Origin: Sphingopyxis macrogoltabida
GTDB taxonomy: Bacteria > Pseudomonadota > Alphaproteobacteria > Sphingomonadales > Sphingomonadaceae
Direction of reading: 5' to 3'
DNA length: 64,000 bases
Assembly: GCF_001307295.1 (NCBI RefSeq)
Contig: NZ_CP012700.1
Location: 561,001-625,000, forward strand
The number at the start of each line of letters is the position of its first letter. The stretch's first letter is position 1. Positions 1 through 64,000 of the stretch are shown here, in pieces. Both the position numbers and the translations under genes were made by a program. The notes beneath the pieces are model-generated. The model saw nothing but the letters and a program-made list of their open reading frames with translations, searched no databases and was not told where the DNA came from.

Positions 1-828
1 GAAGCCGACGATCGCGACGTCGCCGGGGACGGAAAGCTTGCGTGCCGACAGGGCATCGCACGCGCCGGCAGCGATAAAATCGCTTGCAGCAAAGACCGCG
101 TCGAACGTCGTTCCGGCATCGAGCGCGCTGCGGATCGCCTCGGCGCCGCCCTCGGCGGTGAACGGGCAGGAAAGCGCCCCGACGAGGCGCGCCTCGCTCG
201 AGGCCAGCGCTTCGCGAAACCCTTCGAGGCGGGCGGCGATTTCGGGATGCTGGACGTCGCCGAGGAACAGCAGGCGCGTTGCGCCGCGGCCGACCAGATG
301 CTCGGCGGCGAGCTTGCCGCCCATGCGATTGTCGCTGCCCACGACCTTGACGCTGACGCCGGGGACGGGCTCCCCCCAGACGACCATCGGCAGGTTCATG
401 GCGGAAACCTGCGTGACGCGGTGCGCGCCCTCGCCCTGGCCGAGCATGACCGCGCCGTCGGCCCCGACCGCGCTCGACGACAGGAAATGCTCGTTGGTGG
501 TCAGCAGGGTCGAATAGCCGGCCGGGGTCAGCGTTTCGAGCAGGCCGCCGATGATCGACAGGATCAGCGGGTCGGTGTGCGACTGGCGGCCGGGATCGAT
601 CTGGTCGATCACGACGGCAATCGTCCGCGTTTCGCGGGTGCGCAGGCTGCGGGCCGCGACATTCATCCGGTAACCGACCTGGCCTGCGACCTGGACGATG
701 CGTTCGCGGACTTCGGGGCGGACCAGATCGCTGCCGCGCAGGGCGCGCGACACGGTGATCTTCGAAACGCCGGCCAGCGTCGCGACCATTTCCATCGTCG
801 GGCGTTCGCTCTTGCCTGTCCTGCTCAT
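1..828 (-). CDS. LacI-family transcriptional regulator (C-terminus cut by window edge)
   Basis: The reading frame starts at an ATG on the minus strand (828) and runs off the left edge, so the C-terminus is missing. Residues 10-55 form a LacI helix-turn-helix (ATLAGVSKITVSRALRGSD) followed by a hinge helix (NVAARSLRTRET). A periplasmic-binding-protein-like sensor domain follows (TIAVVIDQIDP, then GSDNRMGGKLAAEHL). It lies 39 bp downstream of, and co-directional with, the alpha/beta hydrolase gene, so the two probably form one operon. A LacI-like palindrome upstream of the hydrolase suggests autoregulation. The effector is unknown; LacI proteins usually sense sugars, and GntR-subtype members sense sugar acids. 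Confidence 0.88.
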   Translation of the reverse strand, partial: MSRTGKSERPTMEMVATLAGVSKITVSRALRGSDLVRPEVRERIVQVAGQVGYRMNVAARSLRTRETRTIAVVIDQIDPGRQSHTDPLILSIIGGLLETLTPAGYSTLLTTNEHFLSSSAVGADGAVMLGQGEGAHRVTQVSAMNLPMVVWGEPVPGVSVKVVGSDNRMGGKLAAEHLVGRGATRLLFLGDVQHPEIAARLEGFREALASSEARLVGALSCPFTAEGGAEAIRSALDAGTTFDAVFAASDFIAAGACDALSARKLSVPGDVAIVGF

Positions 829-867
829 GGCTGCCCGTTCCCCGAAGCCGATCCCGATCGATGGCCG

Positions 868-1773
868 TTATTGATTTGCGAAGTAGCGGCGGACCAGCCC
901 TCCGATCAAGTCATTGGCTGCCGCCACTGCGGGAATTGTGATTGGCAGGAACTGGAAACCGTGCGGCAGGCCGGGCAGGCGGCGGGCCAGCGTCTCGACG
1001 CCGGCGCGAACGAGCGCCGCAGCATAATATTCGCCATCGTCGCGCAGCGGATCTTCGGATGCGGTCAGGACGATCGCGGGCGCAAGGCCGTCGAGGCGCT
1101 CGGCACGCAGCGGCGAGACGAACGGATCGGCGACCGAACCGCTGCCGAGATAAAATTCGCGGCACGCATCGAGATAGTTTTTCGACAGGCCCGGCGCCCC
1201 GACTTCGGCGAACGACGGCAAGGAAAAACTGAGGTCGGTGGCGGGATGGATCAGCAACTGGAACAGCGGCTGCGGCTTGTTTTCGGCGCGCAGGCGGAGG
1301 GTCGCGGCGGCGGTCAGATTGCCCCCTGCGCTTTCGCCGCCGAGCGCGATGCGCGCGGGATCGCAGCCGAGATCGCCGGCCGAGCGCCGCGCCCAGTCGA
1401 GCGCGGTCATCGCATCGTCGAGTCCGGCCGGGAATTTATGCTCGGGGGCGAGGCGATAATCGACACCGAGCACCGCGCAGCTGCTCGCTGCGGCAAGGTG
1501 CCGGGTCATCGCGTCGTGCGTGTCGAGGTCGCCGAACATCCAGCCGCCGCCGTGGAGGAAGACGAGCAGCGGCAGCGGCGTGTCGGACGCCGGGCGATAG
1601 AAGCGGACCGGCACCCCGTCGGCATCGAGATTTGCGACATGGTCGATGTCGGTTCCGGGCATCGCGGCCGCCATCATCGCCATATTGGCGCGCATCATCG
1701 GTATAAGCTCCGGGGTCAGCGGCGGCATTTCCTGCGGCTGTCCGGTGAAGGCGGCGATATCGGGATCGAGCAT
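868..1773 (-). CDS. Alpha/beta hydrolase, HSL-type esterase/lipase
   Basis: This is a 301-residue cytoplasmic hydrolase of the hormone-sensitive-lipase (family IV esterase) type. It has the oxyanion HGGGW motif (about residues 74-78), the nucleophile elbow GESAGG (Ser148) and a C-terminal GLPHGF carrying the catalytic His. The chosen ATG (1773) follows AGAGG at a good distance; a second ATG lies two codons upstream (1779). Known family members hydrolyse short-chain acyl esters; the substrate here is unknown. It is the first gene of a probable two-gene operon with the LacI regulator. Confidence 0.85.
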   Translation of the reverse strand: MLDPDIAAFTGQPQEMPPLTPELIPMMRANMAMMAAAMPGTDIDHVANLDADGVPVRFYRPASDTPLPLLVFLHGGGWMFGDLDTHDAMTRHLAAASSCAVLGVDYRLAPEHKFPAGLDDAMTALDWARRSAGDLGCDPARIALGGESAGGNLTAAATLRLRAENKPQPLFQLLIHPATDLSFSLPSFAEVGAPGLSKNYLDACREFYLGSGSVADPFVSPLRAERLDGLAPAIVLTASEDPLRDDGEYYAAALVRAGVETLARRLPGLPHGFQFLPITIPAVAAANDLIGGLVRRYFANQ

Positions 1774-1803
1774 GGGCATCCTCTGATGATTGAATCGTCT
1801 TGA

Positions 1804-1817
1804 TGACATCGATATCA
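1804..1817. promoter_or_regulatory. Candidate LacI-type operator
   Basis: TGACATCGATATCA is a 14-bp near-perfect palindrome (one mismatched pair) with the central CG typical of LacI-family operators. It lies about 30 bp upstream of the hydrolase start, where it could repress the hydrolase-regulator operon. The assignment is inferred from sequence and position only. Confidence 0.5.
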
Positions 1818-1869
1818 ATAGGCAGCGCGCTTGTCCAACCGGCGTTTGGTGACGCACGGCCCAGACAAG

Positions 1870-1897
1870 AATGCGCCGGCACGATGGCCGGCGCATT
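1870..1897 (-). terminator. Hairpin after the PRC-barrel gene
   Basis: A perfect 11-bp stem (AATGCGCCGGC / GCCGGCGCATT) with a 6-base loop lies 25 bp past the stop of the gene ending at 1923 and before the hydrolase promoter. The T-tract is weak (TTCTTGTCT on the minus strand), so terminator efficiency is uncertain. Confidence 0.5.
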
Positions 1898-1922
1898 CCC
1901 CCTTTCGGGACTTCATGAACGA

Positions 1923-2816
1923 TCAGCGTTCGGCGTTGCGGTCGCTGCGCTTGCCGCGCTCTGCCTGTGGCGCAGCGCCTTCCTGCTGCTCGGCGGTGTC
2001 CTTGAGCTGGCCCTTGGTCATGCCCGTGACGAGCACGTCGCCCGACCCGGCGAAGCTGGCGGCGGGGAGCGTCGCGACGCGGTTGCCGACCTCGACCGTC
2101 ACCGCCTGCACGACGCCGCTGCCGGTCTGGCGCAGTTCCTGCACATAGCCGATGACCTTGCCGCGCGTGTCGGTGACCGCCATGCCGGGTTCGACCGCGA
2201 ACATGCCCGAACCGCCCGTGGCGCCGCTGCCCGCTGCGGCGAGCTGTCCCAAACTGCCCTGGAAGCTGCCTGCGGCCGATCCGGCACCGTTCGCCTGACC
2301 CGATACGCCCGAAAGCGCGCCGCCGGCTCGGTCGCGGACGCCGCCGACTGCGCCTTGCGCGGTGCCGGTCACCGTCGAAGCGGTTCCCCGCGCCGTGTCG
2401 GCTGTGCCGCTTACGGTCTGGCCGACATAATCGGTGCCGACGGCCTGCGCGTCGAGGTTGCCGCCGCCCGATGCCCGGCCCGAGCCGCTGGCGTTACCGC
2501 CGATGCTGTTGCCGAGCAGATCGCCGCCGCCGTTTGCCGACCCTTTGCCGCTGGCGTCGGCGCTGCCCTTGCCGCGGACGCGGCCCGAGCGGCGATCGAT
2601 ATTCGCCTCGCCGCGCCCCGAGCCGGCGAGTTCGCCCGCACTGCCGAGCGTCCCGCCGATCGGGCCGGTGGGATTGCCGAGCGTTCCGCCCAGCGTCCCG
2701 CCCAGATTTCCACCCAGCCCCCCGCTGCCGCCGAGGATCTGCGCCGATGCCGGCGCCGAGAAAGCCATTGCCGACGCGGCGAGCGCGAGGGTCGAGTTGA
2801 AGAGATATTTTTCCAT
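1923..2816 (-). CDS. Secreted glycine-rich protein with C-terminal PRC-barrel-like domain
   Basis: The 297-residue protein has a clear Sec signal peptide (MEKYLFNSTLALAASAMAFS, cleaved after APASA). A long low-complexity region of Gly/Ser/Ala/Thr repeats (GGLGGNLGGTLGGTLG; later GTADTARGTASTVTG) follows. About 80 C-terminal residues resemble a PRC-barrel domain (GMAVTDTRGKVIGYVQEL). A longer frame back to 2870 exists, but its extra codons overlap the ECF-type promoter at 2863-2888, so the start at 2816 is preferred. The promoter motif places it in the regulon of the adjacent sigma factor. Its function is unknown; a structural or surface-associated envelope role is plausible. Confidence 0.75.
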   Translation of the reverse strand: MEKYLFNSTLALAASAMAFSAPASAQILGGSGGLGGNLGGTLGGTLGNPTGPIGGTLGSAGELAGSGRGEANIDRRSGRVRGKGSADASGKGSANGGGDLLGNSIGGNASGSGRASGGGNLDAQAVGTDYVGQTVSGTADTARGTASTVTGTAQGAVGGVRDRAGGALSGVSGQANGAGSAAGSFQGSLGQLAAAGSGATGGSGMFAVEPGMAVTDTRGKVIGYVQELRQTGSGVVQAVTVEVGNRVATLPAASFAGSGDVLVTGMTKGQLKDTAEQQEGAAPQAERGKRSDRNAER

Positions 2817-2862
2817 TGTCCTGTTCCTGCTTGTGGCCCGGAGGGGGTGGGCCTGGGGAGAG

Positions 2863-2888
2863 AACGACAACGGCTGCGATTTTCTTCC
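2863..2888 (-). promoter_or_regulatory. ECF-sigma-type promoter of the PRC-barrel gene
   Basis: On the minus strand the sequence reads GGAAGAAA, then 12 bases, then GTCGTT. This has the same boxes and spacing as the palindromic promoter at 4221-4252 in front of the sigma factor and the protease. The -10-like box ends 46 bases before the start codon. The match implies control by the ECF factor at 4278. Confidence 0.65.
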
Positions 2889-2896
2889 GAAAAAGT

Positions 2897-4165
2897 TCAG
2901 TGGCCGCCGCAGGTGCCGCAGATCAGGCCGTGACCATAGATTTTGTCGCGGCCCTGCTTGCCGAGATCCTGCGCTTCCATGACGAGCGCGGTGACGGCGG
3001 GGCCGATGCGATCGATGGCCGGCACCGGATAGCGGAGCGCCAGCCGGCCGGCGACGAGCGGGGCGGCGAAGGAGGTGCCGCGCAGCCGGTTGCTGCTGCC
3101 CGCGCCGGTCGCGGCAAGGACCGCGTCGCCGGGCGCCGCGAAATCGACGTGCAGCGCGCGGCCCGCCTCGGGAAGCGCGCGGCCTTTCGCATCGACGCCG
3201 GTGACCGCGAAGACGCCGCGATAGGCGGCGGGATAGGCGGGCGGCGCGGCGGGACCGTCGTTGCCGACCGCCGCGACGATCAGCATGCCGCGCTGCTGCG
3301 CGCGCGCTATCGCCGCGGCGAGCAGCTTGTTGTCGGGGCCGACGAGGCTGATCGTCGTCACCGCGACGCCGTTCTGCGCGAGCCAGCCGAGCGCGCGCGC
3401 GATGGCACTGGCGTTACCGCCTGCAGGATCGGTGCCGTAGACGTCGGCGGCGAGCAGGTGCCGGCCCGGTGCCGCGCCGCGAACCGCCCCGTTGCCGATA
3501 AGCAGCGAAGCGACGGCGGTGCCGTGGCGGCTTGCCGCAGGAGCGCCCTTGGCAAAGCCGCGCTGTTCGACGCGCCCGGCGACCGAGGGATGTGCGGCAA
3601 CGCCGCCGTCGATCAGGCCGAGCGCGGCGCCTCCGCTTCCCTGCGCGGTCGCCAGCGCCGCACCGGGCAGCGCGCCGCCGGGCCCGCTGGCGAAATAGAT
3701 ATTGTCGACATCGACCTCCGCTTCCGGCAACAGCTTTGCGAGCTGTTTGCGCGCCCGCGCGAGGCTGCGGTCGCCCGGAACCCGGAAGCGGGCGATGTCG
3801 AGATCGAGACCGTCGATCCGCTCGCGATCGATCAGCGCGAAGCCCTGTTTCGCTGCAGCACCGATCATCGCTTCGTCGACGCCGCTGGCGATCAGGGTGC
3901 CGCGCACCGCGGGCTCGCCGCGCTCGTCGAGCTCGATGCGGTCGCGATTGCCCCTGAGCAGGCTGTCGATGCGGTCGCGACGGAGCTGCGCCAGCGTTCC
4001 GCCGAGGCCGGCCAGCCGCTCGGCCGGAAGGTCGGCGAGCGGCGGCAGCGTGGGGAGGTCGCCGGGCAACCGGGCCGACGGCAGCGCGAGCTGCGCGTGC
4101 AGGCTTCCCGTCGTCCCGGCAAGGAGCAGGGCGGTCATCGCCAAAATTGTCGCGGTCCGTTGCAT
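2897..4165 (-). CDS. Secreted subtilisin-like (S8) serine protease
   Basis: The 422-residue precursor has a signal peptide (cleaved near LHA-Q24), an N-terminal prodomain-like region and an S8 catalytic domain. The triad is visible as Asp186 (LGLIDGGV), His214 (SRHGTAVASLL) and Ser365 (GTSFAAPLVAG), with oxyanion Asn302 (AVGNDG). The C-terminus carries an unusual short Cys/His tail (CGTCGGH). It is transcribed divergently from an ECF sigma factor across a shared palindromic promoter, so protease output is probably sigma-controlled. The target is unknown. Confidence 0.9.
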   Translation of the reverse strand: MQRTATILAMTALLLAGTTGSLHAQLALPSARLPGDLPTLPPLADLPAERLAGLGGTLAQLRRDRIDSLLRGNRDRIELDERGEPAVRGTLIASGVDEAMIGAAAKQGFALIDRERIDGLDLDIARFRVPGDRSLARARKQLAKLLPEAEVDVDNIYFASGPGGALPGAALATAQGSGGAALGLIDGGVAAHPSVAGRVEQRGFAKGAPAASRHGTAVASLLIGNGAVRGAAPGRHLLAADVYGTDPAGGNASAIARALGWLAQNGVAVTTISLVGPDNKLLAAAIARAQQRGMLIVAAVGNDGPAAPPAYPAAYRGVFAVTGVDAKGRALPEAGRALHVDFAAPGDAVLAATGAGSSNRLRGTSFAAPLVAGRLALRYPVPAIDRIGPAVTALVMEAQDLGKQGRDKIYGHGLICGTCGGH

Positions 4166-4220
4166 GATCGTCCTCGAACGCCCGGCTTCGCTGGCCGATG
4201 CAAAAAATTTAGCACGCTGC

Positions 4221-4252
4221 GGAAGAAACGATAGAAGCCTGTCGTTTCTTCC
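4221..4252. promoter_or_regulatory. Symmetrical divergent ECF promoter
   Basis: GGAAGAAACGA-N10-TCGTTTCTTCC is a perfect 11-bp inverted repeat. Read on the plus strand it gives GGAAGAAA-N12-GTCGTT towards the sigma gene (start 4278). Read on the minus strand it gives GGAAGAAA-N12-ATCGTT towards the protease (start 4165). GGAA and CGTT boxes 18 bases apart fit ECF promoter architecture. The two promoters overlap on the same DNA, so RNA polymerase can occupy only one at a time. Confidence 0.65.
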
Positions 4253-4277
4253 TGTGACCGTGAAGAAAAAGGCGACG

Positions 4278-4766
4278 ATGCGCTTTGAAGAGCAATTGAT
4301 CGAGCTGCTGCCCCGGCTGCGCCGTTTCGCGCGGGGGTTGGTGCGCGAGGCGAGCGACGCCGACGACCTGTGTCAGGGTGCGATCGAGCGCGCGTTGAAA
4401 TCACAGGGCCAATGGCAGCAAGGGACGAGACTGGACAGCTGGATGTACCGGATCATTCGCAATCTCTGGATCGACGAGCGGCGCGCCGCCGGGCGGCGCG
4501 GCGTCCATACCCCGATCGACGATGCGGTGACGCAGGTCGCCGGCGACGGCGCCGCCGAGGTCGAAGTGGGCGCGCTGCGCGGCGATGTTGACGGTGCGAT
4601 GGCGCGCCTGCCCGACGAGCAGCGCGAGGTCGTGATGCTCGTCCTCGTCGAAGGCTATGCCTATCGCGAGGCCGCCGAGATATTGGAGGTGCCGGTGGGC
4701 ACTGTCACCTCGCGCCTCGCGCGCGGGCGTGAAACGCTGATGCATCTGCTGGGAGAAGCGGCATGA
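4278..4766 (+). CDS. ECF-family RNA polymerase sigma factor
   Basis: The 162-residue protein has sigma region 2 (RRFARGLVREASDADDLCQGAIERAL; RLDSWMYRIIRNLWID) and region 4 (LPDEQREVVMLVLVEGYAYREAAEIL, then VPVGTVTSRLARGRETL). ATG 4278 is used; an in-frame GTG at 4260 is an alternative. The stop overlaps the next start (ATGA), so the sigma and anti-sigma genes are translationally coupled. The proposed regulon is itself, the S8 protease and the PRC-barrel protein, through the motif GGAAGAAA-N12-RTCGTT. Confidence 0.92.
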   Translation: MRFEEQLIELLPRLRRFARGLVREASDADDLCQGAIERALKSQGQWQQGTRLDSWMYRIIRNLWIDERRAAGRRGVHTPIDDAVTQVAGDGAAEVEVGALRGDVDGAMARLPDEQREVVMLVLVEGYAYREAAEILEVPVGTVTSRLARGRETLMHLLGEAA

Positions 4767-5473
4767 GCTTCGACCCCGAAACCATTGCCGCCTTCGTCGA
4801 TGGCGAACTCGATGATCTCACTGCGCATCGCATCGCGCGCGAAGCGGCAGCGGATGCCGCGCTGGTGGCCAAGATCGCCCGCTATCGCGCGCTTCGTTCG
4901 ACGCTGACGGCGCATTATGCGCCGGTGGTCGAGGAAGCGGTGCCCGACAGGTTGCGCGCGTTGCTGGAAGGGAACGCCAAGGTCGACACGAGCCTTGCCG
5001 AGCGCCGCGAAAACAAACGCCCGCGCTTTGCGGCGATCCACTGGGGCGCGGTCGCTGCCGCGCTTGTTCTTGGGCTGACGCTCGGCGTCAAGCCGTGGAT
5101 GCCGGCGGCCAACGTGACCAGCGCCAACGGGACGCTCGTTGCGGCGGGCGGGCTGGCCAAGGCGCTCGATACCCAGCTTGCCTCGAACCAGCCGGACAAT
5201 GCGGCGGTGCGGATCGGCCTCAGCTTCCGCGACCGGAGCGGCCGTATCTGCCGCAGCTTCGCAGGAGCCGACCTTGCCGGCATCGGCTGCCGCGACGGGG
5301 GACGCTGGATGCTTGAACGCACGCTGGCCGGGCAGCAGAGCCATGCTTACCGGCAGGCCTCTTCGGGTGTGCTCGCCGCCGACGCGGCAACGATGATGGC
5401 GGGCGAACCTTTCGATGCCGCTGCCGAGCGCGCGGCGCAGGCGTCGGGATGGGCGGCGGCGCCTCAGCCGTAG
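4763..5473 (+). CDS. Membrane anti-sigma factor
   Basis: The 236-residue protein begins with an anti-sigma N-terminus ([26 protein letters not shown]). It has one transmembrane segment (about residues 93-110, [16 protein letters not shown]) and a periplasmic C-terminal domain with two Cys ([17 protein letters not shown]). No HxxxCxxC zinc motif is seen. It overlaps the sigma gene by 4 bp and converges with the acyl-CoA synthetase gene, overlapping 10 bp tail to tail. It presumably sequesters the sigma factor; the signal is unknown. Confidence 0.82.
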
Positions 5474-7137
5474 CGGACGCCCTCCTCCCGCTCCTTCAAC
5501 AGCTTGAGCGTCTGCTCGCGCATCGCGAATTTCTGGACCTTGCCGGTCACCGTCATCGGGAAGCCGTCGACGAAGAGGATGTGGCGCGGGATCTTGAAAT
5601 GGGCGATGCGGCCGCGGCAATGCGCGCGGACATCGTCTTCGGTGAGGGGCGCTCCGGCGCGCGCGACGATCCAGACACACATTTCCTCGCCATATTTTTC
5701 GTCGGGGATGCCGACGCCCTGAACGTCGACAATGTCGGGATGAGTGAGCAGATATTCCTCGATCTCGCGCGGATAGATATTCTCGCCGCCGCGGATCACC
5801 ATGTCCTTGATGCGCCCGACGATCCGGCAATAGCCATCCTCGTCGATCGTCGCGAGATCGCCGGTGTGCATCCAGCCGTCGGCATCGAGCGCTTCGGCGG
5901 TGCGTTCGGCATCGTCCCAATAGCCGAGCATCACCGAATAGCCGCGCGTGCACAGTTCGCCGGTCTCCCCCCGCGCGACGATATTGCCGCCGAGGTCGAT
6001 GAGCTTGACCTCGAGGTGCGGCTGGACGCGACCGACGGTCGAAACGCGCAGGTCGAGCGGGTCGTCGGTATCGCTCTGGAAGCTCACCGGGCTCGTTTCG
6101 GTCATTCCATAGGCAATGGTGACCTGATCCATATGCATCCGGTCGATCACCTCACGCATCACCGCCATCGGGCAGGGCGATCCCGCCATGATCCCGGTGC
6201 GCAGCGACGACAGGTCGAAGCGGTCGAAGTCGGGGTGCTGGAGCGCGGCGATAAACATGGTCGGCACGCCGTAGAGCGCGGTGCAGCGTTCGGCTTCGAC
6301 GGTTTCGAGCACCGCGCCCGGGTCGAAGGCTTCGGCCGGATAGACCATCGTCGCGCCGTGGACCGCGCAGGCGAGATTGCCCATCACCATGCCGAAACAA
6401 TGATAGAGCGGGACGGGGATGCACAGCCTGTCCCGAGAGGTCAGGCCGATCCGCGCGCCGACGAAGGCGCCGTTGTTGAGGATGTTCCGGTGCGACAGCG
6501 TCGCGCCTTTGGGAAAGCCGGTCGTCCCGCTGGTGAACTGGATGTTCACCGGCATCGCCGGGTCGAGCCGGATATCCGCCAGCGCGGAGATGTCGTTGCC
6601 GGCAAGGGCCGCGAACGGCAGGCAGCCCGCATGTTCAGTCTCGCCGAGCACGAAGACGAGGCGGAGATCGGGCAGGCGCGCCGCGTGCAGCATGCCGGGC
6701 GGGGCGGTCGCCAGCTCGGGCGCCAGTTCGCCCAGCATCGCGACATAATCGCTGCTCTTGTGCGACGGCGCGAGGATGAGTGCCGCGCAGCCCACCTTGT
6801 TCAGCGCATAATCGAGTTCGGCGACCCTGTACGCCGGGTTGATGTTGACGAGGATCAGTCCGGCCTTTGCGGTCGCGAACTGGACGACCACCCATTCGGC
6901 GCAATTGGGCGCCCAGATGCCGACGCGGTCGCCGGGTTTCAACCCGCGTTCGAGCAGGCCGGCCGCGACCGCATCGACCCGTTCGCGAAGCGCGCGCCAC
7001 GTCCAGCGCACATTCTGGTGCCGGACGACCAGCGCTTCGCCATCGGCATAACGCTCCGCCGTCCGATCGAACAGCGCGCCGATCGTCATCTCGATCAGCG
7101 CTTCGCTATGATCGCCGCGTACGAAACTATCGGTCAT
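5464..7137 (-). CDS. AMP-dependent acyl-CoA synthetase (fatty-acid/aryl-acid CoA ligase type)
   Basis: This 557-residue ANL-superfamily enzyme activates a carboxylate with ATP to an acyl-adenylate and then to acyl-CoA. The A3 motif is [16 protein letters not shown], with [30 protein letters not shown] and the catalytic Lys near the end (MTVTGKVQK). It is the last gene of the amine dehydrogenase operon, overlapping the preceding ligase gene by ATGA. Context suggests it activates the acid derived from an amine via its aldehyde. The chain length or aromatic preference cannot be read from the sequence. Confidence 0.88.
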
Positions 7138-8726
7138 GCATCCGCTTTCTCAAATTCGGCGTCGCGCAATTCCTTGCGCCGGATCTTGCCGCTGACCGTC
7201 TTGGGCAGGCTTTCGACGAATTCGATGCGGCGGGGGTATTTATAGGGCGCTGTCGCCGCTTTGACATGGTCTTGCAGCGCTTTTGCCAGATCGTCCGAAG
7301 GGCGATGGCCGCGGGCGAGGACGACGAACGCCTTCACCACCTCGCCGCGCGTCGGATCGGGGCTGGCGACGACGGCGCTTTCGGCGACCGCCTCATGCTC
7401 GAACAGCACGCTTTCGACCTCGAACGGTCCGATCCGGTAACCCGAAGAGAGAATGACGTCGTCGGCGCGGCCGACGAACCAGAAATAGCCGTCGGCATCG
7501 ACCGTCGCGCGGTCGCCGGTCAGGTACCAGCCACCGCGGAACACGTTTGCCGTGCGGTCGGGATCGCCGCGGTAACCGAGAAAGAGGCCGGGCGGGCGCC
7601 CCTCGCCGACACGCAGCGCGATATCGCCTTCCTCGTCCGGCGGCAGGATGGCGCCGTCGTGACCGATGACCGCCAGGTCGATGCCGGGAGTCGGACGCCC
7701 CATCGCGCCCTGCCGCGCGGCGCCGGGACGGTTGCAGCAGAGCAGCACCGTTTCGGTCTGGCCGTAACCGTCGTGGATATCGAGCCCGGTCGCCTGTTTC
7801 CAGAGGTCGATCACCTCGGGATTGAGCGGTTCGCCGGCGCTGACGCAGTGGCGGAGGTGCGCAAAGCTGCGTCCCGCCAGATCGCCGCGCACGAACATCC
7901 GGTAAGCGGTTGGCGGCGCGCAGAGAGTCGTCACCGGGTGGCGTTCGAGCAGGTCCATCGCCGCCGCCGGATCGAACCCGGGCGCATGGTTGACGAAGAT
8001 CGCGGCGCCCATCAGCCATGGCGCGAACAGGCTACTCCACGCCGCCTTCGCCCAGCCGGTATCGGACATGTTCCAGTGGAGGTGTCCGGGCCCGAGGTCG
8101 AGCCAGAAGCGACCGGTGATCTCGTGCGCGAGCGGATAGCCGGCGCCGTGGATCGTCATTTTCGGCTGGCCGGTCGTCCCGCTGGTGAAATAGCAAAGCG
8201 CCGGATCGTCGAAGGCAGTGTCGGCGATCTCGGCGAGCGGGGTGGCGGCGGCTTTGGCCGCGCCATAGTCGATCCAACCCTGACGGGGGCCGCCGATGTG
8301 GATCAGCGGGATTGCCGCATCGACCGGCGTTTCGTCCACCCGCGGCGCAACGTCGACCCCGGCGACGATACAGCGTGCCTCGGCTGCCGCGCAGCGATAG
8401 GCAATATCCTTGGGCGTCAACTGTACCGTGCCAGGCGAGGCAATCGCGCCCAGCCGCAGGCATGCGAGCATCAACTCCCACCATTCGATCTCGCGCGACA
8501 TCAGAATGAGTACGGTGTCGCCGCGCCGGACCCCGGCGGCGTGCAGAACGGCGGCGGCACGCGCGGCATGGTCCGACAGTTCGGCGAAGCTGCGGTCGAC
8601 GACGGCGCCGCCGCCGTCGGTCCACAGCATCGCGCGGTCGTCCGGCCGCTCCTTCGCCAGCCGATCGATCGCGTCGCGCGCGAAATTATAGTGCGTCGGC
8701 GGATTCCAGTCGAAGACTTCGCTCAT
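7134..8726 (-). CDS. Acyl-CoA synthetase, medium-chain (ACSM)-like
   Basis: The 530-residue protein is a second ANL ligase, diverged from its neighbour. Its A3 motif is [15 protein letters not shown], followed by [44 protein letters not shown] and [13 protein letters not shown]. The last motif contains the A10 lysine. The start at 8726 gives ATGA overlaps with both neighbours, indicating tight translational coupling. ACSM relatives activate medium-chain and aromatic acids such as benzoate or phenylacetate. That fits a role downstream of an aromatic amine dehydrogenase, but the substrate is inferred. Confidence 0.86.
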
Positions 8727-10132
8727 CCGCCACGGGCCACGTTGATGACCGACAATTGGGTATATTCGGCGAGGCCTTCCTCGGACTGTTCGACGCCGAG
8801 GCCGGAGGATTTGACCCCGGCCATCGGAATGTGCGGCCCGATCGCGACATGCTGGTTGACCCATACCGATCCGCTTTCGATCCGGTCGGCGACCGACATT
8901 CCGCGCTCGACGTCGGACGACCAGACCGAAGCACCTAGTCCATAGGGCGATGCGTTCGCGCGCGCGACGACGTCGTCGATGTCCGAATAACGGATGACCG
9001 GCAGGATCGGCCCGAACTGTTCCTCGTCGACGATCTCGTCGCCGTCGGTGACGTCGCGGACGATCGTCGGGCGCAGGAAATAGCCGGCGCGGTCGATGAC
9101 TTCGCCGCCCGCGACGATCGTGCCGTCGCGGCGCGCGCTTTCGAGAAAGGCCTTCACCTTCTCATATTGCGCCTTGTTCTGGATCGGACCGATCTGCGCG
9201 CCCTGCGCCAGCCCGTCATCAACCACCGCGGCCTCGGCAAGCCGCGCCAGCTCGTCGCACATCGCGTCATAGATGCTGTCGTGGACATAGGCGCGCTTGA
9301 TCGCGAGGCAGACCTGCCCGCAGTTCAAAAAGGCGGCGTTGAAAATGCCCTGTGCCGTCGCACGCACATCGACATCGTCGAGCACGATGCCGGGATCGTT
9401 GCCGCCGAGTTCGAGCGTCAGCCGCTTGAGCCCGTCGGCAGCGCTCGCCATGATCTTCTTGCCCGTGGCGGTCGATCCGGTGAAGCCGACCTTGGCGATG
9501 CGCGGGTCGGCGGTGAGGTAACCGCCGAGATCATTGGCGTCGGTGATGATGTTGACGACACCGGCCGGGAAGATGTCGCGGCAGAGCTCGCCGAGCATCA
9601 GCGCGGTGACCGGCGTCGTCGGCGCGGGCTTGAGGACGATCGTGTTCCCAGCGATCACCGCCGGTCCGATCTTCCAGCAGGCGACGAGCAGCGGGAAATT
9701 CCACGCGATGATTCCCGCGACGACGCCGAGCGGCTTGCGGCGGACGCGGATCAGCCCGTCGGCATCGTCCTGGATCGTCCGTTCGGCGATCTGGAGTGTC
9801 GCATAGTGGCGGAGGTAACCCTCGGCCCAGGCGATCTCGCCCTGCGCTTCGGCAAGCGGCTTGCCCTGTTCCTGCGTCAGCGCACGCGCCAGCCTGTCGG
9901 CATTGGCGACGATCGCGTCGGCGAGCTGACTGACCTTGGCCTGCCGCTCGGCCAGCGGCACTTCGGCCCATCCGGGGAAGGCGGTGGCGGCCGCCTCGAT
10001 CGCTTCGTCGGCCTGCCGCTCGGAGGCGCGGGCGACGGTCGCGAATATCTCCTCGGTCGCGGGGTTGATTACGTCCATCGCGTGGTCGCCTTCGACGAGC
10101 TGGCCGCCGATCAGCATTTTGTAATCAGACAT
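8723..10132 (-). CDS. NAD(P)-dependent aldehyde dehydrogenase
   Basis: The 469-residue ALDH-superfamily protein has AWNFP (Asn145), the cofactor motif GFTGSTATGK, general base Glu241 (LELGG) and nucleophile Cys275 (CGQVCLA). The cytoplasmic enzyme would oxidise to a carboxylic acid the aldehyde released by the periplasmic amine dehydrogenase, feeding the two CoA ligases that follow. It lies 13 bp after the TonB-receptor gene and overlaps the next gene by 4 bp. Confidence 0.92.
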   Translation of the reverse strand: MSDYKMLIGGQLVEGDHAMDVINPATEEIFATVARASERQADEAIEAAATAFPGWAEVPLAERQAKVSQLADAIVANADRLARALTQEQGKPLAEAQGEIAWAEGYLRHYATLQIAERTIQDDADGLIRVRRKPLGVVAGIIAWNFPLLVACWKIGPAVIAGNTIVLKPAPTTPVTALMLGELCRDIFPAGVVNIITDANDLGGYLTADPRIAKVGFTGSTATGKKIMASAADGLKRLTLELGGNDPGIVLDDVDVRATAQGIFNAAFLNCGQVCLAIKRAYVHDSIYDAMCDELARLAEAAVVDDGLAQGAQIGPIQNKAQYEKVKAFLESARRDGTIVAGGEVIDRAGYFLRPTIVRDVTDGDEIVDEEQFGPILPVIRYSDIDDVVARANASPYGLGASVWSSDVERGMSVADRIESGSVWVNQHVAIGPHIPMAGVKSSGLGVEQSEEGLAEYTQLSVINVARGG

Positions 10133-10145
10133 CCATTCTCTCCGG

Positions 10146-12364
10146 TCAGAATTTCGTGCCCACGGTCACGCCATAGGTTCGCGGCGTTCCGACATGGTTA
10201 TAGTCGAAGCCGAAGCCCGCGAGCAGGTCGACGCGCGAGGTGAAATAGAATTTGTTGGTCAGGTTCTTGCCCCATACCGACGCCGTCCAGCGCCCGTCGG
10301 CCGACTCCCAGTCGATATGGCCCGAAAGCAGCACATAGCTTTTCTGGCGGAGGCGGGGGATGTTGAGCACTTCGAAATATTGGCTCGATGAATAGTTGAG
10401 GTCGCCGTGCAGGCTGAGCTTGCCGCTGCCGCCGTCGATCACGGTCGCATCGACGCCGCCGGTGAAGGTCAGCTTCGGCGCGTTCGACAGGTTGTTGCCG
10501 CTGACATCGACCCCGCTGACGGTGCCGCGCTTGATCTTGGTATCGAGGATGCCGACCCCGGCGCGCAGCGTGGCCATGTCGGTGGCGCGCACCGTCAGCT
10601 CGGCCTCGCCCCCCAATATCTGTGACCGCGGAATGTTCAGCAACGTCTGCGCGGCGGTTGCCGGATCGACGTTGATGAACTGCTGGTTGCTGTAGGTGTA
10701 GCGGAACCCCGCCATGTTAAGCGTGACGCGGCGGTCGGCGAACTGGCTCTTCAGCCCGAGTTCGAACGCGTCGATCTTTTCGGCCTTCGCGACCGACAGT
10801 TCCGACGGGTCGAAAAAGGCCTGCGCGTTGAAGCTCGGCGCGCGATAGCCGCGGCTGTAGTTGCCATAGACCATGACGTCGGGGTTGATCTTGTAATCGG
10901 CGCCGATCTTCCCCGACAGGTTTTCGGTGCTGTAATCGAGCCGCGACGGCGGGATCAGGTTCATCACCAGCACTTCATTAGGACCAAAGGCATTCGCCTC
11001 GAAATTGCTCTGCACCCCCTTGTCGTGCGTGAAGCGGACGCCGCCGCGCAGGGTCAGCTGGTCGGTGACCTCGAAGCTCATGTCCGAATAGAGCGCATAG
11101 CTTTTCTTGAGCTGGTCGAAGCTGTTGCGGAACAGGCAGCCGAGCGGAAATCCGACCGCGCAATCATTATCGGTGACGCCGGGCAGGCCGTCGGAATCGA
11201 TGTCCTTGCCGATCTCGAACGTCGTCTGGTTATAGACCTTCTCGCGGTTGAAATAGGCGCCGAGGATGAAGTTGAACGGCCCGCCGAAATCGCTGGTGAG
11301 GCGGAGGTCCTGCGCGAATTGCGTAGCCCGGTCGGCATAGGGGATTTCGAGCAGCTCGCTCGCGGTGCCGTCGGTATCTTCGTAGAAGCTCAGCCGTCCC
11401 TTGTCCCACGAGGTGACGCTGGTGATCGCGAGCGCGTCGGAGATATCGATCGTGCCGGTCAGCGATACCGACCAGGTGCGGGCGCGGCGGCGGTCGGTGA
11501 CATTCGCCTCGATCTGGCGGCGGCCGAGACCGGGGCGGTTCACCGCTTCGGGCTGAGCATAGATGCCATAGTTGCGCGGGTTCTGGTAGCTGGTCGAGGC
11601 GCGGAGGACAAAGCGGGCGCTATCGCTCGGTTCGAAAAGCAGGCTGCCGCGCACGCCATATTCGCGGACGCTCGCAAGGTCGGGTTCGCCGGGAAGCTGG
11701 TTCTTGAACCAGCCGTCGGCGCGCGCGAAGGTGAAAGCGACACGCGCCGCCAATGTCTCGCCGAGCGGGACGCTGACCGCACCATTGGCTTCGTAGCGGT
11801 TGTAGTTGCCGTAGCCGAGGTTGAGATAGCCCTCGGTATCGCCGAGCACCGGGGTCCGGCTGATCAGGTTGACCGCGCCGCCGGTGGTGTTCTTGCCGTA
11901 AAGCGTGCCCTGCGGCCCGCGCAGCACCTCGACGCGTTCGAGGTCGTACATGGCGACGCCGAGAAAAGCGAAATTGCCCTTGTAGACTTCGTCATAATAG
12001 GTCGCGACGGGGCTCGCCTGATTGAGGCTGTAGTCCGACATCGACACGCCGCGCAGCGCGAAGATCGGCGTGTTGTCGCCGACGGTCGAAGTGAGCTGGA
12101 GGTTGACGATCTTGCCCGCGAGTTCGTCGGCCTGCGTCACCCGCTGTTTTTCGAGCGAGTCACCGCCGAGCGCGCTGACCGCGATCGGCACGTCCTGCAG
12201 GCGCTCGGACCGCTTCTGCGGGTCACGACGATGTCGGTGCCGTCGGTGGTTTCGGCCACCGCGACTTCGGTCGCGGCCTCCTGCGCCAACGCCGGCGCGG
12301 AAACCCCCGCCATGAGCAAGGCCAGTAGCGGACGCGTGGCGCCGCGCATCATCAGCTTAGTCAT
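10146..12364 (-). pseudogene. TonB-dependent outer-membrane receptor, interrupted by a one-base frameshift
   Basis: The N-terminal 75 codons (from ATG 12364) encode a signal peptide (TRPLLALLMAGVSAPALA) and the start of the typical DIVVT segment. The frame then breaks near 12220. The remaining 681 codons in the other frame encode a plug domain (PIAVSALGGDSLEKQ; RGPQGTLYGKNTTGGAVNL) and the 22-strand barrel, ending in the usual aromatic-F terminus (GVTVGTKF). Restoring one C on the plus strand between 12220 and 12221 gives the family-typical VVTAQKRSERLQDVPIAV. It is therefore either a fresh pseudogene or a sequencing error. The gene is otherwise complete (about 740 codons) and sits inside the amine-oxidation operon, suggesting uptake of a substrate or cofactor. 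Confidence 0.85.
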
Positions 12365-12392
12365 TGAAAATACTCCCCTGTCATTTTTGTTT

Positions 12393-12869
12393 CTATGGCT
12401 TCCCGGCGGGGGCGAAGCGGGCGACCATGCCCGCCCGCACCGCCGCCGCTTCGGTCCGCAGCGGCTTCAGCCGCAACCGGCCCACCTCGGCGGGTGTGTA
12501 GGGTGTGAAATCGCCGGGAACATGCGCGGGATCGAAGCGCAGGAGCGACCAGTTCAGCACTTCGGCCAGCGCCTCGTCCGACAATGCGGCGGTCGCGACG
12601 CCTGGCACCTGCGCCAGATATTCGCGCCCGCCCGGCACCTGCAGGAACTGCGCGACGAACCCCGCCATCGTCGGGGTCGTCTGCGGCGACCCCGTCGCAT
12701 CGGCGCGGTGACAGCCCTGACAGGTCAGGATCCAGTTCTGCCGCGCCCGCGCCGGATTGGCGACGCCCGGCATCGCTGCGGTCTCGCTCGAAGACGGGCT
12801 GCCCGAAACGGGCGTCGCCACGGCCGCCCCGGTCGCCAGCATCAGCGCGGGGACGGCCAGCCATTTCAT
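12393..12869 (-). CDS. Periplasmic monohaem c-type cytochrome (first of two adjacent)
   Basis: The 158-residue protein has a signal peptide (MKWLAVPALMLATGAAVA) and one haem-binding CQGCH (Cys50-Cys53-His54). The body includes TPTMAGFVAQFLQVPGGREYLAQVPG, which resembles other class I cytochromes of dehydrogenase clusters. It overlaps the other cytochrome gene by 4 bp. It probably passes electrons from the amine dehydrogenase toward the terminal oxidase. The methionine ligand is not certain. Confidence 0.85.
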   Translation of the reverse strand: MKWLAVPALMLATGAAVATPVSGSPSSSETAAMPGVANPARARQNWILTCQGCHRADATGSPQTTPTMAGFVAQFLQVPGGREYLAQVPGVATAALSDEALAEVLNWSLLRFDPAHVPGDFTPYTPAEVGRLRLKPLRTEAAAVRAGMVARFAPAGKP

Positions 12870-13309
12870 TTGCCGGCAACGCTCGGTTGGAGACGCCCGA
12901 CCGCGGCGGAATTGAGCGAGGCGCTGCCCGCGCGATATCCCGCGATCTCGCGCGCGGTGAAAGCTTTTGCCGAGCCGCCGCGAACCACATGGTTGAGCAC
13001 CGCCGCGACCTGCGCGTCATTGAGCCCGGCTTGCGCCGGCATCATTCCGCGATAGGCCTTGCCTTCGACCGTGATCGGTCCCGACACGCCGCGGATCACG
13101 ACGAGCGCGAGATAACGGCGTCCGGCGGCGGTTCCGGCCAGCGCCCGGACATCGCTCTTCAGCGGCGGGAAGGCACCGGGAACCCCAGCGCCGTTCGCCA
13201 GATGACACGCCGCGCAGCGCTTGTAGATCGTCGCACCGTCGTCGGCGGCGGTCGCCGGTCCGGCGGCTGTCAGCCCGGCCAGCGCGAAGAGGATCGCCCA
13301 CCGCGTCAT
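12866..13309 (-). CDS. Periplasmic monohaem c-type cytochrome (second)
   Basis: The 147-residue protein has a signal peptide (MTRWAILFALAGLTAAGPAT), a haem motif CAACH (Cys32-Cys35-His36), GAFPPLKSD, and a likely Met ligand in YRGMMPAQAGLND. Its start overlaps the light-chain stop by one base (TGATG), the position where aau clusters carry a small cytochrome. It is the best candidate for the direct electron acceptor of the amine dehydrogenase, since no amicyanin (mauC) gene is present. Confidence 0.87.
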   Translation of the reverse strand: MTRWAILFALAGLTAAGPATAADDGATIYKRCAACHLANGAGVPGAFPPLKSDVRALAGTAAGRRYLALVVIRGVSGPITVEGKAYRGMMPAQAGLNDAQVAAVLNHVVRGGSAKAFTAREIAGYRAGSASLNSAAVGRLQPSVAGK

Positions 13310-13872
13310 CACTGCTGCTCCAGCGCGACGCCGAGGATGACGGCGGTCGAGCAATTGTAGATCGCGCTCGACGTGCCGAGGCACCAGTTGATGTCGTTGT
13401 TCGCCTGCGGGCGGACCATCGGCCGGTCGCGTTCGTTGCGGTTGCAAAGGCAGCGCCCGCATGAGGATTTGCCGCAGCAGTCGTTGTAACTGATGATATA
13501 GGCGCGGTTGTCGGCGGGGTTCTGGCAGGTGCCGATCCAGGTGATCGGCGACATTTCGGTGCCCGGCGGGCAACTGCTCGCGGTGCCGCCGCAGCAACTG
13601 CACAGAAAACCGTCGATCGCGCAATACCGCCAGTAATCGCACTGGGTCTGGTCCCCGGGGTCCTGCGGATTGCCGGTCGTTTGCGGCGCGACGGGATCGC
13701 CGCCGCTATGGCCATGACCCTGAGCCTGCGCCCGCGACACCGGCAAGACAGGAATGACCGCGGCCCCCGTAATTGCGCCGCCGATCAGCGTCAGCAAGCT
13801 GCGCCGCGATGTCGCGCGCGCGACCTGGCGGGTCATTTTTTCGGAAAATTTGTCCAGTCCCGACATATTCAT
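13309..13872 (-). CDS. Amine dehydrogenase light chain (TTQ subunit; MauA/AauA family)
   Basis: This small subunit carries the tryptophan tryptophylquinone (TTQ) cofactor and oxidatively deaminates primary amines in the periplasm. The 187-residue precursor has a twin-arginine-type leader (SRRSLLTLIGG) and a Cys-rich body (CDYWRYCAIDG, CSCCGG, DCCGKSSCGRCLC). By alignment to methylamine dehydrogenase the TTQ residues are Trp112 (ITWIGTC) and Trp163 (DINWCLG), and the catalytic Asp is Asp131 (YNDCCG). Asp87 is also kept. The conserved Thr near the C-terminus appears as Ser175 (NCST). It lies 25 bp downstream of mauD. The substrate is not directly readable; the operon layout favours an aromatic amine. 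Confidence 0.93.
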   Translation of the reverse strand: MNMSGLDKFSEKMTRQVARATSRRSLLTLIGGAITGAAVIPVLPVSRAQAQGHGHSGGDPVAPQTTGNPQDPGDQTQCDYWRYCAIDGFLCSCCGGTASSCPPGTEMSPITWIGTCQNPADNRAYIISYNDCCGKSSCGRCLCNRNERDRPMVRPQANNDINWCLGTSSAIYNCSTAVILGVALEQQ

Positions 13873-13897
13873 CCCCTTCTTGTCGCGGCGTGCGCGA

Positions 13898-14488
13898 TCA
13901 ACCGCGCGCGAGATATTCCTGGATCGACGCGACGCGGCGTTCCTTGGCTTCGAACAGGCTTTCGAGATGCTCGCGGTTGTTGACGAGGCCGAGCGAGGCG
14001 ATGTTGCCGTCCTCGTCGATCAGCACGGCATAAGGCAGCTTCGATACGCCGAGCGACCGGCCGAGCTCCTCGGACAGCACATAGTCGAAGCCCGTCAGCC
14101 CCTCGGCCATCGCCAGCCGGCGATGGGCCGCGGCGTCGCCGTCGCTTGCCAGCACCACATCGAGCCAGCCGCGCTCGGCGCCGCTTGCCGAACGGACGAC
14201 GGGCAAAAGCGTCTTGCACACCGGACAGTCGGGCGAGAGGAAGAAGATGAGCTGGCCGCGGCGCTGCCGCTTGCCCCCGATCGCGACCTGCCGCCCGTCG
14301 AGGGTTTCGAGCGTCATTTCGGGCGCCTTGTCGCCGACATTGACCTTCTGGTGCAGCGTCAGCGCACCCGCCGGGGCAATGCGTTCGTGCAGTACGCCGA
14401 CCTGCCGGGCGAGCGCCGCGACGAGGACGCCGAGGACCCCGACGGCGATCCACAGTAGGATTTGTGAAGCAAGGAAGAATCCGGTCAT
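13898..14488 (-). CDS. mauD: Amine dehydrogenase maturation thioredoxin-like protein MauD
   Basis: The 196-residue protein has an N-terminal membrane anchor (FFLASQILLWIAVGVLGVLV) and a thioredoxin-like domain with a CPVC active site (Cys88, Cys91; FFLSPDCPVCKTLLP). MauD is required for correct disulfide formation in the light chain, which here has many Cys. Its start overlaps the mauE stop by 4 bp. Confidence 0.92.
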   Translation of the reverse strand: MTGFFLASQILLWIAVGVLGVLVAALARQVGVLHERIAPAGALTLHQKVNVGDKAPEMTLETLDGRQVAIGGKRQRRGQLIFFLSPDCPVCKTLLPVVRSASGAERGWLDVVLASDGDAAAHRRLAMAEGLTGFDYVLSEELGRSLGVSKLPYAVLIDEDGNIASLGLVNNREHLESLFEAKERRVASIQEYLARG

Positions 14489-15003
14489 CGGGCAGCACTC
14501 CGGCTGGTGGCGGGAAGATGGGCGATTTCGCCGGCTGCGAAGAGCAGCGCGACAAAGGCGAGGGCGGTGAGGATCGACTGGATGTCGAAGCCGCCGCCCC
14601 CCACGGGAGAGATGATGAGGACAAGCGCGCCGGCGGCGAGCGCGATCGCGCGGCCGATGACGAAGAGGCCGATCCCGCGCCGCGGCTTGCCGAAATCGCA
14701 CCCGCAGTCGATCGTGCCGTCGCCGCGCCGCCGCGCCGCAAACAGTGCGGCGGCGTAAAGCGACCACAGCAGTGCAGCGAGCAATGCGCCGGTCGGTCGC
14801 GAAGCCGGAAAGAGCAGCGCGAGCGCCGCGGTCGCCTCGATCGCGGCGGCCGCCATCGTGACGGGCATGGCGACGGCCGGGTTCAGCCGCAGTAATCCGG
14901 CGGTTGCTCGCGTCAGCCGGGTTGGGTGGGAGAGCTTGTGCGCCGCCGAAGTGCCGAGCATCGTTGCCAGAAACAGGGTGAGGACGGAAAGGGCCGTAGC
15001 CAT
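14485..15003 (-). CDS. mauE: Amine dehydrogenase maturation membrane protein MauE
   Basis: The 172-residue integral membrane protein has about four hydrophobic segments, a His near the N-terminus (AHKLSHP) and the conserved redox-like DCGCDFG motif. MauE works with MauD in processing and folding the TTQ subunit in the periplasm. Its start overlaps the heavy-chain stop by one base and its end overlaps mauD by 4 bp. Confidence 0.9.
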   Translation of the reverse strand: MATALSVLTLFLATMLGTSAAHKLSHPTRLTRATAGLLRLNPAVAMPVTMAAAAIEATAALALLFPASRPTGALLAALLWSLYAAALFAARRRGDGTIDCGCDFGKPRRGIGLFVIGRAIALAAGALVLIISPVGGGGFDIQSILTALAFVALLFAAGEIAHLPATSRSAAR

Positions 15004-16169
15004 CAGCGCGCTGCCGTCATCGTCATCGGATCGTGCACGACGCTGGCAACCGTCCGGACGAATGCGCCGCTCGCCGCGTCATAGACGTCGAGCGATCCGT
15101 CTGTACGCGACGCGACAAGCAATGGCTTTTGCTGTTGCGTCGCTTCGATCGACAGGCTGTGGTTCTTGAGCGCGATGCGGCGGACCAGCGTCTTTGCCTT
15201 GGGGTCGATGACCCACGCCTCGGTGCCGCCGTCCTTGTGCGATCCTTCGACGCCCTTGGGGTTCATCAGCACGTAGAGCAGCCCGGCGCGGTCGGCCGAG
15301 ATGACCTGCCAGCCGGCGGGGCGCCATTCGGGTTCGCCGCCTGCCTGCGGCGGGATCGCGAAACTGCCGAGGTCTTTCGCTGCGGCTCCCGCAAAATCGA
15401 TCGCGCGCAAATTGCCCTTGAAGCTGACGAACCAGCCCGTCCGCCCGACCATCGCCGGGGTCATGAACAGCGGGTCGTCGTCGATATCGTTGAACGCCTC
15501 GCTGGTGACCGCCGGTCCGGCCTTGCCGGCGGCGTCGAGCGCGATGCTGGTCATCGTGCCGTCGGCGCAGAGCGAAGTGAAACCGCGCGGCCCGGTCGGA
15601 TAGACGAGCGAGCAGCCCGGCAGGTCGATGTCCGACAATATCTTGCGGCCATCCAGGTCGACGACGGTCACCGACGATCCGGGCGTGAAGTTGAAGACCA
15701 GCGCCCATTTTTCGTCGTTGGTCAGTTGCAGGCTGTTGCGCAGCGTGACGAACAGGCCGCGCTTGCCGCCGGGCAGCACGATCTCGTCCTTCGGAGCCAG
15801 CGTTTTCGTATCCCAGATGGTGATGACGTCGGTGCGATCGCCGCGGGTCAGCCGCGAATAGAAGGTTTCGCTGACATAGATTTCGGCGCGCGTCGTCGAC
15901 GGCAGGATGTTGCCGAACTGCGCGACGGGGATCTGGCCGCGCAGATTGTGGTTTGCGGCGGCGACATCGACGATCGCGGCGCGCCCGTCGGGCAGGCTGT
16001 TGAAGTGCAGGTCGTGCACGAAAACCCAGCTATCGGGATAGCGTTCGGGCAATTCGGAAACGGTCGGGACCGGCTCCTCAGGCAGCGGCTGCGGAAAATT
16101 TTGTGCGCCCGCCGCGCTGGCTGACATCAGCAACATGGCAAAAGCCGCCATTCGATCGACGCGCGCCAT
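15003..16169 (-). CDS. Amine dehydrogenase heavy chain (MauB/AauB family)
   Basis: This 388-residue periplasmic large subunit forms the seven-bladed propeller that holds the TTQ light chains in an alpha2beta2 enzyme. It has a signal peptide (FAMLLMSASAAGAQ) and blade-like repeats, for example DVITIWDTKTLAPKDEIVLPGG, SSVTVVDLDGRKILSDIDLPGC and TEAWVIDPKAKTLVRRIAL. It is the first gene of a ten-gene operon running to 5464, with the promoter and operator-like palindrome immediately upstream. It could be methylamine- or aralkylamine-type; order B-E-D-A-cytochrome without mauF/G matches aau clusters. Confidence 0.92.
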   Translation of the reverse strand: MARVDRMAAFAMLLMSASAAGAQNFPQPLPEEPVPTVSELPERYPDSWVFVHDLHFNSLPDGRAAIVDVAAANHNLRGQIPVAQFGNILPSTTRAEIYVSETFYSRLTRGDRTDVITIWDTKTLAPKDEIVLPGGKRGLFVTLRNSLQLTNDEKWALVFNFTPGSSVTVVDLDGRKILSDIDLPGCSLVYPTGPRGFTSLCADGTMTSIALDAAGKAGPAVTSEAFNDIDDDPLFMTPAMVGRTGWFVSFKGNLRAIDFAGAAAKDLGSFAIPPQAGGEPEWRPAGWQVISADRAGLLYVLMNPKGVEGSHKDGGTEAWVIDPKAKTLVRRIALKNHSLSIEATQQQKPLLVASRTDGSLDVYDAASGAFVRTVASVVHDPMTMTAAR

Positions 16170-16217
16170 TCCGGCCTCCCTGATTCAATCCCCGGGGCTC
16201 TTGTGGCCCGCATTTGA

Positions 16218-16246
16218 AAATTATGCGTTCGACTAACTTTAGTCAA
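16218..16246 (-). promoter_or_regulatory. Promoter of the amine dehydrogenase operon with TetR-type operator
   Basis: On the minus strand TTGACT (16246-16241) serves as -35, and TAATTT/CATAAT (16218-16225) serves as -10 with about 15-17 bp between. The -35 is embedded in a palindrome, GACTAAAGTTAGTC on the minus strand (16231-16244, 6-bp arms, 2-bp centre). This is a likely binding site for the divergent TetR regulator, which would block the promoter directly. Confidence 0.55.
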
Positions 16247-16315
16247 GTGAGTAAAGTCGGACACTTGTCCGGCGAGGGCGAACTGGCTAGGCGGAGGGGA
16301 GGAGGCCCTAAAAAA

Positions 16316-16975
16316 GTGACCAATTTCATCGTTCCCGACCTGAAGATCACGCCGCGGACGGGGGGGTATGCGCGGGGTCAGGATGGCTTTGAGCAGATAT
16401 TGCGGTCGGCGCTGACGCTGTTGGTCGATCAGGGCGCATCGGCGCTGACGCTGCGCCGAATCGCCACCGAATCGGGAATGAACGTCGGCAGCCTCAACTA
16501 TTATTTCAAATCGAAGGACGACCTGATTCGCGAACTGCTGAATGCGGTGATCAGCAGTTACGAGGAAGCGTTCGACGAGATCATCCACGAGCCCGGCGCA
16601 AGCGCCGAGGCGCGGCTCGAGAATCTGGTCGAGCTCATCCTCGAGGATATCACGACGAAGAAGACGACGCGCTTCTTTCCCGAACTCTGGGCGATGGCGA
16701 ACCATGACGGCTTCGTTCACGACCGGATGAACGAGCTTTACGAACGTGCGCGCGTATCGCTCAACGAACTGATCGCGGAGATCAACCCCAGCCTGTCGGG
16801 CGAAGCGCGCGAAATACTGGCGCTGTTCATTTCCGCGTCAATGGAGGGAATGACGGTCTTCGCGGGCTATGAGAAGCCCTGGGCCGCGCGGATGCCGGTC
16901 CTGCAGGCGCTCGCCAAAAAATCCTTCATCGAGCTGGTGAAAAATCTGCGGTCCGAAGACCTGAAAGTCGAATAG
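16316..16975 (+). CDS. TetR/AcrR-family regulator of the amine dehydrogenase operon
   Basis: A TetR helix-turn-helix lies at residues 18-65 (QILRSALTLLVDQGASALTLRRIATESGMNVGSLNYYF), followed by an all-helical ligand domain. The GTG at 16316 is chosen because GGAGG lies 10 bp upstream. Earlier in-frame starts (TTG 16214, ATG 16223) would run through the operator region. It is divergent from the heavy-chain gene and is the obvious candidate local regulator. The ligand (amine, aldehyde or acyl-CoA) is unknown. Confidence 0.85.
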   Translation: MTNFIVPDLKITPRTGGYARGQDGFEQILRSALTLLVDQGASALTLRRIATESGMNVGSLNYYFKSKDDLIRELLNAVISSYEEAFDEIIHEPGASAEARLENLVELILEDITTKKTTRFFPELWAMANHDGFVHDRMNELYERARVSLNELIAEINPSLSGEAREILALFISASMEGMTVFAGYEKPWAARMPVLQALAKKSFIELVKNLRSEDLKVE

Positions 16976-16994
16976 CCGGCTCTGCTCTGCTGCG

Positions 16995-19829
16995 CTATCG
17001 AGAGAAAAGTTCGAACGGCGCCCAATGGGCAGGGTGCGCCACGCGCGCTTCGCCGTCGCTTCCCTTGCGGATCTTGCGGATCGCCTCGCGGAGCGCGGTG
17101 GCGGGATCGGAACCGGCGCGCAGTCCGCGGACGGTGCCGACCGATAGGCGCCGCGCGACATCGTCGCGGACCGGCCAGTGGCTGGCCATCACCTCGTCCG
17201 CACCGGCGAGGAAAAAGCCCTGTACCAGCCCCGAAAGCTGCGGCCGGTCGGCACCGGCGGCGCCCGCGGTGTTGCATGCCGACAGGATGACCAGCCGCGC
17301 CGGCAGGCTGAGACCGCCGATCTCGCTCGGTTTGAGCAGGCCGTCGTCGCCGCCGGCCGGGGTCAGCAGCAGTGCCGGTTCGTCGAGCCCGTCGAGTTCG
17401 CCCGAGATCAGGCCGTGCGTCGCAAAAGCGAGCACGGCGCCGCGCGGCACGGTGGTCGCGCGCAATTCGGCTTCGGTCGCGCGCTCGCCGATCAGCAGGC
17501 GCGAATTGCCGCCGCCGATCGCGGCGGCCAGCGCCGATAGCTCGCGCGCGGCATCGGGAAGCTCGGGTAAGGCATCGATGGCCCGCGCGGTGCCGGCGGA
17601 GCGCATCGCCATCAGCGATCCGGCCTTGCGGCCTTCGACCCCGCCGAGAGCGATCAGCGTGCCGTCGGCGGGCGCCGCATCGCCATGCGGATCGCCGGCC
17701 CGCGGCGCGCGGACGCGCCGGCTGAGCGCGAGGCGGTCGATCAGATAATCGCCGCTGCGGGCGTCGGGCACGAGCAGGCCGAAGGGCAGCGCACCGAGCG
17801 GGCCGTTGGCGATCACCGCGAGCTGGCGCATGGGGCGCAGCATTGCGGCCGCCTTTTCCGGAAACAGCAACGCATGGAGGTCGGCCGCCGCCGCCCGGTC
17901 GAAGGCGCCGCGATCGCCCGCGTCGAGCGAGGCGCGGAGCCGTGCGACGAGCGCCCCGACCGGCGCGTCGGCCGGGATCAGATATTGGAGCGGTTCGCCG
18001 CCGCGCGTCAGCGTCGCCAGCCACGCGCCGCCCAGATCGGTGAGCATCGCGGTTGCGCCGGCCTCGCCGGTCGCGGCTTCCATTTCGGCGAGCGTCGACG
18101 GCGTGAAGACGAGCCGGGCGAGTTCGGGCGGCGCAAGCCCTGCGTCAAGCGCAAGGATCGCCTGCCGGTTGGCCGCGAGTTCTCCGGTCACGGCGACAAG
18201 GTCGAAGGCCGGATCGGGGCGTGCGAGGTTCGCCTCGATCCGGGCGTTCAGCCCCTGACGCGCGGCCAGCAACTGGCGCCGTTCGGCAACCTTGGTCGCG
18301 AACACCGTGTCGGTCGCTGCGGCGCGTTCGCTTTCGGCGATCGCCAGCGCATCGTCGATACTGCTGCGCGCCGCCCATTGCTGCGCCCCGAACGCGTCGT
18401 CCACGGCGCCCCGACGGGCGAACAGTTCGGCGAGCCAGCCATAGGCCGGGCGCTGGCGTTCGGCCTGCGCCGACCCGCGCGCGAGGTTGGCGCCGAGCGT
18501 GAGCGCGGCGAACAGGCTGCGCGCCTCGGCAACCAGATCGGCGGCCGGACGGCTGTCGCGGCGATCCTGCGCGCGCAGCAACATGGCGCGGGCCAGCAGC
18601 AGGTCGGGGTGGTCGGCGGGCAGCATTTTCATGCGCAGCGCGACCGCTTCCGCCGCCGCATTTTCGGCGCCCGCCCAGTCGGCGTTGGCGAACGCCGCCT
18701 TCGCCAGATTGTCGCGCGCATTGGCGCGATCGCGATGCCCTTCGGGCAGGCGCTCGTCGCGGATGGCCAGCAGCTCGCGGGCCAGCGGCTGCGCCTCGGC
18801 GCCGCGGCCGGTGCCGATCAGCGCGATCAGCCGCGTATCGCGCGCGACGAGCGCCCGGTCGCTTTGCGCGCCGAGCTGCTTGTCGATGATCGGCGTCGCG
18901 ACGTCGAGGAAGGCGATGGCGTCGTCATATTGCCTGGCGCGGGTCAGCGCCTGCGCAAACTGCACCCGCATCGCGGCGCTGTTCTGGTTGGGCCCGCCGC
19001 TTGCCTTTTCGGTCAGTTCGAAAGCGCGCCGGATCATCGGCATCGCGTCGTGCGGGCGGTTGATGCGAAACAGGACGGCGCCGAAATTGGCGTAGAGATT
19101 GGCCATCATCGGGTGGTCGGCGCCCAGTGCGCCGCCGGTCCGCCCGATGGCATTCTGCGCCGCGGCGATTGCTTCCTCGGTGCGGCCGGCCGAATAGAGA
19201 TAGACGATCCGGTTGGCGCTCCACACCGCGACCGCCGGAGGGACGGGGTCGAGCGCGAGCCCCATCTCGATCGCCTGCGCGTTGCGTTCGAGCGCTTCGT
19301 CGAGGCGCCCCTGTTCGAGATAGGCGGCGGCAAGATTGGAAAGCGCGACGGCGTGGTCGCTACTCGCCGCGTCCTTCGCATAATCGGCGACGAGCTGTTC
19401 GTTGAGCGCGAGCGAGGCCTTATGATCGCCCTTGAAGCTGGCGATATAGGCGCGGAGGCTGAGCGTGTCGCACCAGCTCTTGCGATAGCTGGGCGTCTTT
19501 TCGAGTTGCGGCGCGATCCGGTCGATAATCGCAAGCGCCGCGTCCATCTCGCCCGCCGAAGCGCGCGAGATGGCGCCATAGAGCTCGCGCGCCGCGATCT
19601 CGGGATGCCCGGCCGGGTAGAGGCGCCGCGCCTCGGCCAGCGTTTCGTCGGCGAGGGCGCGATAGGCGGCCTGATCGGCTTCGGGTTCGGCGACCTCGAT
19701 GCGCGCAACGAGAGCGTCGAGCTTCGCGCGGTCGACGGGCGAGGCCGGCGCTGCGGCTACTCCCGCGCTCCACGCCAGACATATTGCCATTGCCGCCAGC
19801 CGCGCCGCCCGGCCCGTTCCATCCCGCAT
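16995..19829 (-). CDS. Secreted TPR-CHAT protein (predicted caspase-like peptidase)
   Basis: The 944-residue protein has a signal peptide (ARLAAMAICLAWSAGVAAAP). About 500 residues of tetratricopeptide-like repeats follow (AVALSNLAAAYLEQGRLDEALERNAQAIEMG; MANLYANFGAVLFRINRPHDA). The C-terminal CHAT domain has a His-Cys dyad: His805 (LAFATHGLISGE) and Cys852 (LVILSACNTAG). CHAT proteins are caspase-clan peptidases or scaffolds. This one is predicted to be exported, so it acts in the periplasm or beyond. It lies near a FecR protein and a two-component system on the same strand, with a dispersed repeat between. Confidence 0.88.
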   Translation of the reverse strand: MRDGTGRAARLAAMAICLAWSAGVAAAPASPVDRAKLDALVARIEVAEPEADQAAYRALADETLAEARRLYPAGHPEIAARELYGAISRASAGEMDAALAIIDRIAPQLEKTPSYRKSWCDTLSLRAYIASFKGDHKASLALNEQLVADYAKDAASSDHAVALSNLAAAYLEQGRLDEALERNAQAIEMGLALDPVPPAVAVWSANRIVYLYSAGRTEEAIAAAQNAIGRTGGALGADHPMMANLYANFGAVLFRINRPHDAMPMIRRAFELTEKASGGPNQNSAAMRVQFAQALTRARQYDDAIAFLDVATPIIDKQLGAQSDRALVARDTRLIALIGTGRGAEAQPLARELLAIRDERLPEGHRDRANARDNLAKAAFANADWAGAENAAAEAVALRMKMLPADHPDLLLARAMLLRAQDRRDSRPAADLVAEARSLFAALTLGANLARGSAQAERQRPAYGWLAELFARRGAVDDAFGAQQWAARSSIDDALAIAESERAAATDTVFATKVAERRQLLAARQGLNARIEANLARPDPAFDLVAVTGELAANRQAILALDAGLAPPELARLVFTPSTLAEMEAATGEAGATAMLTDLGGAWLATLTRGGEPLQYLIPADAPVGALVARLRASLDAGDRGAFDRAAAADLHALLFPEKAAAMLRPMRQLAVIANGPLGALPFGLLVPDARSGDYLIDRLALSRRVRAPRAGDPHGDAAPADGTLIALGGVEGRKAGSLMAMRSAGTARAIDALPELPDAARELSALAAAIGGGNSRLLIGERATEAELRATTVPRGAVLAFATHGLISGELDGLDEPALLLTPAGGDDGLLKPSEIGGLSLPARLVILSACNTAGAAGADRPQLSGLVQGFFLAGADEVMASHWPVRDDVARRLSVGTVRGLRAGSDPATALREAIRKIRKGSDGEARVAHPAHWAPFELFSR

Positions 19830-19976
19830 CGCTCGTCCCCCGATTTGCGTGCGACCCCGCGTGCTCTTGCGCCGGAAGGGGCGTAAAATTCAAGCCTTTT
19901 GAAGAAATTCGAGGACGGGGAATGAAAATGGGCCGGCTGGTTTTGGCCGGTTTTTGCCGTCTGGGCCAACCTTACT

Positions 19977-20057
19977 CGTTCGCATCGAGCGAAGTCGAGA
20001 TGCCCCTCAGGCTGGGCGTAAGGCCGACGGGTGTCTCGACTTCGCTCGACACGAACG
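19977..20057. repeat. Dispersed inverted repeat (palindromic intergenic element)
   Basis: The arms are CGTTCGcaTCGAGCGAAGTC (continuing GAGAtgCCC) and its near-perfect reverse complement beginning GGGTGTCTCGACTTCGCTCG. About 23 bases lie between. It sits in the 286-bp gap between the lipoprotein and CHAT genes. I recognise this sequence type as a common intergenic palindrome in sphingomonads. No gene is seen in the gap. Confidence 0.7.
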
Positions 20058-20115
20058 GAAATAAAGGACGGTCAGAAATCCACCCCATTCCAGTCCACGG
20101 GCGGCCGACCAAACG

Positions 20116-20706
20116 CTAGTCGAGGACGAGGTAATAATTCACCCGCCGCGCGCCGCCGTTGCTGAGTTCGATCCGATAACGCTGGGTAAAGACCGGGGTG
20201 AACCGGCAATCGCGGGCGTGCGCCGGGGTGCGGTCGCAGACGAGCTTGCCGTCGCCGTCGTAGATGCGCAGCCGGAGTTCGCTTTGCGGCTGCGAGTCGG
20301 CCGCAATGGTCGCCGCCTGTCCGGACAGGAAGAGCTGGTTCAGGCTGGTCTCGTTGCCGGGCGCGAGCGTGCCGCGCACATAGCCGGGGCCGAGCGCGCG
20401 GCCGCGTAACGGCGGGAGCTTGTCGGCAACGGCGGCGCGCCAGGCGGGAACCGGGTCGTCGGCGACGGCGTCGTCGAGTGGCCGCGCGCCGCGCTGGCCG
20501 AGCCGGAGCAACGTCGACGCGAGCACCCGCTTGTCGCCATTCCCGTGCGCCGCGTCGGCGGCGGCGAGGTCGGCCGCGACGCCGCTGGCCCGCGATGCGC
20601 CGGACGGAGCGGCGGCGGCGTGGGGTTTGGTGCCATGCGCCGCGCATCCGGCAAGCGCCGCAACAAGGCCGATGCCGATCCAGCGGGAGTGACTGCGCCC
20701 GGTCAT
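20116..20706 (-). CDS. Predicted lipoprotein of unknown function
   Basis: The 196-residue protein has a lipobox (IGLVAALAGC, lipidated Cys21), then an Ala-rich linker and a C-terminal beta-rich domain (SLNQLFLSGQAATIAADSQ; SELRLRIYDGDGKLVCDRT; YRIELSNGG). The second domain resembles pre-peptidase or bacterial beta-sandwich modules. Its start overlaps the histidine kinase stop (ATGA), so it is part of the two-component operon and may be an accessory sensor or output protein. Confidence 0.7.
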   Translation of the reverse strand: MTGRSHSRWIGIGLVAALAGCAAHGTKPHAAAAPSGASRASGVAADLAAADAAHGNGDKRVLASTLLRLGQRGARPLDDAVADDPVPAWRAAVADKLPPLRGRALGPGYVRGTLAPGNETSLNQLFLSGQAATIAADSQPQSELRLRIYDGDGKLVCDRTPAHARDCRFTPVFTQRYRIELSNGGARRVNYYLVLD

Positions 20707-22046
20707 GTCGCCTGTTCCTTTACGATGAAGCGCGCGCCCTTTTCGGACGGCGCCAGCGTGAGTGTCAGATCGTGGCGCTCGGCGATCGCACGCGCCAGCG
20801 CGAGGCCGAGCCCGCTTCCCGGTGCGTCGGGCCGGACATTGGCGCTGCGATGGAAGCGTTCGAAGATTTTTTCGCGGTCGGTTTCGGGCACGCCGGGCCC
20901 GTCGTCCTCGACCGTCAGCACCGGACCCGGCGCGAGCGCGAGGCGCACCTTGCTGCCCGCCGGCGCATATTTGAGCGCATTGTCGAGCAGGTTGGTGACG
21001 AGCTGGCCCAGCTGGGCCTCTTCACCCTCGAAGACGATTCCGGGGGCGACCGACCAGGAAAAATCATGCCCCGAATCCTCGGCGCTGTCGGCGTAAAGTT
21101 CGCAGATGCGCGTCACCATCGCGCTGAGATCGACCGGGCGCAGCCCGTGGCGGTCGCCGCGCCGCGCCTTGCTCGCGGCGATGTCGAGCAGCGATTCGAG
21201 CATCGCCACCAGCCGCTTGATGTCGCCGCGCGCCTCGAGCAGTCGCGCCGCGACGGCGCTGTCGGTGCCCGCCGCGAGCGCCTTGGTGAGCCGCCCGTCG
21301 AGGTGCATCAGCGGGGTGCGGATCTCGTGCGCGATCTGGTCGGAGGCATCGCGATACGCCTCGATCAGCCGCTTTTGCCGCGACAGCGCCGCGGCGCTGT
21401 GGCCGGTGAGTTCGTCGATCTCGTCGCGCGCGGTGCCGCTGCGCAGCGTCGCCAGCCGGTCCTCGTCGGAATCGCGAAAGGCGTCGTTGATGCGCTCGAT
21501 CCGCCAGTGCAGCCGGCCCGCAGCGGCGCGGCCAAGCCCGCCGACGAGCAGCACGAACAGCGCGCCGCCGCCGAGAAAGACCAAAGCCACGCGTTGCAAC
21601 AGCGCGCCATTGTCGCCGGTATCGCGCGCGACGACGAGCTGGAGCGTGGGGCCGAGGCGGGTGGCGCGGGCATAGACTTCGGTGCCGGCGCCGATACGGA
21701 TCGTCCCGCTTTCCGAAACCCCGGCGTCGAGTTCGGGCCATTCGGCGATGTCGCCCGCGAGCCGCTCACCGCGGGCATCGGCGAGCATGTAATGCGGCGC
21801 GCCGCCGTCCGACGGGGTGATCGCCAGCCGGTCGGCGATGCGCCGTTCGAGTTCGCCGCGTCCGCTGGTGGCATAGATATCGACGAGCCCGGCGAGATCG
21901 ACATCGACCGCCTTGCGCGCCGAAGCGGCGACCGTCGCGCGGATCGTCTGGTCGGTCAGTATCCACAGGCCGGAGACGAGCGCCAGCGACAACAGGATCG
22001 CGAGGCGGACGATGCGCGAGAAGATCGAACGGCGGGCGATCGCTCC
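20703..22046 (-). CDS. Membrane sensor histidine kinase (start codon unclear)
   Basis: About 448 codons encode TM1 (IVRLAILLSLALVSGLWIL), a periplasmic sensor region, TM2 (LVFLGGGALFVLLVGGLG), HAMP-like sequence, the phospho-acceptor box (DQIAHEIRTPLMHLDG) and an HATPase domain (NLLDNALKYAP; DDGPGVP; GSGLGLALARAIAERH). No ATG, GTG or TTG occurs between the response-regulator stop and TM1. The first TTG (21992) would cut TM1, so the start is given only approximately. GGGAGG and GGAG lie just ahead of an ATC codon. It is coupled to the response regulator upstream and the lipoprotein downstream. Confidence 0.85.
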   Translation of the reverse strand, partial: GAIARRSIFSRIVRLAILLSLALVSGLWILTDQTIRATVAASARKAVDVDLAGLVDIYATSGRGELERRIADRLAITPSDGGAPHYMLADARGERLAGDIAEWPELDAGVSESGTIRIGAGTEVYARATRLGPTLQLVVARDTGDNGALLQRVALVFLGGGALFVLLVGGLGRAAAGRLHWRIERINDAFRDSDEDRLATLRSGTARDEIDELTGHSAAALSRQKRLIEAYRDASDQIAHEIRTPLMHLDGRLTKALAAGTDSAVAARLLEARGDIKRLVAMLESLLDIAASKARRGDRHGLRPVDLSAMVTRICELYADSAEDSGHDFSWSVAPGIVFEGEEAQLGQLVTNLLDNALKYAPAGSKVRLALAPGPVLTVEDDGPGVPETDREKIFERFHRSANVRPDAPGSGLGLALARAIAERHDLTLTLAPSEKGARFIVKEQAT

Positions 22047-22732
22047 TACCTCCCGTCGAGCAGGCGGTAGCCCGAGCCCCAGATGGTTTCGAGCGCGGGG
22101 GTCGCGAACTCGTCCTCGAGCTTGCGCCGCAGGCGGCCGACATTGACGTCGACGACGTTCGTCTGCGGGTCGAACGACATGTTCCACACATCGCGCAGCA
22201 GCATCTCGCGCGTCACCACCTCGCCGGCATTTTCCATGAAATAGCGGAACAGTTCGAACTCGCGCGGGCTGAGCGCGAGATGCCGGTTCTGGCGAAAGGC
22301 GGTGCGCGCCTTCACATGGCATTCGAACGCGCCATAGAGGATGACGGCGCTATGCTCGCGCCCCGATGCGCGGCGGTAGAGGGCGCGCAGCCGCGCCATC
22401 AGTTCCTCGGCCTCGAACGGCTTGGCGAGATAATCGTCGGCGCCCGCGTCGAGCCCTTCGGCGCGGTCGGTGGTGCGTCCGAGCGCCGAGAGCATGAGCA
22501 CCGGCGTGCCCACCCCGCTTTCGCGGAGCCGCTTGACGATCGTCAGCCCGTCGAGGTCGCCGAGCATGCGATCGAGGATGATGACGTCGAATTTTTCCAT
22601 GCCGGCGCGCAGCAGCCCGCCGGCGCCGCTGTTTTCCCAGGTGACGATGTCGCCGCGCGCGGCGGCGAGCGCCTGCACCTCGGAGGCGGCGCGCTGGTCA
22701 TCCTCGACATATAATATCTTCAGCGTTTCCAT
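22046..22732 (-). CDS. OmpR/PhoB-family response regulator
   Basis: The 228-residue protein has a receiver domain (acidic DD at 11-12, phospho-acceptor Asp54 in VIILDRMLGDLDG, Lys in YLAKPFEAEEL). A C-terminal winged helix follows (LSPREFELFRYFMENAGEVV; TNVVDVNVGRLRRKLE; IWGSGYRLLDG). It forms an operon with the kinase and lipoprotein. It follows the FecR/SLAM-like pair on the same strand after a 110-bp gap with a hairpin, so it could regulate or be co-expressed with that pair. Confidence 0.92.
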   Translation of the reverse strand: METLKILYVEDDQRAASEVQALAAARGDIVTWENSGAGGLLRAGMEKFDVIILDRMLGDLDGLTIVKRLRESGVGTPVLMLSALGRTTDRAEGLDAGADDYLAKPFEAEELMARLRALYRRASGREHSAVILYGAFECHVKARTAFRQNRHLALSPREFELFRYFMENAGEVVTREMLLRDVWNMSFDPQTNVVDVNVGRLRRKLEDEFATPALETIWGSGYRLLDGR

Positions 22733-22768
22733 GATGTTGGCGCTGCAATCCCCCATAATGGCAGGCGA

Positions 22769-22802
22769 CCCCGCCCCTTCTGGCATGGCCGAAGGGACGG
22801 GG
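22769..22802 (-). terminator. Hairpin between the FecR-repeat gene and the response regulator
   Basis: A 12-bp stem (CCCCGCCCCTTC / GAAGGGACGGGG, one wobble or mismatch) with a 10-base loop lies 40 bp past the FecR-repeat stop. No T-tract follows on the minus strand, so it may attenuate rather than end transcription into the two-component genes. Confidence 0.4.
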
Positions 22803-22842
22803 CAAGCATGCTGCCCGGCCGAAGAGGGTCGCGGCGCCCCGG

Positions 22843-25800
22843 TCAACGCGGCGCTTTGAAGCTGACCAGCCCGCCGAGCAGGCGCTCGGCGCGCTGGCGC
22901 AGGTCGGCCGCGTCGCCGGGCTGCGGCGCCGCCGTCGGCAGGGCAGGCGTACCGGGCGCGGCGACAGGCAGTGCGCCTGCCGACGATGCGGACCAGCGGC
23001 CCCAATCAGCCGAGAGCGATGCGGGCGGCGGCGAACCGGTCCCGGCGGGTGCGCCCGTCGGCAGCGGCGCCGTCGGGGCCGCAGTCGCCGCGACCGGGCT
23101 GCCGCCGCTGGGCGCCATGCGGGCATAGGGGTTGGTCGGCGCGGCCGGCTGGCCGGCGAAGGCGGCGACGCCCGAGACGACAAGCCCGGCGCCGGCGTCA
23201 TTGACCGTATAGGCGGCGCCGAAATGGGTCGCGCCGGGACCGAAGAGAGCGCCGCGCACATTGCTGGAGCAGGTGGCGGTGCAACTCGCCGCGGTGGTCC
23301 CGCTGATCAGCGCAAGGCCGTCTATCTCGTTGTTGCCAGTCAGGCGGTAGCCGCCGTTGTTGGGATCGGCCGCGCCGCCTGCGGTCTTCACGTTCCAGCC
23401 ATATTGGTCGATGCCGATATCGAAATCGAAGCCAACGCGCTTCGTCGCGAAATCGACCGCGAGGTTGCCGGTGAAACTGCCCGGTGCGAGGTTGGCCAGC
23501 CGGTCGGTCGGTCGCGTCGCGCCGACGAGGGCATAGTCGACACGGCCGGTCGTCGGCAGCGCGGTCGCGAAGGTGCCCGACAGGATCGGGTTGCCGCTGT
23601 TGGCGAGGTTCGGATCGTCGAGGCCGAAATTATTGGTGTCGAGCCAGCGCGTCCAGCCAATGACACCATCGACGCTGCCGCTCTCGTCGGCGGGGCCGGG
23701 GCGCTGGACGCCCTGCGGCGAGCCATTGTCGCGCGTCCAGCCGACCAGCACGCCCGCATCGTCATAGGTGACTTTCGAACGATATTGGGCGTCGAAATTG
23801 GCGTAGGTCAGGTTGATCAGATATTGGTTCTCATACTGGCCGGTCGCGATGCCGGGTTCCGGCTGTGGTTCGGGGTCCGGATCGGGGCCGGGCCCGCCCG
23901 AGCCCGTCGCGGCAAAGGCAACCGCGCCCTGGATTCGCTCGGCGGTCTGGAAATTGGGGTTGTCGACGGTCTGATAGGTCATGCCGACGCGGTCCGCCGA
24001 GCCGCCAAAGCCGCCGTAGAAGAGGATCAGGCAGCCGTCGCTGGAGCAGGCGTCGCCGTTGCCGGTCATCTTGCCGTTCATGTTGAACACCGGATTGACC
24101 CCGAAGGTGCTGACGAGGGCGCCGTCGGCGCGGCCTTCCGACGCGAAGTCGTAGCGCACGTCGCCGCCCGCTTCGGGCATGACGATGGTGCCGTCGAAAC
24201 CATAGCTGAGGCTGGAGGCGTCGAAGCCGATGGTCAGGTTCGCGTCGAAGGTGCCCGGTGCGGCGCGGCCCGATGCGAAGACGGGTTTCGTGGCCGCGAG
24301 CACGTCGTAATCGATCGTGCCGCTGGTCGGCAGCGGCGTCGTCAGCGGTGCGGTGACCACCCACGGAATGCCGCCGTTCGCGCCGACGTCGTTATTGAAG
24401 CCGCGGAAGCGTGGGGCGCCGTCGGTATAGCGTCCGACAACGACCGAGGCATCGCCCGCGACGTCGACCGCCTGTGCGGTGCCGATGCCGAGATCGCCGG
24501 CATCGGTGAGCACGCCATTGGCGTCGAGTTGCGGCGTGGCCGAGGCCTGGTAGGAGACGCCGGCATGCACGGCATAGGCGCGGGCGCCGGTGGTGCCGCT
24601 GGGAAAGCCGCCGGCATATTGCGGATTGTCGGGGCCACCGGGATCGGGAAGGCCCGCGAACTGGTCGGGATCGCCGCCGGTTTCGAGATAGGCGAGATAG
24701 TCGGTCAGGAAAGCGAGGACCGCCCCCGAAAGGCGGTCGTCGAGCACGCCCGCCCCGTCGAGCAGCGTAAGATAGGTCTCGATCTGCTCGGGCGTCAGCG
24801 CGGTATATTCGGAAGGCCGGCCGCCGCCGAGGAGGAAGCTGTAATAGGCCTGCACCGCCGCGAGATAGTCGCTGTACACCGGCAAGCCGCCATATTCGAC
24901 CGGATCGCCGCCCGCGGCGAGGAAGGCGTAATATTGCGCGAAGAAAGCGTCGAGCCCGGTGTGGCTCGTGAAGCCGCCGGCGCCGTTCAGCGCCGCGAGA
25001 TAGGTCCTGATCTGCGCTTGCGTCAGCACGGTATAATCGCCCGGCAGCCCGCCTGCGGCGAGGAACGCATAATAGGCGTTGAGCGCCGAGACGTAGTTGG
25101 CATAGACGGGCAGGCCGCTGAAGCCGTTCGGCGCTCCGCCGCCTGCGAGATAGGCGAAATAGGCGTTGAGCAGGTCGGCGTTGGCGCCGAGCAGGCTGTT
25201 CGCCTGTCCCGATCCGGTGACGCTGGCGAGGTAGGTTTGCAGCGTTGTGAGCTGCTGTTCGTCATAGTCCGCCGGCAGCCCGCCCGCGGCGAGAAAAGCG
25301 GCATAGGCGTTGAGCGCCGCGGCGAACGCCGCGAAATCGGGCGGTACCGGCAGGCCCGCAAAATTATCGGGATTGCCGCCGCCCGCGAGGAAGGCGAAAT
25401 AGTCGCTGTAGAAGCCCGCGAGTTCGGCGAGGAAGGCGTTGCTCGCCCCGGCGGTTTGCAGCGCCGCGAGATAGGCGCGGATCGTTTCCTGCGACAGCGC
25501 GCCATAGGCGGAAGGAACGCCGCCGTTCGCGAGATAGGCATAATAGGCCGATAGCGCGTTGGCATAGCCGGCGAAGATGTTCGCGTTCAGCCCGGGAAAG
25601 GCGTTCGGCTGTCCGCCATTCTGGAGGAAGGCGAGATAGGCAGCAAAGAATTCGGTGCGGTCGCCGAGGAAGCGGTCGAGCGCGCCGCCCGCCTGCAGGG
25701 CGGCGAGGTAGGCGCGAAGCTGTTCGATGTCGGCGCCGTCATAGTCCGACGGCAAATTGCCGGCGGCGAGGAACGCGAAATAGGCGTCGAGCTGGGACGC

Positions 25801-27321
25801 ATAGCCCGCGAAGATATTGGCGGGGAGGCCGGCAAAGGCATCGGGCGCACCGCCGCCGCGCAGGAAGGCGAGATAGGCCGAATAGAAGGCCGCCCGGTCG
25901 CCCGCGACCGTATCGAGCAGCCCCGCGTCGGCGAGCGTTTCGAGATAGGAGCGCAGCGTCGCGGCGTCGAGCGCGCCATAGGCGCTGGGCAGGCGGCCGC
26001 TGGCGAGGAAGGCGAAATAGGCGTCGAGCGCGGCGCGATATTCGGCCGCAAAGGCGATGCCGCCATTGCCGAGATAGGCGGTGAGCAGCGCGCGGTCGGT
26101 GGCCCCGAGCCGCTGGACGAGCCCGCTGTCGGCGAGGAAGCGGATATAGGCGTCGATCGTCGCCGCGCTGGCCTGACCGAAGTCGGCGGGATTGCCGCCG
26201 CCGCGGATGAAAGCGAAATAGGCGGCGGTCAGGTCGGTGAAGTTGCGGCCGAAGCGGTCAGGACTGCCGCCGCCCTGCAGGAAGGCGAGATAGGCGTCGG
26301 CAAGCACGCGATCCTGCGCGCCGAGCTGACCGAGCCGGCCGGTACGCCCGGCATAGGCGATGAAGGCGTTGATGTCGGCGAGGCTGGCGCCGCCGAAGCT
26401 CGACGGCGCGGCGTTCGAACGGAGCAGGTCGAGATACTGGCCGAGGAAAGCCGCATAGGCGGTGAGGAAATCGGCCCCCGACCTGCCGGCGGCGAGATGC
26501 GCCAGATAGGTGCGGATGATGTCGGCCTGCGCGCCCGGAAACGGTGTGCCGCCATAGGCGTGTTCGAGCCCCGCCGCACCGGCGACGAGCAGCGCGAGGT
26601 CGCCGCTCGGGAAGCTCTCGATCGCCGGATTGGCGACCGCCGCATCGACGCGCCGCGCCGCCGCGAGCACATCGCTCGATGCGCCCGCCGCCGCCAGCGC
26701 GTCGCCGAGCGTCACGGGCACGCCGTTCGCCGCGGCCGCCGCGGGGCCTCCCGCGCGCATGTCGGCGACCGGTGCATCGGCTGCATCGCCGGCGGCCGGC
26801 GTCGTCTGCGCGCCGTTCGAAACGACCTGCTGCGCGCGTTCGCCCGGCGCGAAGGCGAAAAGCTGGCCTGCCGCGAAGCGGCGCGGTGCGTCCGCCGGGC
26901 CGATATCGACCGCGCCGGTCAGCACATGGCCGCGGCCCTTGCCGTCGGCGCCGACGCTGAAGGTCGCCGCCGCCGCGCGCCCGGCGATACGGCCCTCGAC
27001 CCCGTCGGGCATGCGCACGACCGTCGTGCCGTCGCCGCCCGCGACGGTCAGGCTGCCGGCATAGAGATGGACCGAGCCGTCGGTGTCGATGCGATAGTCG
27101 GCGACGCCGAGCACCGAAACGATCGCGCCGTCGCCGAGGCGGACCTGCTTCAGCCCGTCGAGTTGGTTGACGCGGGCGCCGAATTCGAAACTCTTGTCGC
27201 CTTTCGACGAGAAGAGCAGGTCGCCGGCAAAGGCGGGGGCGGCGAGCGACAGGCTCGACGCGCCGACGAGCAGGGCGGCGGCTAGGCGAATTTGGGGGCG
27301 AAGCTGGGCGTTGTGCGTCAT
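22843..27321 (-). CDS. Giant FecR-domain protein with tandem 79-residue repeats and two C-terminal beta-barrel-like domains
   Basis: The 1492-residue precursor has a signal peptide (residues 1-32, ending APAFA). A FecR-like domain spans about 45-165 (VRLGDGAIVSVLGVADYRI; LTVAGGDGTTVVRMPDG). From about 290 to 893 lies an alpha-helical repeat region with six clear 76-80-residue units rich in AYxAFLAxGGxPxxF and IRxYLAAL. The C-terminal third contains two related beta-rich modules (about 905-1165 and 1185-1415). Both carry a version of P-TSG-IDY-x-ATKP, then APGTF-x-NL, and end in G-VAFA. They resemble the barrel domains of TbpB-like SLAM substrates. A Pro-rich tail ends the protein. It lies 21 bp behind the SLAM-like gene. 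Function is unknown; surface display is inferred. Confidence 0.82.
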   Translation of the reverse strand: MTHNAQLRPQIRLAAALLVGASSLSLAAPAFAGDLLFSSKGDKSFEFGARVNQLDGLKQVRLGDGAIVSVLGVADYRIDTDGSVHLYAGSLTVAGGDGTTVVRMPDGVEGRIAGRAAAATFSVGADGKGRGHVLTGAVDIGPADAPRRFAAGQLFAFAPGERAQQVVSNGAQTTPAAGDAADAPVADMRAGGPAAAAANGVPVTLGDALAAAGASSDVLAAARRVDAAVANPAIESFPSGDLALLVAGAAGLEHAYGGTPFPGAQADIIRTYLAHLAAGRSGADFLTAYAAFLGQYLDLLRSNAAPSSFGGASLADINAFIAYAGRTGRLGQLGAQDRVLADAYLAFLQGGGSPDRFGRNFTDLTAAYFAFIRGGGNPADFGQASAATIDAYIRFLADSGLVQRLGATDRALLTAYLGNGGIAFAAEYRAALDAYFAFLASGRLPSAYGALDAATLRSYLETLADAGLLDTVAGDRAAFYSAYLAFLRGGGAPDAFAGLPANIFAGYASQLDAYFAFLAAGNLPSDYDGADIEQLRAYLAALQAGGALDRFLGDRTEFFAAYLAFLQNGGQPNAFPGLNANIFAGYANALSAYYAYLANGGVPSAYGALSQETIRAYLAALQTAGASNAFLAELAGFYSDYFAFLAGGGNPDNFAGLPVPPDFAAFAAALNAYAAFLAAGGLPADYDEQQLTTLQTYLASVTGSGQANSLLGANADLLNAYFAYLAGGGAPNGFSGLPVYANYVSALNAYYAFLAAGGLPGDYTVLTQAQIRTYLAALNGAGGFTSHTGLDAFFAQYYAFLAAGGDPVEYGGLPVYSDYLAAVQAYYSFLLGGGRPSEYTALTPEQIETYLTLLDGAGVLDDRLSGAVLAFLTDYLAYLETGGDPDQFAGLPDPGGPDNPQYAGGFPSGTTGARAYAVHAGVSYQASATPQLDANGVLTDAGDLGIGTAQAVDVAGDASVVVGRYTDGAPRFRGFNNDVGANGGIPWVVTAPLTTPLPTSGTIDYDVLAATKPVFASGRAAPGTFDANLTIGFDASSLSYGFDGTIVMPEAGGDVRYDFASEGRADGALVSTFGVNPVFNMNGKMTGNGDACSSDGCLILFYGGFGGSADRVGMTYQTVDNPNFQTAERIQGAVAFAATGSGGPGPDPDPEPQPEPGIATGQYENQYLINLTYANFDAQYRSKVTYDDAGVLVGWTRDNGSPQGVQRPGPADESGSVDGVIGWTRWLDTNNFGLDDPNLANSGNPILSGTFATALPTTGRVDYALVGATRPTDRLANLAPGSFTGNLAVDFATKRVGFDFDIGIDQYGWNVKTAGGAADPNNGGYRLTGNNEIDGLALISGTTAASCTATCSSNVRGALFGPGATHFGAAYTVNDAGAGLVVSGVAAFAGQPAAPTNPYARMAPSGGSPVAATAAPTAPLPTGAPAGTGSPPPASLSADWGRWSASSAGALPVAAPGTPALPTAAPQPGDAADLRQRAERLLGGLVSFKAPR
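24643..26025 (-). repeat. Six in-gene tandem repeats of about 237 bp (79 residues)
   Basis: The units begin DAYFAFLASGRLPSAYG, DAYFAFLAAGNLPSDYD, SAYYAYLANGGVPSAYG, NAYAAFLAAGGLPADYD, NAYYAFLAAGGLPGDYT and QAYYSFLLGGGRPSEYT. Unit lengths are 79, 79, 80, 77, 76 and about 70. Each unit contains a second, related half with SAYLAFLRGGGAPDAFAGL-like sequence, so the ancestral unit may be about 40 residues. Degenerate copies extend upstream to about residue 290. Confidence 0.85.
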
Positions 27322-27342
27322 GGTCGTCTCTCCCGGTCCGGA

Positions 27343-28617
27343 TCAGAATTCGAGGCGAAGGCCGAGCGAGGCGGTCCAGCGCTCGTAATCGTAAAGGGCG
27401 ATGTTGCTCCAGTTGCGCGTCCAGGTGGCGCGCGGCTGGAGGAAAAGGGTGTCGGTCAGCGCGACCTTGATCCCCGCGGTGAGGTCGAGCCGCTCGTCAT
27501 TGCGCTCGACGAGGAACAGCGCGTCGGCCTGATCGTAGCGGCGCAGGTCGAAGGCGGCGCCCGCGACGAGCGCGATGCGGTTCGCGACCGGGAATTCGCC
27601 GCCGATATTGGCGCCGACGAACCAGTTAGATTCGGCATCGCCCGCCGCGCGGCGTGTCTCTTCCTTGCCGCCCGACAGCCCGGCGGCGATGGTGCGCGTG
27701 ACATAGCCCATGCCAACGGCATAGCGATCGGCATCGCGGGTCGGCGCGCCGTCATAGTCGAGCCGGTTCCACTGCGCCGACAGCGTCAGCGCACGGCCGC
27801 CGCTCAGCGTCTTGGTATATTGGCCGATGACGCCATAAGCGGTCCGATAGCCGTCGTGGCCGAGCCAGAATTTCTGCACTTGTCCCGACAAGGACACGAC
27901 GTCGCGATTGGCGAAGCTGTGCGCATAGCCGGCAGTCCCGGTCAGCGCCGCCTGATCGAAGCGGCGACTATCGAAATTGTCGCGCCAGTTGCCGAGTGCG
28001 CTCGCGAACAGCCGGTCCTGCCGTCCGATCGCGGTGATGGCGGACACGCCGCCCTGGATCTCGTAATATTCGTCGCCCTGCGCCACCGCACCCGGCCCCA
28101 GCGTGCCGGGGCCGAGGAAGCTAAACAGCGGGATGACGATGGTGTTGAGGTCGGTGGCGGCGTTGATATTGTCGTCGTAACCGGCGCGGGCGTCGATAAA
28201 GCCGGACACGTCGGAACCGCCGCCCGCGATCTGCTTGTCGAACTGCCGCACGAAGCCGGTGAAGCGCTGGCGCACCGGGTCGGGCAGGCTGGGGTCGTCG
28301 ACGACGGTGGCGAATTCCTGCCGCGCGGTGTCGATATCGCCGGCCAGCGCATAGGCGCGGGCGAGTTCGGCGCGCGCCGGGGCGTTCTCCGGCTGGACCG
28401 CGAGCACGCGCTGGAAGGCGATCACCGCTTCGCCGTAGCGCCCCGCGTCGAGCGCGGCGATGCCGAGACGATAGTCGAAACCGGGATCGCCGGCCCGCGT
28501 TGCGGCTTCGGCTGCCAGTTGGTCATATGCCGCCGCTTCCTGTGCCTGCGCGGCGCCATGCGGTGCGAGCAGGGCGATGAGCAGCGGTGCGGTGCGGGAA
28601 AAAAATCGTTTCGCCAT
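27343..28617 (-). CDS. TPR plus outer-membrane beta-barrel protein, SLAM-like (DUF560-type)
   Basis: The 424-residue protein has a signal peptide (PLLIALLAPHGAAQAQ) and TPR-like helices at about 40-115 (YRLGIAALDAGRYGEAVIAFQRVLAVQPENAPARAE). From about residue 140 it has alternating amphipathic strands ending in an aromatic-F terminus (WTASLGLRLEF). This layout (periplasmic TPR domain plus about 14-strand barrel) is that of Slam proteins, which move surface lipoproteins across the outer membrane. It directly precedes the FecR-repeat gene, its presumed partner. Assignment to SLAM rests on architecture and neighbourhood. Confidence 0.78.
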   Translation of the reverse strand: MAKRFFSRTAPLLIALLAPHGAAQAQEAAAYDQLAAEAATRAGDPGFDYRLGIAALDAGRYGEAVIAFQRVLAVQPENAPARAELARAYALAGDIDTARQEFATVVDDPSLPDPVRQRFTGFVRQFDKQIAGGGSDVSGFIDARAGYDDNINAATDLNTIVIPLFSFLGPGTLGPGAVAQGDEYYEIQGGVSAITAIGRQDRLFASALGNWRDNFDSRRFDQAALTGTAGYAHSFANRDVVSLSGQVQKFWLGHDGYRTAYGVIGQYTKTLSGGRALTLSAQWNRLDYDGAPTRDADRYAVGMGYVTRTIAAGLSGGKEETRRAAGDAESNWFVGANIGGEFPVANRIALVAGAAFDLRRYDQADALFLVERNDERLDLTAGIKVALTDTLFLQPRATWTRNWSNIALYDYERWTASLGLRLEF

Positions 28618-28780
28618 GGCCTCTTCCGTCGATCGTTGCGTTCGCGATGATCTAGGGTTGGAGCGGGGCGCTTGTCCGGTGACGAAGTTCGTCCGAATGA
28701 TGACAAAGGCTGATAGCTGTGGCGTGGCGGCCCGCGCGGCGACGGCGGTCGCTCAAATCATCGCGGGAAGCCGGGAGAAA

Positions 28781-29329
28781 TCAGAATGTCGGCGGCGTGC
28801 AGGCGCTGACCAGTTCGCAAGGCTCGGGCCCCACGCAGCGGAAGCGATGCGACCGGCGGCTGTCGAAATAATAGGCGTCGCCGGGGCCCAGAATGCTGCG
28901 CTCGTCGTCGACCGTCACCTCCAGCCGCCCACTGATGATGATCGCGCCCTCTTCGCCGTCATGGACGAGCGCGATGCGCCCCGAATCCGCGCCGGGTTCA
29001 TAGCGTTCCTTCAGGATTTGCAGGGCCCGCCCCGCCGCGCTGCGGCCGATTTGAAGGTAGGAGACCGGCCCCTTGCCGATCTCGGTCAGTTCGTCGGCGC
29101 GATAGAATATCTGCGCCGGGCGATCGGGCTCGATCGCGAAAAATTCGGCGAGGCCGATTGGGATGCCGTCGAGGATGCGTTTCAACGCGCCGACCGATGG
29201 GTTGGTCTGGTTCGCCTCGATGAGCGAGATCGTCGAGTTGGTCACGCCCGCCTTTTTGGCGAGCTGGCGCTGCGACAGGCCATATTGGGTCCGAACAAAT
29301 CGCAGCCTCGCCCCGACATCGACGCTCAT
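28781..29329 (-). CDS. XRE-family regulator with C-terminal cupin domain (PuuR-like)
   Basis: The 182-residue protein has an XRE helix-turn-helix at 5-60 (GARLRFVRTQYGLSQRQLAKKAGVTNSTISLIEA). A cupin sensor domain follows (DGEEGAIIISGRLEVTVDDE; GPGDAYYFDSRRSHRF). The start is at ATG 29329. It is divergent from an omega-aminotransferase gene, with a palindrome between them. PuuR-type proteins repress polyamine or amine catabolic genes, so it probably controls the aminotransferase. Confidence 0.88.
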   Translation of the reverse strand: MSVDVGARLRFVRTQYGLSQRQLAKKAGVTNSTISLIEANQTNPSVGALKRILDGIPIGLAEFFAIEPDRPAQIFYRADELTEIGKGPVSYLQIGRSAAGRALQILKERYEPGADSGRIALVHDGEEGAIIISGRLEVTVDDERSILGPGDAYYFDSRRSHRFRCVGPEPCELVSACTPPTF

Positions 29330-29351
29330 CCATCGCTTCCTTATGTTGCAG

Positions 29352-29372
29352 CTGTTCGATATATCGCAACAG
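29352..29372. promoter_or_regulatory. Candidate operator between XRE-cupin regulator and aminotransferase
   Basis: The core CGATATATCG (29357-29366) is a perfect 10-bp palindrome. It is flanked by CTGTT on the left and AACAG on the right, giving an extended dyad with a one-base offset. It lies 23 bp upstream of the regulator start, a plausible autorepression site also serving the aminotransferase. Confidence 0.45.
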
Positions 29373-29481
29373 GCTGTGGCGGAAAGCATGAAAATCCGCC
29401 ACCGGCGTGCGACGAAGTAAAGGGCTTGTTGCGCCTGCTTTGACGGGCTTCTCTAAGCGCCGGATAAACAAGGAAGCCGAC

Positions 29482-30819
29482 ATGCTCGATACACCGCTCG
29501 CCAATGCGCCGTCGCTCGACGCCTATTGGATGCCGTTTACCGCGAACCGCCAGTTCAAGGCGGCGCCGCGCCTGCTCTCGGCGGCGCAGGGCATGTATTA
29601 TACGAGCGTCGACGGCCGCGAGGTGCTCGACGGCACCGCCGGGCTGTGGTGTGTCAACGCGGGTCACGGCCGGCGCCAGATCAGCAAAGCGGTGGCGCGC
29701 CAGCTCGACACGATGGATTATGCCCCGAGCTTCCAGATGGGCCACCCGATCGCGTTCGATTTCGCCGAGCGTCTCGCGGCGATGTCGCCCGGCGGACCGG
29801 CGGCGGGGCTCGACCGCGTCTTTTTCGCGGGGTCGGGGTCGGAGGCGGTCGACACCGCGCTCAAGATCGCGGTCGCCTATCAGCGGGCGGTCGGCCAGGG
29901 CACGCGCACCCGCCTGATCGGCCGCGAGCGGGGCTATCATGGCGTCGGTTTCGGCGGCATTTCGGTGGGCGGTCTGGTCAACAACCGGCGGGTGTTTCCG
30001 CAACTGCCGGGGACCGACCATCTGCGTCACACGCACGATCTGGCGCGCAACGCGTTCAGCCGGGGCCTGCCCGAGCATGGCGCCGAACTCGCCGACGATC
30101 TCGAGCGGCTGGTCGCGCTGCACGGCGCCGAGACGATCGCGGCGGTGATCGTCGAGCCGGTGGCCGGATCGACCGGCGTGCTGCTGCCGCCGGTAAATTA
30201 CCTCGAGCGGCTGCGCGAAATCTGCACCCGCCACGGCATCCTGCTGATCTTCGACGAGGTGATCACCGGTTTCGGACGGCTCGGCGCGCCCTTCGCAGTC
30301 GATTATTTCGGGGTGGTTCCCGATCTGGTGACGACGGCCAAGGGGCTTACCAACGGCTGCATCCCGATGGGCGCGGTGTTCGCGAGCCGCGCGGTCCACG
30401 ATGCCCTGATGCACGGTCCCGAGGCGCAGATCGAACTGTTCCACGGCTATACCTATTCGGGGCATCCCGTCGCTTGCGCGGCGGGGCTCGCGGCGCTCGA
30501 CATCTATGCCGGCGAAGGGCTGTTGACGCGCGCCGGCGATATCGCGCCGGACTGGAGCGAGGCGATGCACAGCCTGCGCGGCCTGCCGCATGTGATCGAC
30601 ATCCGCACCATCGGCCTTGTCGCCGGGATCGAACTCGCGTCGCGCGACGGTGCGGCCGGCGAACGGGCCTATGACCTGTTCGTCGACTGTTTCGAACGCG
30701 GCCTGCTGATCCGCGTCACCGGCGACATCGTCGCGCTGTCGCCGCCGCTGATCGCCGAGACCGGGCATATCGACCGGATCGTCTCGACGCTGGGCGAAGC
30801 GCTCAAGCGCCTCGCCTGA
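29482..30819 (+). CDS. Omega-amino acid:pyruvate aminotransferase (class III PLP enzyme)
   Basis: The 445-residue protein resembles beta-alanine:pyruvate and omega-aminotransferases. It has YWMPFTANRQFK at the N-terminus, GSGSEAVDTALKIA (PLP phosphate), YHGVGFG, IFDEVITGFGR (PLP-binding Asp) and TTAKGLTNGCIPMGAV (Schiff-base Lys). ATG 29482 has AAGGA upstream. It is divergent from the PuuR-like regulator. It would transfer an amino group from an omega-amino acid, beta-alanine or a diamine to pyruvate; the exact donor is not readable. Confidence 0.9.
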   Translation: MLDTPLANAPSLDAYWMPFTANRQFKAAPRLLSAAQGMYYTSVDGREVLDGTAGLWCVNAGHGRRQISKAVARQLDTMDYAPSFQMGHPIAFDFAERLAAMSPGGPAAGLDRVFFAGSGSEAVDTALKIAVAYQRAVGQGTRTRLIGRERGYHGVGFGGISVGGLVNNRRVFPQLPGTDHLRHTHDLARNAFSRGLPEHGAELADDLERLVALHGAETIAAVIVEPVAGSTGVLLPPVNYLERLREICTRHGILLIFDEVITGFGRLGAPFAVDYFGVVPDLVTTAKGLTNGCIPMGAVFASRAVHDALMHGPEAQIELFHGYTYSGHPVACAAGLAALDIYAGEGLLTRAGDIAPDWSEAMHSLRGLPHVIDIRTIGLVAGIELASRDGAAGERAYDLFVDCFERGLLIRVTGDIVALSPPLIAETGHIDRIVSTLGEALKRLA

Positions 30820-30849
30820 CCCGGCGGGCCGGCAAGCGAGAGGGCCCGG

Positions 30850-31302
30850 TCAGATCGGCAGCGCGGTCGTATATTTGGTCGTTCCCAGCGCGAAATGCGA
30901 AGAGCCCCCGGCGACCGCCGGATGCGCCAGCACGGTGTCCATCAGGAAGCTGTTATAACCGGCGACATCGGCGACCACGACACGCAGCAGATAATCCCAG
31001 TCGCCCGACATCGAGAAGCATTCGACGATTTCGGGACAGGATTGGACGAACTGTTCGAAACTGACCCGGTCGTCGATGCTGTGGCTGCGCACGCGGATGT
31101 TGCACAGCACGGTGACGCCGCGCCCGATCCGGGCAGGGTCGACCAGACGGACATGGCCGGTGAGGATGCCCGCGTCCTCCAGCGCCCGCACGCGGCGCCA
31201 GCAGGATGCGCTCGACGCGCCGACGCGCTCGCCCAGTTCGGCATGGCTAAGCGATGCGTCGCGCTGCAGCTCTGCAACGATTCTTCGGTCTATTGCGTCC
31301 AA
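30850..31302 (-). CDS. Lrp/AsnC-family transcriptional regulator
   Basis: The roughly 150-residue protein has an N-terminal helix-turn-helix (DAIDRRIVAELQRDASLSHAELGERVGASSASCWRRV) and a RAM ligand-binding domain (VVECFSMSGDWDYLLRVV, written here as IVECFSMSGDWDYLL). The TTG at 31302 is chosen because AGGA lies 7 bases upstream; another TTG at 31320 overlaps a candidate operator repeat. It is divergent from phenylalanine hydroxylase and likely activates or represses it in response to an aromatic amino acid. Confidence 0.88.
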   Translation of the reverse strand: MDAIDRRIVAELQRDASLSHAELGERVGASSASCWRRVRALEDAGILTGHVRLVDPARIGRGVTVLCNIRVRSHSIDDRVSFEQFVQSCPEIVECFSMSGDWDYLLRVVVADVAGYNSFLMDTVLAHPAVAGGSSHFALGTTKYTTALPI

Positions 31303-31307
31303 GATTA

Positions 31308-31350
31308 ATTCCTGTTTCAATTTCTGATCTAACAGGAAATTCCTGTTTCA
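31308..31350. promoter_or_regulatory. Candidate Lrp operator repeats
   Basis: ATTCCTGTTTCA occurs twice, at 31308-31319 and 31339-31350, spaced by 31 bp (about three helical turns). The second copy is part of a perfect palindrome, AACAGGAAATTCCTGTT (31331-31347, 8-bp arms). Phased sites of this kind fit an Lrp-type multimer and sit between the regulator and the phenylalanine hydroxylase gene. Confidence 0.6.
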
Positions 31351-31414
31351 GAATATGCCATAATCGGCGCGATTTTGAAAAGCAATTTTCGCCGTGACGC
31401 GGCATTATCGGCGC

Positions 31415-32275
31415 ATGGCACAGGACATCCTCATTCGCCCCGACGGTACCGCCGCAGATTGGACCATCCCGCAGGATTGGGACGCCTATACGGCGGAGGA
31501 TCATGCGACCTGGGACACGCTGTTCGATCGTCAGGCGCGGCTACTGCCGGGCCGCGTGACGCCCGAATTCATCGACGGCCTCGATATGCTGCGCCTGTCG
31601 AAGCCGGGCATCCCCGATTTCGACGAATTGTCCGAACGGCTGATGAAGGCGACCGGATGGCAGGTCGTCGCCGTGCCCGGGCTTGTCCCCGACGACGTGT
31701 TCTTCGACCATCTCGCCAACCGTCGCTTCGTCTCGGGCAATTTCATCCGGCGTCCCGATCAGCTCGATTATCTGCAGGAACCCGACGTGTTCCATGACGT
31801 CTTCGGCCATGTGCCGCTGCTCGCGCACCCGGTCTTCGCCGATTATATGCAGGCCTATGGCGAAGGGGGCCGCCGCGCCGCGCAGGCGGGCGTCATCGAA
31901 AAGCTCGCGCGCCTCTATTGGTATACCGTCGAATTCGGCCTCGTCCGTTCCGAGGGCGGGCTGAAGCTTTACGGTGCCGGTATCGTCTCCTCCTACACCG
32001 AGTCGGTCTTCGCGCTCGACGATCCGTCGCCGAACCGCATCGGTTTCGACCTGCGGCGCTTGATGCGAACCAAATATCGCATCGACGATTTCCAGCAGAA
32101 TTATTTTGTCATCGACAGCTTCGAGGATCTTCTCGACCAGACGCTCAACACCGATTTCGGTCCGCTTTATGCCGAGCTGGAAGGGCAGGAGGATATCGAG
32201 ATCGAAGCGATCCTGCCGACCGACCAGGTCTATACGCGCGGCACGCAGCGCTATGCCCGCGAGCAGGCCGCATGA
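31415..32275 (+). CDS. phhA: Phenylalanine 4-monooxygenase
   Basis: This 286-residue non-haem iron, pterin-dependent hydroxylase converts L-phenylalanine to L-tyrosine. The iron ligands are His127 and His132 (FHDVFGHVPLL) and Glu173 (YWYTVEFGLV), with the typical SSYTES segment. ATG 31415 is used; a GTG at 31394 is an alternative. It overlaps the aminotransferase gene by ATGA. No pterin carbinolamine dehydratase gene (phhB) is present in the window. Confidence 0.95.
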   Translation: MAQDILIRPDGTAADWTIPQDWDAYTAEDHATWDTLFDRQARLLPGRVTPEFIDGLDMLRLSKPGIPDFDELSERLMKATGWQVVAVPGLVPDDVFFDHLANRRFVSGNFIRRPDQLDYLQEPDVFHDVFGHVPLLAHPVFADYMQAYGEGGRRAAQAGVIEKLARLYWYTVEFGLVRSEGGLKLYGAGIVSSYTESVFALDDPSPNRIGFDLRRLMRTKYRIDDFQQNYFVIDSFEDLLDQTLNTDFGPLYAELEGQEDIEIEAILPTDQVYTRGTQRYAREQAA

Positions 32276-33498
32276 GCGGCGGTCAGCTTTTCGGCGCGCT
32301 CGACCGCCAGCCGCCCGATGCGCTGCTTGCGGTCATCGGCATGCACCGCGCCGACCCGCGGCCCGACAAGATCGATGTCGGGGTCGGCGTCTATCGCGAC
32401 GCGTCGGGCGCGACGCCCGTCATGCGCGCGGTCAAGCAGGCCGAGGCTCGCCTGCTCGCCGCGCAGCCGTCGAAAGCCTATCTGGGCGCCGAGGGTGACC
32501 AGCGCTTTACCGACCTGCTGGCCGGGATCGCGCTGGGGCCCGAACTCGCGGCCAGCGACCGCATCACCGGGGTGCAGACGCCGGGCGGCACGGGGGCTTT
32601 GCGCCTGGGCGCCGAACTGCTCGCGCGGTCCGGGGCGGGCACCATCTGGGTGGGAACGCCGACCTGGCCCAACCATGAGCCGATCTTCCGCGAGGCCGGG
32701 CTGACCGTTCGGCACCATGCCTATTTCGATGCCGAAAAAGCCGGGATCGACGAGCAGGCCTTTCTCTCCAGCCTCGATGCAGCCGCCCCGGGCGATGTCG
32801 TCCTTTTGCACGGCTGCTGCCACAACCCGACCGGCACCGCGCTGTCGCCGGACCAATGGCAGCGCCTCGTCGCCAAGCTGGCCGAGCGCCGCCTGATCCC
32901 CTTCGTCGACCTTGCCTATCAGGGCCTCGGCAAGGACCTCGATGCCGATGCCGCGGGCACGCGCACGCTGCTTGCGGCCGTCCCCGAGGCGTTGCTGGCC
33001 TATAGCTGCGACAAGAATTTCGCGCTTTATCGCGAACGGGTCGGGGCGCTTTGGGTCCAGTCCGCTGTGCCCGAAACCAGCGCTGCGGTGCGCGACACCA
33101 TGCTCGTGCTGGCGCGAAGCCTGTGGTCGATGCCGCCCGATCACGGCGCTGCGGTCGTCCGCGTCATCCTCGAGGATGACGATCTGGCGGCCGAATGGCG
33201 CGCCGAACTCGATGCGATGTGCGCGCGCATCAACCGGCTCCGCACGCTGCTCGCGGCAACCCATCCGGCGCTCGCCTCCATCGCGCAGCAGCAGGGGCTG
33301 TTTGCGCTGTTGCCGATCGATGCCGCGGCGGTCGAGGCGCTGCGCGCCCAGCATGCGATCTATATGCCGGCCTCGGGCCGGATCAACATCGCCGGCCTGA
33401 ACGAGGACAATGTCGCGCGCTTCGCCGCAGCGGTCGCGTCCTATCTCGGCGATGAGGCGGGTGCGGTTGTGCCGGATGCGGCGATCGCGACCGCTTGA
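32272..33498 (+). CDS. Aromatic amino acid aminotransferase (class I/II)
   Basis: The 408-residue PLP enzyme is of the aspartate/aromatic aminotransferase Ia type (DKIDVGVGVYRDASGATPVM; YLGAEGDQRF; HGCCHNPTGTALS; PFVDLAYQG). The Schiff-base lysine is in CDKNFALYRERVGAL. Coupled by a 4-bp overlap to phhA, it probably transaminates tyrosine or phenylalanine, as PhhC does in Pseudomonas. It ends just before a 446-bp non-coding gap. Confidence 0.9.
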   Translation: MSGGQLFGALDRQPPDALLAVIGMHRADPRPDKIDVGVGVYRDASGATPVMRAVKQAEARLLAAQPSKAYLGAEGDQRFTDLLAGIALGPELAASDRITGVQTPGGTGALRLGAELLARSGAGTIWVGTPTWPNHEPIFREAGLTVRHHAYFDAEKAGIDEQAFLSSLDAAAPGDVVLLHGCCHNPTGTALSPDQWQRLVAKLAERRLIPFVDLAYQGLGKDLDADAAGTRTLLAAVPEALLAYSCDKNFALYRERVGALWVQSAVPETSAAVRDTMLVLARSLWSMPPDHGAAVVRVILEDDDLAAEWRAELDAMCARINRLRTLLAATHPALASIAQQQGLFALLPIDAAAVEALRAQHAIYMPASGRINIAGLNEDNVARFAAAVASYLGDEAGAVVPDAAIATA

Positions 33499-33944
33499 TC
33501 GGGGAGCTATCCGCCGTCGATCAGCGATATTCCCTTCGGTCCCGCTCGACGGCACCTGCATGGCAAGCGGGGCATCGACCGGGCCGTTGTCCTGGCGACC
33601 GGAGTCCTGGTATGGGGCGATCAAGCCGCGCGTTGCGGTGATGCGCCGTTTTGAGGTTGCGCGTCGCCGCACCCGCTGTCTGATTTGAGCGGGCCGGCAA
33701 CGGACGCCGGCTTGCCGGTAATTTGCCAAATGACATGCGACGCGAGCCGAACGAGCCGGCTGGCGACACGGTTCTGTTCATCCCGCTTTCAATGAGGATA
33801 TTGCTGCGGGGGAGGGCTCGCTCCCGGTGATCACAAAGAGCGCGCGCGGTACTCGGCGACGGCGTCGTGCCGTTCGCGTCGCGGCGCAAGAATGTGGATC
33901 GAAAGCCGATGGAATAGAGACCGCGCGGCGGACGTAAGCCCCGC
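33499..33944. other. Intergenic region without a supported gene
   Basis: I see no convincing gene in these 446 bases. A hairpin at 33694-33718 (CCGGCAA / TTGCCGG, 7-bp stem) may terminate the phhA-aminotransferase operon. Near the right end, GGAA (33911) and CGTA (33933) are separated by 18 bases, an ECF-like spacing. The -10-like box would put transcription start almost on the ATG at 33945. Confidence 0.4.
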
Positions 33945-35183
33945 ATGACGAAGATTTTCCCCGCCGTTTCTTCTCTTGCCCCCGGATATCGTTCGGGCCC
34001 GTTGCGGCCGCTGCGCGTCGCGCTGTTCTCCGGCAACTATGATTGCGTGCGCGACGGTGCGAACCGCGCGCTCAATCGCCTCGTCGCTTATCTGCTCGAT
34101 CGGGCGGGGGCCGAGGTGCGTGTCTGTTCGCCGGTCGCGCCGCAAAAAGCGTTTGCTTCGGTCGGCGATATCGTCCCCGTGCGCTCGGTAGGCATTCCGG
34201 GGCGCCCCGAATACCGGCTCGCATTGGGTTTCACCAAAGCGGCGCGTGAGGATATGGAGGCCTTCGCCCCCGATATCGTCCATCTGTCGGCGCCCGACAT
34301 TCTCGGCCGCCAAGCGCAACACTATGCGCGCGCCGCCGGCATTCCCGTGGTTGCCAGCCTACACACGCGCTTCGAAACCTATCTCGACTATTATCGCCTC
34401 GGCCTGCTGCGCGGTCCTGTCGACCGCTATCTCGCGCGCTTCTATGGCGATGCCGATCATATTCTCGCGCCCACGTCGCCGATCCGCAATGAACTCGCCG
34501 CCCGGTTCGGACTGGACAGGGTGTCGATCTGGTCGCGCGGGATCGACCGGGCGTTGTTCGGACCAGCGCGGCGCTGCGAGTCCTTCCGGCGCCACCTCGG
34601 CTATGCGCCGGACGACATAGTCCCGCTCTTCTTTGGCCGGCTGGTCCTCGAAAAGGGGCTCGGCGTCTTTGCCGAGACGATCGCGGCGCTGCGCGAGCGC
34701 GGCCATATGGTCCGCCCGATCGTGATCGGTGAGGGACCCGCGCGCGACTGGCTCGCGCGGCGGCTTCCCAACGTGACCTTTCTTGGCTTCCTCGACGGTG
34801 CGGCGCTCGGCGAGGCCGTCGCCAGCGCCGACATATTGATCAATCCCAGCGTCACCGAGGCGTTCGGGAACGTCAATCTGGAAGCGATGGCGTCGGGGCT
34901 CGCGGTCGTCTCGGCCGATGTCGACAGCGCGTCGGCGCTTATCGAGCACGGCCGCACCGGTCTGCTCGTGCCGCCGCGCGATCCCCGCGCCTATGCCGCC
35001 GCCGCCGCGTCGCTGATAGGCCAGCCCGCGCGTCGGCACCTGCTCGGCAAAGCCGCGGCAGCCGCGGCCGATCACTATCGCTGGGATACGATCCTCGCCG
35101 ACGTCGTCGGCGTCTATGAGCGGCTGGCCGGGCGCGACGCGGCCTTGCAATATCCGGCGCTGGCCCGACAATGCGCGGCATGA
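33945..35183 (+). CDS. Family 4 (group 1) glycosyltransferase
   Basis: The 412-residue GT-B protein has an N-terminal Rossmann domain (RVALFSGNYDCVRDGANRALNRLV; VVASLHTRFETY). The C-terminal nucleotide-sugar domain has FFGRLVLEKGLGVFAETI and the EX7E motif in PSVTEAFGNVNLEAMASGL. It resembles cell-wall or glycolipid mannosyl/glucosyl transferases of the MgtA/PimB type. Its stop overlaps the downstream ECF sigma start (ATGA), so it is unexpectedly co-transcribed with a sigma factor. Confidence 0.85.
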   Translation: MTKIFPAVSSLAPGYRSGPLRPLRVALFSGNYDCVRDGANRALNRLVAYLLDRAGAEVRVCSPVAPQKAFASVGDIVPVRSVGIPGRPEYRLALGFTKAAREDMEAFAPDIVHLSAPDILGRQAQHYARAAGIPVVASLHTRFETYLDYYRLGLLRGPVDRYLARFYGDADHILAPTSPIRNELAARFGLDRVSIWSRGIDRALFGPARRCESFRRHLGYAPDDIVPLFFGRLVLEKGLGVFAETIAALRERGHMVRPIVIGEGPARDWLARRLPNVTFLGFLDGAALGEAVASADILINPSVTEAFGNVNLEAMASGLAVVSADVDSASALIEHGRTGLLVPPRDPRAYAAAAASLIGQPARRHLLGKAAAAAADHYRWDTILADVVGVYERLAGRDAALQYPALARQCAA

Positions 35184-35722
35184 AGATCCGTTGGGGAAAA
35201 TCCAGCGGCTTTGCCGACGATGTGGCGGCGATGCGCCGCTACGCCCGGTCGCTGACCCGTGATCGCGACGATGCCGACGACCTGGTGCAGGATGCCTTGG
35301 TTCGCGCGATCGAGCGACAGGCGACCTATCAAGAGGGACGCAACCGGCGGCGCTGGCTGCTGGCGATCGTCCACAATGTCTTTATTTCGGGAACCCGGCG
35401 CGAGGCGGCCGAGGCGCGGCGGAACGACCGCTTCGCAGAGACACAGGTTGCGCATTCGGACGCGTCGCAGGAACATCATGCGCGGCTCGGCGAGATTGCG
35501 CGGAGCTTTGCCGCGCTGCCCGAGCATCACCGCGCCGTGCTTCATCTGACGGCGATCGAGGGGCTGAGCTATCAGGAATGTGCGGACGTGCTGGGTGTAC
35601 CGGTGGGGACGATCATGTCGCGAATAGCGCGGGCGCGCGCGGCGCTCAGGCAACAGGACGAGCAGCGAGCCGAACCGGCGCTGCGTATCGTGGGAGGACG
35701 GGATGGCAGCCGCACCGAGTGA
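35180..35722 (+). CDS. ECF-family RNA polymerase sigma factor (second)
   Basis: The roughly 180-residue protein has region 2 (RRYARSLTRDRDDADDLVQDALVRAIER; RRWLLAIVHNVFISGTRR) and region 4 (LPEHHRAVLHLTAIEGLSYQECADVL, then VPVGTIMSRIARARAALR). ATG 35180 overlaps the glycosyltransferase stop; ATG 35171 is an alternative. It overlaps the anti-sigma gene by 20 bp. It is only moderately similar to the ECF factor at 4278. Confidence 0.9.
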   Translation: MKIRWGKSSGFADDVAAMRRYARSLTRDRDDADDLVQDALVRAIERQATYQEGRNRRRWLLAIVHNVFISGTRREAAEARRNDRFAETQVAHSDASQEHHARLGEIARSFAALPEHHRAVLHLTAIEGLSYQECADVLGVPVGTIMSRIARARAALRQQDEQRAEPALRIVGGRDGSRTE

Positions 35723-36425
35723 GCAGGAAATCGACGCTTATGTCGACGGGCAGCTCGATACCGAGGGACGCTTTGCCGTCGAAGACTATCTGCGCCAGCA
35801 CCCCGAACTCGCCGCGCGCGTGATGGGCGATCTGGGGACGCGGAGCGCGTTGCAACTGCTTGCGCGCGACCGCGAGCCCTTGCCTCGCGAACTGGTCGCG
35901 GGGTTTGAGGATCGTTCGCCCAACGCAGCCGGCGCCCGCTGGTGGCGTTGGACACCCGCCGCGGGCCTGTCGGCCTCGGGAATCGCCGCCGCCTTGCTGG
36001 TGATATTCCAGGGGCCGCCCGCTTACGTCGACGATGCGCTGACATCGCATATGGTCTCCGGAATGCGTGCCGACATGGCTTCGCAACTCGAAGCGCCGAA
36101 GTTCGACGCACGCGAGATCCGGCGCGCGACCAAAATTTCGGTACCTAAGGTACCGGCCGACTGGAAGGTCACCGACGTGCAACTATTCCCCACGGAACGC
36201 GGGCCGGCGCTGGTCATGGCGCTCAAGACCGGCGAGGGCGATCATCTGTCGCTCTTTGCAAAGCGCGGGCGAGAAAGCGCGCCCGAACAACCCGACGCGG
36301 TTCGCGAAGGCGAACATTCGGTCGCCTACTGGCGCCGTGGCGACATGTCCTATGCGTTGGTCGGTGACAGCGGGCCTGCCGCGATCGATGCGCGGGCCGA
36401 GACACTCGCGCGGGCGCGCTCCTGA
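35703..36425 (+). CDS. Membrane anti-sigma factor (second)
   Basis: The 240-residue protein has an N-terminal anti-sigma segment (PSEQEIDAYVDGQLDTEGRFAVEDYL), one TM helix (about residues 87-104, AAGLSASGIAAALLVIFQG) and a periplasmic domain (VPADWKVTDVQLFPTERGPALVM). No zinc motif is visible. The 20-bp overlap with the sigma gene supports partner production. The layout parallels the pair at 4278-5473. Confidence 0.82.
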   Translation: MAAAPSEQEIDAYVDGQLDTEGRFAVEDYLRQHPELAARVMGDLGTRSALQLLARDREPLPRELVAGFEDRSPNAAGARWWRWTPAAGLSASGIAAALLVIFQGPPAYVDDALTSHMVSGMRADMASQLEAPKFDAREIRRATKISVPKVPADWKVTDVQLFPTERGPALVMALKTGEGDHLSLFAKRGRESAPEQPDAVREGEHSVAYWRRGDMSYALVGDSGPAAIDARAETLARARS

Positions 36426-36482
36426 CCAATATGATTTTTGCGGAACCGACCGGAGTGGGTTCCTCGACACGAGGGGGGAAAT

Positions 36483-36980
36483 ATGACGAAGAAGCTTGTT
36501 TTGATGAGTGCGATGGCCGCGATGCTTGCGGTCGGTGGCTGCGCCAAGAAGGCGCCCAAGGATCTGCCGCCGCCGGCCTGCTGTGGACCGGAAGAGAGCG
36601 ATCGCGTTACTCCCGGATCGCAACAGGATTTCGTCGCGAACGTGTCGTCGGATCGCATCTTCTTCGGCTTCGACCAGTTCAACGTCGACGCCGAGGATAT
36701 GGCTATTCTTCAAAGTCAGGCCGCTTGGCTGGCGCGCAATCCCGGTGTCCGCGTGACGCTGGAGGGGCATGCCGACGAGCGTGGAACGCGCGATTATAAC
36801 ATCGCGCTCGGCGAGCGGCGCGCGAACTCGGCGAAAAACTATCTCGCGACGCTCGGGGTCGATCCCGGCCGTGTCGATGTCATCAGCTATGGAAAGGAGC
36901 GCCCGGCCGCCGCGGGTTCGGACGAGGCCGCCTATGCGAAGAACCGCCGGGCGGTAACCGTGGTGATCGAACGTCCGTAA
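36483..36980 (+). CDS. OmpA/Pal-family peptidoglycan-associated lipoprotein
   Basis: The 165-residue protein has a lipobox (LAVGGC, Cys20) and a C-terminal OmpA-like domain with the peptidoglycan-binding motif TLEGHADERGTRDYNIALGERRA. It is Pal-like but not accompanied by tolB or tolA here, so it may be the main pal or a paralogue. An inverted repeat GGAACC-N10-GGTTCC (36442-36463) lies just upstream. It probably anchors the outer membrane to the cell wall. Confidence 0.88.
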   Translation: MTKKLVLMSAMAAMLAVGGCAKKAPKDLPPPACCGPEESDRVTPGSQQDFVANVSSDRIFFGFDQFNVDAEDMAILQSQAAWLARNPGVRVTLEGHADERGTRDYNIALGERRANSAKNYLATLGVDPGRVDVISYGKERPAAAGSDEAAYAKNRRAVTVVIERP

Positions 36981-37085
36981 GGCGCGTGCCGGCGGGCGCT
37001 TCGCCGTGCCTGCCGGCATTTGATCGATCGCCGTTGACAGGGCAGAGCGGCCGCTGCCCGCATGGGGCGAGCCAGGAGGATTTGG

Positions 37086-37880
37086 TTGTTCCAGACTATG
37101 CTCGGTCATCTCGACATCATGCATATCACCGCCGGCCTGTTCGTCGGCGTCATGGTCGGGCTGACCGGCGTCGGCGGCGGGTCGTTGATGACGCCGCTGC
37201 TGGTCCTCATGTTCGGCGTCAACGCCAAGACGGCGGTCGGGACCGACCTGCTGTTCGCTGCGGTGACCAAGACCGTAGGAAGCACGGTTCACGGCTGGCG
37301 CGATACCGTCGACTGGCGCATTTTCCGCCGCTTGGCGGCCGGGTCGATCCCGTCTGCGCTCTTGTCGGTCGTCGCGTTGCAGGGCTTGGGAGAAATCGGC
37401 GCGAAGGCCGAACATGTGATCATCATCTTTCTCGGCTGCATGCTGATTTTGACCGCCTTTGCGGCGCTCTTCCAGAAACGTCTGGTGCGGCTCGCGCGGC
37501 GGGGCGGCAGCCGCCACGACCCGCGCACTCTCCTTCCGACCGTAATGCTCGGCGCCTTCATCGGGGTTGCCGTTTCGATTTCTTCGGTCGGGGCGGGGGC
37601 GATCGGGGTCACCGCCTTGCTGATGCTCTATCCGCACCTGCCGGTGTCGCGGATTGTCGGTACCGACATCGTGCACGCCGTCCCGCTGGCGCTGGTCGCG
37701 GGATCGGGACACTGGCTTTACGGCGATGTCGATCCGGTGCTCCTCATCAGTCTGCTGATCGGCTCGATCCCGGGAGTGATCTTCGGCAGCCTGTTGTCCA
37801 GCCGGGCGCCCGACCATCTGTTGCGCCCCGCGCTCGCCGCCGTGCTGCTCTTTTCGGGTCTGAAACTGCTGACCAGTTGA
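37086..37880 (+). CDS. TauE/SafE-family membrane permease (anion exporter-like)
   Basis: The roughly 264-residue protein has about seven to eight hydrophobic segments and the family motif (GVMVGLTGVGGGSLMTPLLVLMFG). A second half-repeat (GVAVSISSVGAGAIGVTALLML) follows. A TTG at 37086 preceded by AGGAGGA is favoured over ATG 37098 (17 bases after the ribosome site). The family is linked to sulfite or organosulfonate export; the substrate here is unknown. Confidence 0.82.
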   Translation: MFQTMLGHLDIMHITAGLFVGVMVGLTGVGGGSLMTPLLVLMFGVNAKTAVGTDLLFAAVTKTVGSTVHGWRDTVDWRIFRRLAAGSIPSALLSVVALQGLGEIGAKAEHVIIIFLGCMLILTAFAALFQKRLVRLARRGGSRHDPRTLLPTVMLGAFIGVAVSISSVGAGAIGVTALLMLYPHLPVSRIVGTDIVHAVPLALVAGSGHWLYGDVDPVLLISLLIGSIPGVIFGSLLSSRAPDHLLRPALAAVLLFSGLKLLTS

Positions 37881-37965
37881 TGCGGAGGGCCGAAATGCCA
37901 AGCCGCCAATATCGGACTTTGCAGAGAATGCCTTCGAAAGCGGCCCGTCCACTGTTTGGAAAAAA

Positions 37966-38040
37966 TGGCTCCCCGGGTAGGATTCGAACCTACGACCGAT
38001 CGATTAACAGTCGATTGCTCTACCGCTGAGCTACCGAGGA
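37966..38040 (-). tRNA. tRNA-Asn (anticodon GTT)
   Basis: The minus-strand sequence begins TCCTCGGTAGCTCAGCGGTA and folds as a complete cloverleaf. The anticodon arm is GACTGTTAATC (GTT), the T-loop is GGTTCGAATCC, and CCA is encoded at the 3' end. The acceptor stem TCCTCGG pairs with CCGGGGA with one or two wobble pairs. It is a single tRNA gene between the permease and nadK. Confidence 0.95.
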
Positions 38041-38098
38041 ACACGCCGCCGAAGCGAAGGCGGCCCCTTTGCCGTCGCTTGGCGGAATTTGCAAGGCC

Positions 38099-38869
38099 TC
38101 AAACGATAAATTGTTCCATCGCGATGCGTTCGTCGAGGCCCTGATCGGGATCGAACAGCAACGTCAGCGGCCGGCTGCGGTCGGTGGTGACGAGAACGGT
38201 CTTTACGTCGCGGATTTCGCGCTGGTCGGCGACGGCGCTGACCGGGCGTTTTGCGCCCTCGCGGACGTTGAAGCGGATGCTCGTCGATTCGGGGACGAGG
38301 GCGCCGCGCCAGCGTCGCGGCCGGAAGGGGCTGATCGGGGTCAGCGCGAGCATCGCCGAATCGAGCGGCAGGATCGGCCCGTTGGCGCTGAGATTATAGG
38401 CGGTCGATCCGGCGGGGGTCGACACCAGCACGCCGTCGCAGGCGAGCTCCTCGAGCATCATCTTCTCGTTGATCAATACCTCTAGCTTTGCGGCCTGACG
38501 CGTTTCGCGGAGCAGCGAGATTTCGTTGATCGCGGGCAGGATGTGGCGTTCGCCGCTGATCGTCGTGATGTCGCCCGATAGCGGATGGATGAGGAACGGG
38601 CGCGCCGCCGCGATCCGGTCGAGCAATCCCTCGACGCGGAATTCGTTCATCAGAAAGCCGATGGTGCCGCGGTTCATCCCGAACACCGGCAGGCTGCGGC
38701 GCTGGTCAAGCAATTGGTGGAGCATATGAAGCAGGAAGCCGTCGCCGCCGAGCGCGATCAGCATGTCGGCCTCGTGCAAGTCGACGAAGTCGTAGAGAGG
38801 CCGCAGCTCGGCCTCGGCCTCTTCGGCGGCGGGCGCGTTCGATGCGACGAGCGCGATCTTGCGTTGCAT
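38099..38869 (-). CDS. nadK: NAD kinase
   Basis: The 256-residue protein phosphorylates NAD to NADP. It has the family motifs GGDG (LIALGGDGFLLHML), NEISLL, and TPAGSTAYNLSANGP. ATG 38869 gives the usual alphaproteobacterial length. It is a core enzyme, co-directional with moaA just upstream. Confidence 0.95.
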   Translation of the reverse strand: MQRKIALVASNAPAAEEAEAELRPLYDFVDLHEADMLIALGGDGFLLHMLHQLLDQRRSLPVFGMNRGTIGFLMNEFRVEGLLDRIAAARPFLIHPLSGDITTISGERHILPAINEISLLRETRQAAKLEVLINEKMMLEELACDGVLVSTPAGSTAYNLSANGPILPLDSAMLALTPISPFRPRRWRGALVPESTSIRFNVREGAKRPVSAVADQREIRDVKTVLVTTDRSRPLTLLFDPDQGLDERIAMEQFIV

Positions 38870-38892
38870 GTTGGTCCCCTCGCGGGCGGATT

Positions 38893-39906
38893 TCACCCGC
38901 CCGTTGCACTCATATGACGCGCGACCGCCGGTTTGGACTCCCGTTCGATGTGGAAGTCATGCGCGCGGGGTTTGCCAGCCAATGCGCGGTCGATCAAGCC
39001 GTCAACCGTCCCGATGCCGCCGTCGCGCAGCGCGGCGCGCAGGTCGATATGGTCGTCCTGCCCGAGGCACATATAGATGCGCCCCTCGACGGTCAGGCGG
39101 ATGCGGTTGCACGTCGCGCAGAAATTGTCGCTGAGAGGGGTGATGAGGCCGAGCGTCACCGGACTGCCTTCGACCGCGAAATAGCGCGCGGGGCCGCCGG
39201 TACGCTTGTCGACGGGATAGATGGCGTAGTCGGCGCGCAGCGGCGCGACGAATTGGTGGAGCGGGATATAATGATCGCTGCGGTCCTCGCCGATCTCGCC
39301 GAGCGGCATCGTCTCGATGAGCGTCAGGTCGCAGCCCATCGCGGCGCAATGGTCGAGCATCGGCAGCAACTGGTCCTCGTTGAGCCCGGCGAGCGCGACC
39401 ATGTTGATCTTGACGTCGAGCCCGGCGGCCCGCGCCGCGGCAATCCCTTGCAGCGCCACCGCGACGTCGCCGACGCGGGTGATATGCCGGAAGGTATCCG
39501 GATCGAGCGTGTCGAGGCTGACGTTGATCCGCCGTACCCCGGCCTCCGCAAGCATCGGCGCATATTCGGCAAGCCGCATACCGTTTGTGGTCAGGGTCAG
39601 CTCGTCAAGGCCATGGCCGATCATTGCGCCGAGACGCATCGCGAGCGTGTCGATGCCGCGCCGGACGAGCGGCTCGCCACCGGTCAGGCGGATACGGCGG
39701 ATGCCCCGTGCGACGAAGCGTTCGGCGAGTTCGGCCATTTCCTCGATACTGAGCACTGCCGAGCGGGGCAGGAAACTCATATGTTCTGCCATGCAATAGC
39801 GGCAGCGCAGGTCGCAACGATCGGTCACCGACAGGCGCAGATAGTTGATCCGGCGGCCATGGCCGTCGGTCAGCGTGGCAGCGTTGGAGTCCGAAACTGA
39901 GCTCAT
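38893..39906 (-). CDS. moaA: GTP 3',8-cyclase (molybdenum cofactor biosynthesis)
   Basis: The 337-residue radical-SAM enzyme catalyses the first step of molybdopterin synthesis. The N-terminal CxxxCxxC cluster site is CDLRCRYC. The C-terminal cluster includes CATCNRIRLT and a further Cys in YMCLG. The essential C-terminal Gly-Gly is present (SATGG). It lies 23 bp upstream of nadK on the same strand. Confidence 0.95.
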   Translation of the reverse strand: MSSVSDSNAATLTDGHGRRINYLRLSVTDRCDLRCRYCMAEHMSFLPRSAVLSIEEMAELAERFVARGIRRIRLTGGEPLVRRGIDTLAMRLGAMIGHGLDELTLTTNGMRLAEYAPMLAEAGVRRINVSLDTLDPDTFRHITRVGDVAVALQGIAAARAAGLDVKINMVALAGLNEDQLLPMLDHCAAMGCDLTLIETMPLGEIGEDRSDHYIPLHQFVAPLRADYAIYPVDKRTGGPARYFAVEGSPVTLGLITPLSDNFCATCNRIRLTVEGRIYMCLGQDDHIDLRAALRDGGIGTVDGLIDRALAGKPRAHDFHIERESKPAVARHMSATGG

Positions 39907-39966
39907 CGGGTGATTGTGATGCAAAAGGGAAGCGTTTGGCAAGCAATGCCTGCTATGGGGGCGCCA

Positions 39967-41163
39967 ATGAATCGCCTACCCGACACATTTGCGGCCGCCG
40001 TCGGCCATCTCGAAACGCTCCATGGCCGGCATGATGCCGACGTCGGCGTAATATTGGTGCAAGTCGATCAACTGGCGCGGATCAATAACAGCGCGGGGAC
40101 TGCGGCGGGCGATGCGGTGCTCGACGAGGTCGGGCGGCGGCTGGAGAATTTTACCGGCGACGAGTTCGGGCAGGGCGCGCATGTCGACCGGCTCGACGGG
40201 CCGCGTTTCCTGATCGTACCTGCGGCGGCGCTGTCGCTGGAGGCCTTGCGCGCGCAGGAGCGTGCCTTGCACGTCGCGCTTGCCGAACCGATGGTCGGCG
40301 ATCCCAATGGCCGGCTGGCGATCCGTATCGCGGCGGCGCTGATCACGCGCGACGAGCCGGTCGTCGAGCAGCTCCGTAGCGCGAGCGATCAGCTCGCGCG
40401 CCCGGCGTCGGCGCGCGACGGCGCGATGGTGCACGCCGCGCTGTCGCAGGGCGAGGTCGTCATCTTCTATCAGCCGCAATATGATGTCGCGAGCGGTGCG
40501 ATGACCGGGGTCGAGGCGCTGCTGCGCTGGCAGCATCCCGAACTGGGGCTGCTCGGCGCGGGAGCGCTCGTCACCGCGGCGCGGGCGGCGCGGATGGAAT
40601 GCGAGCTGACCGAACATGCGCACCGCGTCGCGCTCGCCGAAATGGCGAAATGGCCGAAGGCGCTCGGCAAGCTGCGCGTGTCGCTCAACATCACCGCTGC
40701 CGATCTTGGCGATCCCGAATTTGCCGATCGCTTTGCGGCGATGGCGAAACAGGCGGGGGTCGACCCCGACCGGCTGACGCTCGAACTGACAGAGCAGGCG
40801 ATGCTCAGCGATCCGGCGAGCGCCGCGGCGCAGCTCGCGCAGATCCGCGCGCTCGGCTGCGCGATCGCGATCGACGATTTCGGCACCGGCTATTCGAGCC
40901 TGTCGCTGCTGGCGCGGCTGCCGATCGATTACCTCAAGATCGACAGCGGCTTCACCCGCACGATCGACGGCAGCGACCGCGACCGCATCGTCGTACGCGC
41001 GATCGTCGACCTCGCGCGCGCTCTGGGGCTGCTGGTGGTCGCCGAGGGGATTGAGAACGAACGGCAACTGGCGCGGCTGGCCGAGATCGGGGTGGCGACC
41101 TGGCAGGGGTTTCTGAAATCGGGGCCGGTGCCGGGGGATCAGTTGTTGGCGCTGATGGAATAG
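39967..41163 (+). CDS. EAL-domain cyclic-di-GMP phosphodiesterase with degenerate GGDEF
   Basis: The 398-residue protein has a degenerate GGDEF-like N-terminal half (the active loop reads LDGPRFLIV). The EAL domain looks catalytically complete: GVEALLRWQHP, RVSLNITAADL, LTLELTEQAM, AIDDFGTGYSSL, LKIDSGFT and AEGIENE. It therefore most likely degrades c-di-GMP in the cytoplasm. No signal peptide or TM segment is seen. Alternative starts lie upstream (39955). Confidence 0.88.
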   Translation: MNRLPDTFAAAVGHLETLHGRHDADVGVILVQVDQLARINNSAGTAAGDAVLDEVGRRLENFTGDEFGQGAHVDRLDGPRFLIVPAAALSLEALRAQERALHVALAEPMVGDPNGRLAIRIAAALITRDEPVVEQLRSASDQLARPASARDGAMVHAALSQGEVVIFYQPQYDVASGAMTGVEALLRWQHPELGLLGAGALVTAARAARMECELTEHAHRVALAEMAKWPKALGKLRVSLNITAADLGDPEFADRFAAMAKQAGVDPDRLTLELTEQAMLSDPASAAAQLAQIRALGCAIAIDDFGTGYSSLSLLARLPIDYLKIDSGFTRTIDGSDRDRIVVRAIVDLARALGLLVVAEGIENERQLARLAEIGVATWQGFLKSGPVPGDQLLALME

Positions 41164-41168
41164 GCCCT

Positions 41169-41264
41169 CGTCATTGCGAGGAGCGTAGCGACGAAGCAAT
41201 CTCCAGTCACTGAGCTCACGCTAGGTCGAACGCAGGAGATTGCTTCGCTGCGCTCGCAATGACG
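41169..41264. repeat. Dispersed inverted repeat between EAL and mfd genes
   Basis: The left arm begins CGTCATTGCGAGGAGCGTAG and runs to GCAATCTCC (41214). The right arm is its near reverse complement, from GGAGATTGCTTCGC to CGCAATGACG (41235-41264). I know this as a widespread intergenic palindrome in alphaproteobacteria. Sitting between convergent genes, it could also act as a bidirectional terminator. Confidence 0.75.
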
Positions 41265-41271
41265 ATGTTGG

Positions 41272-44200
41272 TTAGCCCACCTGCTTCGCGAGTTTCCCCA
41301 ACCCCTTCGACAATTGCAGCGCGCCGTTCAGCCGCGCCCCGGTGCTGACCCAGTCGCCGCTGATCGACAGCTTGTTGTCGGGGCGGATGCGGGCACGGCC
41401 CTTCAAGCGTTCGACATAGGCGATGAGGCCCGGGACGTTGGCGAACTGGTCACCGTGGAAGCTGACGAGCGCGCCCTTGGTGCCGACGTCGAGTTTCGCG
41501 ATCCCCGCGAGCTTCGCATTGGCCTTGATCTCCATCAGCTGGATCAGGTTTGCGGTCTCGGGCGGCAAGGGACCGAAACGGTCGATCATCTCCGCCGCGA
41601 AAGCATCGAGCGACGGGCGGTCGCCGGCCTCGTTGAGGCGGCGGTAGAGCGCCATGCGCAGTGGCAGGTCGGGGACATAATCCTCGGGGATCAGGATCGG
41701 CGCGTCGACCGTGATCACCGGCGACAAGGCTTCGCGCGGCGGCGCGGCGCCCATGCCCTCGGCCTTGGCCACCAAAATGGCCTCTTCGAGCATCGCCTGA
41801 TAGAGTTCGAAGCCGACCTCGCGGATATGCCCCGATTGCTCGTCGCCGACGAGATTGCCGGCGCCGCGAATGTCGAGGTCGTGGCTGGCGAGCTGGAAGC
41901 CCGCGCCCAATGTGTCAAGGTCGCCGAGCAGCTTGAGCCTTTTTTCGGCGGTGTCGGTGATCGCACCGCCTTCGGGCGTTGTCAGATAGGCATAGGCGCG
42001 CGTCTTCGAGCGCCCGACGCGGCCGCGGAGCTGGTAGAGCTGGGCAAGGCCGAAGCGGTCGGCGCGGTGGACGACCAGTGTGTTGGCGCTCGGGATATCG
42101 AGACCGGACTCGACGATGGTGGTCGAGACGAGCACGTCATATTTGCGGTCGTAGAAGGCGCTCATCCGCTCCTCGACCTCGCCCGGCGCCATCTGGCCGT
42201 GCGCGACGACATATTTGATCTCGGGCACCCGGCTGCGCAGGAACTCCTCGATATCGGGGAGGTCCTTGATCCGCGGCGTGACGAAAAAGCTCTGCCCGCC
42301 GCGGTCATGCTCGCGCAGCAGCGCCTCGCGGATGACGACGGGATCCCAAGGGGCGACATAGGTACGCACCGCGAGCCGGTCGACCGGCGGCGTCTGGATG
42401 ACGCTGAGTTCGCGCAGGCCCGACATCGCCATCTGCAAGGTGCGCGGGATCGGCGTCGCGGTGAGGGTGAGGACGTGGACGTCGGCCTTAAGCTGTTTCA
42501 GCCGCTCCTTGTGGACGACGCCAAACCGCTGTTCCTCGTCGACGATGACGAGGCCGAGGTTTTTGAACTCGACCGCCTTGGCGATCACGGCATGGGTGCC
42601 GACGACGATGTCGATCTGGCCGCTGGCGAGGCCGTCGCGGGTCTTCGCGGCCTCGGCGGCGGGGACGAGGCGCGACAGGCGGCCGATATTGACCGGGAAG
42701 CCTTTGAAGCGCTCGACGAAATTCGTGTAATGCTGGCGCGCGAGCAAGGTCGTGGGAACGACGACCGCAACCTGCACGCCGGCCATCGCCGCAACGAAGG
42801 CGGCGCGCAGCGCGACCTCGGTCTTGCCGAAACCGACATCGCCGCAGACGAGCCGGTCCATCGGGCGGCCCGAGGCGAGGTCTTCGAGGACGTCGCCAAT
42901 CGCCCGGTCCTGATCGTCGGTTTCCTGATAGGGGAAGCGGTCGGCAAAAGCCGGATAGGCGGCATCCTGCGCCAGCACTTCGCCGGCACGCAGCGCGCGC
43001 TGCGCCGCCGTCGCCAGCAGTTCGCCCGCGATCTCACGGATGCGTTCCTTCATCCGCGCCTTGCGTCGCTGCCACGCTTCGCCGCCGAGCTTGTCGAGCC
43101 CGACCCCGTCGCTCTCCCCGCCGTAGCGCGAGAGGACATCGAGATTTTCGACGGGGACGTAGAGCTTGTCGCCGCCGGCGTAAGTGAGTGCGACGCAATC
43201 GTGCGGGCTGCTGCCGACCGGAATTTGCGTCAGCCCCTCATAGCGGCCGATGCCGTGATCGAGGTGGACGACGAGATCGCCGACGCTCAGCGTCGCAAGT
43301 TCGGCGAGGAAGGCGTCGGCGCTCTTGCGGCGCTTTTGCCGGCGGACGAGGCGCTCGCCGAGAATATCCTGTTCGGTGAGCAGGCTGATCGCGTCGCTTG
43401 CGAAACCATGGTCGAGCGGCAGGACGACCATCGCGGTCGCGCCGCCGCTTTCCGAAGAGGCGGTACCGAGGGCGTCCTGCCAACTCTCGGCGGGGGCGAG
43501 CGAGGTGACGCCATGGTCGCGAAGCAGCCCCGACAGGCGCTCGCGCGCGCCGCCCGAATAGCTGGCGATGATCGTCTTGCGCCCCTTGCGGCGCTCGTCG
43601 GACAGATGGTCGGCGACCTTGTCATAGACGTTGAGGTCGGCGGTGCGTTCGGGAGTGAAATCGCGCGCCGCGAAGGTTTCGAGGTCGACGACCGTTGCCG
43701 CCGGGGGGACATCGAACGGCGTGACGACATGGATTGGGCGCTGCGCCGCCGCCGCTGCCCACTCGGCCTCGGTAAGGTAGAGCGTCTCGGGCGCGAGCGG
43801 GCGATAGCTGCCGGGCGATTCGCGTTCGGCGGCAACACGGTTCGCATGATAGTCGGCAATCGCCGCAAAGCGCGTCTCGGCGGTCGCCTCGGTGCGGTGG
43901 CCACGCAGGACGGGGGTGGCGCCGTCGACATGGTCGAACAGCGTCGCCAGCCGTTCCTCGAACAGCGGCAGCCAATGATCCATGCCCGCCTGACGCCGCC
44001 CCTCGCTGACCGCCTGATAGAGCGGGTCGCCGGTCGCCTGCGCGCCGAACAGTTCGCGGTACGACGAGCGGAAGCGTTTGATCGTGTCCTGATCGAGCAG
44101 GGTCTCGGCGGCGGGCAGCAATTGCAGCGCCTTGGCGGGGCCAAGGCTGCGCTGATCGGCGGGGTCGAAGCGGCGGATGCTCTCGATCTCGTCGCCGAAG

Positions 44201-44766
44201 AAATCGACGCGCAGGCCCGTCTCCTCGCCCGCCGGGAAGAGGTCGAGGATGCCGCCGCGCACCGCGAACTCGCCCTGATCGGCGACGGTGTCGACGCGGC
44301 TGAACCCGTTGGCGACGAGCAGTTCAGCCAGTGCATCGCGGTCGATCCGCTGCCCCGGCGCGAGCGTCGTCGCGAGCTGGCGGATGCGGAAGGGGGTGAG
44401 GGTGCGTTGGGTAATCGCGGCGACGGTGGTCAGGATCAACTCGCCGCGCTTCGGCGGGGCCTGCAACGCCGAAAGCGTCGCTAGCCGATCGGCACTTGCG
44501 CGCATCGACGGGCCGGCGCGGTCGTAGGGGAGGCAATCCCATGCGGGAAAGCGGTGGACGATCAGGTCGGGGGCGAAGAAGGGCGCCGCATCGGCGACCG
44601 CCTGCATCGCGGCATCGTCGGTCGCGACATAGACGAGACGCTTGTCGCTGGCGCGCGCGAGGTCGGCGAGCAGCAGCGGCAGGAAGCCGTCGGCGGCGCG
44701 CGCGAGCGTGAGCGGCGCCGAGGCCGACGCGATGGCGGCGAAGATGTCGGCGGCGGAGCGAGTCAT
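41272..44766 (-). CDS. mfd: Transcription-repair coupling factor
   Basis: This 1164-residue SF2 translocase removes stalled RNA polymerase and recruits UvrA. UvrB-like N-terminal modules are followed by an RNA-polymerase-interaction domain (VGDLVVHLDHGIGRYEGL). The helicase motifs are GDVGFGKTEVALRAAF, VDEEQRFG and TATPIPRT, and the C-terminal domain follows. ATG 44766 overlaps the sdhE stop by 4 bp. Confidence 0.96.
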   Translation of the reverse strand: MTRSAADIFAAIASASAPLTLARAADGFLPLLLADLARASDKRLVYVATDDAAMQAVADAAPFFAPDLIVHRFPAWDCLPYDRAGPSMRASADRLATLSALQAPPKRGELILTTVAAITQRTLTPFRIRQLATTLAPGQRIDRDALAELLVANGFSRVDTVADQGEFAVRGGILDLFPAGEETGLRVDFFGDEIESIRRFDPADQRSLGPAKALQLLPAAETLLDQDTIKRFRSSYRELFGAQATGDPLYQAVSEGRRQAGMDHWLPLFEERLATLFDHVDGATPVLRGHRTEATAETRFAAIADYHANRVAAERESPGSYRPLAPETLYLTEAEWAAAAAQRPIHVVTPFDVPPAATVVDLETFAARDFTPERTADLNVYDKVADHLSDERRKGRKTIIASYSGGARERLSGLLRDHGVTSLAPAESWQDALGTASSESGGATAMVVLPLDHGFASDAISLLTEQDILGERLVRRQKRRKSADAFLAELATLSVGDLVVHLDHGIGRYEGLTQIPVGSSPHDCVALTYAGGDKLYVPVENLDVLSRYGGESDGVGLDKLGGEAWQRRKARMKERIREIAGELLATAAQRALRAGEVLAQDAAYPAFADRFPYQETDDQDRAIGDVLEDLASGRPMDRLVCGDVGFGKTEVALRAAFVAAMAGVQVAVVVPTTLLARQHYTNFVERFKGFPVNIGRLSRLVPAAEAAKTRDGLASGQIDIVVGTHAVIAKAVEFKNLGLVIVDEEQRFGVVHKERLKQLKADVHVLTLTATPIPRTLQMAMSGLRELSVIQTPPVDRLAVRTYVAPWDPVVIREALLREHDRGGQSFFVTPRIKDLPDIEEFLRSRVPEIKYVVAHGQMAPGEVEERMSAFYDRKYDVLVSTTIVESGLDIPSANTLVVHRADRFGLAQLYQLRGRVGRSKTRAYAYLTTPEGGAITDTAEKRLKLLGDLDTLGAGFQLASHDLDIRGAGNLVGDEQSGHIREVGFELYQAMLEEAILVAKAEGMGAAPPREALSPVITVDAPILIPEDYVPDLPLRMALYRRLNEAGDRPSLDAFAAEMIDRFGPLPPETANLIQLMEIKANAKLAGIAKLDVGTKGALVSFHGDQFANVPGLIAYVERLKGRARIRPDNKLSISGDWVSTGARLNGALQLSKGLGKLAKQVG

Positions 44767-45029
44767 GGCAGCGGGATATAGTCCAGCCGGCGCATCGCGG
44801 CGATCAGCGGCGGGTTGTCGAGGTGGGCGGGCGGATGGCCGGTGCCGAGCGCCCACGCCATGATGTCGACGTCGTCCTCCTCGACGACGATTTCATACCA
44901 GGCGATCTCCGCCTCGCCCCATTCGGGCGAATAGCGGTCGAAGAAGCCGCCGATCATATAATCGGCCTCGCGCGTGCCGCGGTGCCAGGCACGGAATTTG
45001 AGGCGTTTGAGGCGGTCGGTGTGCGGCAC
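44763..45029 (-). CDS. sdhE: FAD assembly factor SdhE
   Basis: The 88-residue protein attaches FAD to succinate dehydrogenase SdhA. The conserved RGxxE motif is in AWHRGTREADYMIGGFFDRY. The start is a GTG at 45029, giving VPHTDRLKRLKFRAW; no in-frame ATG fits. It is translationally coupled to mfd and divergent from recG, a common sphingomonad order. Confidence 0.92.
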   Translation of the reverse strand: MPHTDRLKRLKFRAWHRGTREADYMIGGFFDRYSPEWGEAEIAWYEIVVEEDDVDIMAWALGTGHPPAHLDNPPLIAAMRRLDYIPLP

Positions 45030-45104
45030 GGCGGGAATCCCGATAGCCCATGCTGCCGGGAGTGGCGCACGGGGCAAGCAAGCGATAGATGGGACGCAGT
45101 AGCC

Positions 45105-47171
45105 ATGCGACCCGAGATACTCAATCCGCTCTTTGCCGCGTTGACCGACATCAAGGGTGTCGGGCCGCAGCTTGCCAAGCCGCTGACGCGGCTGGGGTTG
45201 GAACGTGTGGTCGATGTGCTGTTCCATTTGCCGACCGGGCTGATCTCGCGCTTTCCGGTCGATCGGCTCGACCAGGCGCAGGCGGGACAGACGATCATCG
45301 TCGAGCTCACCGCGCAGGATTACCGTCCTGGCCGGTCGCCGCGCGCCCCGTTCGGGGTCGAGGCGTTCGACGATGCGGGCGATCATGTTCGGCTCGTCTA
45401 TTTCGGGCGGACGTCGGGGCTGGCGCGCAAGCTGTTCCCGCTTGGCGAAAAGCGCCGCGTGTCGGGACGGCTCGATCTTTATGGCGATATGCGTCAGATC
45501 GTGCATCCCGATCATGTGGCCGAGCCCGGCGACGAGGCGGGAATTGCCGAGCATGAGCCGGTCTATCCGCTGACCGAAGGGCTGACTAACGCGCGATTGT
45601 CGCAGCTTGGCGCGGTCGCGCTCGAACGGCGGCCCGAGCTCGCCGAATGGATCGACGCGCCGTTGCTCGCGGCGCGTGGCTGGCCGTCGTGGCATGAGGC
45701 GATGACGCGGGCGCATGCGAGCCCACGCGATGAAGCGGCGCGCGACCGGCTGGCCTATGACGAGATTTTCGCGAGCCAGGTCGCGCTGATGCTGATCCGC
45801 GAGGGATTGCGGGCGCGCAAGGGCCGGGCGATTGCCGGCGACGGACGGCTGACCGATGCGCTGCAACTGCCGTTTGGCCTGACCGGGGCGCAGGAACGCG
45901 TCGGGCGCGAGATTGCGGGCGACATGGCACAGGACCGGCCGATGCTGCGGATGCTGCAGGGCGACGTCGGCTCGGGCAAGACGCTCGTCGCGCTGCGCGC
46001 GATGCTGGCGGCGGTCGAGGCGGGGACGCAGGCGGCGTTGCTCGCCCCGACCGAAATTCTGGCGCGCCAGCATTATGCGACCTTGCAGCGCATGCTCGGC
46101 GGGATGCCGGTCAACCTCGCGATCCTGACCGGGCGCGACAAGGGCAAGGCGCGCGAATCGACCCTGATGGGGCTCGCCGACGGCAGCATCGACATCCTTG
46201 TCGGCACGCATGCCATCTTCCAACAGGCCGTGAATTACCGCGACCTGTCGCTCGTCGTCGTCGACGAACAGCACCGCTTCGGCGTCGCGCAGCGGCTGAT
46301 GCTGACCGCCAAGGGACAGCGCCCGCCGCACCTGCTGGTGATGACTGCAACCCCGATCCCGCGCACGCTGCTGCTCGCGAACCATGGCGAGATGGATGTG
46401 TCGCGGCTCGACGAAATGCCGCCGGGGCGGACGCCGGTCGATACGCGCGTCATCTCGCTCGACCGGCTCGATGACGTCGTGGACGGCCTCGACCGTCACC
46501 TTGCAACCGGCGCGCAGGCCTATTGGGTGTGCCCCCTCGTCGCCGAAAGCGAGGGCAGCGAGCTGGCGGCGGCGGAGGACCGCGCCGCCCTGCTCCGCGA
46601 ACGGCTGGGCGACGCCCGGGTAGGGCTGGTCCACGGCCGGATGAAGGGTCCGGAAAAAGACGAGGTCATGACGCGCTTTCAGGCGGGCGAGATCGGCGTC
46701 CTGGTCGCGACGACGGTGATCGAGGTCGGCGTCGACGTCCCCGCTGCGAGCCTGATGATCGTCGAACATGCCGAGAATTTCGGGCTTGCGCAGCTCCACC
46801 AGCTCCGCGGCCGGGTCGGGCGCGGTACGGCGAAGTCGGTATGCCTGTTGCTGCGCTCGCAGAATCTGTCGGAGACCGCGCGCGAACGGCTGGCGCTGAT
46901 GCGCGATACGGGCGACGGCTTCGTGATCGCCGAGAAGGATCTGGAGCTGCGCGGCGGCGGCGAACTCCTCGGGCTCAAGCAGTCGGGCGATGCCGATTAT
47001 CGCGTCGCGACGCCCGAGCAATTGGTGCGGCTGCTGCCGGTCGCGCACGACGATGCGCGGCTGTTCGTCGAACGCGACGGCGGTATCGAAGGCGCGCGCG
47101 GCGAGGCGGTGCGGCTCTGCCTCTATCTGTTCGAGCGCGATGCGGCAGTGCCGCTGCTGCGGAGTGGTTAG
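45105..47171 (+). CDS. recG: ATP-dependent DNA helicase RecG
   Basis: The 688-residue branch-migration helicase has an N-terminal wedge domain (DIKGVGPQLAKPL). The helicase motifs are QGDVGSGKTLVALRAML, VVDEQHRFGVAQR (DEQH box), MTATPIPRTL and QLRGRVGRG. It processes Holliday junctions and stalled forks. The start at ATG 45105 matches the typical N-terminus. Confidence 0.96.
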   Translation: MRPEILNPLFAALTDIKGVGPQLAKPLTRLGLERVVDVLFHLPTGLISRFPVDRLDQAQAGQTIIVELTAQDYRPGRSPRAPFGVEAFDDAGDHVRLVYFGRTSGLARKLFPLGEKRRVSGRLDLYGDMRQIVHPDHVAEPGDEAGIAEHEPVYPLTEGLTNARLSQLGAVALERRPELAEWIDAPLLAARGWPSWHEAMTRAHASPRDEAARDRLAYDEIFASQVALMLIREGLRARKGRAIAGDGRLTDALQLPFGLTGAQERVGREIAGDMAQDRPMLRMLQGDVGSGKTLVALRAMLAAVEAGTQAALLAPTEILARQHYATLQRMLGGMPVNLAILTGRDKGKARESTLMGLADGSIDILVGTHAIFQQAVNYRDLSLVVVDEQHRFGVAQRLMLTAKGQRPPHLLVMTATPIPRTLLLANHGEMDVSRLDEMPPGRTPVDTRVISLDRLDDVVDGLDRHLATGAQAYWVCPLVAESEGSELAAAEDRAALLRERLGDARVGLVHGRMKGPEKDEVMTRFQAGEIGVLVATTVIEVGVDVPAASLMIVEHAENFGLAQLHQLRGRVGRGTAKSVCLLLRSQNLSETARERLALMRDTGDGFVIAEKDLELRGGGELLGLKQSGDADYRVATPEQLVRLLPVAHDDARLFVERDGGIEGARGEAVRLCLYLFERDAAVPLLRSG

Positions 47172-47196
47172 TTCAGGTCGGCTATGGCGCGCGTTT

Positions 47197-47538
47197 TCAG
47201 TTGACGTCGCCGCGTGCGCCCATGGCGCGGATCATCGGCAGATAATCCTCGACCGAAATCGACTTGTCGAACTGGACGCCGGTCTTGCCGCCGATCGACC
47301 AGATCACCTTCGCCGAGGTGCGGCCGATGATCGGCATGCGGAAGACGACGAGGTCGCCGATCTCCAGCCCGCGTTCGTACCGCATCAACATGCCGTCGGC
47401 GCTGATGTTCACGCAGGTACACATTTCCTGTCGGCCGTCGGGCAGAACGAACGGCAAGCGGCAATAGACGTCGCTACGCGGCGCAATCCGCTGATCGAGC
47501 CCCACATAATGGGCCTTTTTAAGGTCAATCTTGCGCAT
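47197..47538 (-). CDS. PilZ-domain protein
   Basis: The 113-residue single-domain protein has the c-di-GMP-binding motifs RxxxR (RIAPR, residues 17-21) and NxSxxG (NISADG, 44-49). It probably binds c-di-GMP and acts through protein contacts. The EAL phosphodiesterase 6 kb away is not obviously linked. It converges with recG. Confidence 0.88.
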   Translation of the reverse strand: MRKIDLKKAHYVGLDQRIAPRSDVYCRLPFVLPDGRQEMCTCVNISADGMLMRYERGLEIGDLVVFRMPIIGRTSAKVIWSIGGKTGVQFDKSISVEDYLPMIRAMGARGDVN

Positions 47539-47612
47539 ACCGAATACCTTGCTGGTCTGGTGTGGCAGAATCGGCCCGATTCATCAAGAATCGGTAAACG
47601 GCGACGCGCCGT

Positions 47613-48839
47613 TCAGCCGGTCACCAGCCCGTGCTTTTTCGATCCGAGGCTGAGCGGAACGGGCTTGGCGGCGGGCAGAATCCGGTGATGCGGATCGCGG
47701 ATCACGACGCCGTCGACCTTCACCGCGCCCTCGTCGAGCTTGCGGCGCCCTTCCTTGTTCGACGCCGCGAAGCCGAGTTCGCGCAGCGCGGTCAGGATGT
47801 CGATGCCGTCGGCGGGGGCCGCAACTTGCGGCAGGTCGCCGCCGATCTGGCCCTTTTCAAAGGTTTGCGCGGCGGTCTCGGACGCGCTGCGCGCCGCATC
47901 CTCGCCGCGGCACATCGCCGTCGCGGCGTCGGCGAGGATCTTTTTCGCGGCGTTGATCTCGGCGCCTTCGAGCGCTTCCAGCCGCGCGATCTCGTCCATC
48001 GGCAGGTCGGTGAACAGCTTCAGGAACTTGCCGACGTCGCGGTCGTCGCAATTGCGCCAATATTGCCAATAGTCAAAATGGGACAGTTGTTCGGGGTTAA
48101 GCCAGACCGCGCCGGCGGCGGTCTTGCCCATTTTGGCACCTGCGGCGGTGGTGAGCAGCGGAGTCGTCAGGCCATAGAGGTCGGCTCCGTCCATGCGGCG
48201 GCCGAGTTCCATTCCGTTGACGATATTGCCCCACTGGTCGGAACCGCCCATTTGAAGGCGGACATCCATCGCCTTCGACAGGTGGCGGAAGTCATAGCCC
48301 TGCAGGATCATGTAATTGAATTCGAGGAAGGTCATCGGCTGTTCGCGGTCGAGGCGCAGCTTGACCGAATCGAACGTCATCATGCGGTTGATCGTGAAGT
48401 GGGTGCCGACTTCCTGCAGCAGTTCGATGTAACCGAGCTTGCCCAGCCATTCCTGATTATCGACCATCACCGCGTCGGTCGGCCCGTCGCCGAACGTCAG
48501 GAAGCGCTGGAAGATGCTGAAGATCGAGGCGATGTTGGCGGCGATCGTCTCGTCCGACAGCATCTTGCGGCTTTCGTCACGACCTGTGGGGTCGCCGATC
48601 CGCGTCGTCCCGCCGCCCATCAGCACGACCGGCTTGTGCCCCGTCTGTTGCAGGCGGCGCAGCATCATGATCTGGACGAGACTGCCGACGTGCAGCGACG
48701 GCGCGGTCGCGTCGAAGCCGATATAGCCGGGAACGACCTGTTTGGCGGCGAGGGCATCGAGCCCGTCCGCGTCGGTCATCTGGTGGATATAGCCTCGCTC
48801 GTCGAGCAGGCGCAGCAGGTCGGATTTGTAACTGGTCAT
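47613..48839 (-). CDS. tyrS: Tyrosyl-tRNA synthetase
   Basis: This 408-residue class Ic synthetase has the HIGH equivalent LHVGSLVQ, a KMSKS equivalent [16 protein letters not shown] and a C-terminal S4 domain ([16 protein letters not shown]). It is a bacterial TyrRS of usual length; ATG 48839 is chosen over an upstream extension to 48887. Confidence 0.96.
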
Positions 48840-48898
48840 GGCGGGCGGGCGCTTAGCATGGTGGTGCGGCAAACCCAACTGGTTCATATTCTCGTTAT

Positions 48899-49009
48899 CG
48901 TCACCCCGGACTTGATCCGGGGTCCCGCTTCCTCAAGAAAGAGCGGGACCCCGGATCAAGTCCGGGGTGACGAGGTGAGGCGTCCTTCGACAAGCTCAGG
49001 ACGAACGGA
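48899..49009. repeat. Two adjacent dispersed repeat elements
   Basis: The first is a 32-bp near-perfect inverted repeat (arms 48899-48930 and 48941-48972), with arms beginning CGTCACCCCGGACTTGATCC. It is followed by CCTTCGACAAGCTCAGGACG (about 48982-49001), part of a second intergenic element common in sphingomonads. They fill the gap between divergent tyrS and the DOMON-like gene. Confidence 0.75.
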
Positions 49010-49020
49010 GGATAGAACGA

Positions 49021-49590
49021 GTGTCCGATCCTGAGAGGAGTCAGCGGCTGCCCCTCATCTGCCACCCCGATACGCCCGCACGGGCAGTGCGCTCGATTGC
49101 GGTCGAGGTCGACCTGTCGTTCGACGGCGGCTTTGCGCTGCGCTTTATCGTCGACGGCGAAATCGGAGCGATCGTGCTGCCGCAGGGCGAAGGCGAACTC
49201 GTCATTGCCGACAGCGGCACCGATGGGCTGTGGCAGGGCACCTGTTTCGAGGCTTTCCTGACCGAAGAAGGTCAGCCCGATTATACCGAATTCAATTATG
49301 CTCCCGACGGGCGCTGGGCCTGTTACCAGTTCGACGATTATCGCTCGCTGCTGTCTTCCGACGATCTGGCGCCATGGATGATGGAGGTCGAGCGCGCGCC
49401 CGGTCGCTATGCGCTGCGCGTCGAACCCGGCATCTTCCCCGACACCGGATCGAAGCTGGCGCTGTCGGCGGTGATCGAGGAAGTGGACGGGACGAAAAGC
49501 TATTGGGCGCTCGCGCACCCTCCCGGAAAGCCCGACTTCCATCATCCCGATTGCTTTGCGCTGACGCTTGAGGCACGCGGGCGGGCATGA
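49021..49590 (+). CDS. DOMON-like domain protein
   Basis: The 189-residue protein has the family signature LWQGTCFEAFL and YTEFNYAPDGRWACYQFDDYR and is predicted to be a beta-sandwich. The start is GTG 49021 with GGAGG nine bases upstream. No signal peptide is seen. It overlaps the NamZ-like gene by ATGA. DOMON-like folds bind haem or sugars, but the function of this subgroup is unknown. Confidence 0.78.
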   Translation: MSDPERSQRLPLICHPDTPARAVRSIAVEVDLSFDGGFALRFIVDGEIGAIVLPQGEGELVIADSGTDGLWQGTCFEAFLTEEGQPDYTEFNYAPDGRWACYQFDDYRSLLSSDDLAPWMMEVERAPGRYALRVEPGIFPDTGSKLALSAVIEEVDGTKSYWALAHPPGKPDFHHPDCFALTLEARGRA

Positions 49591-50792
49591 CGACCCTTTT
49601 CGGTATCGACCGCCTGCTCGCCGACCCTGCGCTTCGCGCGCCGCTTCAGGGAAAGCGCATTGCCTTGCTCGCGCATCCCGCTTCGGTGACCGCCGACCTG
49701 ACCCACAGCCTCGATGCGCTGGTCGCGGCCGGGATCGATGTCACTGCGGTGTTCGGGCCGCAGCATGGCGTACGCGGTGACCTGCAGGATAATATGATGG
49801 AGTCGCCCGACTTCACCGATCCGACCTATGGCATGCCGGTGTTCAGCCTCTACGGCGAGGTGCGGCGTCCGTCGGGGCAGTCGATGCACACCTTCGACGT
49901 GATGCTCGTCGACCTGCAGGACCTGGGCTGCCGCATCTACACCTATGTGACGACCTTGCTCTACATCCTCGAGGCGGCCGCCGAGCATGGCAAGGCGGTG
50001 TGGGTGCTCGACCGGCCCAACCCCGCTGGCCGTCCGGTCGAGGGTACGCGGCTTCTGCCCGGATGGGAAAGCTTCGTCGGCGCTGGACCGATGGTGATGC
50101 GTCATGGCCTCACGATGGGCGAGATCGGGCACTGGTTCATTCGCCACTTCAATCTCGACGTCGATTATCGCGTCATCGGGATGGAAGGCTGGGACCCGAA
50201 AGGCCCGGGTTTCGGCTGGCCCACGGACCGCGTCTGGATCAACCCCAGCCCGAATGCCGCGAACGTCAATATGGCGCGCGCCTATGCCGGCACGGTAATG
50301 GTCGAAGGCGCGACGCTGAGCGAGGGCCGGGGCACGACGCGCCCGCTCGAACTGTTCGGTGCGCCCGATATCGACGCCAAGGCGGTGATCGCCGAAATGC
50401 AGCGCCTCGCGCCGCAATGGCTCGGCGGGTGCAAGCTGCGCGATATCTGGTTCCAGCCGACCTTTCACAAGCATGTCGGCCAGCTCAACAGCGGCGTCCA
50501 TATCCATGCCGACGGACCTTGGTACGACGATGATGCGTTCCAGCCCTGGCGCGTGCAGGCGCTCGGCTTCAAGGCGGTCCGCAGCCTCTATCCCGACTAT
50601 CCGATCTGGCGCGGCAAGGATTTCAAATATGAGTACACCGACGATGTGCTCGCGATCGACGTGATCAACGGCGGCCCGGGCCTGCGCGAGTGGGTCGATG
50701 ATGCAGGTGCCGATGCGGGCGATCTCGATGCGCTGGCGATGCCCGACGAGGCGGCGTGGCGCGACGAGATTGCCGATCTGCTGATCTACTGA
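49587..50792 (+). CDS. DUF1343 protein, NamZ-type exo-beta-N-acetylmuramidase
   Basis: The 401-residue protein matches the DUF1343 family: GKRIALLAHPASV; GPQHGVRGDLQDNM; TFDVMLVDLQDLGCRIYTY; WVLDRPNPAGRPVEG; TLSEGRGTTRPLELFGAP. Characterised members release terminal N-acetylmuramic acid from peptidoglycan fragments. No signal peptide is visible, so a cytoplasmic cell-wall-recycling role is more likely than a secreted one. Confidence 0.85.
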   Translation: MTTLFGIDRLLADPALRAPLQGKRIALLAHPASVTADLTHSLDALVAAGIDVTAVFGPQHGVRGDLQDNMMESPDFTDPTYGMPVFSLYGEVRRPSGQSMHTFDVMLVDLQDLGCRIYTYVTTLLYILEAAAEHGKAVWVLDRPNPAGRPVEGTRLLPGWESFVGAGPMVMRHGLTMGEIGHWFIRHFNLDVDYRVIGMEGWDPKGPGFGWPTDRVWINPSPNAANVNMARAYAGTVMVEGATLSEGRGTTRPLELFGAPDIDAKAVIAEMQRLAPQWLGGCKLRDIWFQPTFHKHVGQLNSGVHIHADGPWYDDDAFQPWRVQALGFKAVRSLYPDYPIWRGKDFKYEYTDDVLAIDVINGGPGLREWVDDAGADAGDLDALAMPDEAAWRDEIADLLIY

Positions 50793-50806
50793 AGAAGGGA
50801 ACGGTG

Positions 50807-52050
50807 ATGCACCGACGGCAATTCCTCGGCACCGCGGCATTCGGCGGGCTGGCGGCGGCGTTACCCGTTCCGGTGGTTGCGGCCGACACGACGGGCCTTC
50901 CCAACCTTGCCGCCAAGGCGGTCCCGATCGGCCGCGACGAACGCATGGCGCGCATCGCCAAGGCGAAGGAGCTGATGCGCGCGAATGATATCGGTGCGCT
51001 GCTGATCGAGCGGGATCGAGCCTCATCTATTTCACCGGGGTCGAATGGTGGCGCAGCGAGCGACTGACCGCCGCGGTGCTGACGCGCGAGGGCGAGGTCG
51101 CGATCGTCACGCCTTTCTTCGAGGAACCGTCGGTGCGCGAAAGTCTCGGCGTTGATGCCGAGGTGCTGACATGGAATGAGGACGAGAACCCGCTCGCCGC
51201 GGTCGCGACATGGCTCGGCAAGCGCGGGCTGACCAAGGGCAGGATCGGGGTCGAGGAGACGGTGCGCTATTTCGCGGTCGACGGCCTCGAAAAGGCGATG
51301 CCCGAGGTAAAGGTTGTCAACGGCGCGCCGGTCGTGCGCGGCTGCCGGATGCACAAGTCGCCTGCGGAGATCGCGCTGATGCAGATCGCCGCCGACATCA
51401 CCATGGCGGCCTATCGCCACACTGCGCCGCGGATCGAGGCGGGGATGACCCCGGCCGACATCGGCGCGATCATGCGCGCGGCGACGGTGGCGCTCGGCGG
51501 CAAGAGCGAATTCGAACTGATCCTGCTCGGCGAGGCAAGCGCCTATCCGCACGGGTCGGGCAAGCCGCAGGCGGTGAAGGATGGTGAGGTCGTGCTGATG
51601 GACTGCGGCGCGACCGTCCATGGCTATCAGTCGGACATTTCGCGCAGCTTCGTCCATGGCAAGGCCAGCGCCCGCCAGCGCGAGGTCTGGGACCAGATGC
51701 GCAAGGGGCAGGACGTCGCCTTTGCCGCGGCAAAGCTCGGCACGCCGGCGGGGCGTGTCGACGATGCGGTGCGCGGCTTCTATCAGAATCTGGGATGGGG
51801 CCCGGGCTACCGGCTTCCCGGTACCTCGCACCGCACCGGCCATGGCATCGGTCTCGACGGGCATGAGCCGGTAAACCTCGTCCACGGCGAAACGACGCCG
51901 CTGGCGCCGGGCATGTGCTTTTCGAACGAACCCGGCATCTATATCCCCGGCGAATTCGGCATCCGGCTGGAGGATTGTTTTTACATGACCGACAGCGGGC
52001 CGAAATGGTTCAGCGAGCCGCCGCCGTCGATCGACCAGCCTTTCAGTTAG
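50807..52050 (+). pseudogene. M24-family Xaa-Pro-type peptidase, interrupted by a one-base frameshift
   Basis: The N-terminal 70 codons (ATG 50807) encode a twin-arginine-like leader (HRRQFLGTAAFGG) and the start of the creatinase N-domain. The frame shifts at the GGG run at 51012-51014. Adding one G restores LLIERGSSLIYFTGVEWWRS into the second frame (to 52050). The peptidase domain keeps the metal ligands: Asp in LMDCGAT and YQSDISRSF, His in HRTGHGIG, Glu in FSNEPGIYIP and IRLEDCF. It would cleave X-Pro peptides in the periplasm. It is either a recent pseudogene or a homopolymer sequencing error. Confidence 0.85.
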
Positions 52051-52091
52051 ATTTCCCTCCCTCAAAGGGAGAGGAGAGTCAGGCGGCCGCG

Positions 52092-52946
52092 CTATAAGTG
52101 ATCGGGAGCGTTCGGACGCTGGACGAGGCTGACGAGCACGAACGAGATGATCATCAGCAGGTACCAGCTCCCGAGCTTGTCCAGCCCGACCATGTGCCAG
52201 CCGTCGTCCTGGCTAGGATAGGTCCAGGCGCGCGCGAAGGTGCCGATATTTTCGGCGAACCAGATGAAGAGCGCGACGAGGGCCCAGCCGACGAGCAGCG
52301 GCATGCGGCGGTGGGTGTGCAGGGGACGGAACCACACCTGGCAGCGCCAGAAGAGCAGCGCGGTCGCCGCGAACAGCAGCCAGCGGATATCGTACAGCCA
52401 GTGATGCGCGAAAAAATTGACGTAGATCGCGGCGGCGAGTGCATAACTTGCCCATGCTGGCGGGTAGCCGGTGTAGCGAAAGTCGAAGATCCGCCAGACG
52501 CGCGCGATGTAGCTGCCGACCGCTGCGTACATGAAGCCCGAGAAAAGCGGCACCGCGCCGATATGGAGCAGGCTCGCTTCGGGATATTGCCACGATCCCG
52601 CGGCGGTCTTGAACAGCTCCATCACCGTGCCGACGATGTGGAAGATCAGGATGACAATGGCTTCTTTCGGCGTTTCGAGCCGGAAGGCGAGCATGCCGAG
52701 CTGGATCAGCACCGCGCCGATGGTGATCGCGTCGTAGCGGTGGAGCGGCGCGCCGTCGGGCCAGAACAGGTGCGTGCCGAGGAGCAGCGCGAGCATCAGT
52801 CCGCCGAACAGGCATGCCCAGCCCTGTTTGAAGCCGAAGGCGAGAAATTCGAGGAACCAGCCGCGCGGCCCGGGTTCGACGGCCATCGCTTCGAGGCGGG
52901 CGCGGACGGCGTGGAAGCGGCTGTGACCGCGTCCGGCGTCAGACAT
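52092..52946 (-). CDS. DUF817 integral membrane protein
   Basis: The 284-residue protein has about eight hydrophobic segments and the DUF817 hallmarks KEAIVILIFHIVGTVMELFKT, GSWQYPE, FSGFMYAAVGSY and WFAENIGTFARAWTYPSQ. Function is unknown. It overlaps the Amj-like gene by 8 bp and is co-transcribed with it. Confidence 0.85.
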   Translation of the reverse strand: MSDAGRGHSRFHAVRARLEAMAVEPGPRGWFLEFLAFGFKQGWACLFGGLMLALLLGTHLFWPDGAPLHRYDAITIGAVLIQLGMLAFRLETPKEAIVILIFHIVGTVMELFKTAAGSWQYPEASLLHIGAVPLFSGFMYAAVGSYIARVWRIFDFRYTGYPPAWASYALAAAIYVNFFAHHWLYDIRWLLFAATALLFWRCQVWFRPLHTHRRMPLLVGWALVALFIWFAENIGTFARAWTYPSQDDGWHMVGLDKLGSWYLLMIISFVLVSLVQRPNAPDHL

Positions 52947-53745
52947 GCACCGAGACCCACGCGATCAGCATCGCGGCGGGGAGCAGCAATGCCTGCGCAA
53001 GGACCGTTCCGGCGAGTCGGCTCAGCGAGATGAAGGTGATCGCGCGGCGGAAATCGGCCTCGTCGACTTTTCCTTCGACCGCGTCGTCGGTCATCACCGA
53101 CAGTTGCGGGTCGATGAAGGCGAACAGAAGGATCGTCGCGAAGCCGTTGATCAGCGCCGAAAGCTGCGATGCGGTGACGCGAAACTCGGGGGCGAGATAG
53201 CCGGCGTAGAGGGAGGCGACGACACCGACGGCGAGCAGCGACTGCGCGAGGCAGTTGGCGATCAGCACGCCCCAGCCGATGCCCTTCGGCATATGCCAGC
53301 CCTTGAGGTGCGACAGGCTGGGGAAGCGGAGCGACTGGCGGAGCGTCCTGAGGCCGCTCGGGCTGGCGGCCTTGAGCGCGAGCTTCGTCGTAGAGCGATT
53401 GTCCTGGTACCAGCCGATCGCCGCGGCGAACATCCGCTGACCGGTGGGGACGAGCAGGATGCCGACCAGGGTCGCGATGCTCGCCGCCGCGAGCACGAAC
53501 TGCATGTCGACGAACAGCGAGGCGCCGCTGCCGTCGTGGATGCGCGTCTCGATGCGCTTGGCGAGGAACGGGCCGAGGAAGCTGTTCGAGGTGCGCGAGA
53601 AGAGGACGAGGATATTGAACAGCGCGAAGGACATCGCGATCCGCCGCGTCCGCACCCCGGCGATGCGCGCCGCATAAGCCAGCGCACCGATCAGGTTGAT
53701 GAAGCCGGTGAGCAACAGGATGGTGACGAGGGGGAGGTCGATCAT
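52939..53745 (-). CDS. Amj-family (DUF2837) lipid II flippase-like membrane protein
   Basis: The 268-residue polytopic protein has the Amj-type N-terminus (INLIGALAYAARIAGVRTRRIAMSF, then FNILVLFSRTSN) and several further TM helices. Amj in Bacillus is an alternative to MurJ that flips lipid II. Whether it works this way here is inferred. The gene is upstream of DUF817 in one operon. Confidence 0.78.
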   Translation of the reverse strand: MIDLPLVTILLLTGFINLIGALAYAARIAGVRTRRIAMSFALFNILVLFSRTSNSFLGPFLAKRIETRIHDGSGASLFVDMQFVLAAASIATLVGILLVPTGQRMFAAAIGWYQDNRSTTKLALKAASPSGLRTLRQSLRFPSLSHLKGWHMPKGIGWGVLIANCLAQSLLAVGVVASLYAGYLAPEFRVTASQLSALINGFATILLFAFIDPQLSVMTDDAVEGKVDEADFRRAITFISLSRLAGTVLAQALLLPAAMLIAWVSVHV

Positions 53746-53786
53746 CGCCGGGGATTAGCTGTGCGCGTGCATCATTTCGAGCGAAT

Positions 53787-54479
53787 TCACTCGGGATCGT
53801 CGACCGGCATGTCGGCCGCGACGAACCGGCCCGTGTCCGGGTCCCGCTCGAAGGCGCTGCCGACCGGTGCGTCGATCAGGTGCAGCCAGCTGTCGTCGCG
53901 GTTCAGCACGGCGCCGAGAGCGACATAGCTGAACGGCGCGTTGCCGCTCTCGATGTCGGACATATCGGGGGGATCGCTCTCGATCCGCCAGCCGCTGTCG
54001 GAAAAATTGTCGTCGTCGCGCGGCGGATCGGGCTCTTCGCGATACAGAAATTCGACCTTGCGGCGGCCGTCGAGGATCGCATTATCGACGAAACAGCGGT
54101 CCCAATAATCGCGCCGTTCGGGTGTCGGGGGTGGCGGTACGGTGCGATTATCGTCCCACATGATGTCGATGATGTGCTCGCGGTCGAAGCTCACGCGATC
54201 GCCGGCCTTCAATTGCGGCATGTCGCCCGGATGATTGTCGAGCGTCCCGGCCAGATGCGCGCCGTCGGCCGCGGTGACGATCACCCACATGCGTTCGACC
54301 TCCCATTGGCCGGCGGGGATCGAACGAAACATCAGCTTGACGAGATCGCCGGGTGCGACCGCGAGCAGTTCGTTTTCGGACGGCAGTTCGAAGGTATAGG
54401 GCGCATTTTCGGCGACCGGCCGCGGGTCTTCGATCGCGTATCGGCCAAACAGGCGCCGGATCAACGACGGCAGCGCCAT
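53787..54479 (-). CDS. DUF2314/Imm33-like domain protein
   Basis: The 230-residue soluble protein has an N-terminal DUF2314-like half (VKLMFRSIPAGQWEVERMWVIV; LKAGDRVSFDREHIIDIMW). The C-terminal half resembles Imm33/DUF2185 (DSGWRIESDPPDMSDIES, then WLHLIDAPVGSAFERD). Imm33 proteins are predicted immunity proteins. It starts 7 bp after the VWA gene stop. No toxin gene is next to it, so a housekeeping role is equally possible. Confidence 0.65.
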   Translation of the reverse strand: MALPSLIRRLFGRYAIEDPRPVAENAPYTFELPSENELLAVAPGDLVKLMFRSIPAGQWEVERMWVIVTAADGAHLAGTLDNHPGDMPQLKAGDRVSFDREHIIDIMWDDNRTVPPPPTPERRDYWDRCFVDNAILDGRRKVEFLYREEPDPPRDDDNFSDSGWRIESDPPDMSDIESGNAPFSYVALGAVLNRDDSWLHLIDAPVGSAFERDPDTGRFVAADMPVDDPE

Positions 54480-54486
54480 GCGCCGT

Positions 54487-55665
54487 TCAATGCTTTCGCG
54501 TCAGCTCGCGCATCGCATCGTCGAGCCCCGCGAGGGTCAGCGGATACATGCGGTCGCTCATCAGCTGTTTGATCAGCTTCACCGACTGGGTGTAGCCCCA
54601 ATGCGCCTCGGGCACCGGATTGAGCCACACCGCGGCGGGATAGACATGGGTGATGCGCTGGAGCCAGACCGCCCCTGACTCTTCGTTGAAATGTTCGACG
54701 CTGCCGCCCGGATGGGTGATTTCATAGGCGCTCATCGACGCGTCGCCGACGAAGATCACCTTATAATCATGGCCATATTTGTGGAGGATGTCCCACATCT
54801 GGTGGCGTTCGGACCAGCGGCGCTTATTATCCTTCCACACGCCCTCGTACGGGCAATTGTGGAAATAGAAGAATTCGAGATTCTTGAATTCGGTCGTCGC
54901 GGCGCTGAAGAGTTCCTCGCAGAGCTTGATGAACGGGTCCATCGATCCACCGACGTCGAGGAACAGCAGCAGCTTGACCGCGTTGCGCCGTTCGGGGCGC
55001 ATCTTGATGTCGAGCCAGCCCTGCCGCGCCGTGCCGTCGATCGTGCCCGGGATGTCGAGCTCGTCGGCCGCGCCCTCGCGTGCGAACTTGCGCAGGCGGC
55101 GGAGCGCGATCTTGATGTTGCGGGTGCCAAGTTCCTTGGTGTTGTCGAGGTTCTGGAATTCGCGCTTTTCCCAGACCTTCAAAGCCCTCTTGTGCTTGCT
55201 CTCGCCGCCGATCCGCACGCCCTCGGGGTTATAGCCCGAATTGCCGAAGGGGCTGGTGCCGCCGGTCCCGATCCACTTGCTGCCGCCTTCGTGGCGCTTC
55301 TGCTGTTCCTCAAGCCGCTCTTTCAGCGTCTCCATGATCTTGTCCCAGTCGCCGAGCGATTCGATCGCCGCCATTTCCTCGGGCGTCAGGAATTTCTCGG
55401 CGACCGCCTTCAGCCAGTCGGCGGGGACGTCGACCGGGTTCTGGCCGTAATCGGAAATGATGCCCTTGAAGACTTTGTTGAACACCTGATCGAAGCGGTC
55501 GAGCAAGCCCTCGTCCTTCACGTAGATGGCGCGGCTGAGGTAGTAGAATTGCTCGGGGCTGCGGTCGATCACCTCGCGGTCGAGCGCCTCCAGCAGCATC
55601 AGATGCTCTTTCAGGCTGGCGGGAATGCCCGCCGCGCGAAGCTCGTCGAGAAAGCCGAAAAACAT
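54487..55665 (-). CDS. VWA-domain protein (CoxE-like)
   Basis: The 392-residue protein has an N-terminal helical region and a C-terminal von Willebrand A domain with a MIDAS motif (LFLDVGGSMDPF). Conserved segments include RNIKIALRRLRKFAREGA and IFVGDASMSAYEI. The family pairs with MoxR AAA+ ATPases as metal-insertion or chaperone modules, and a MoxR gene lies 2 kb away (57761). The linker (FGNSGYNPEGVRIGGES) is typical. Confidence 0.88.
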   Translation of the reverse strand: MFFGFLDELRAAGIPASLKEHLMLLEALDREVIDRSPEQFYYLSRAIYVKDEGLLDRFDQVFNKVFKGIISDYGQNPVDVPADWLKAVAEKFLTPEEMAAIESLGDWDKIMETLKERLEEQQKRHEGGSKWIGTGGTSPFGNSGYNPEGVRIGGESKHKRALKVWEKREFQNLDNTKELGTRNIKIALRRLRKFAREGAADELDIPGTIDGTARQGWLDIKMRPERRNAVKLLLFLDVGGSMDPFIKLCEELFSAATTEFKNLEFFYFHNCPYEGVWKDNKRRWSERHQMWDILHKYGHDYKVIFVGDASMSAYEITHPGGSVEHFNEESGAVWLQRITHVYPAAVWLNPVPEAHWGYTQSVKLIKQLMSDRMYPLTLAGLDDAMRELTRKH

Positions 55666-55812
55666 GGCTCAGGGGTACTCTGTCGCGGGGAAGGGTGCAA
55701 CTGCTTTACGTAAACGGAAAGTGCGGGCACCCAAAGCCGTCGCTTCGCCCATTGACCACGCGTTAACCATTATCGGTCATCACCCGAAGATTAATCCAGA
55801 GTGGGTGGCGCA

Positions 55813-57210
55813 ATGAAATTCGATCCGATCGACCCGGCGGCTCCGATCCTCGACCAATCGGTCGCGAGCGACTGTGGCGCGCTTGCCGTCGGCTGCAGCG
55901 ACGCGGCCGGCCGGATCAAGCGCGCGACCGACCAGATGGAACGCCAGATCGGCGAGCTCGGGCAGCTCGAGGACTATGTCGTCGGCCTCGAGGCCGACCA
56001 GCGTCAGATCGCCGATTCGACCGACGAGGCGAAGCTGCTGTCGGCGCGCGCGTGCGAACAGCTCGACGCCGGTGCCGAGCGCGTCAACGCGGCGGTCACC
56101 GAATTCCGCTCGGTGATCGATCTCGTTGCGCGGCTTGGCGCGCATGTCACCAATTTTGCTGCGGTCATGGAGCAGGTGCAGCAGGTCAGCCAGTCGATCG
56201 AGTCGATCGCCAAGACCACCAACATGCTGGCACTCAACGCTGCGATCGAGGCCGAGCGCGCGGGCGACGCCGGACGCACCTTTGCGGTCGTCGCCGCCGA
56301 GGTGAAGAAGCTGGCGCAGAACACGCGCAGCGCGACCGACGAAATCCGCCGCAGCATCGGCAGCCTCGCGGCCGAAGCGGGCGGGCTGGTCGCCGAAATC
56401 CAGTCGGGGGTCGAACAGTCGAGCCGCGCCGAGGCGCAGTTCGAAACGATCACCGACGCGCTGCACGACGCGACGCATCTGGTGGCGTTGCTCGACGACC
56501 AGAGCGACCGGATCGCGCAGAGTTCGGCGATGGTTCACGCCAATGGCGCCAAGGTGCGCGGCGCGCTCGGCCGCGTCGTCGCGTCGGTGCGCGAAAATGG
56601 CGCGACGCTGGGCGAAACGCACGACAGCATCTTGTCGATGGAGCATGTGTCGAACCGCATGTTCAACGCGGTGATCTCGGCCGGGGTCAGCCCGCAGGAT
56701 TCGGCGATCGTCGAGCTTGCCGCGCAGGTGCGCGATGAGTTCGTTGCGCTCGCCGAAGGCGCGATCGCCGCGGGCAGGCTGTCGATGGAGCAGGTTTTCG
56801 ATACCGATTATGTCCGCGTGCCGGGGTCGAACCCCGAACGTTTCCGCACCAGCCTCTGCGACTGGGCCGATATCCATTGGCGGCCGCTGTTCGACCGCAT
56901 CGTCGCCGAGCATCCCGAAATCAAGATGTCGTCGGCGAGCGACATCAACGGTTTCCTGCCGACGCATGTCACCGACTGCTCGCGCGCGCCGACGGGCGAT
57001 GTCGCCCACGACACCGCCCACTGCCGCAACGGCCGCATCCTCTATGACGAAGCCGACGCGGCCGCCAAACGCAGCACGGCGCCCTTTTTCATGATGGTCT
57101 ATCGCCAGGAAGGCGACGGGATCAATTACGTGACGGTGCGCAACGTCTATATGCCGGCGGTGATCAACGGCCGCCGCTGGGGCGATGTCGAGGTGGCTTA
57201 CCAGCTGTAA
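55813..57210 (+). CDS. Soluble methyl-accepting-chemotaxis-like protein with C-terminal sensor domain
   Basis: The 465-residue protein lacks TM segments. The signalling hairpin is visible ([20 protein letters not shown], then [17 protein letters not shown]). The C-terminus holds a Cache-like domain ([39 protein letters not shown]). The order is reversed relative to classical receptors (sensor after signalling). It may couple to CheA in the cytoplasm or act in another pathway. No che genes are nearby. Confidence 0.82.
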
Positions 57211-57224
57211 AGTTGGTTTTGATC

Positions 57225-57758
57225 TTATGTATCACGCCAACCCGCGCGCCAGAGATACAATCGCAAGGTGCGCATCGCAGATTCGATTTCAAGGATACTC
57301 GTGTGCCACTCGCCCAAGGGCATTATAATGCGGTTTGAGCCAAAAGGGTGAGTCAGCGACCGGATGCGATGCCGTAATCGTAGATCGATGACGCAATCAT
57401 TCGCGCCGCGAAAGCTACGCTTGTCAAACTTGAATTGCTCGATTTCGCTCCAAGGAATTTCAAGAGGACAGATGTTGCGGTTGAGGGTCAATCCCGAAGG
57501 TGCGATGCGAATGTCAAAGCCTTGCGAACTTCCCCATCCTCGACAGAGGTGTGACCACCCGCTGATGAAACCGATCAAGGCAAACACACTGCAAAGGAAT
57601 TTGAACGCGATTTCGATCCACACGGAACCTGAACTGGGAAGAAGGGGCGCAGCGGCAAACAGCGCGCTTAGCGCGATATTGCGCCAACCGAGGAAGACTT
57701 CTTTCTCGCGCGAGAAAACGGACAGCTCGACAATTTCGTCAACGGCCGCAGCCGTCAT
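57225..57758 (-). CDS. Membrane protein with PH-like C-terminus, unknown function
   Basis: The 177-residue protein has two hydrophobic segments (NIALSALFAAAPLLP and FLCSVFALIGFISGW). A beta-rich tail (FDIRIAPSGLTLNRNICPLEIPWSEIEQFKF) resembles bacterial PH-like domains. Its GC content looks lower than neighbouring genes. It begins 2 bp after the MoxR stop and converges with the chemoreceptor-like gene. It may be a later insertion into the MoxR-VWA neighbourhood. Confidence 0.6.
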   Translation of the reverse strand: MTAAAVDEIVELSVFSREKEVFLGWRNIALSALFAAAPLLPSSGSVWIEIAFKFLCSVFALIGFISGWSHLCRGWGSSQGFDIRIAPSGLTLNRNICPLEIPWSEIEQFKFDKRSFRGANDCVIDLRLRHRIRSLTHPFGSNRIIMPLGEWHTSILEIESAMRTLRLYLWRAGWRDT

Positions 57759-57760
57759 CT

Positions 57761-58606
57761 TTAGCCGCCCTGCCGCCGCGCCATGAAGGCGAGCTTTTCG
57801 AACAACATCACATCCTGCTCGTTCTTGAGCAGCGCGCCGTGGAGCGGCGGGATCGCTTTGCCGACGTCTCGGTTCTGTAGCACTTCGAGCGGCATGTCCT
57901 CGTTGAGGAGCAGCTTCAGCCAGTCGATCAGCTCGCTGGTCGAGGGTTTCTTCTTGAGCCCCGGAACTTCGCGGACTTCGTAGAAGATGTCCATCGCGCG
58001 GCTGACCAGCGTCTTCTGGATGCCGGGGAAATGGACCTCGACGATCTCCGCCATCGTGTCGCGATCGGGGAATTTGATATAGTGGAAGAAGCAGCGGCGC
58101 AGGAAGGCGTCGGGCAGTTCCTTTTCGTTGTTCGAGGTGATGACGACGATCGGGCGTTCCTTGGCGACGATCGTCTGGTCGGTCTCGTAGACGTGGAAGG
58201 CCATGCGATCGAGTTCCTGGAGCAGGTCGTTCGGGAATTCGATGTCAGCCTTGTCGATCTCGTCGATCAGCAGCACGGGCAGCTTGGGCGAGGTGAAGGC
58301 CTCCCACAATTTGCCCTTCCGGATATAGTTGCGGATGTCGTGGACGCGCTCTTCGCCGAGCTGGCCGTCGCGCAGGCGCGCGACCGCGTCATATTCGTAG
58401 AGGCCCTGCTGCGCCTTGGTCGTCGACTTGATGTTCCAGGTGATTAGCGGGGCATCGAAGGCTTTCGCGATTTCCTCGGCGAGCACGGTCTTGCCGGTGC
58501 CAGGTTCGCCTTTCACGAGCAAAGGGCGGCGCAGCAAGGTCGCGGCGTTGACGGCGACCTTCAGGTCGTCGGTGGCGATATAGGCGCTGGTTCCTTCGAA
58601 GCGCAT
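57761..58606 (-). CDS. MoxR-family AAA+ ATPase
   Basis: The 281-residue protein has Walker A (KGEPGTGKTVLAEEIA), Walker B (VLLIDEIDKAD), sensor 1 (VITSNNEKELPDAFLRRCFF) and a C-terminal lid domain. MoxR ATPases work with VWA proteins as chaperones for metal-cofactor assembly or envelope functions. The likely partner is the VWA protein at 54487. Confidence 0.93.
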   Translation of the reverse strand: MRFEGTSAYIATDDLKVAVNAATLLRRPLLVKGEPGTGKTVLAEEIAKAFDAPLITWNIKSTTKAQQGLYEYDAVARLRDGQLGEERVHDIRNYIRKGKLWEAFTSPKLPVLLIDEIDKADIEFPNDLLQELDRMAFHVYETDQTIVAKERPIVVITSNNEKELPDAFLRRCFFHYIKFPDRDTMAEIVEVHFPGIQKTLVSRAMDIFYEVREVPGLKKKPSTSELIDWLKLLLNEDMPLEVLQNRDVGKAIPPLHGALLKNEQDVMLFEKLAFMARRQGG

Positions 58607-58711
58607 GGGCGGAGAGCCTTTCCCTTAACGTGAACGTCAATCAGGGCGGGCATAGCGAGGGAGGATGGGCGGTGCAAGTAAACAGGCGTTGCCGCCCGCC
58701 GCGGCGTCGGC

Positions 58712-59383
58712 TCAGGCGTCGTGCCGGCTGGCGGCGCGGGCGGCGAGCAGGTCCCAGAGGCCGCTATGCTGGGTAATCAGTTGCTGGGCGCCGAAAACCA
58801 TGGCGCGCTCGACCGCGGGGCTGTCGGCGATCGTCGCGGCGAGCCGGGCGGTGTCGCGCAGGTCGGGCAGGGTGCAGCGCGGCGAGTTCATGTCGAGCCG
58901 CTGCGCGCTGATGTCGAGCAGGACGCGGATCGTCCGCCAGTCGAGCGTCAGCGCGATCGCGGCGCCCACCGCGCAGCCGTGCCGGTCGGATTCAGCGAGC
59001 ATGTCGAGCGCCTTGCACTGCGCGCTGACCGCGGACTCGCTCTGTGCCTGTCCCTGCGTGCTCGGCACCGGGCCGACGGCGGCGGCGATCTTCGACAGGA
59101 AGGCACGTTCCTGTGCGAAGGCATCGGCGGCTTCGTCCATCCACTGGCGCGAGGCAGGGTCGACCGCCTTGCGCGCGGCGTGATCGATGACGCCGGGATA
59201 GCGGCCGTGGAGGAGGCAGAGGAAATGGACGGCGTCGGCGAGGTTTCGCATCGCGTCCGGGCCGCTCGACAGCGCGCCCGAGCGGACATGCGGATGCGCA
59301 CCGGTGCCCTCGCTCGCGACGAGCGAATCGAGCATTTCGGCGACATCGCGTGGCGGCAGCTTGGGCTGGGTCGACTGGCTCAA
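58712..59383 (-). CDS. Conserved hypothetical protein, mostly helical
   Basis: The 223-residue protein is rich in Ala and helix, with no recognised domain. The TTG at 59383 is selected because GAGGA lies upstream at proper spacing; the frame remains open further upstream. Conserved-looking stretches include RNLADAVHFLCLLHGRYPGVIDHAA and ALTLDWRTIRVLLDISAQRL. A cytoplasmic location is likely. I do not recognise the function. Confidence 0.65.
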   Translation of the reverse strand: MSQSTQPKLPPRDVAEMLDSLVASEGTGAHPHVRSGALSSGPDAMRNLADAVHFLCLLHGRYPGVIDHAARKAVDPASRQWMDEAADAFAQERAFLSKIAAAVGPVPSTQGQAQSESAVSAQCKALDMLAESDRHGCAVGAAIALTLDWRTIRVLLDISAQRLDMNSPRCTLPDLRDTARLAATIADSPAVERAMVFGAQQLITQHSGLWDLLAARAASRHDA

Positions 59384-59533
59384 CGCTTGATCCTCGCATG
59401 CGGCGCGGGTGATGAACCCGCCCCCTTCTGGAATTCCGGCGATGAGTCTTAGGGCAACGTCGTAAACGTCGCGTTTATAAGCGCCGCCGGAACAGGCCAA
59501 TGCTGTGCCGGTGCGGGACGGTCCGAAAATAAA

Positions 59534-59566
59534 GGGACCGGCAAGCGCAAGGTGCTTGCCGGTCCC
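59534..59566 (-). terminator. Rho-independent terminator of the PspC gene
   Basis: A 13-bp perfect stem (GGGACCGGCAAGC / GCTTGCCGGTCCC, 7-base loop) is followed on the minus strand by TTTATTTT. It lies 78 bp past the PspC-gene stop. The rest of the region between 59384 and 59643 shows no other gene. Confidence 0.8.
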
Positions 59567-59643
59567 GGTTGGCTATGGCGCCAGTGGACGTCAGGGAGCC
59601 GGGAGCGGGTCAGACGGGGAGAGGGAGCCCGGCCCGCGCCCAA

Positions 59644-59937
59644 TCAGGCGGCGAGAGCGAGTTCGCCGGTCGCCGGAGCGGCGGGGGCGATCGCGGCGGG
59701 CTGGGCCGCCGCCGGAGCTGCATCGCCGAGCTTCGCGGGGAAGAGGAAGCGCGACGCGAGCACCGCGACGCCGAGCGCGAAATAGCCGATGAAGGTCTGG
59801 ACCGGGAAGAAGAAGAGCGGCGCGACGAAGGCGAGGCGCAGCCACAGCGGGTTGAAGCCGAAGTCCTGGCCAACGGCCTCGCAGATCCCGAAGAAGGTGT
59901 CGCGGCGGCGGAAGAGGTTGGTGGTTTCGTTTTCCAT
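59644..59937 (-). CDS. PspC-domain envelope stress protein
   Basis: The 97-residue protein has the PspC signature (NLFRRRDTFFGICEAVGQDF, then FNPLWLRLAFVAPLFFF). One to two TM segments follow (VQTFIGYFALGVAVLASRFLF), then an Ala/Pro-rich tail. PspC proteins take part in phage-shock type membrane stress responses. ATG 59937 is chosen; the 38 extra upstream codons lack PspC character. Confidence 0.85.
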   Translation of the reverse strand: MENETTNLFRRRDTFFGICEAVGQDFGFNPLWLRLAFVAPLFFFPVQTFIGYFALGVAVLASRFLFPAKLGDAAPAAAQPAAIAPAAPATGELALAA

Positions 59938-60261
59938 CTTTTTGTCTTTCCTGTGGCTGCGGGCCCTGCGCCGCGGCGATGCCAAGTGCATCGCAAAGGC
60001 CGTGCCAGTTTCTGCAGTCCCCGGTTTTCCGGGATTTTTTATGTCAGCCAAGCGGGGCTGCGCCGTCCTGAGTGCGAACCGATTCCCATTATGCGGGAAT
60101 GATTGCCATTCGATGGCGTGCGCTTTCTCGTCGTTGAAGCGCTCCGCATCGCGATGACGGCCGGCATCTGGGGCGCAAATGTGAAGATTTAAAGAGGGCG
60201 AGCGTAAAAAATTGTGCAGTGCACCATTCGATCAAGGCTTTGATCGAAAGTGCAAAATGAA
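59938..60261. other. Intergenic region upstream of the PspC gene
   Basis: About 320 bases without a supported gene. Two small hairpins are visible: CCCGG-N4-CCGGG near 60018-60031, and ATTCCC-N7-GGGAAT near 60085-60103. The region should hold the promoter of the PspC gene on the minus strand; no strong match is evident to me. Confidence 0.4.
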
Positions 60262-60287
60262 ACACCCCGCCGGTGAGGGCGGGGTGT
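60262..60287 (-). terminator. Rho-independent terminator of rpoD
   Basis: The stem ACACCCCGCC / GGCGGGGTGT (10 bp) has a short loop. On the minus strand it is followed by TTTCATTTTGC. It sits 25 bp downstream of the rpoD stop. Confidence 0.85.
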
Positions 60288-60312
60288 CTGGTGTCCGGAA
60301 GCTTGCCGAAGC

Positions 60313-62328
<2,016 letters not shown>

Positions 62329-62362
62329 ATCTGTTCCTGCCTAGGGGCATCAAGTGGGTCGG

Positions 62363-64000
62363 TTACTGGCCGCTGCTGTCGGACAGCGCGGCCAGCCGGC
62401 GGGTCAAATCCTCGTCCATCGCGCGCAACCTTTGTTGTCGCGCCAGGCCTTCGTCATCCATCGTGCGCTGAAAGTCCGCGGTGGCCTCTGCCAGCCGGGC
62501 GCGGATTTCGGGCTGGGTGACCAGCACGCCGATATATTCTTCAAGGTCGCGGAGCGCCGTTTCCGGCGCCGGAGCGGCCCCCTGTCTGCTTTCCAGCCTG
62601 CGGTTGAACGAGAAGTGCATTCCGTCGGCTCTGAGCAATGTCGTCGCCCTATTATACACTTTCATTGGCTCCAATATGGCAAGCAACCCCTCGCAATCAA
62701 GCCCTTCCTGACCGATTGCGATGTCAAGCATCGCGCCGAGCAATTCGGCGTCGGCGGAATCGGGAACCGCGAGCCGCGTCAGCGCCTCTTCGTTGCGGCG
62801 CAGCGCTTCGGGATAGCGCAGCAGTCCGCCGATGAGCGCGGCGACGAGCGGTGCCGCAATCCCCGCCTGTCCGATGGAACGCGTCTCGTCGGCGGGAGGT
62901 TGCAGGCGCGGATCGGGGGCGAAGCGGCGTCCCGCCCCGCGCCGCGCCGACGGTGCCCACGGAACGCGCGGTGCGCGCTCGGGCTGCCGCCGCGCAAACA
63001 GCGCATCGAGCCGCTCGCGGAAGGCCTCGCGATAATGGTGACGGACATCGGCGTCCTCGATCGCGTCGGCGTGAGCGAGGAGGCGCGTTTTCAAGGCGGC
63101 GCGTTCTTCGGGGGTGGCAAGCGGGCCGGCGGCGACTTCGTGCGCCCAGAGGCGTTCGACGAGCGGCTGCGCGTCCTCGAGGATTTCGGCGAAGCCCGCG
63201 GCACCGCGCGCGCGGACGAGGTCGTCGGGATCCTGTCCCGCGGGCAAAGTCGCGAAGGCGAGGCTGAAACCGGGCCGGAGCAAGGGAAGCGCGCGCATCG
63301 CGGCGCGCATCGCGGCTTTCTGACCCGCGCTGTCGCCGTCGAAGCAGAGCACCGGTACCGGCACCATCCGCCAGATCAAGCCGAGCTGGTTCTCGGTCAG
63401 CGCGGTGCCGAGTGGCGCGACCGCATCGGCGATCCCCGCCTCGGCGAGCGCGATGACGTCCATATAGCCTTCGACGACGACGATCCGGTTCGTCTGGCGC
63501 GACGCGGGCGAGGCCTTGTCGAGATTATAGAGCGTGCGCCCCTTGTCGAAGAGCGGCGTGTCGGGCGAGTTCAGATATTTGGGCTCGCCATCGCCGAGGA
63601 TGCGGCCGCCGAAGGCGATGACGCGTCCGCGCGCGTCGCGGATCGGGATCATCAACCGGCCGCGGAACCGGTCATAGGGCTCCTTGTCGTCGACCGCGAT
63701 CAGCATGCCCGCCTCGACGAGCATCGCGGTCGGGAATTTCTTGAGCGCTTCCTTGAGGGCGCTGCGGCTGTCGGGCGCGAGGCCGAAGCCGAAGGCCTTG
63801 CGCGTCGCCTCCGAAATCCCGCGTTTTGTGAGGTACTCGCGCGCCGGGGCGCCGTTGGTGCTGCCCAGCTGCTGGGTGAACCAGTCCGCTGCCGCCTGCA
63901 CCACATCGCGCAGGCTCGCCTGCTCCTCGGCCTTTTTTGCGGCGCGCGGGTCGGCGGCGGGAACCTCCATCCCGGCCTCGGCGGCAAGCTCCTTCACCGC
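62363..64000 (-). CDS. dnaG: DNA primase (N-terminus cut by window edge)
   Basis: The 545 visible codons lack the N-terminal zinc-binding domain. The catalytic core is present (LTKRGISEATRKAFGFG; DRFRGRLMIPIRDARGR; TOPRIM motif VVVEGYMDVIALAEAG; LCFDGDSAGQKAA). The C-terminal helicase-interaction domain follows. It makes RNA primers for replication and is upstream of rpoD, as in many bacteria. Confidence 0.95.
   Translation of the reverse strand, partial: AVKELAAEAGMEVPAADPRAAKKAEEQASLRDVVQAAADWFTQQLGSTNGAPAREYLTKRGISEATRKAFGFGLAPDSRSALKEALKKFPTAMLVEAGMLIAVDDKEPYDRFRGRLMIPIRDARGRVIAFGGRILGDGEPKYLNSPDTPLFDKGRTLYNLDKASPASRQTNRIVVVEGYMDVIALAEAGIADAVAPLGTALTENQLGLIWRMVPVPVLCFDGDSAGQKAAMRAAMRALPLLRPGFSLAFATLPAGQDPDDLVRARGAAGFAEILEDAQPLVERLWAHEVAAGPLATPEERAALKTRLLAHADAIEDADVRHHYREAFRERLDALFARRQPERAPRVPWAPSARRGAGRRFAPDPRLQPPADETRSIGQAGIAAPLVAALIGGLLRYPEALRRNEEALTRLAVPDSADAELLGAMLDIAIGQEGLDCEGLLAILEPMKVYNRATTLLRADGMHFSFNRRLESRQGAAPAPETALRDLEEYIGVLVTQPEIRARLAEATADFQRTMDDEGLARQQRLRAMDEDLTRRLAALSDSSGQ

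Follow-up and report, generated by a model that had tools for sequence, protein, structure and literature searches.

A putative type 11 secretion system of Sphingopyxis macrogoltabida, with a giant unlipidated cargo of its own and a gene cassette predicted to regulate itself

The window analyzed here is a 64,000-nucleotide stretch of the S. macrogoltabida genome, and all of the genes and features discussed below lie on its reverse strand. The exporter gene (27343..28617) encodes a 424-aa protein with a signal peptide, for which the structural model places TPR helices at residues 21-130 and 14 long barrel strands, counted by hand, at residues 136-423; Pfam TPR families match the protein as well. 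N-terminal TPRs followed by a C-terminal 14-strand barrel are the architecture given for outer-membrane proteins (OMPs) of the type 11 secretion system (T11SS) in the available part of PMC7857515. The Pfam SlipAM family recognizes the exporter at 22.3 bits against a cut-off of 22, a margin of 0.3 bit, and is found in 15 of the 27 members of the exporter alignment (A1), 25 of which match TPR_Slam (E<=0.01). Compared with six T11SS OMPs from this genus, two of which (L080 and L082) were scanned and score 54.1 and 51.9 bits in the same SlipAM test, the exporter gave a profile match of 99.1% over 366 columns, barrel included. The Slam-like TPR-plus-barrel exporter of the original prediction is therefore supported by helices, predicted strands and profile match alike and, on this profile and model evidence, the gene is that of an OMP of the T11SS/Slam superfamily (DUF560, PF04575).

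In a fold search with the exporter barrel, CymA and OmpG, both of which are 14-strand barrels, were the top matches, a solved Slam was absent among the 50 matches listed, and generic TPR and OMP families in Pfam match the exporter at least as well as SlipAM does. The porin folds and the generic family matches would suit a TPR-linked porin, or a component of a polysaccharide exporter, with the giant protein encoded next to it being a periplasmic or wall-associated structural neighbour. We regard such an explanation as very improbable, however, because the profile match to T11SS OMPs extends through the barrel, and because the exporter is reciprocally paired with modules of predicted TbpB fold, a type of barrel that PMC12282271, in the part available to us, regards as the domain that putatively targets cargo to the T11SS.

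The giant protein, which we refer to as the cargo, is encoded at 22843..27321, as supported by its ORF, its homologues and its pairing with the exporter; it is 1492 aa long and its gene starts 21 bp after the exporter stop codon, a spacing that the ORF coordinates bear out as originally reported. Its Sec signal peptide (27226..27321, residues 1-32) ends in an AxA site, APAFA/GD, placed by eye. As had been noticed before, there is no lipobox at the expected cleavage position, and inspection by eye gave the same result for 39 homologues, so that the cargo lacks this hallmark of a T11SS-1A-type surface lipoprotein. The missing lipobox does not by itself define a variant system, as had been proposed, because soluble T11SS cargo is already described in the available portions of PMC8406197 and PMC8560813. 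In one of the homologues (L039), an LVGC sequence lies within the hydrophobic stretch of the signal peptide.

The name "FecR-repeat protein" originally given to the cargo proved incorrect, as a single, weakly FecR-like head is followed by nine alpha-helical units. The head (26827..27234, about residues 30-165) is a weak assignment: Pfam FecR (PF04773) does not match the window cargo and, among 40 N-termini from its family, recognizes only 3, with a best E of 8.8e-4. A shorter relative, L078, has a clear Pfam FecR match (E 1.7e-9), and alignment of the cargo head to that domain with hhalign gave a weak 27.8% (P 6e-4, 37 columns); among PDB sequence profiles, nothing convincing was found for the cargo N-terminus (best E 0.028). 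The nine units (24592..26544, residues 260-910), delimited with a repeat HMM, are 66-80 aa each, the last one being partial, and structure prediction for residues 640-890 of the array is all-alpha. Phage_int_SAM_1, DPC2 and XerC also matched the helical repeats, Phage_int_SAM_1 being the sole one of the three to pass its curated cut-off and no individual stretch being significant alone; these assignments were rejected, the cargo having no other integrase domain in Pfam.

The C-terminal third contains two related modules, as originally recognized, with motifs roughly as first given: module 1 (23860..24567, residues 919-1154) carries LPTSGTIDY, APGTFDANL and GAVAFA, and module 2, the C-terminal lobe (23104..23802, residues 1174-1406), carries LPTTGRVDY, APGSFTGNL and GVAAFA. 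Searching with a profile of these modules recovered 119 copies, two to four per protein, from the window cargo and 37 homologues (38 proteins in all). Both folds were predicted confidently, as handle-barrel lobes resembling TbpB, NHBA, fHbp and HphA, and the cargo is thus predicted to end in the 8-strand TbpB_B_D-type barrel with a handle on which the proposed export had been made to depend. Global TM-scores against TbpB are low (TMq 0.15-0.19 among the first 15 matches listed), which we ascribe to the orientation of the lobes, and PDB sequence profiles of the modules gave nothing convincing (best E 0.85). A search of both proteins against their expected families, suggested at the outset, succeeded for the exporter and was divided for the cargo: Pfam TbpB_B_D does not match the window cargo and was seen in 1 of 111 family modules (E 0.098), while the profile-profile comparison of the modules with TbpB_B_D modules of lipoprotein cargo gave 88.6% (P 2.6e-6; controls 0.5% and 0.1%). 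Given the latter match, the direct miss is read as sequence divergence beyond the reach of the Pfam model. Pfam slam_lipo was found in 8 of the 111 modules, below its cut-off. Because direct Pfam matches are nearly absent, the probable homology of these modules to TbpB rests on profiles and folds. The alignment of the modules (A2) holds 111 of the 119, and alignment A4 holds 77 of 81 rows. That the last modules of each protein form one group was rejected as a conclusion and kept as a hint, since the shuffle used to judge it (nearest-neighbour agreement of 104/119, where shuffling averaged 67 and reached at most 88) ignores relatedness.

Conserved neighbourhood had been named as a test of the pairing, and the cargo gene does lie beside a T11SS OMP gene well beyond this genome: it directly follows the exporter gene at 39 of 41 loci, and at the remaining two the contig ends. 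Reciprocally, of 396 genomes sampled from the order, 15 were positive with the module profile, and an exporter adjoined in all 15. The pairing is close to obligatory and, in combination with the TbpB-type lobes, lends support to the original view that the giant protein is the likely cargo of this exporter; its export and its surface display or release are inferred from these sequence and model data. Two distant exporters (L085 and L088) have no TbpB-type neighbour as judged by eye. Members of the cargo family range from 1161 to 2228 aa, most of them with a helical array; together with the shorter relative L078, which has one lobe and no array, they form a natural series reaching four lobes and up to 12 units.

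Exporter and cargo sit in a cassette which, as judged from sequence, is completed by an OmpR-type regulator, a kinase, a lipoprotein, often an SH3 protein and sometimes a CHAT-TPR protein (cassette and operator counts refer to 39 loci plus the window, L064 and L066 being left out). The response regulator (22046..22732; Pfam Response_reg and Trans_reg_C) has the start METLKILYV, and 32 of 39 loci encode in their flanks a regulator with 61% identity or more. The sensor histidine kinase (20703..22049, the upper end being approximate as the start codon is unplaced; Pfam HATPase_c) has an ortholog of at least 73% identity in 4 of 99 relatives; those four are also the only ones whose exporter is full-length. 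Kinase and lipoprotein are both confined, among those 99, to these four genomes of the Sphingopyxis group. The 196-aa lipoprotein (20116..20706), with a LAGC lipobox identified by eye, matches no Pfam family at E<=0.1 and has homologues in the flanks of 30 of 39 loci. The secreted TPR-CHAT protein (16995..19829; Pfam CHAT E 9.4e-44, ATHG and SACN catalytic-type motifs) is encoded next to the locus in part of the set only; one survey of this linkage covered 28 of 41 loci. For the SH3 protein (gene X), which we had assumed to resemble CsgG, that identity was rejected, as Pfam gives SH3_3 in 8/8 and otherwise stray weak matches; a search of the window's own genome for this gene, run without a positive control, found no match.

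A 42-bp tandem motif, CTATCAGCCTTTGTCATCATTCGGACGAACTTCGTCACCGGA, lies at 28675..28716, with 57 bp between its 3' end and the ATG of the exporter. This operator-like site has a leave-one-out matrix score of 45.2; in a matrix scan of the 64-kb window it scored 47.7 and the next best position 4.9. Of 40 loci, 34 have a site scoring at least 15 (leave-one-out) before the exporter; upstream of the gene for the SH3 protein or the regulator, 29 of 39 have a second one, which had no part in building the matrix. Outside the matrix, 5 of 8 further paired loci (L073-L079 and L087) have the site before the exporter, L075 and L078 having none, whereas eight loci with distant exporters reach at most 14.3. 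From its sequence, the shared site appears to mark the promoter of the exporter and, among most of the relatives, that of the SH3-protein or regulator gene as well. A direct-repeat site before the genes it would control is the layout of an OmpR/PhoB-type regulon, and the linked regulator would be its putative binding partner.

The TGTCA half-sites resemble the PhoB box, and the site could conceivably be a general Pho-box-like or other global one, with the linked two-component pair not regulating it. L050, whose site scores 19.6, yet has no regulator within 10 kb, would fit such an explanation, as would L076, where the regulator is 70% identical and the best site (15.9) lies away from the exporter. 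We consider it improbable nonetheless, as the window's own genome contains no second match to the 18-base pattern at up to three mismatches (the reversed-pattern control gave one), and as the site occurs in 31 of 32 loci with a regulator ortholog. Three loci that keep the pairing (L060, L062 and L063) have a regulator of merely 33-35% identity and no site, and regulator identity tracks site score (Spearman 0.50, n=32, kinship ignored). Two further loci speak against the operator: in L068 the regulator is 61% identical and the site scores just 11.5, and L037 has no regulator and no site above 8.9 (leave-one-out).

Taken as a whole, these data very probably describe a T11SS whose giant, unlipidated cargo is dedicated to it and whose genes sit in a cassette that controls its own expression. 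The giant protein could instead be a FecR-type trans-envelope sensor feeding the linked kinase, in which case the pairing would be real, the head would stay periplasmic, and the lobes alone would be threaded into or through the outer membrane. Its FecR-like head and the kinase-regulator pair with a repeated operator-like site would be in keeping with this; the head assignment is weak, however, and no membrane anchor is evident by eye in the cargo sequence, so that we find a sensor unlikely. With the giant protein as exported cargo, Sec would carry it over the inner membrane and the exporter would recognize its C-terminal lobe, as proposed for TbpB. The chain would then cross the outer membrane, leaving the helical array and FecR-like head outside, where, as there is no lipid anchor, the cargo would be attached non-covalently or released. 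The linked kinase would respond to a signal from the envelope or from outside, and the regulator would bind the tandem TGTCA-type repeats and switch on export, cargo and its own gene. The CHAT-TPR protein is a candidate protease for processing; candidates for tethers in the envelope are the lipoprotein and the SH3 protein. A more tentative possibility is that all of these parts, beyond a mere pair of exporter and cargo, act as one regulated T11SS machine, with a dedicated kinase and regulator, a single operator set and an unlipidated cargo that has several lobes and an alpha-solenoid arm. The caspase-like CHAT-TPR protein and the lipoprotein and SH3 proteins would process, release or tether this cargo, yielding a surface fibre under signal control that could be extended in length, with 0 to 12 units and 2 to 4 lobes.

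Prior to PMC12282271, and going by the parts of this literature available to us, seven exporters had been verified experimentally, all of the animal-associated cluster 1, and no characterized protein was given for the other T11SS network clusters in 2021 (PMC8406197). Our results supply an exporter clade with a near-obligatory cargo, plus a candidate regulator and operator that make expression and export directly testable. The lobes mostly escape Pfam TbpB_B_D, for which reason searches based on that family may miss the clade. The natural series from L078 to four lobes and 12 units also offers a way to find out which lobe serves as the export signal and what length of passenger a Slam-type barrel tolerates.

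Slam1/TbpB of Neisseria (T11SS-1A), as described in the available parts of PMC8406197, PMC9090332 and PMC7857515, likewise has a TPR plus 14-strand barrel exporter, two C-terminal handle-barrel lobes on the cargo and a cargo gene often nearby. Unlike TbpB, the Sphingopyxis cargo is unlipidated, much longer, and has a FecR-like head, in most members of its family a helical array, 2-4 lobes across that family, and a two-component pair encoded in the same cassette. HsmA/HphA and HrpB/HrpC (T11SS-1B; PMC8406197, PMC8560813, in part) share with the putative Sphingopyxis system a soluble cargo devoid of a lasting lipid anchor, Slam-type secretion and a TbpB-type barrel. Their cargo, however, is small and single-lobed, whereas that of Sphingopyxis is giant with several lobes, and HsmA/HphA belongs to a haem locus with a TonB-dependent receptor instead of a regulatory cassette. 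We read the regulated system and the giant, multi-lobe unlipidated cargo predicted here as what is new within T11SS. Pls-like cargo, in the available part of PMC12282271, also has long helical repeats before a C-terminal barrel, with an EEARKA motif in place of the YLAFL-type repeat of up to 80 aa and 2-4 lobes seen in Sphingopyxis. The predicted "Sphingomonas surface protein" architecture of the same source is likewise from sphingomonads with multiple TbpB_B_D-type lobes, but the form found in this genus (L080-L084 and L086) carries a lipobox, and its exporter shares just 23-28% identity with the window's; the 2025 list in that source could hold some FecR-type soluble forms. Pro-Thr linkers, a feature of the "Sphingomonas surface protein" type, are present in the relatives L073 and L074 too.

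In the window, the exporter (28617-27343, minus strand) comes first in minus-strand order and is followed, after a spacing of 21 bp, by the cargo (27321-22843, minus), a response regulator (22732-22046, minus), a histidine kinase (ending at 20703, minus) and a lipoprotein (20706-20116, minus). The last gene of the cassette (19829-16995, minus) encodes a TPR-CHAT protein that is secreted and has motifs of the His-Cys type. These genes lie on a contig (C1) of 4.76 Mb in a genome of 5.1 Mb, and the closest named homologue of the cargo, 86% identical, is from Sphingopyxis macrogoltabida. When genome contigs were pattern-scanned with the exporter alignment, 41 loci were obtained; in 39 of them the cargo gene immediately follows the exporter on the same strand, and in the remaining two the contig ends. 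The gap measured 14-47 bp in 37 of these 39 loci, and in two the called cargo starts abut or overlap the exporter. Searching an order-wide sample of 396 genomes gave 17 with the exporter (E<=1e-40), 15 with a match to the module profile (E<=1e-6) and nine with the head-plus-repeat part of the cargo (E<=1e-20). All listed module matches were, by coordinates, on the exporter's contig and adjoining the exporter, and no orphan module was seen among the 396 genomes. Of the two exporter-only genomes, G333 (locus L072) reflects a contig end and G330 (L079) a broken exporter.

On the features tested, this system is a T11SS, with the exception of a direct Pfam TbpB_B_D match. The window's cargo lacks the lipid anchor of T11SS-1A cargo. 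Its architecture, combined with the linked regulatory cassette, makes this system a new variant of T11SS. PMC8406197 names a Sphingomonadaceae subcluster, 1C, and places soluble single-lobe cargo in 1B; other papers describe HphA secretion as HsmA-dependent (PMC8560813) and TbpB translocation as Skp-dependent (PMC9090332). Among the matches listed, no title or abstract opening linked FecR, CHAT domains or response regulators to DUF560, T11SS, Slam or type XI, nor CHAT and FecR to secretion, although this negative is limited by the co-occurrence of FecR and Slam words in the text of, for example, PMC11233812 and PMC12075148, and of T11SS or type XI with response regulator words in PMC13391677 and PMC5706477. 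FecR has no occurrences within PMC12282271 and PMC8406197.

Eight loci whose exporters are only distantly related to that of the window (21-28% identity) served as a positive control. In six of them (L080-L084 and L086, exporters 23-28% identical) the adjoining gene encodes a lipobox protein with TbpB_B_D over cut-off (6/6), and in the N-termini as displayed, four of the six show a Pro-Thr stretch; the two exporters scanned for SlipAM, those of L080 and L082, scored 54.1 and 51.9 bits. These cargo fit the predicted "Sphingomonas surface protein" kind of PMC12282271. No lipobox/TbpB_B_D-type neighbour was seen by eye in L085 and L088, from other families of the order. The six lipoprotein loci therefore indicate that there are two T11SS lineages in the genus, the window's being the other one. 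A single SlipAM gene over cut-off is present in the window's own genome, where the lipoprotein-type lineage was not found.

With regard to the cargo itself, the L078 locus, from another family of the order, has an exporter 33-35% identical to the window's, adjoining a 565-aa open frame that combines an unambiguous FecR domain (E 1.7e-9) with a Thr-Pro-Asp stretch and a single module. In L073 and L074 the cargo head resembles that of the window's protein and is accompanied by Pro-Thr linkers; there are three modules in L073 and two in L074, and neither cargo matches the helical array. Based on these architectures, head and C-terminal lobes look like the core of the cargo, and the array resembles an insertion whose length varies. 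For head and array, we favour a predicted role as a surface arm or adhesin-like element. In Pfam, the helical repeats of the family score over cut-off as the phage integrase SAM-like domain PF02899 (24592-26544 in the window), which is also a precomputed domain on many database entries of the family; this assignment is likely an annotation artefact.

Among 99 relatives, 60 of which belong to the genus, a full exporter was found in G000, G021, G035 and G041, exactly the genomes that hold both an ortholog of the kinase (at 73% identity or higher) and the 196-aa lipoprotein; G009 has two divergent exporter fragments. Of the 39 loci, 32 have the regulator (at least 61% identical), 30 the lipoprotein, and 23 gene X, which encodes a secreted SH3_3 protein of ~290 aa (e.g., L031:16629-17510 and L035:17209-18084). 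Gene X, whose homologues numbered 944 among 8000 scored candidates, separates cargo from regulator in 20 of the 23 loci, usually with an operator-like site of its own; the window's locus lacks it, and a search of the window's genome, run without positive control, gave no match. Judged by eye from coordinates, 10 of 28 genomes have a CHAT gene next to the locus, and in some others one lies in the flanks; in L060, L062 and L063 a CHAT gene directly follows the cargo. Both THG and SACN motifs are kept in 13 of 16 CHAT reading frames inspected, the other three being cut by the locus end.

An exact CTAAC-N6-TGTCA is found upstream of the exporter in 16 of the 34 regions compared (33 from loci, one from the window), against a maximum of three for any pair of this type in five shuffles. 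With a 42-bp matrix (consensus CTAACAGCATTTGTCATnnnnCTnACAnnnnTTGTCAnnnGA) derived from 32 upstream sites, leave-one-out scoring gave 15 or more ahead of the exporter in 34 of 40 cases (39 loci and the window, here at 28675-28716, minus strand). Seeds picked from upstream regions favour this first site; second sites and the remainder of each locus served as control. In 29 of 39 loci a second site, outside the matrix set, reaches a score of at least 15; each of these lies ~95-160 bp ahead of either gene X or the regulator gene and is oriented towards that gene. Three sites are found where cargo, gene X and regulator stand apart (L061, L073, L077), and the third-best score is below 12 in all loci except L061, where the third site belongs to the regulator. 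Among eight further paired loci outside the matrix set, five (L073, L074, L077, L079, L087) have the exporter-upstream site and two (L075, L078) lack any; in L076 the score is only 15.9, elsewhere than at the exporter; the eight loci with distant exporters score 14.3 or lower. In the window's own genome, an 18-base pattern from its site gave no second match with up to three mismatches, its own match being by construction, and the reversed control also gave one match. Judging from sequence, we infer that the linked regulator may bind the operator-like site. Where the regulator is only 33-35% identical (L060, L062, L063) there is no site; where it is 61% identical (L056, L058, L068) the site scores 17.4, 17.5 and 11.5; and L050 has a site and no regulator in its flanks. 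The copy of the locus in G330 (L079:11656-12504) has decayed: its exporter frame is cut short and overlaps a CHAT frame, and no module was found in it; the site ahead of this exporter still scores 25.2.
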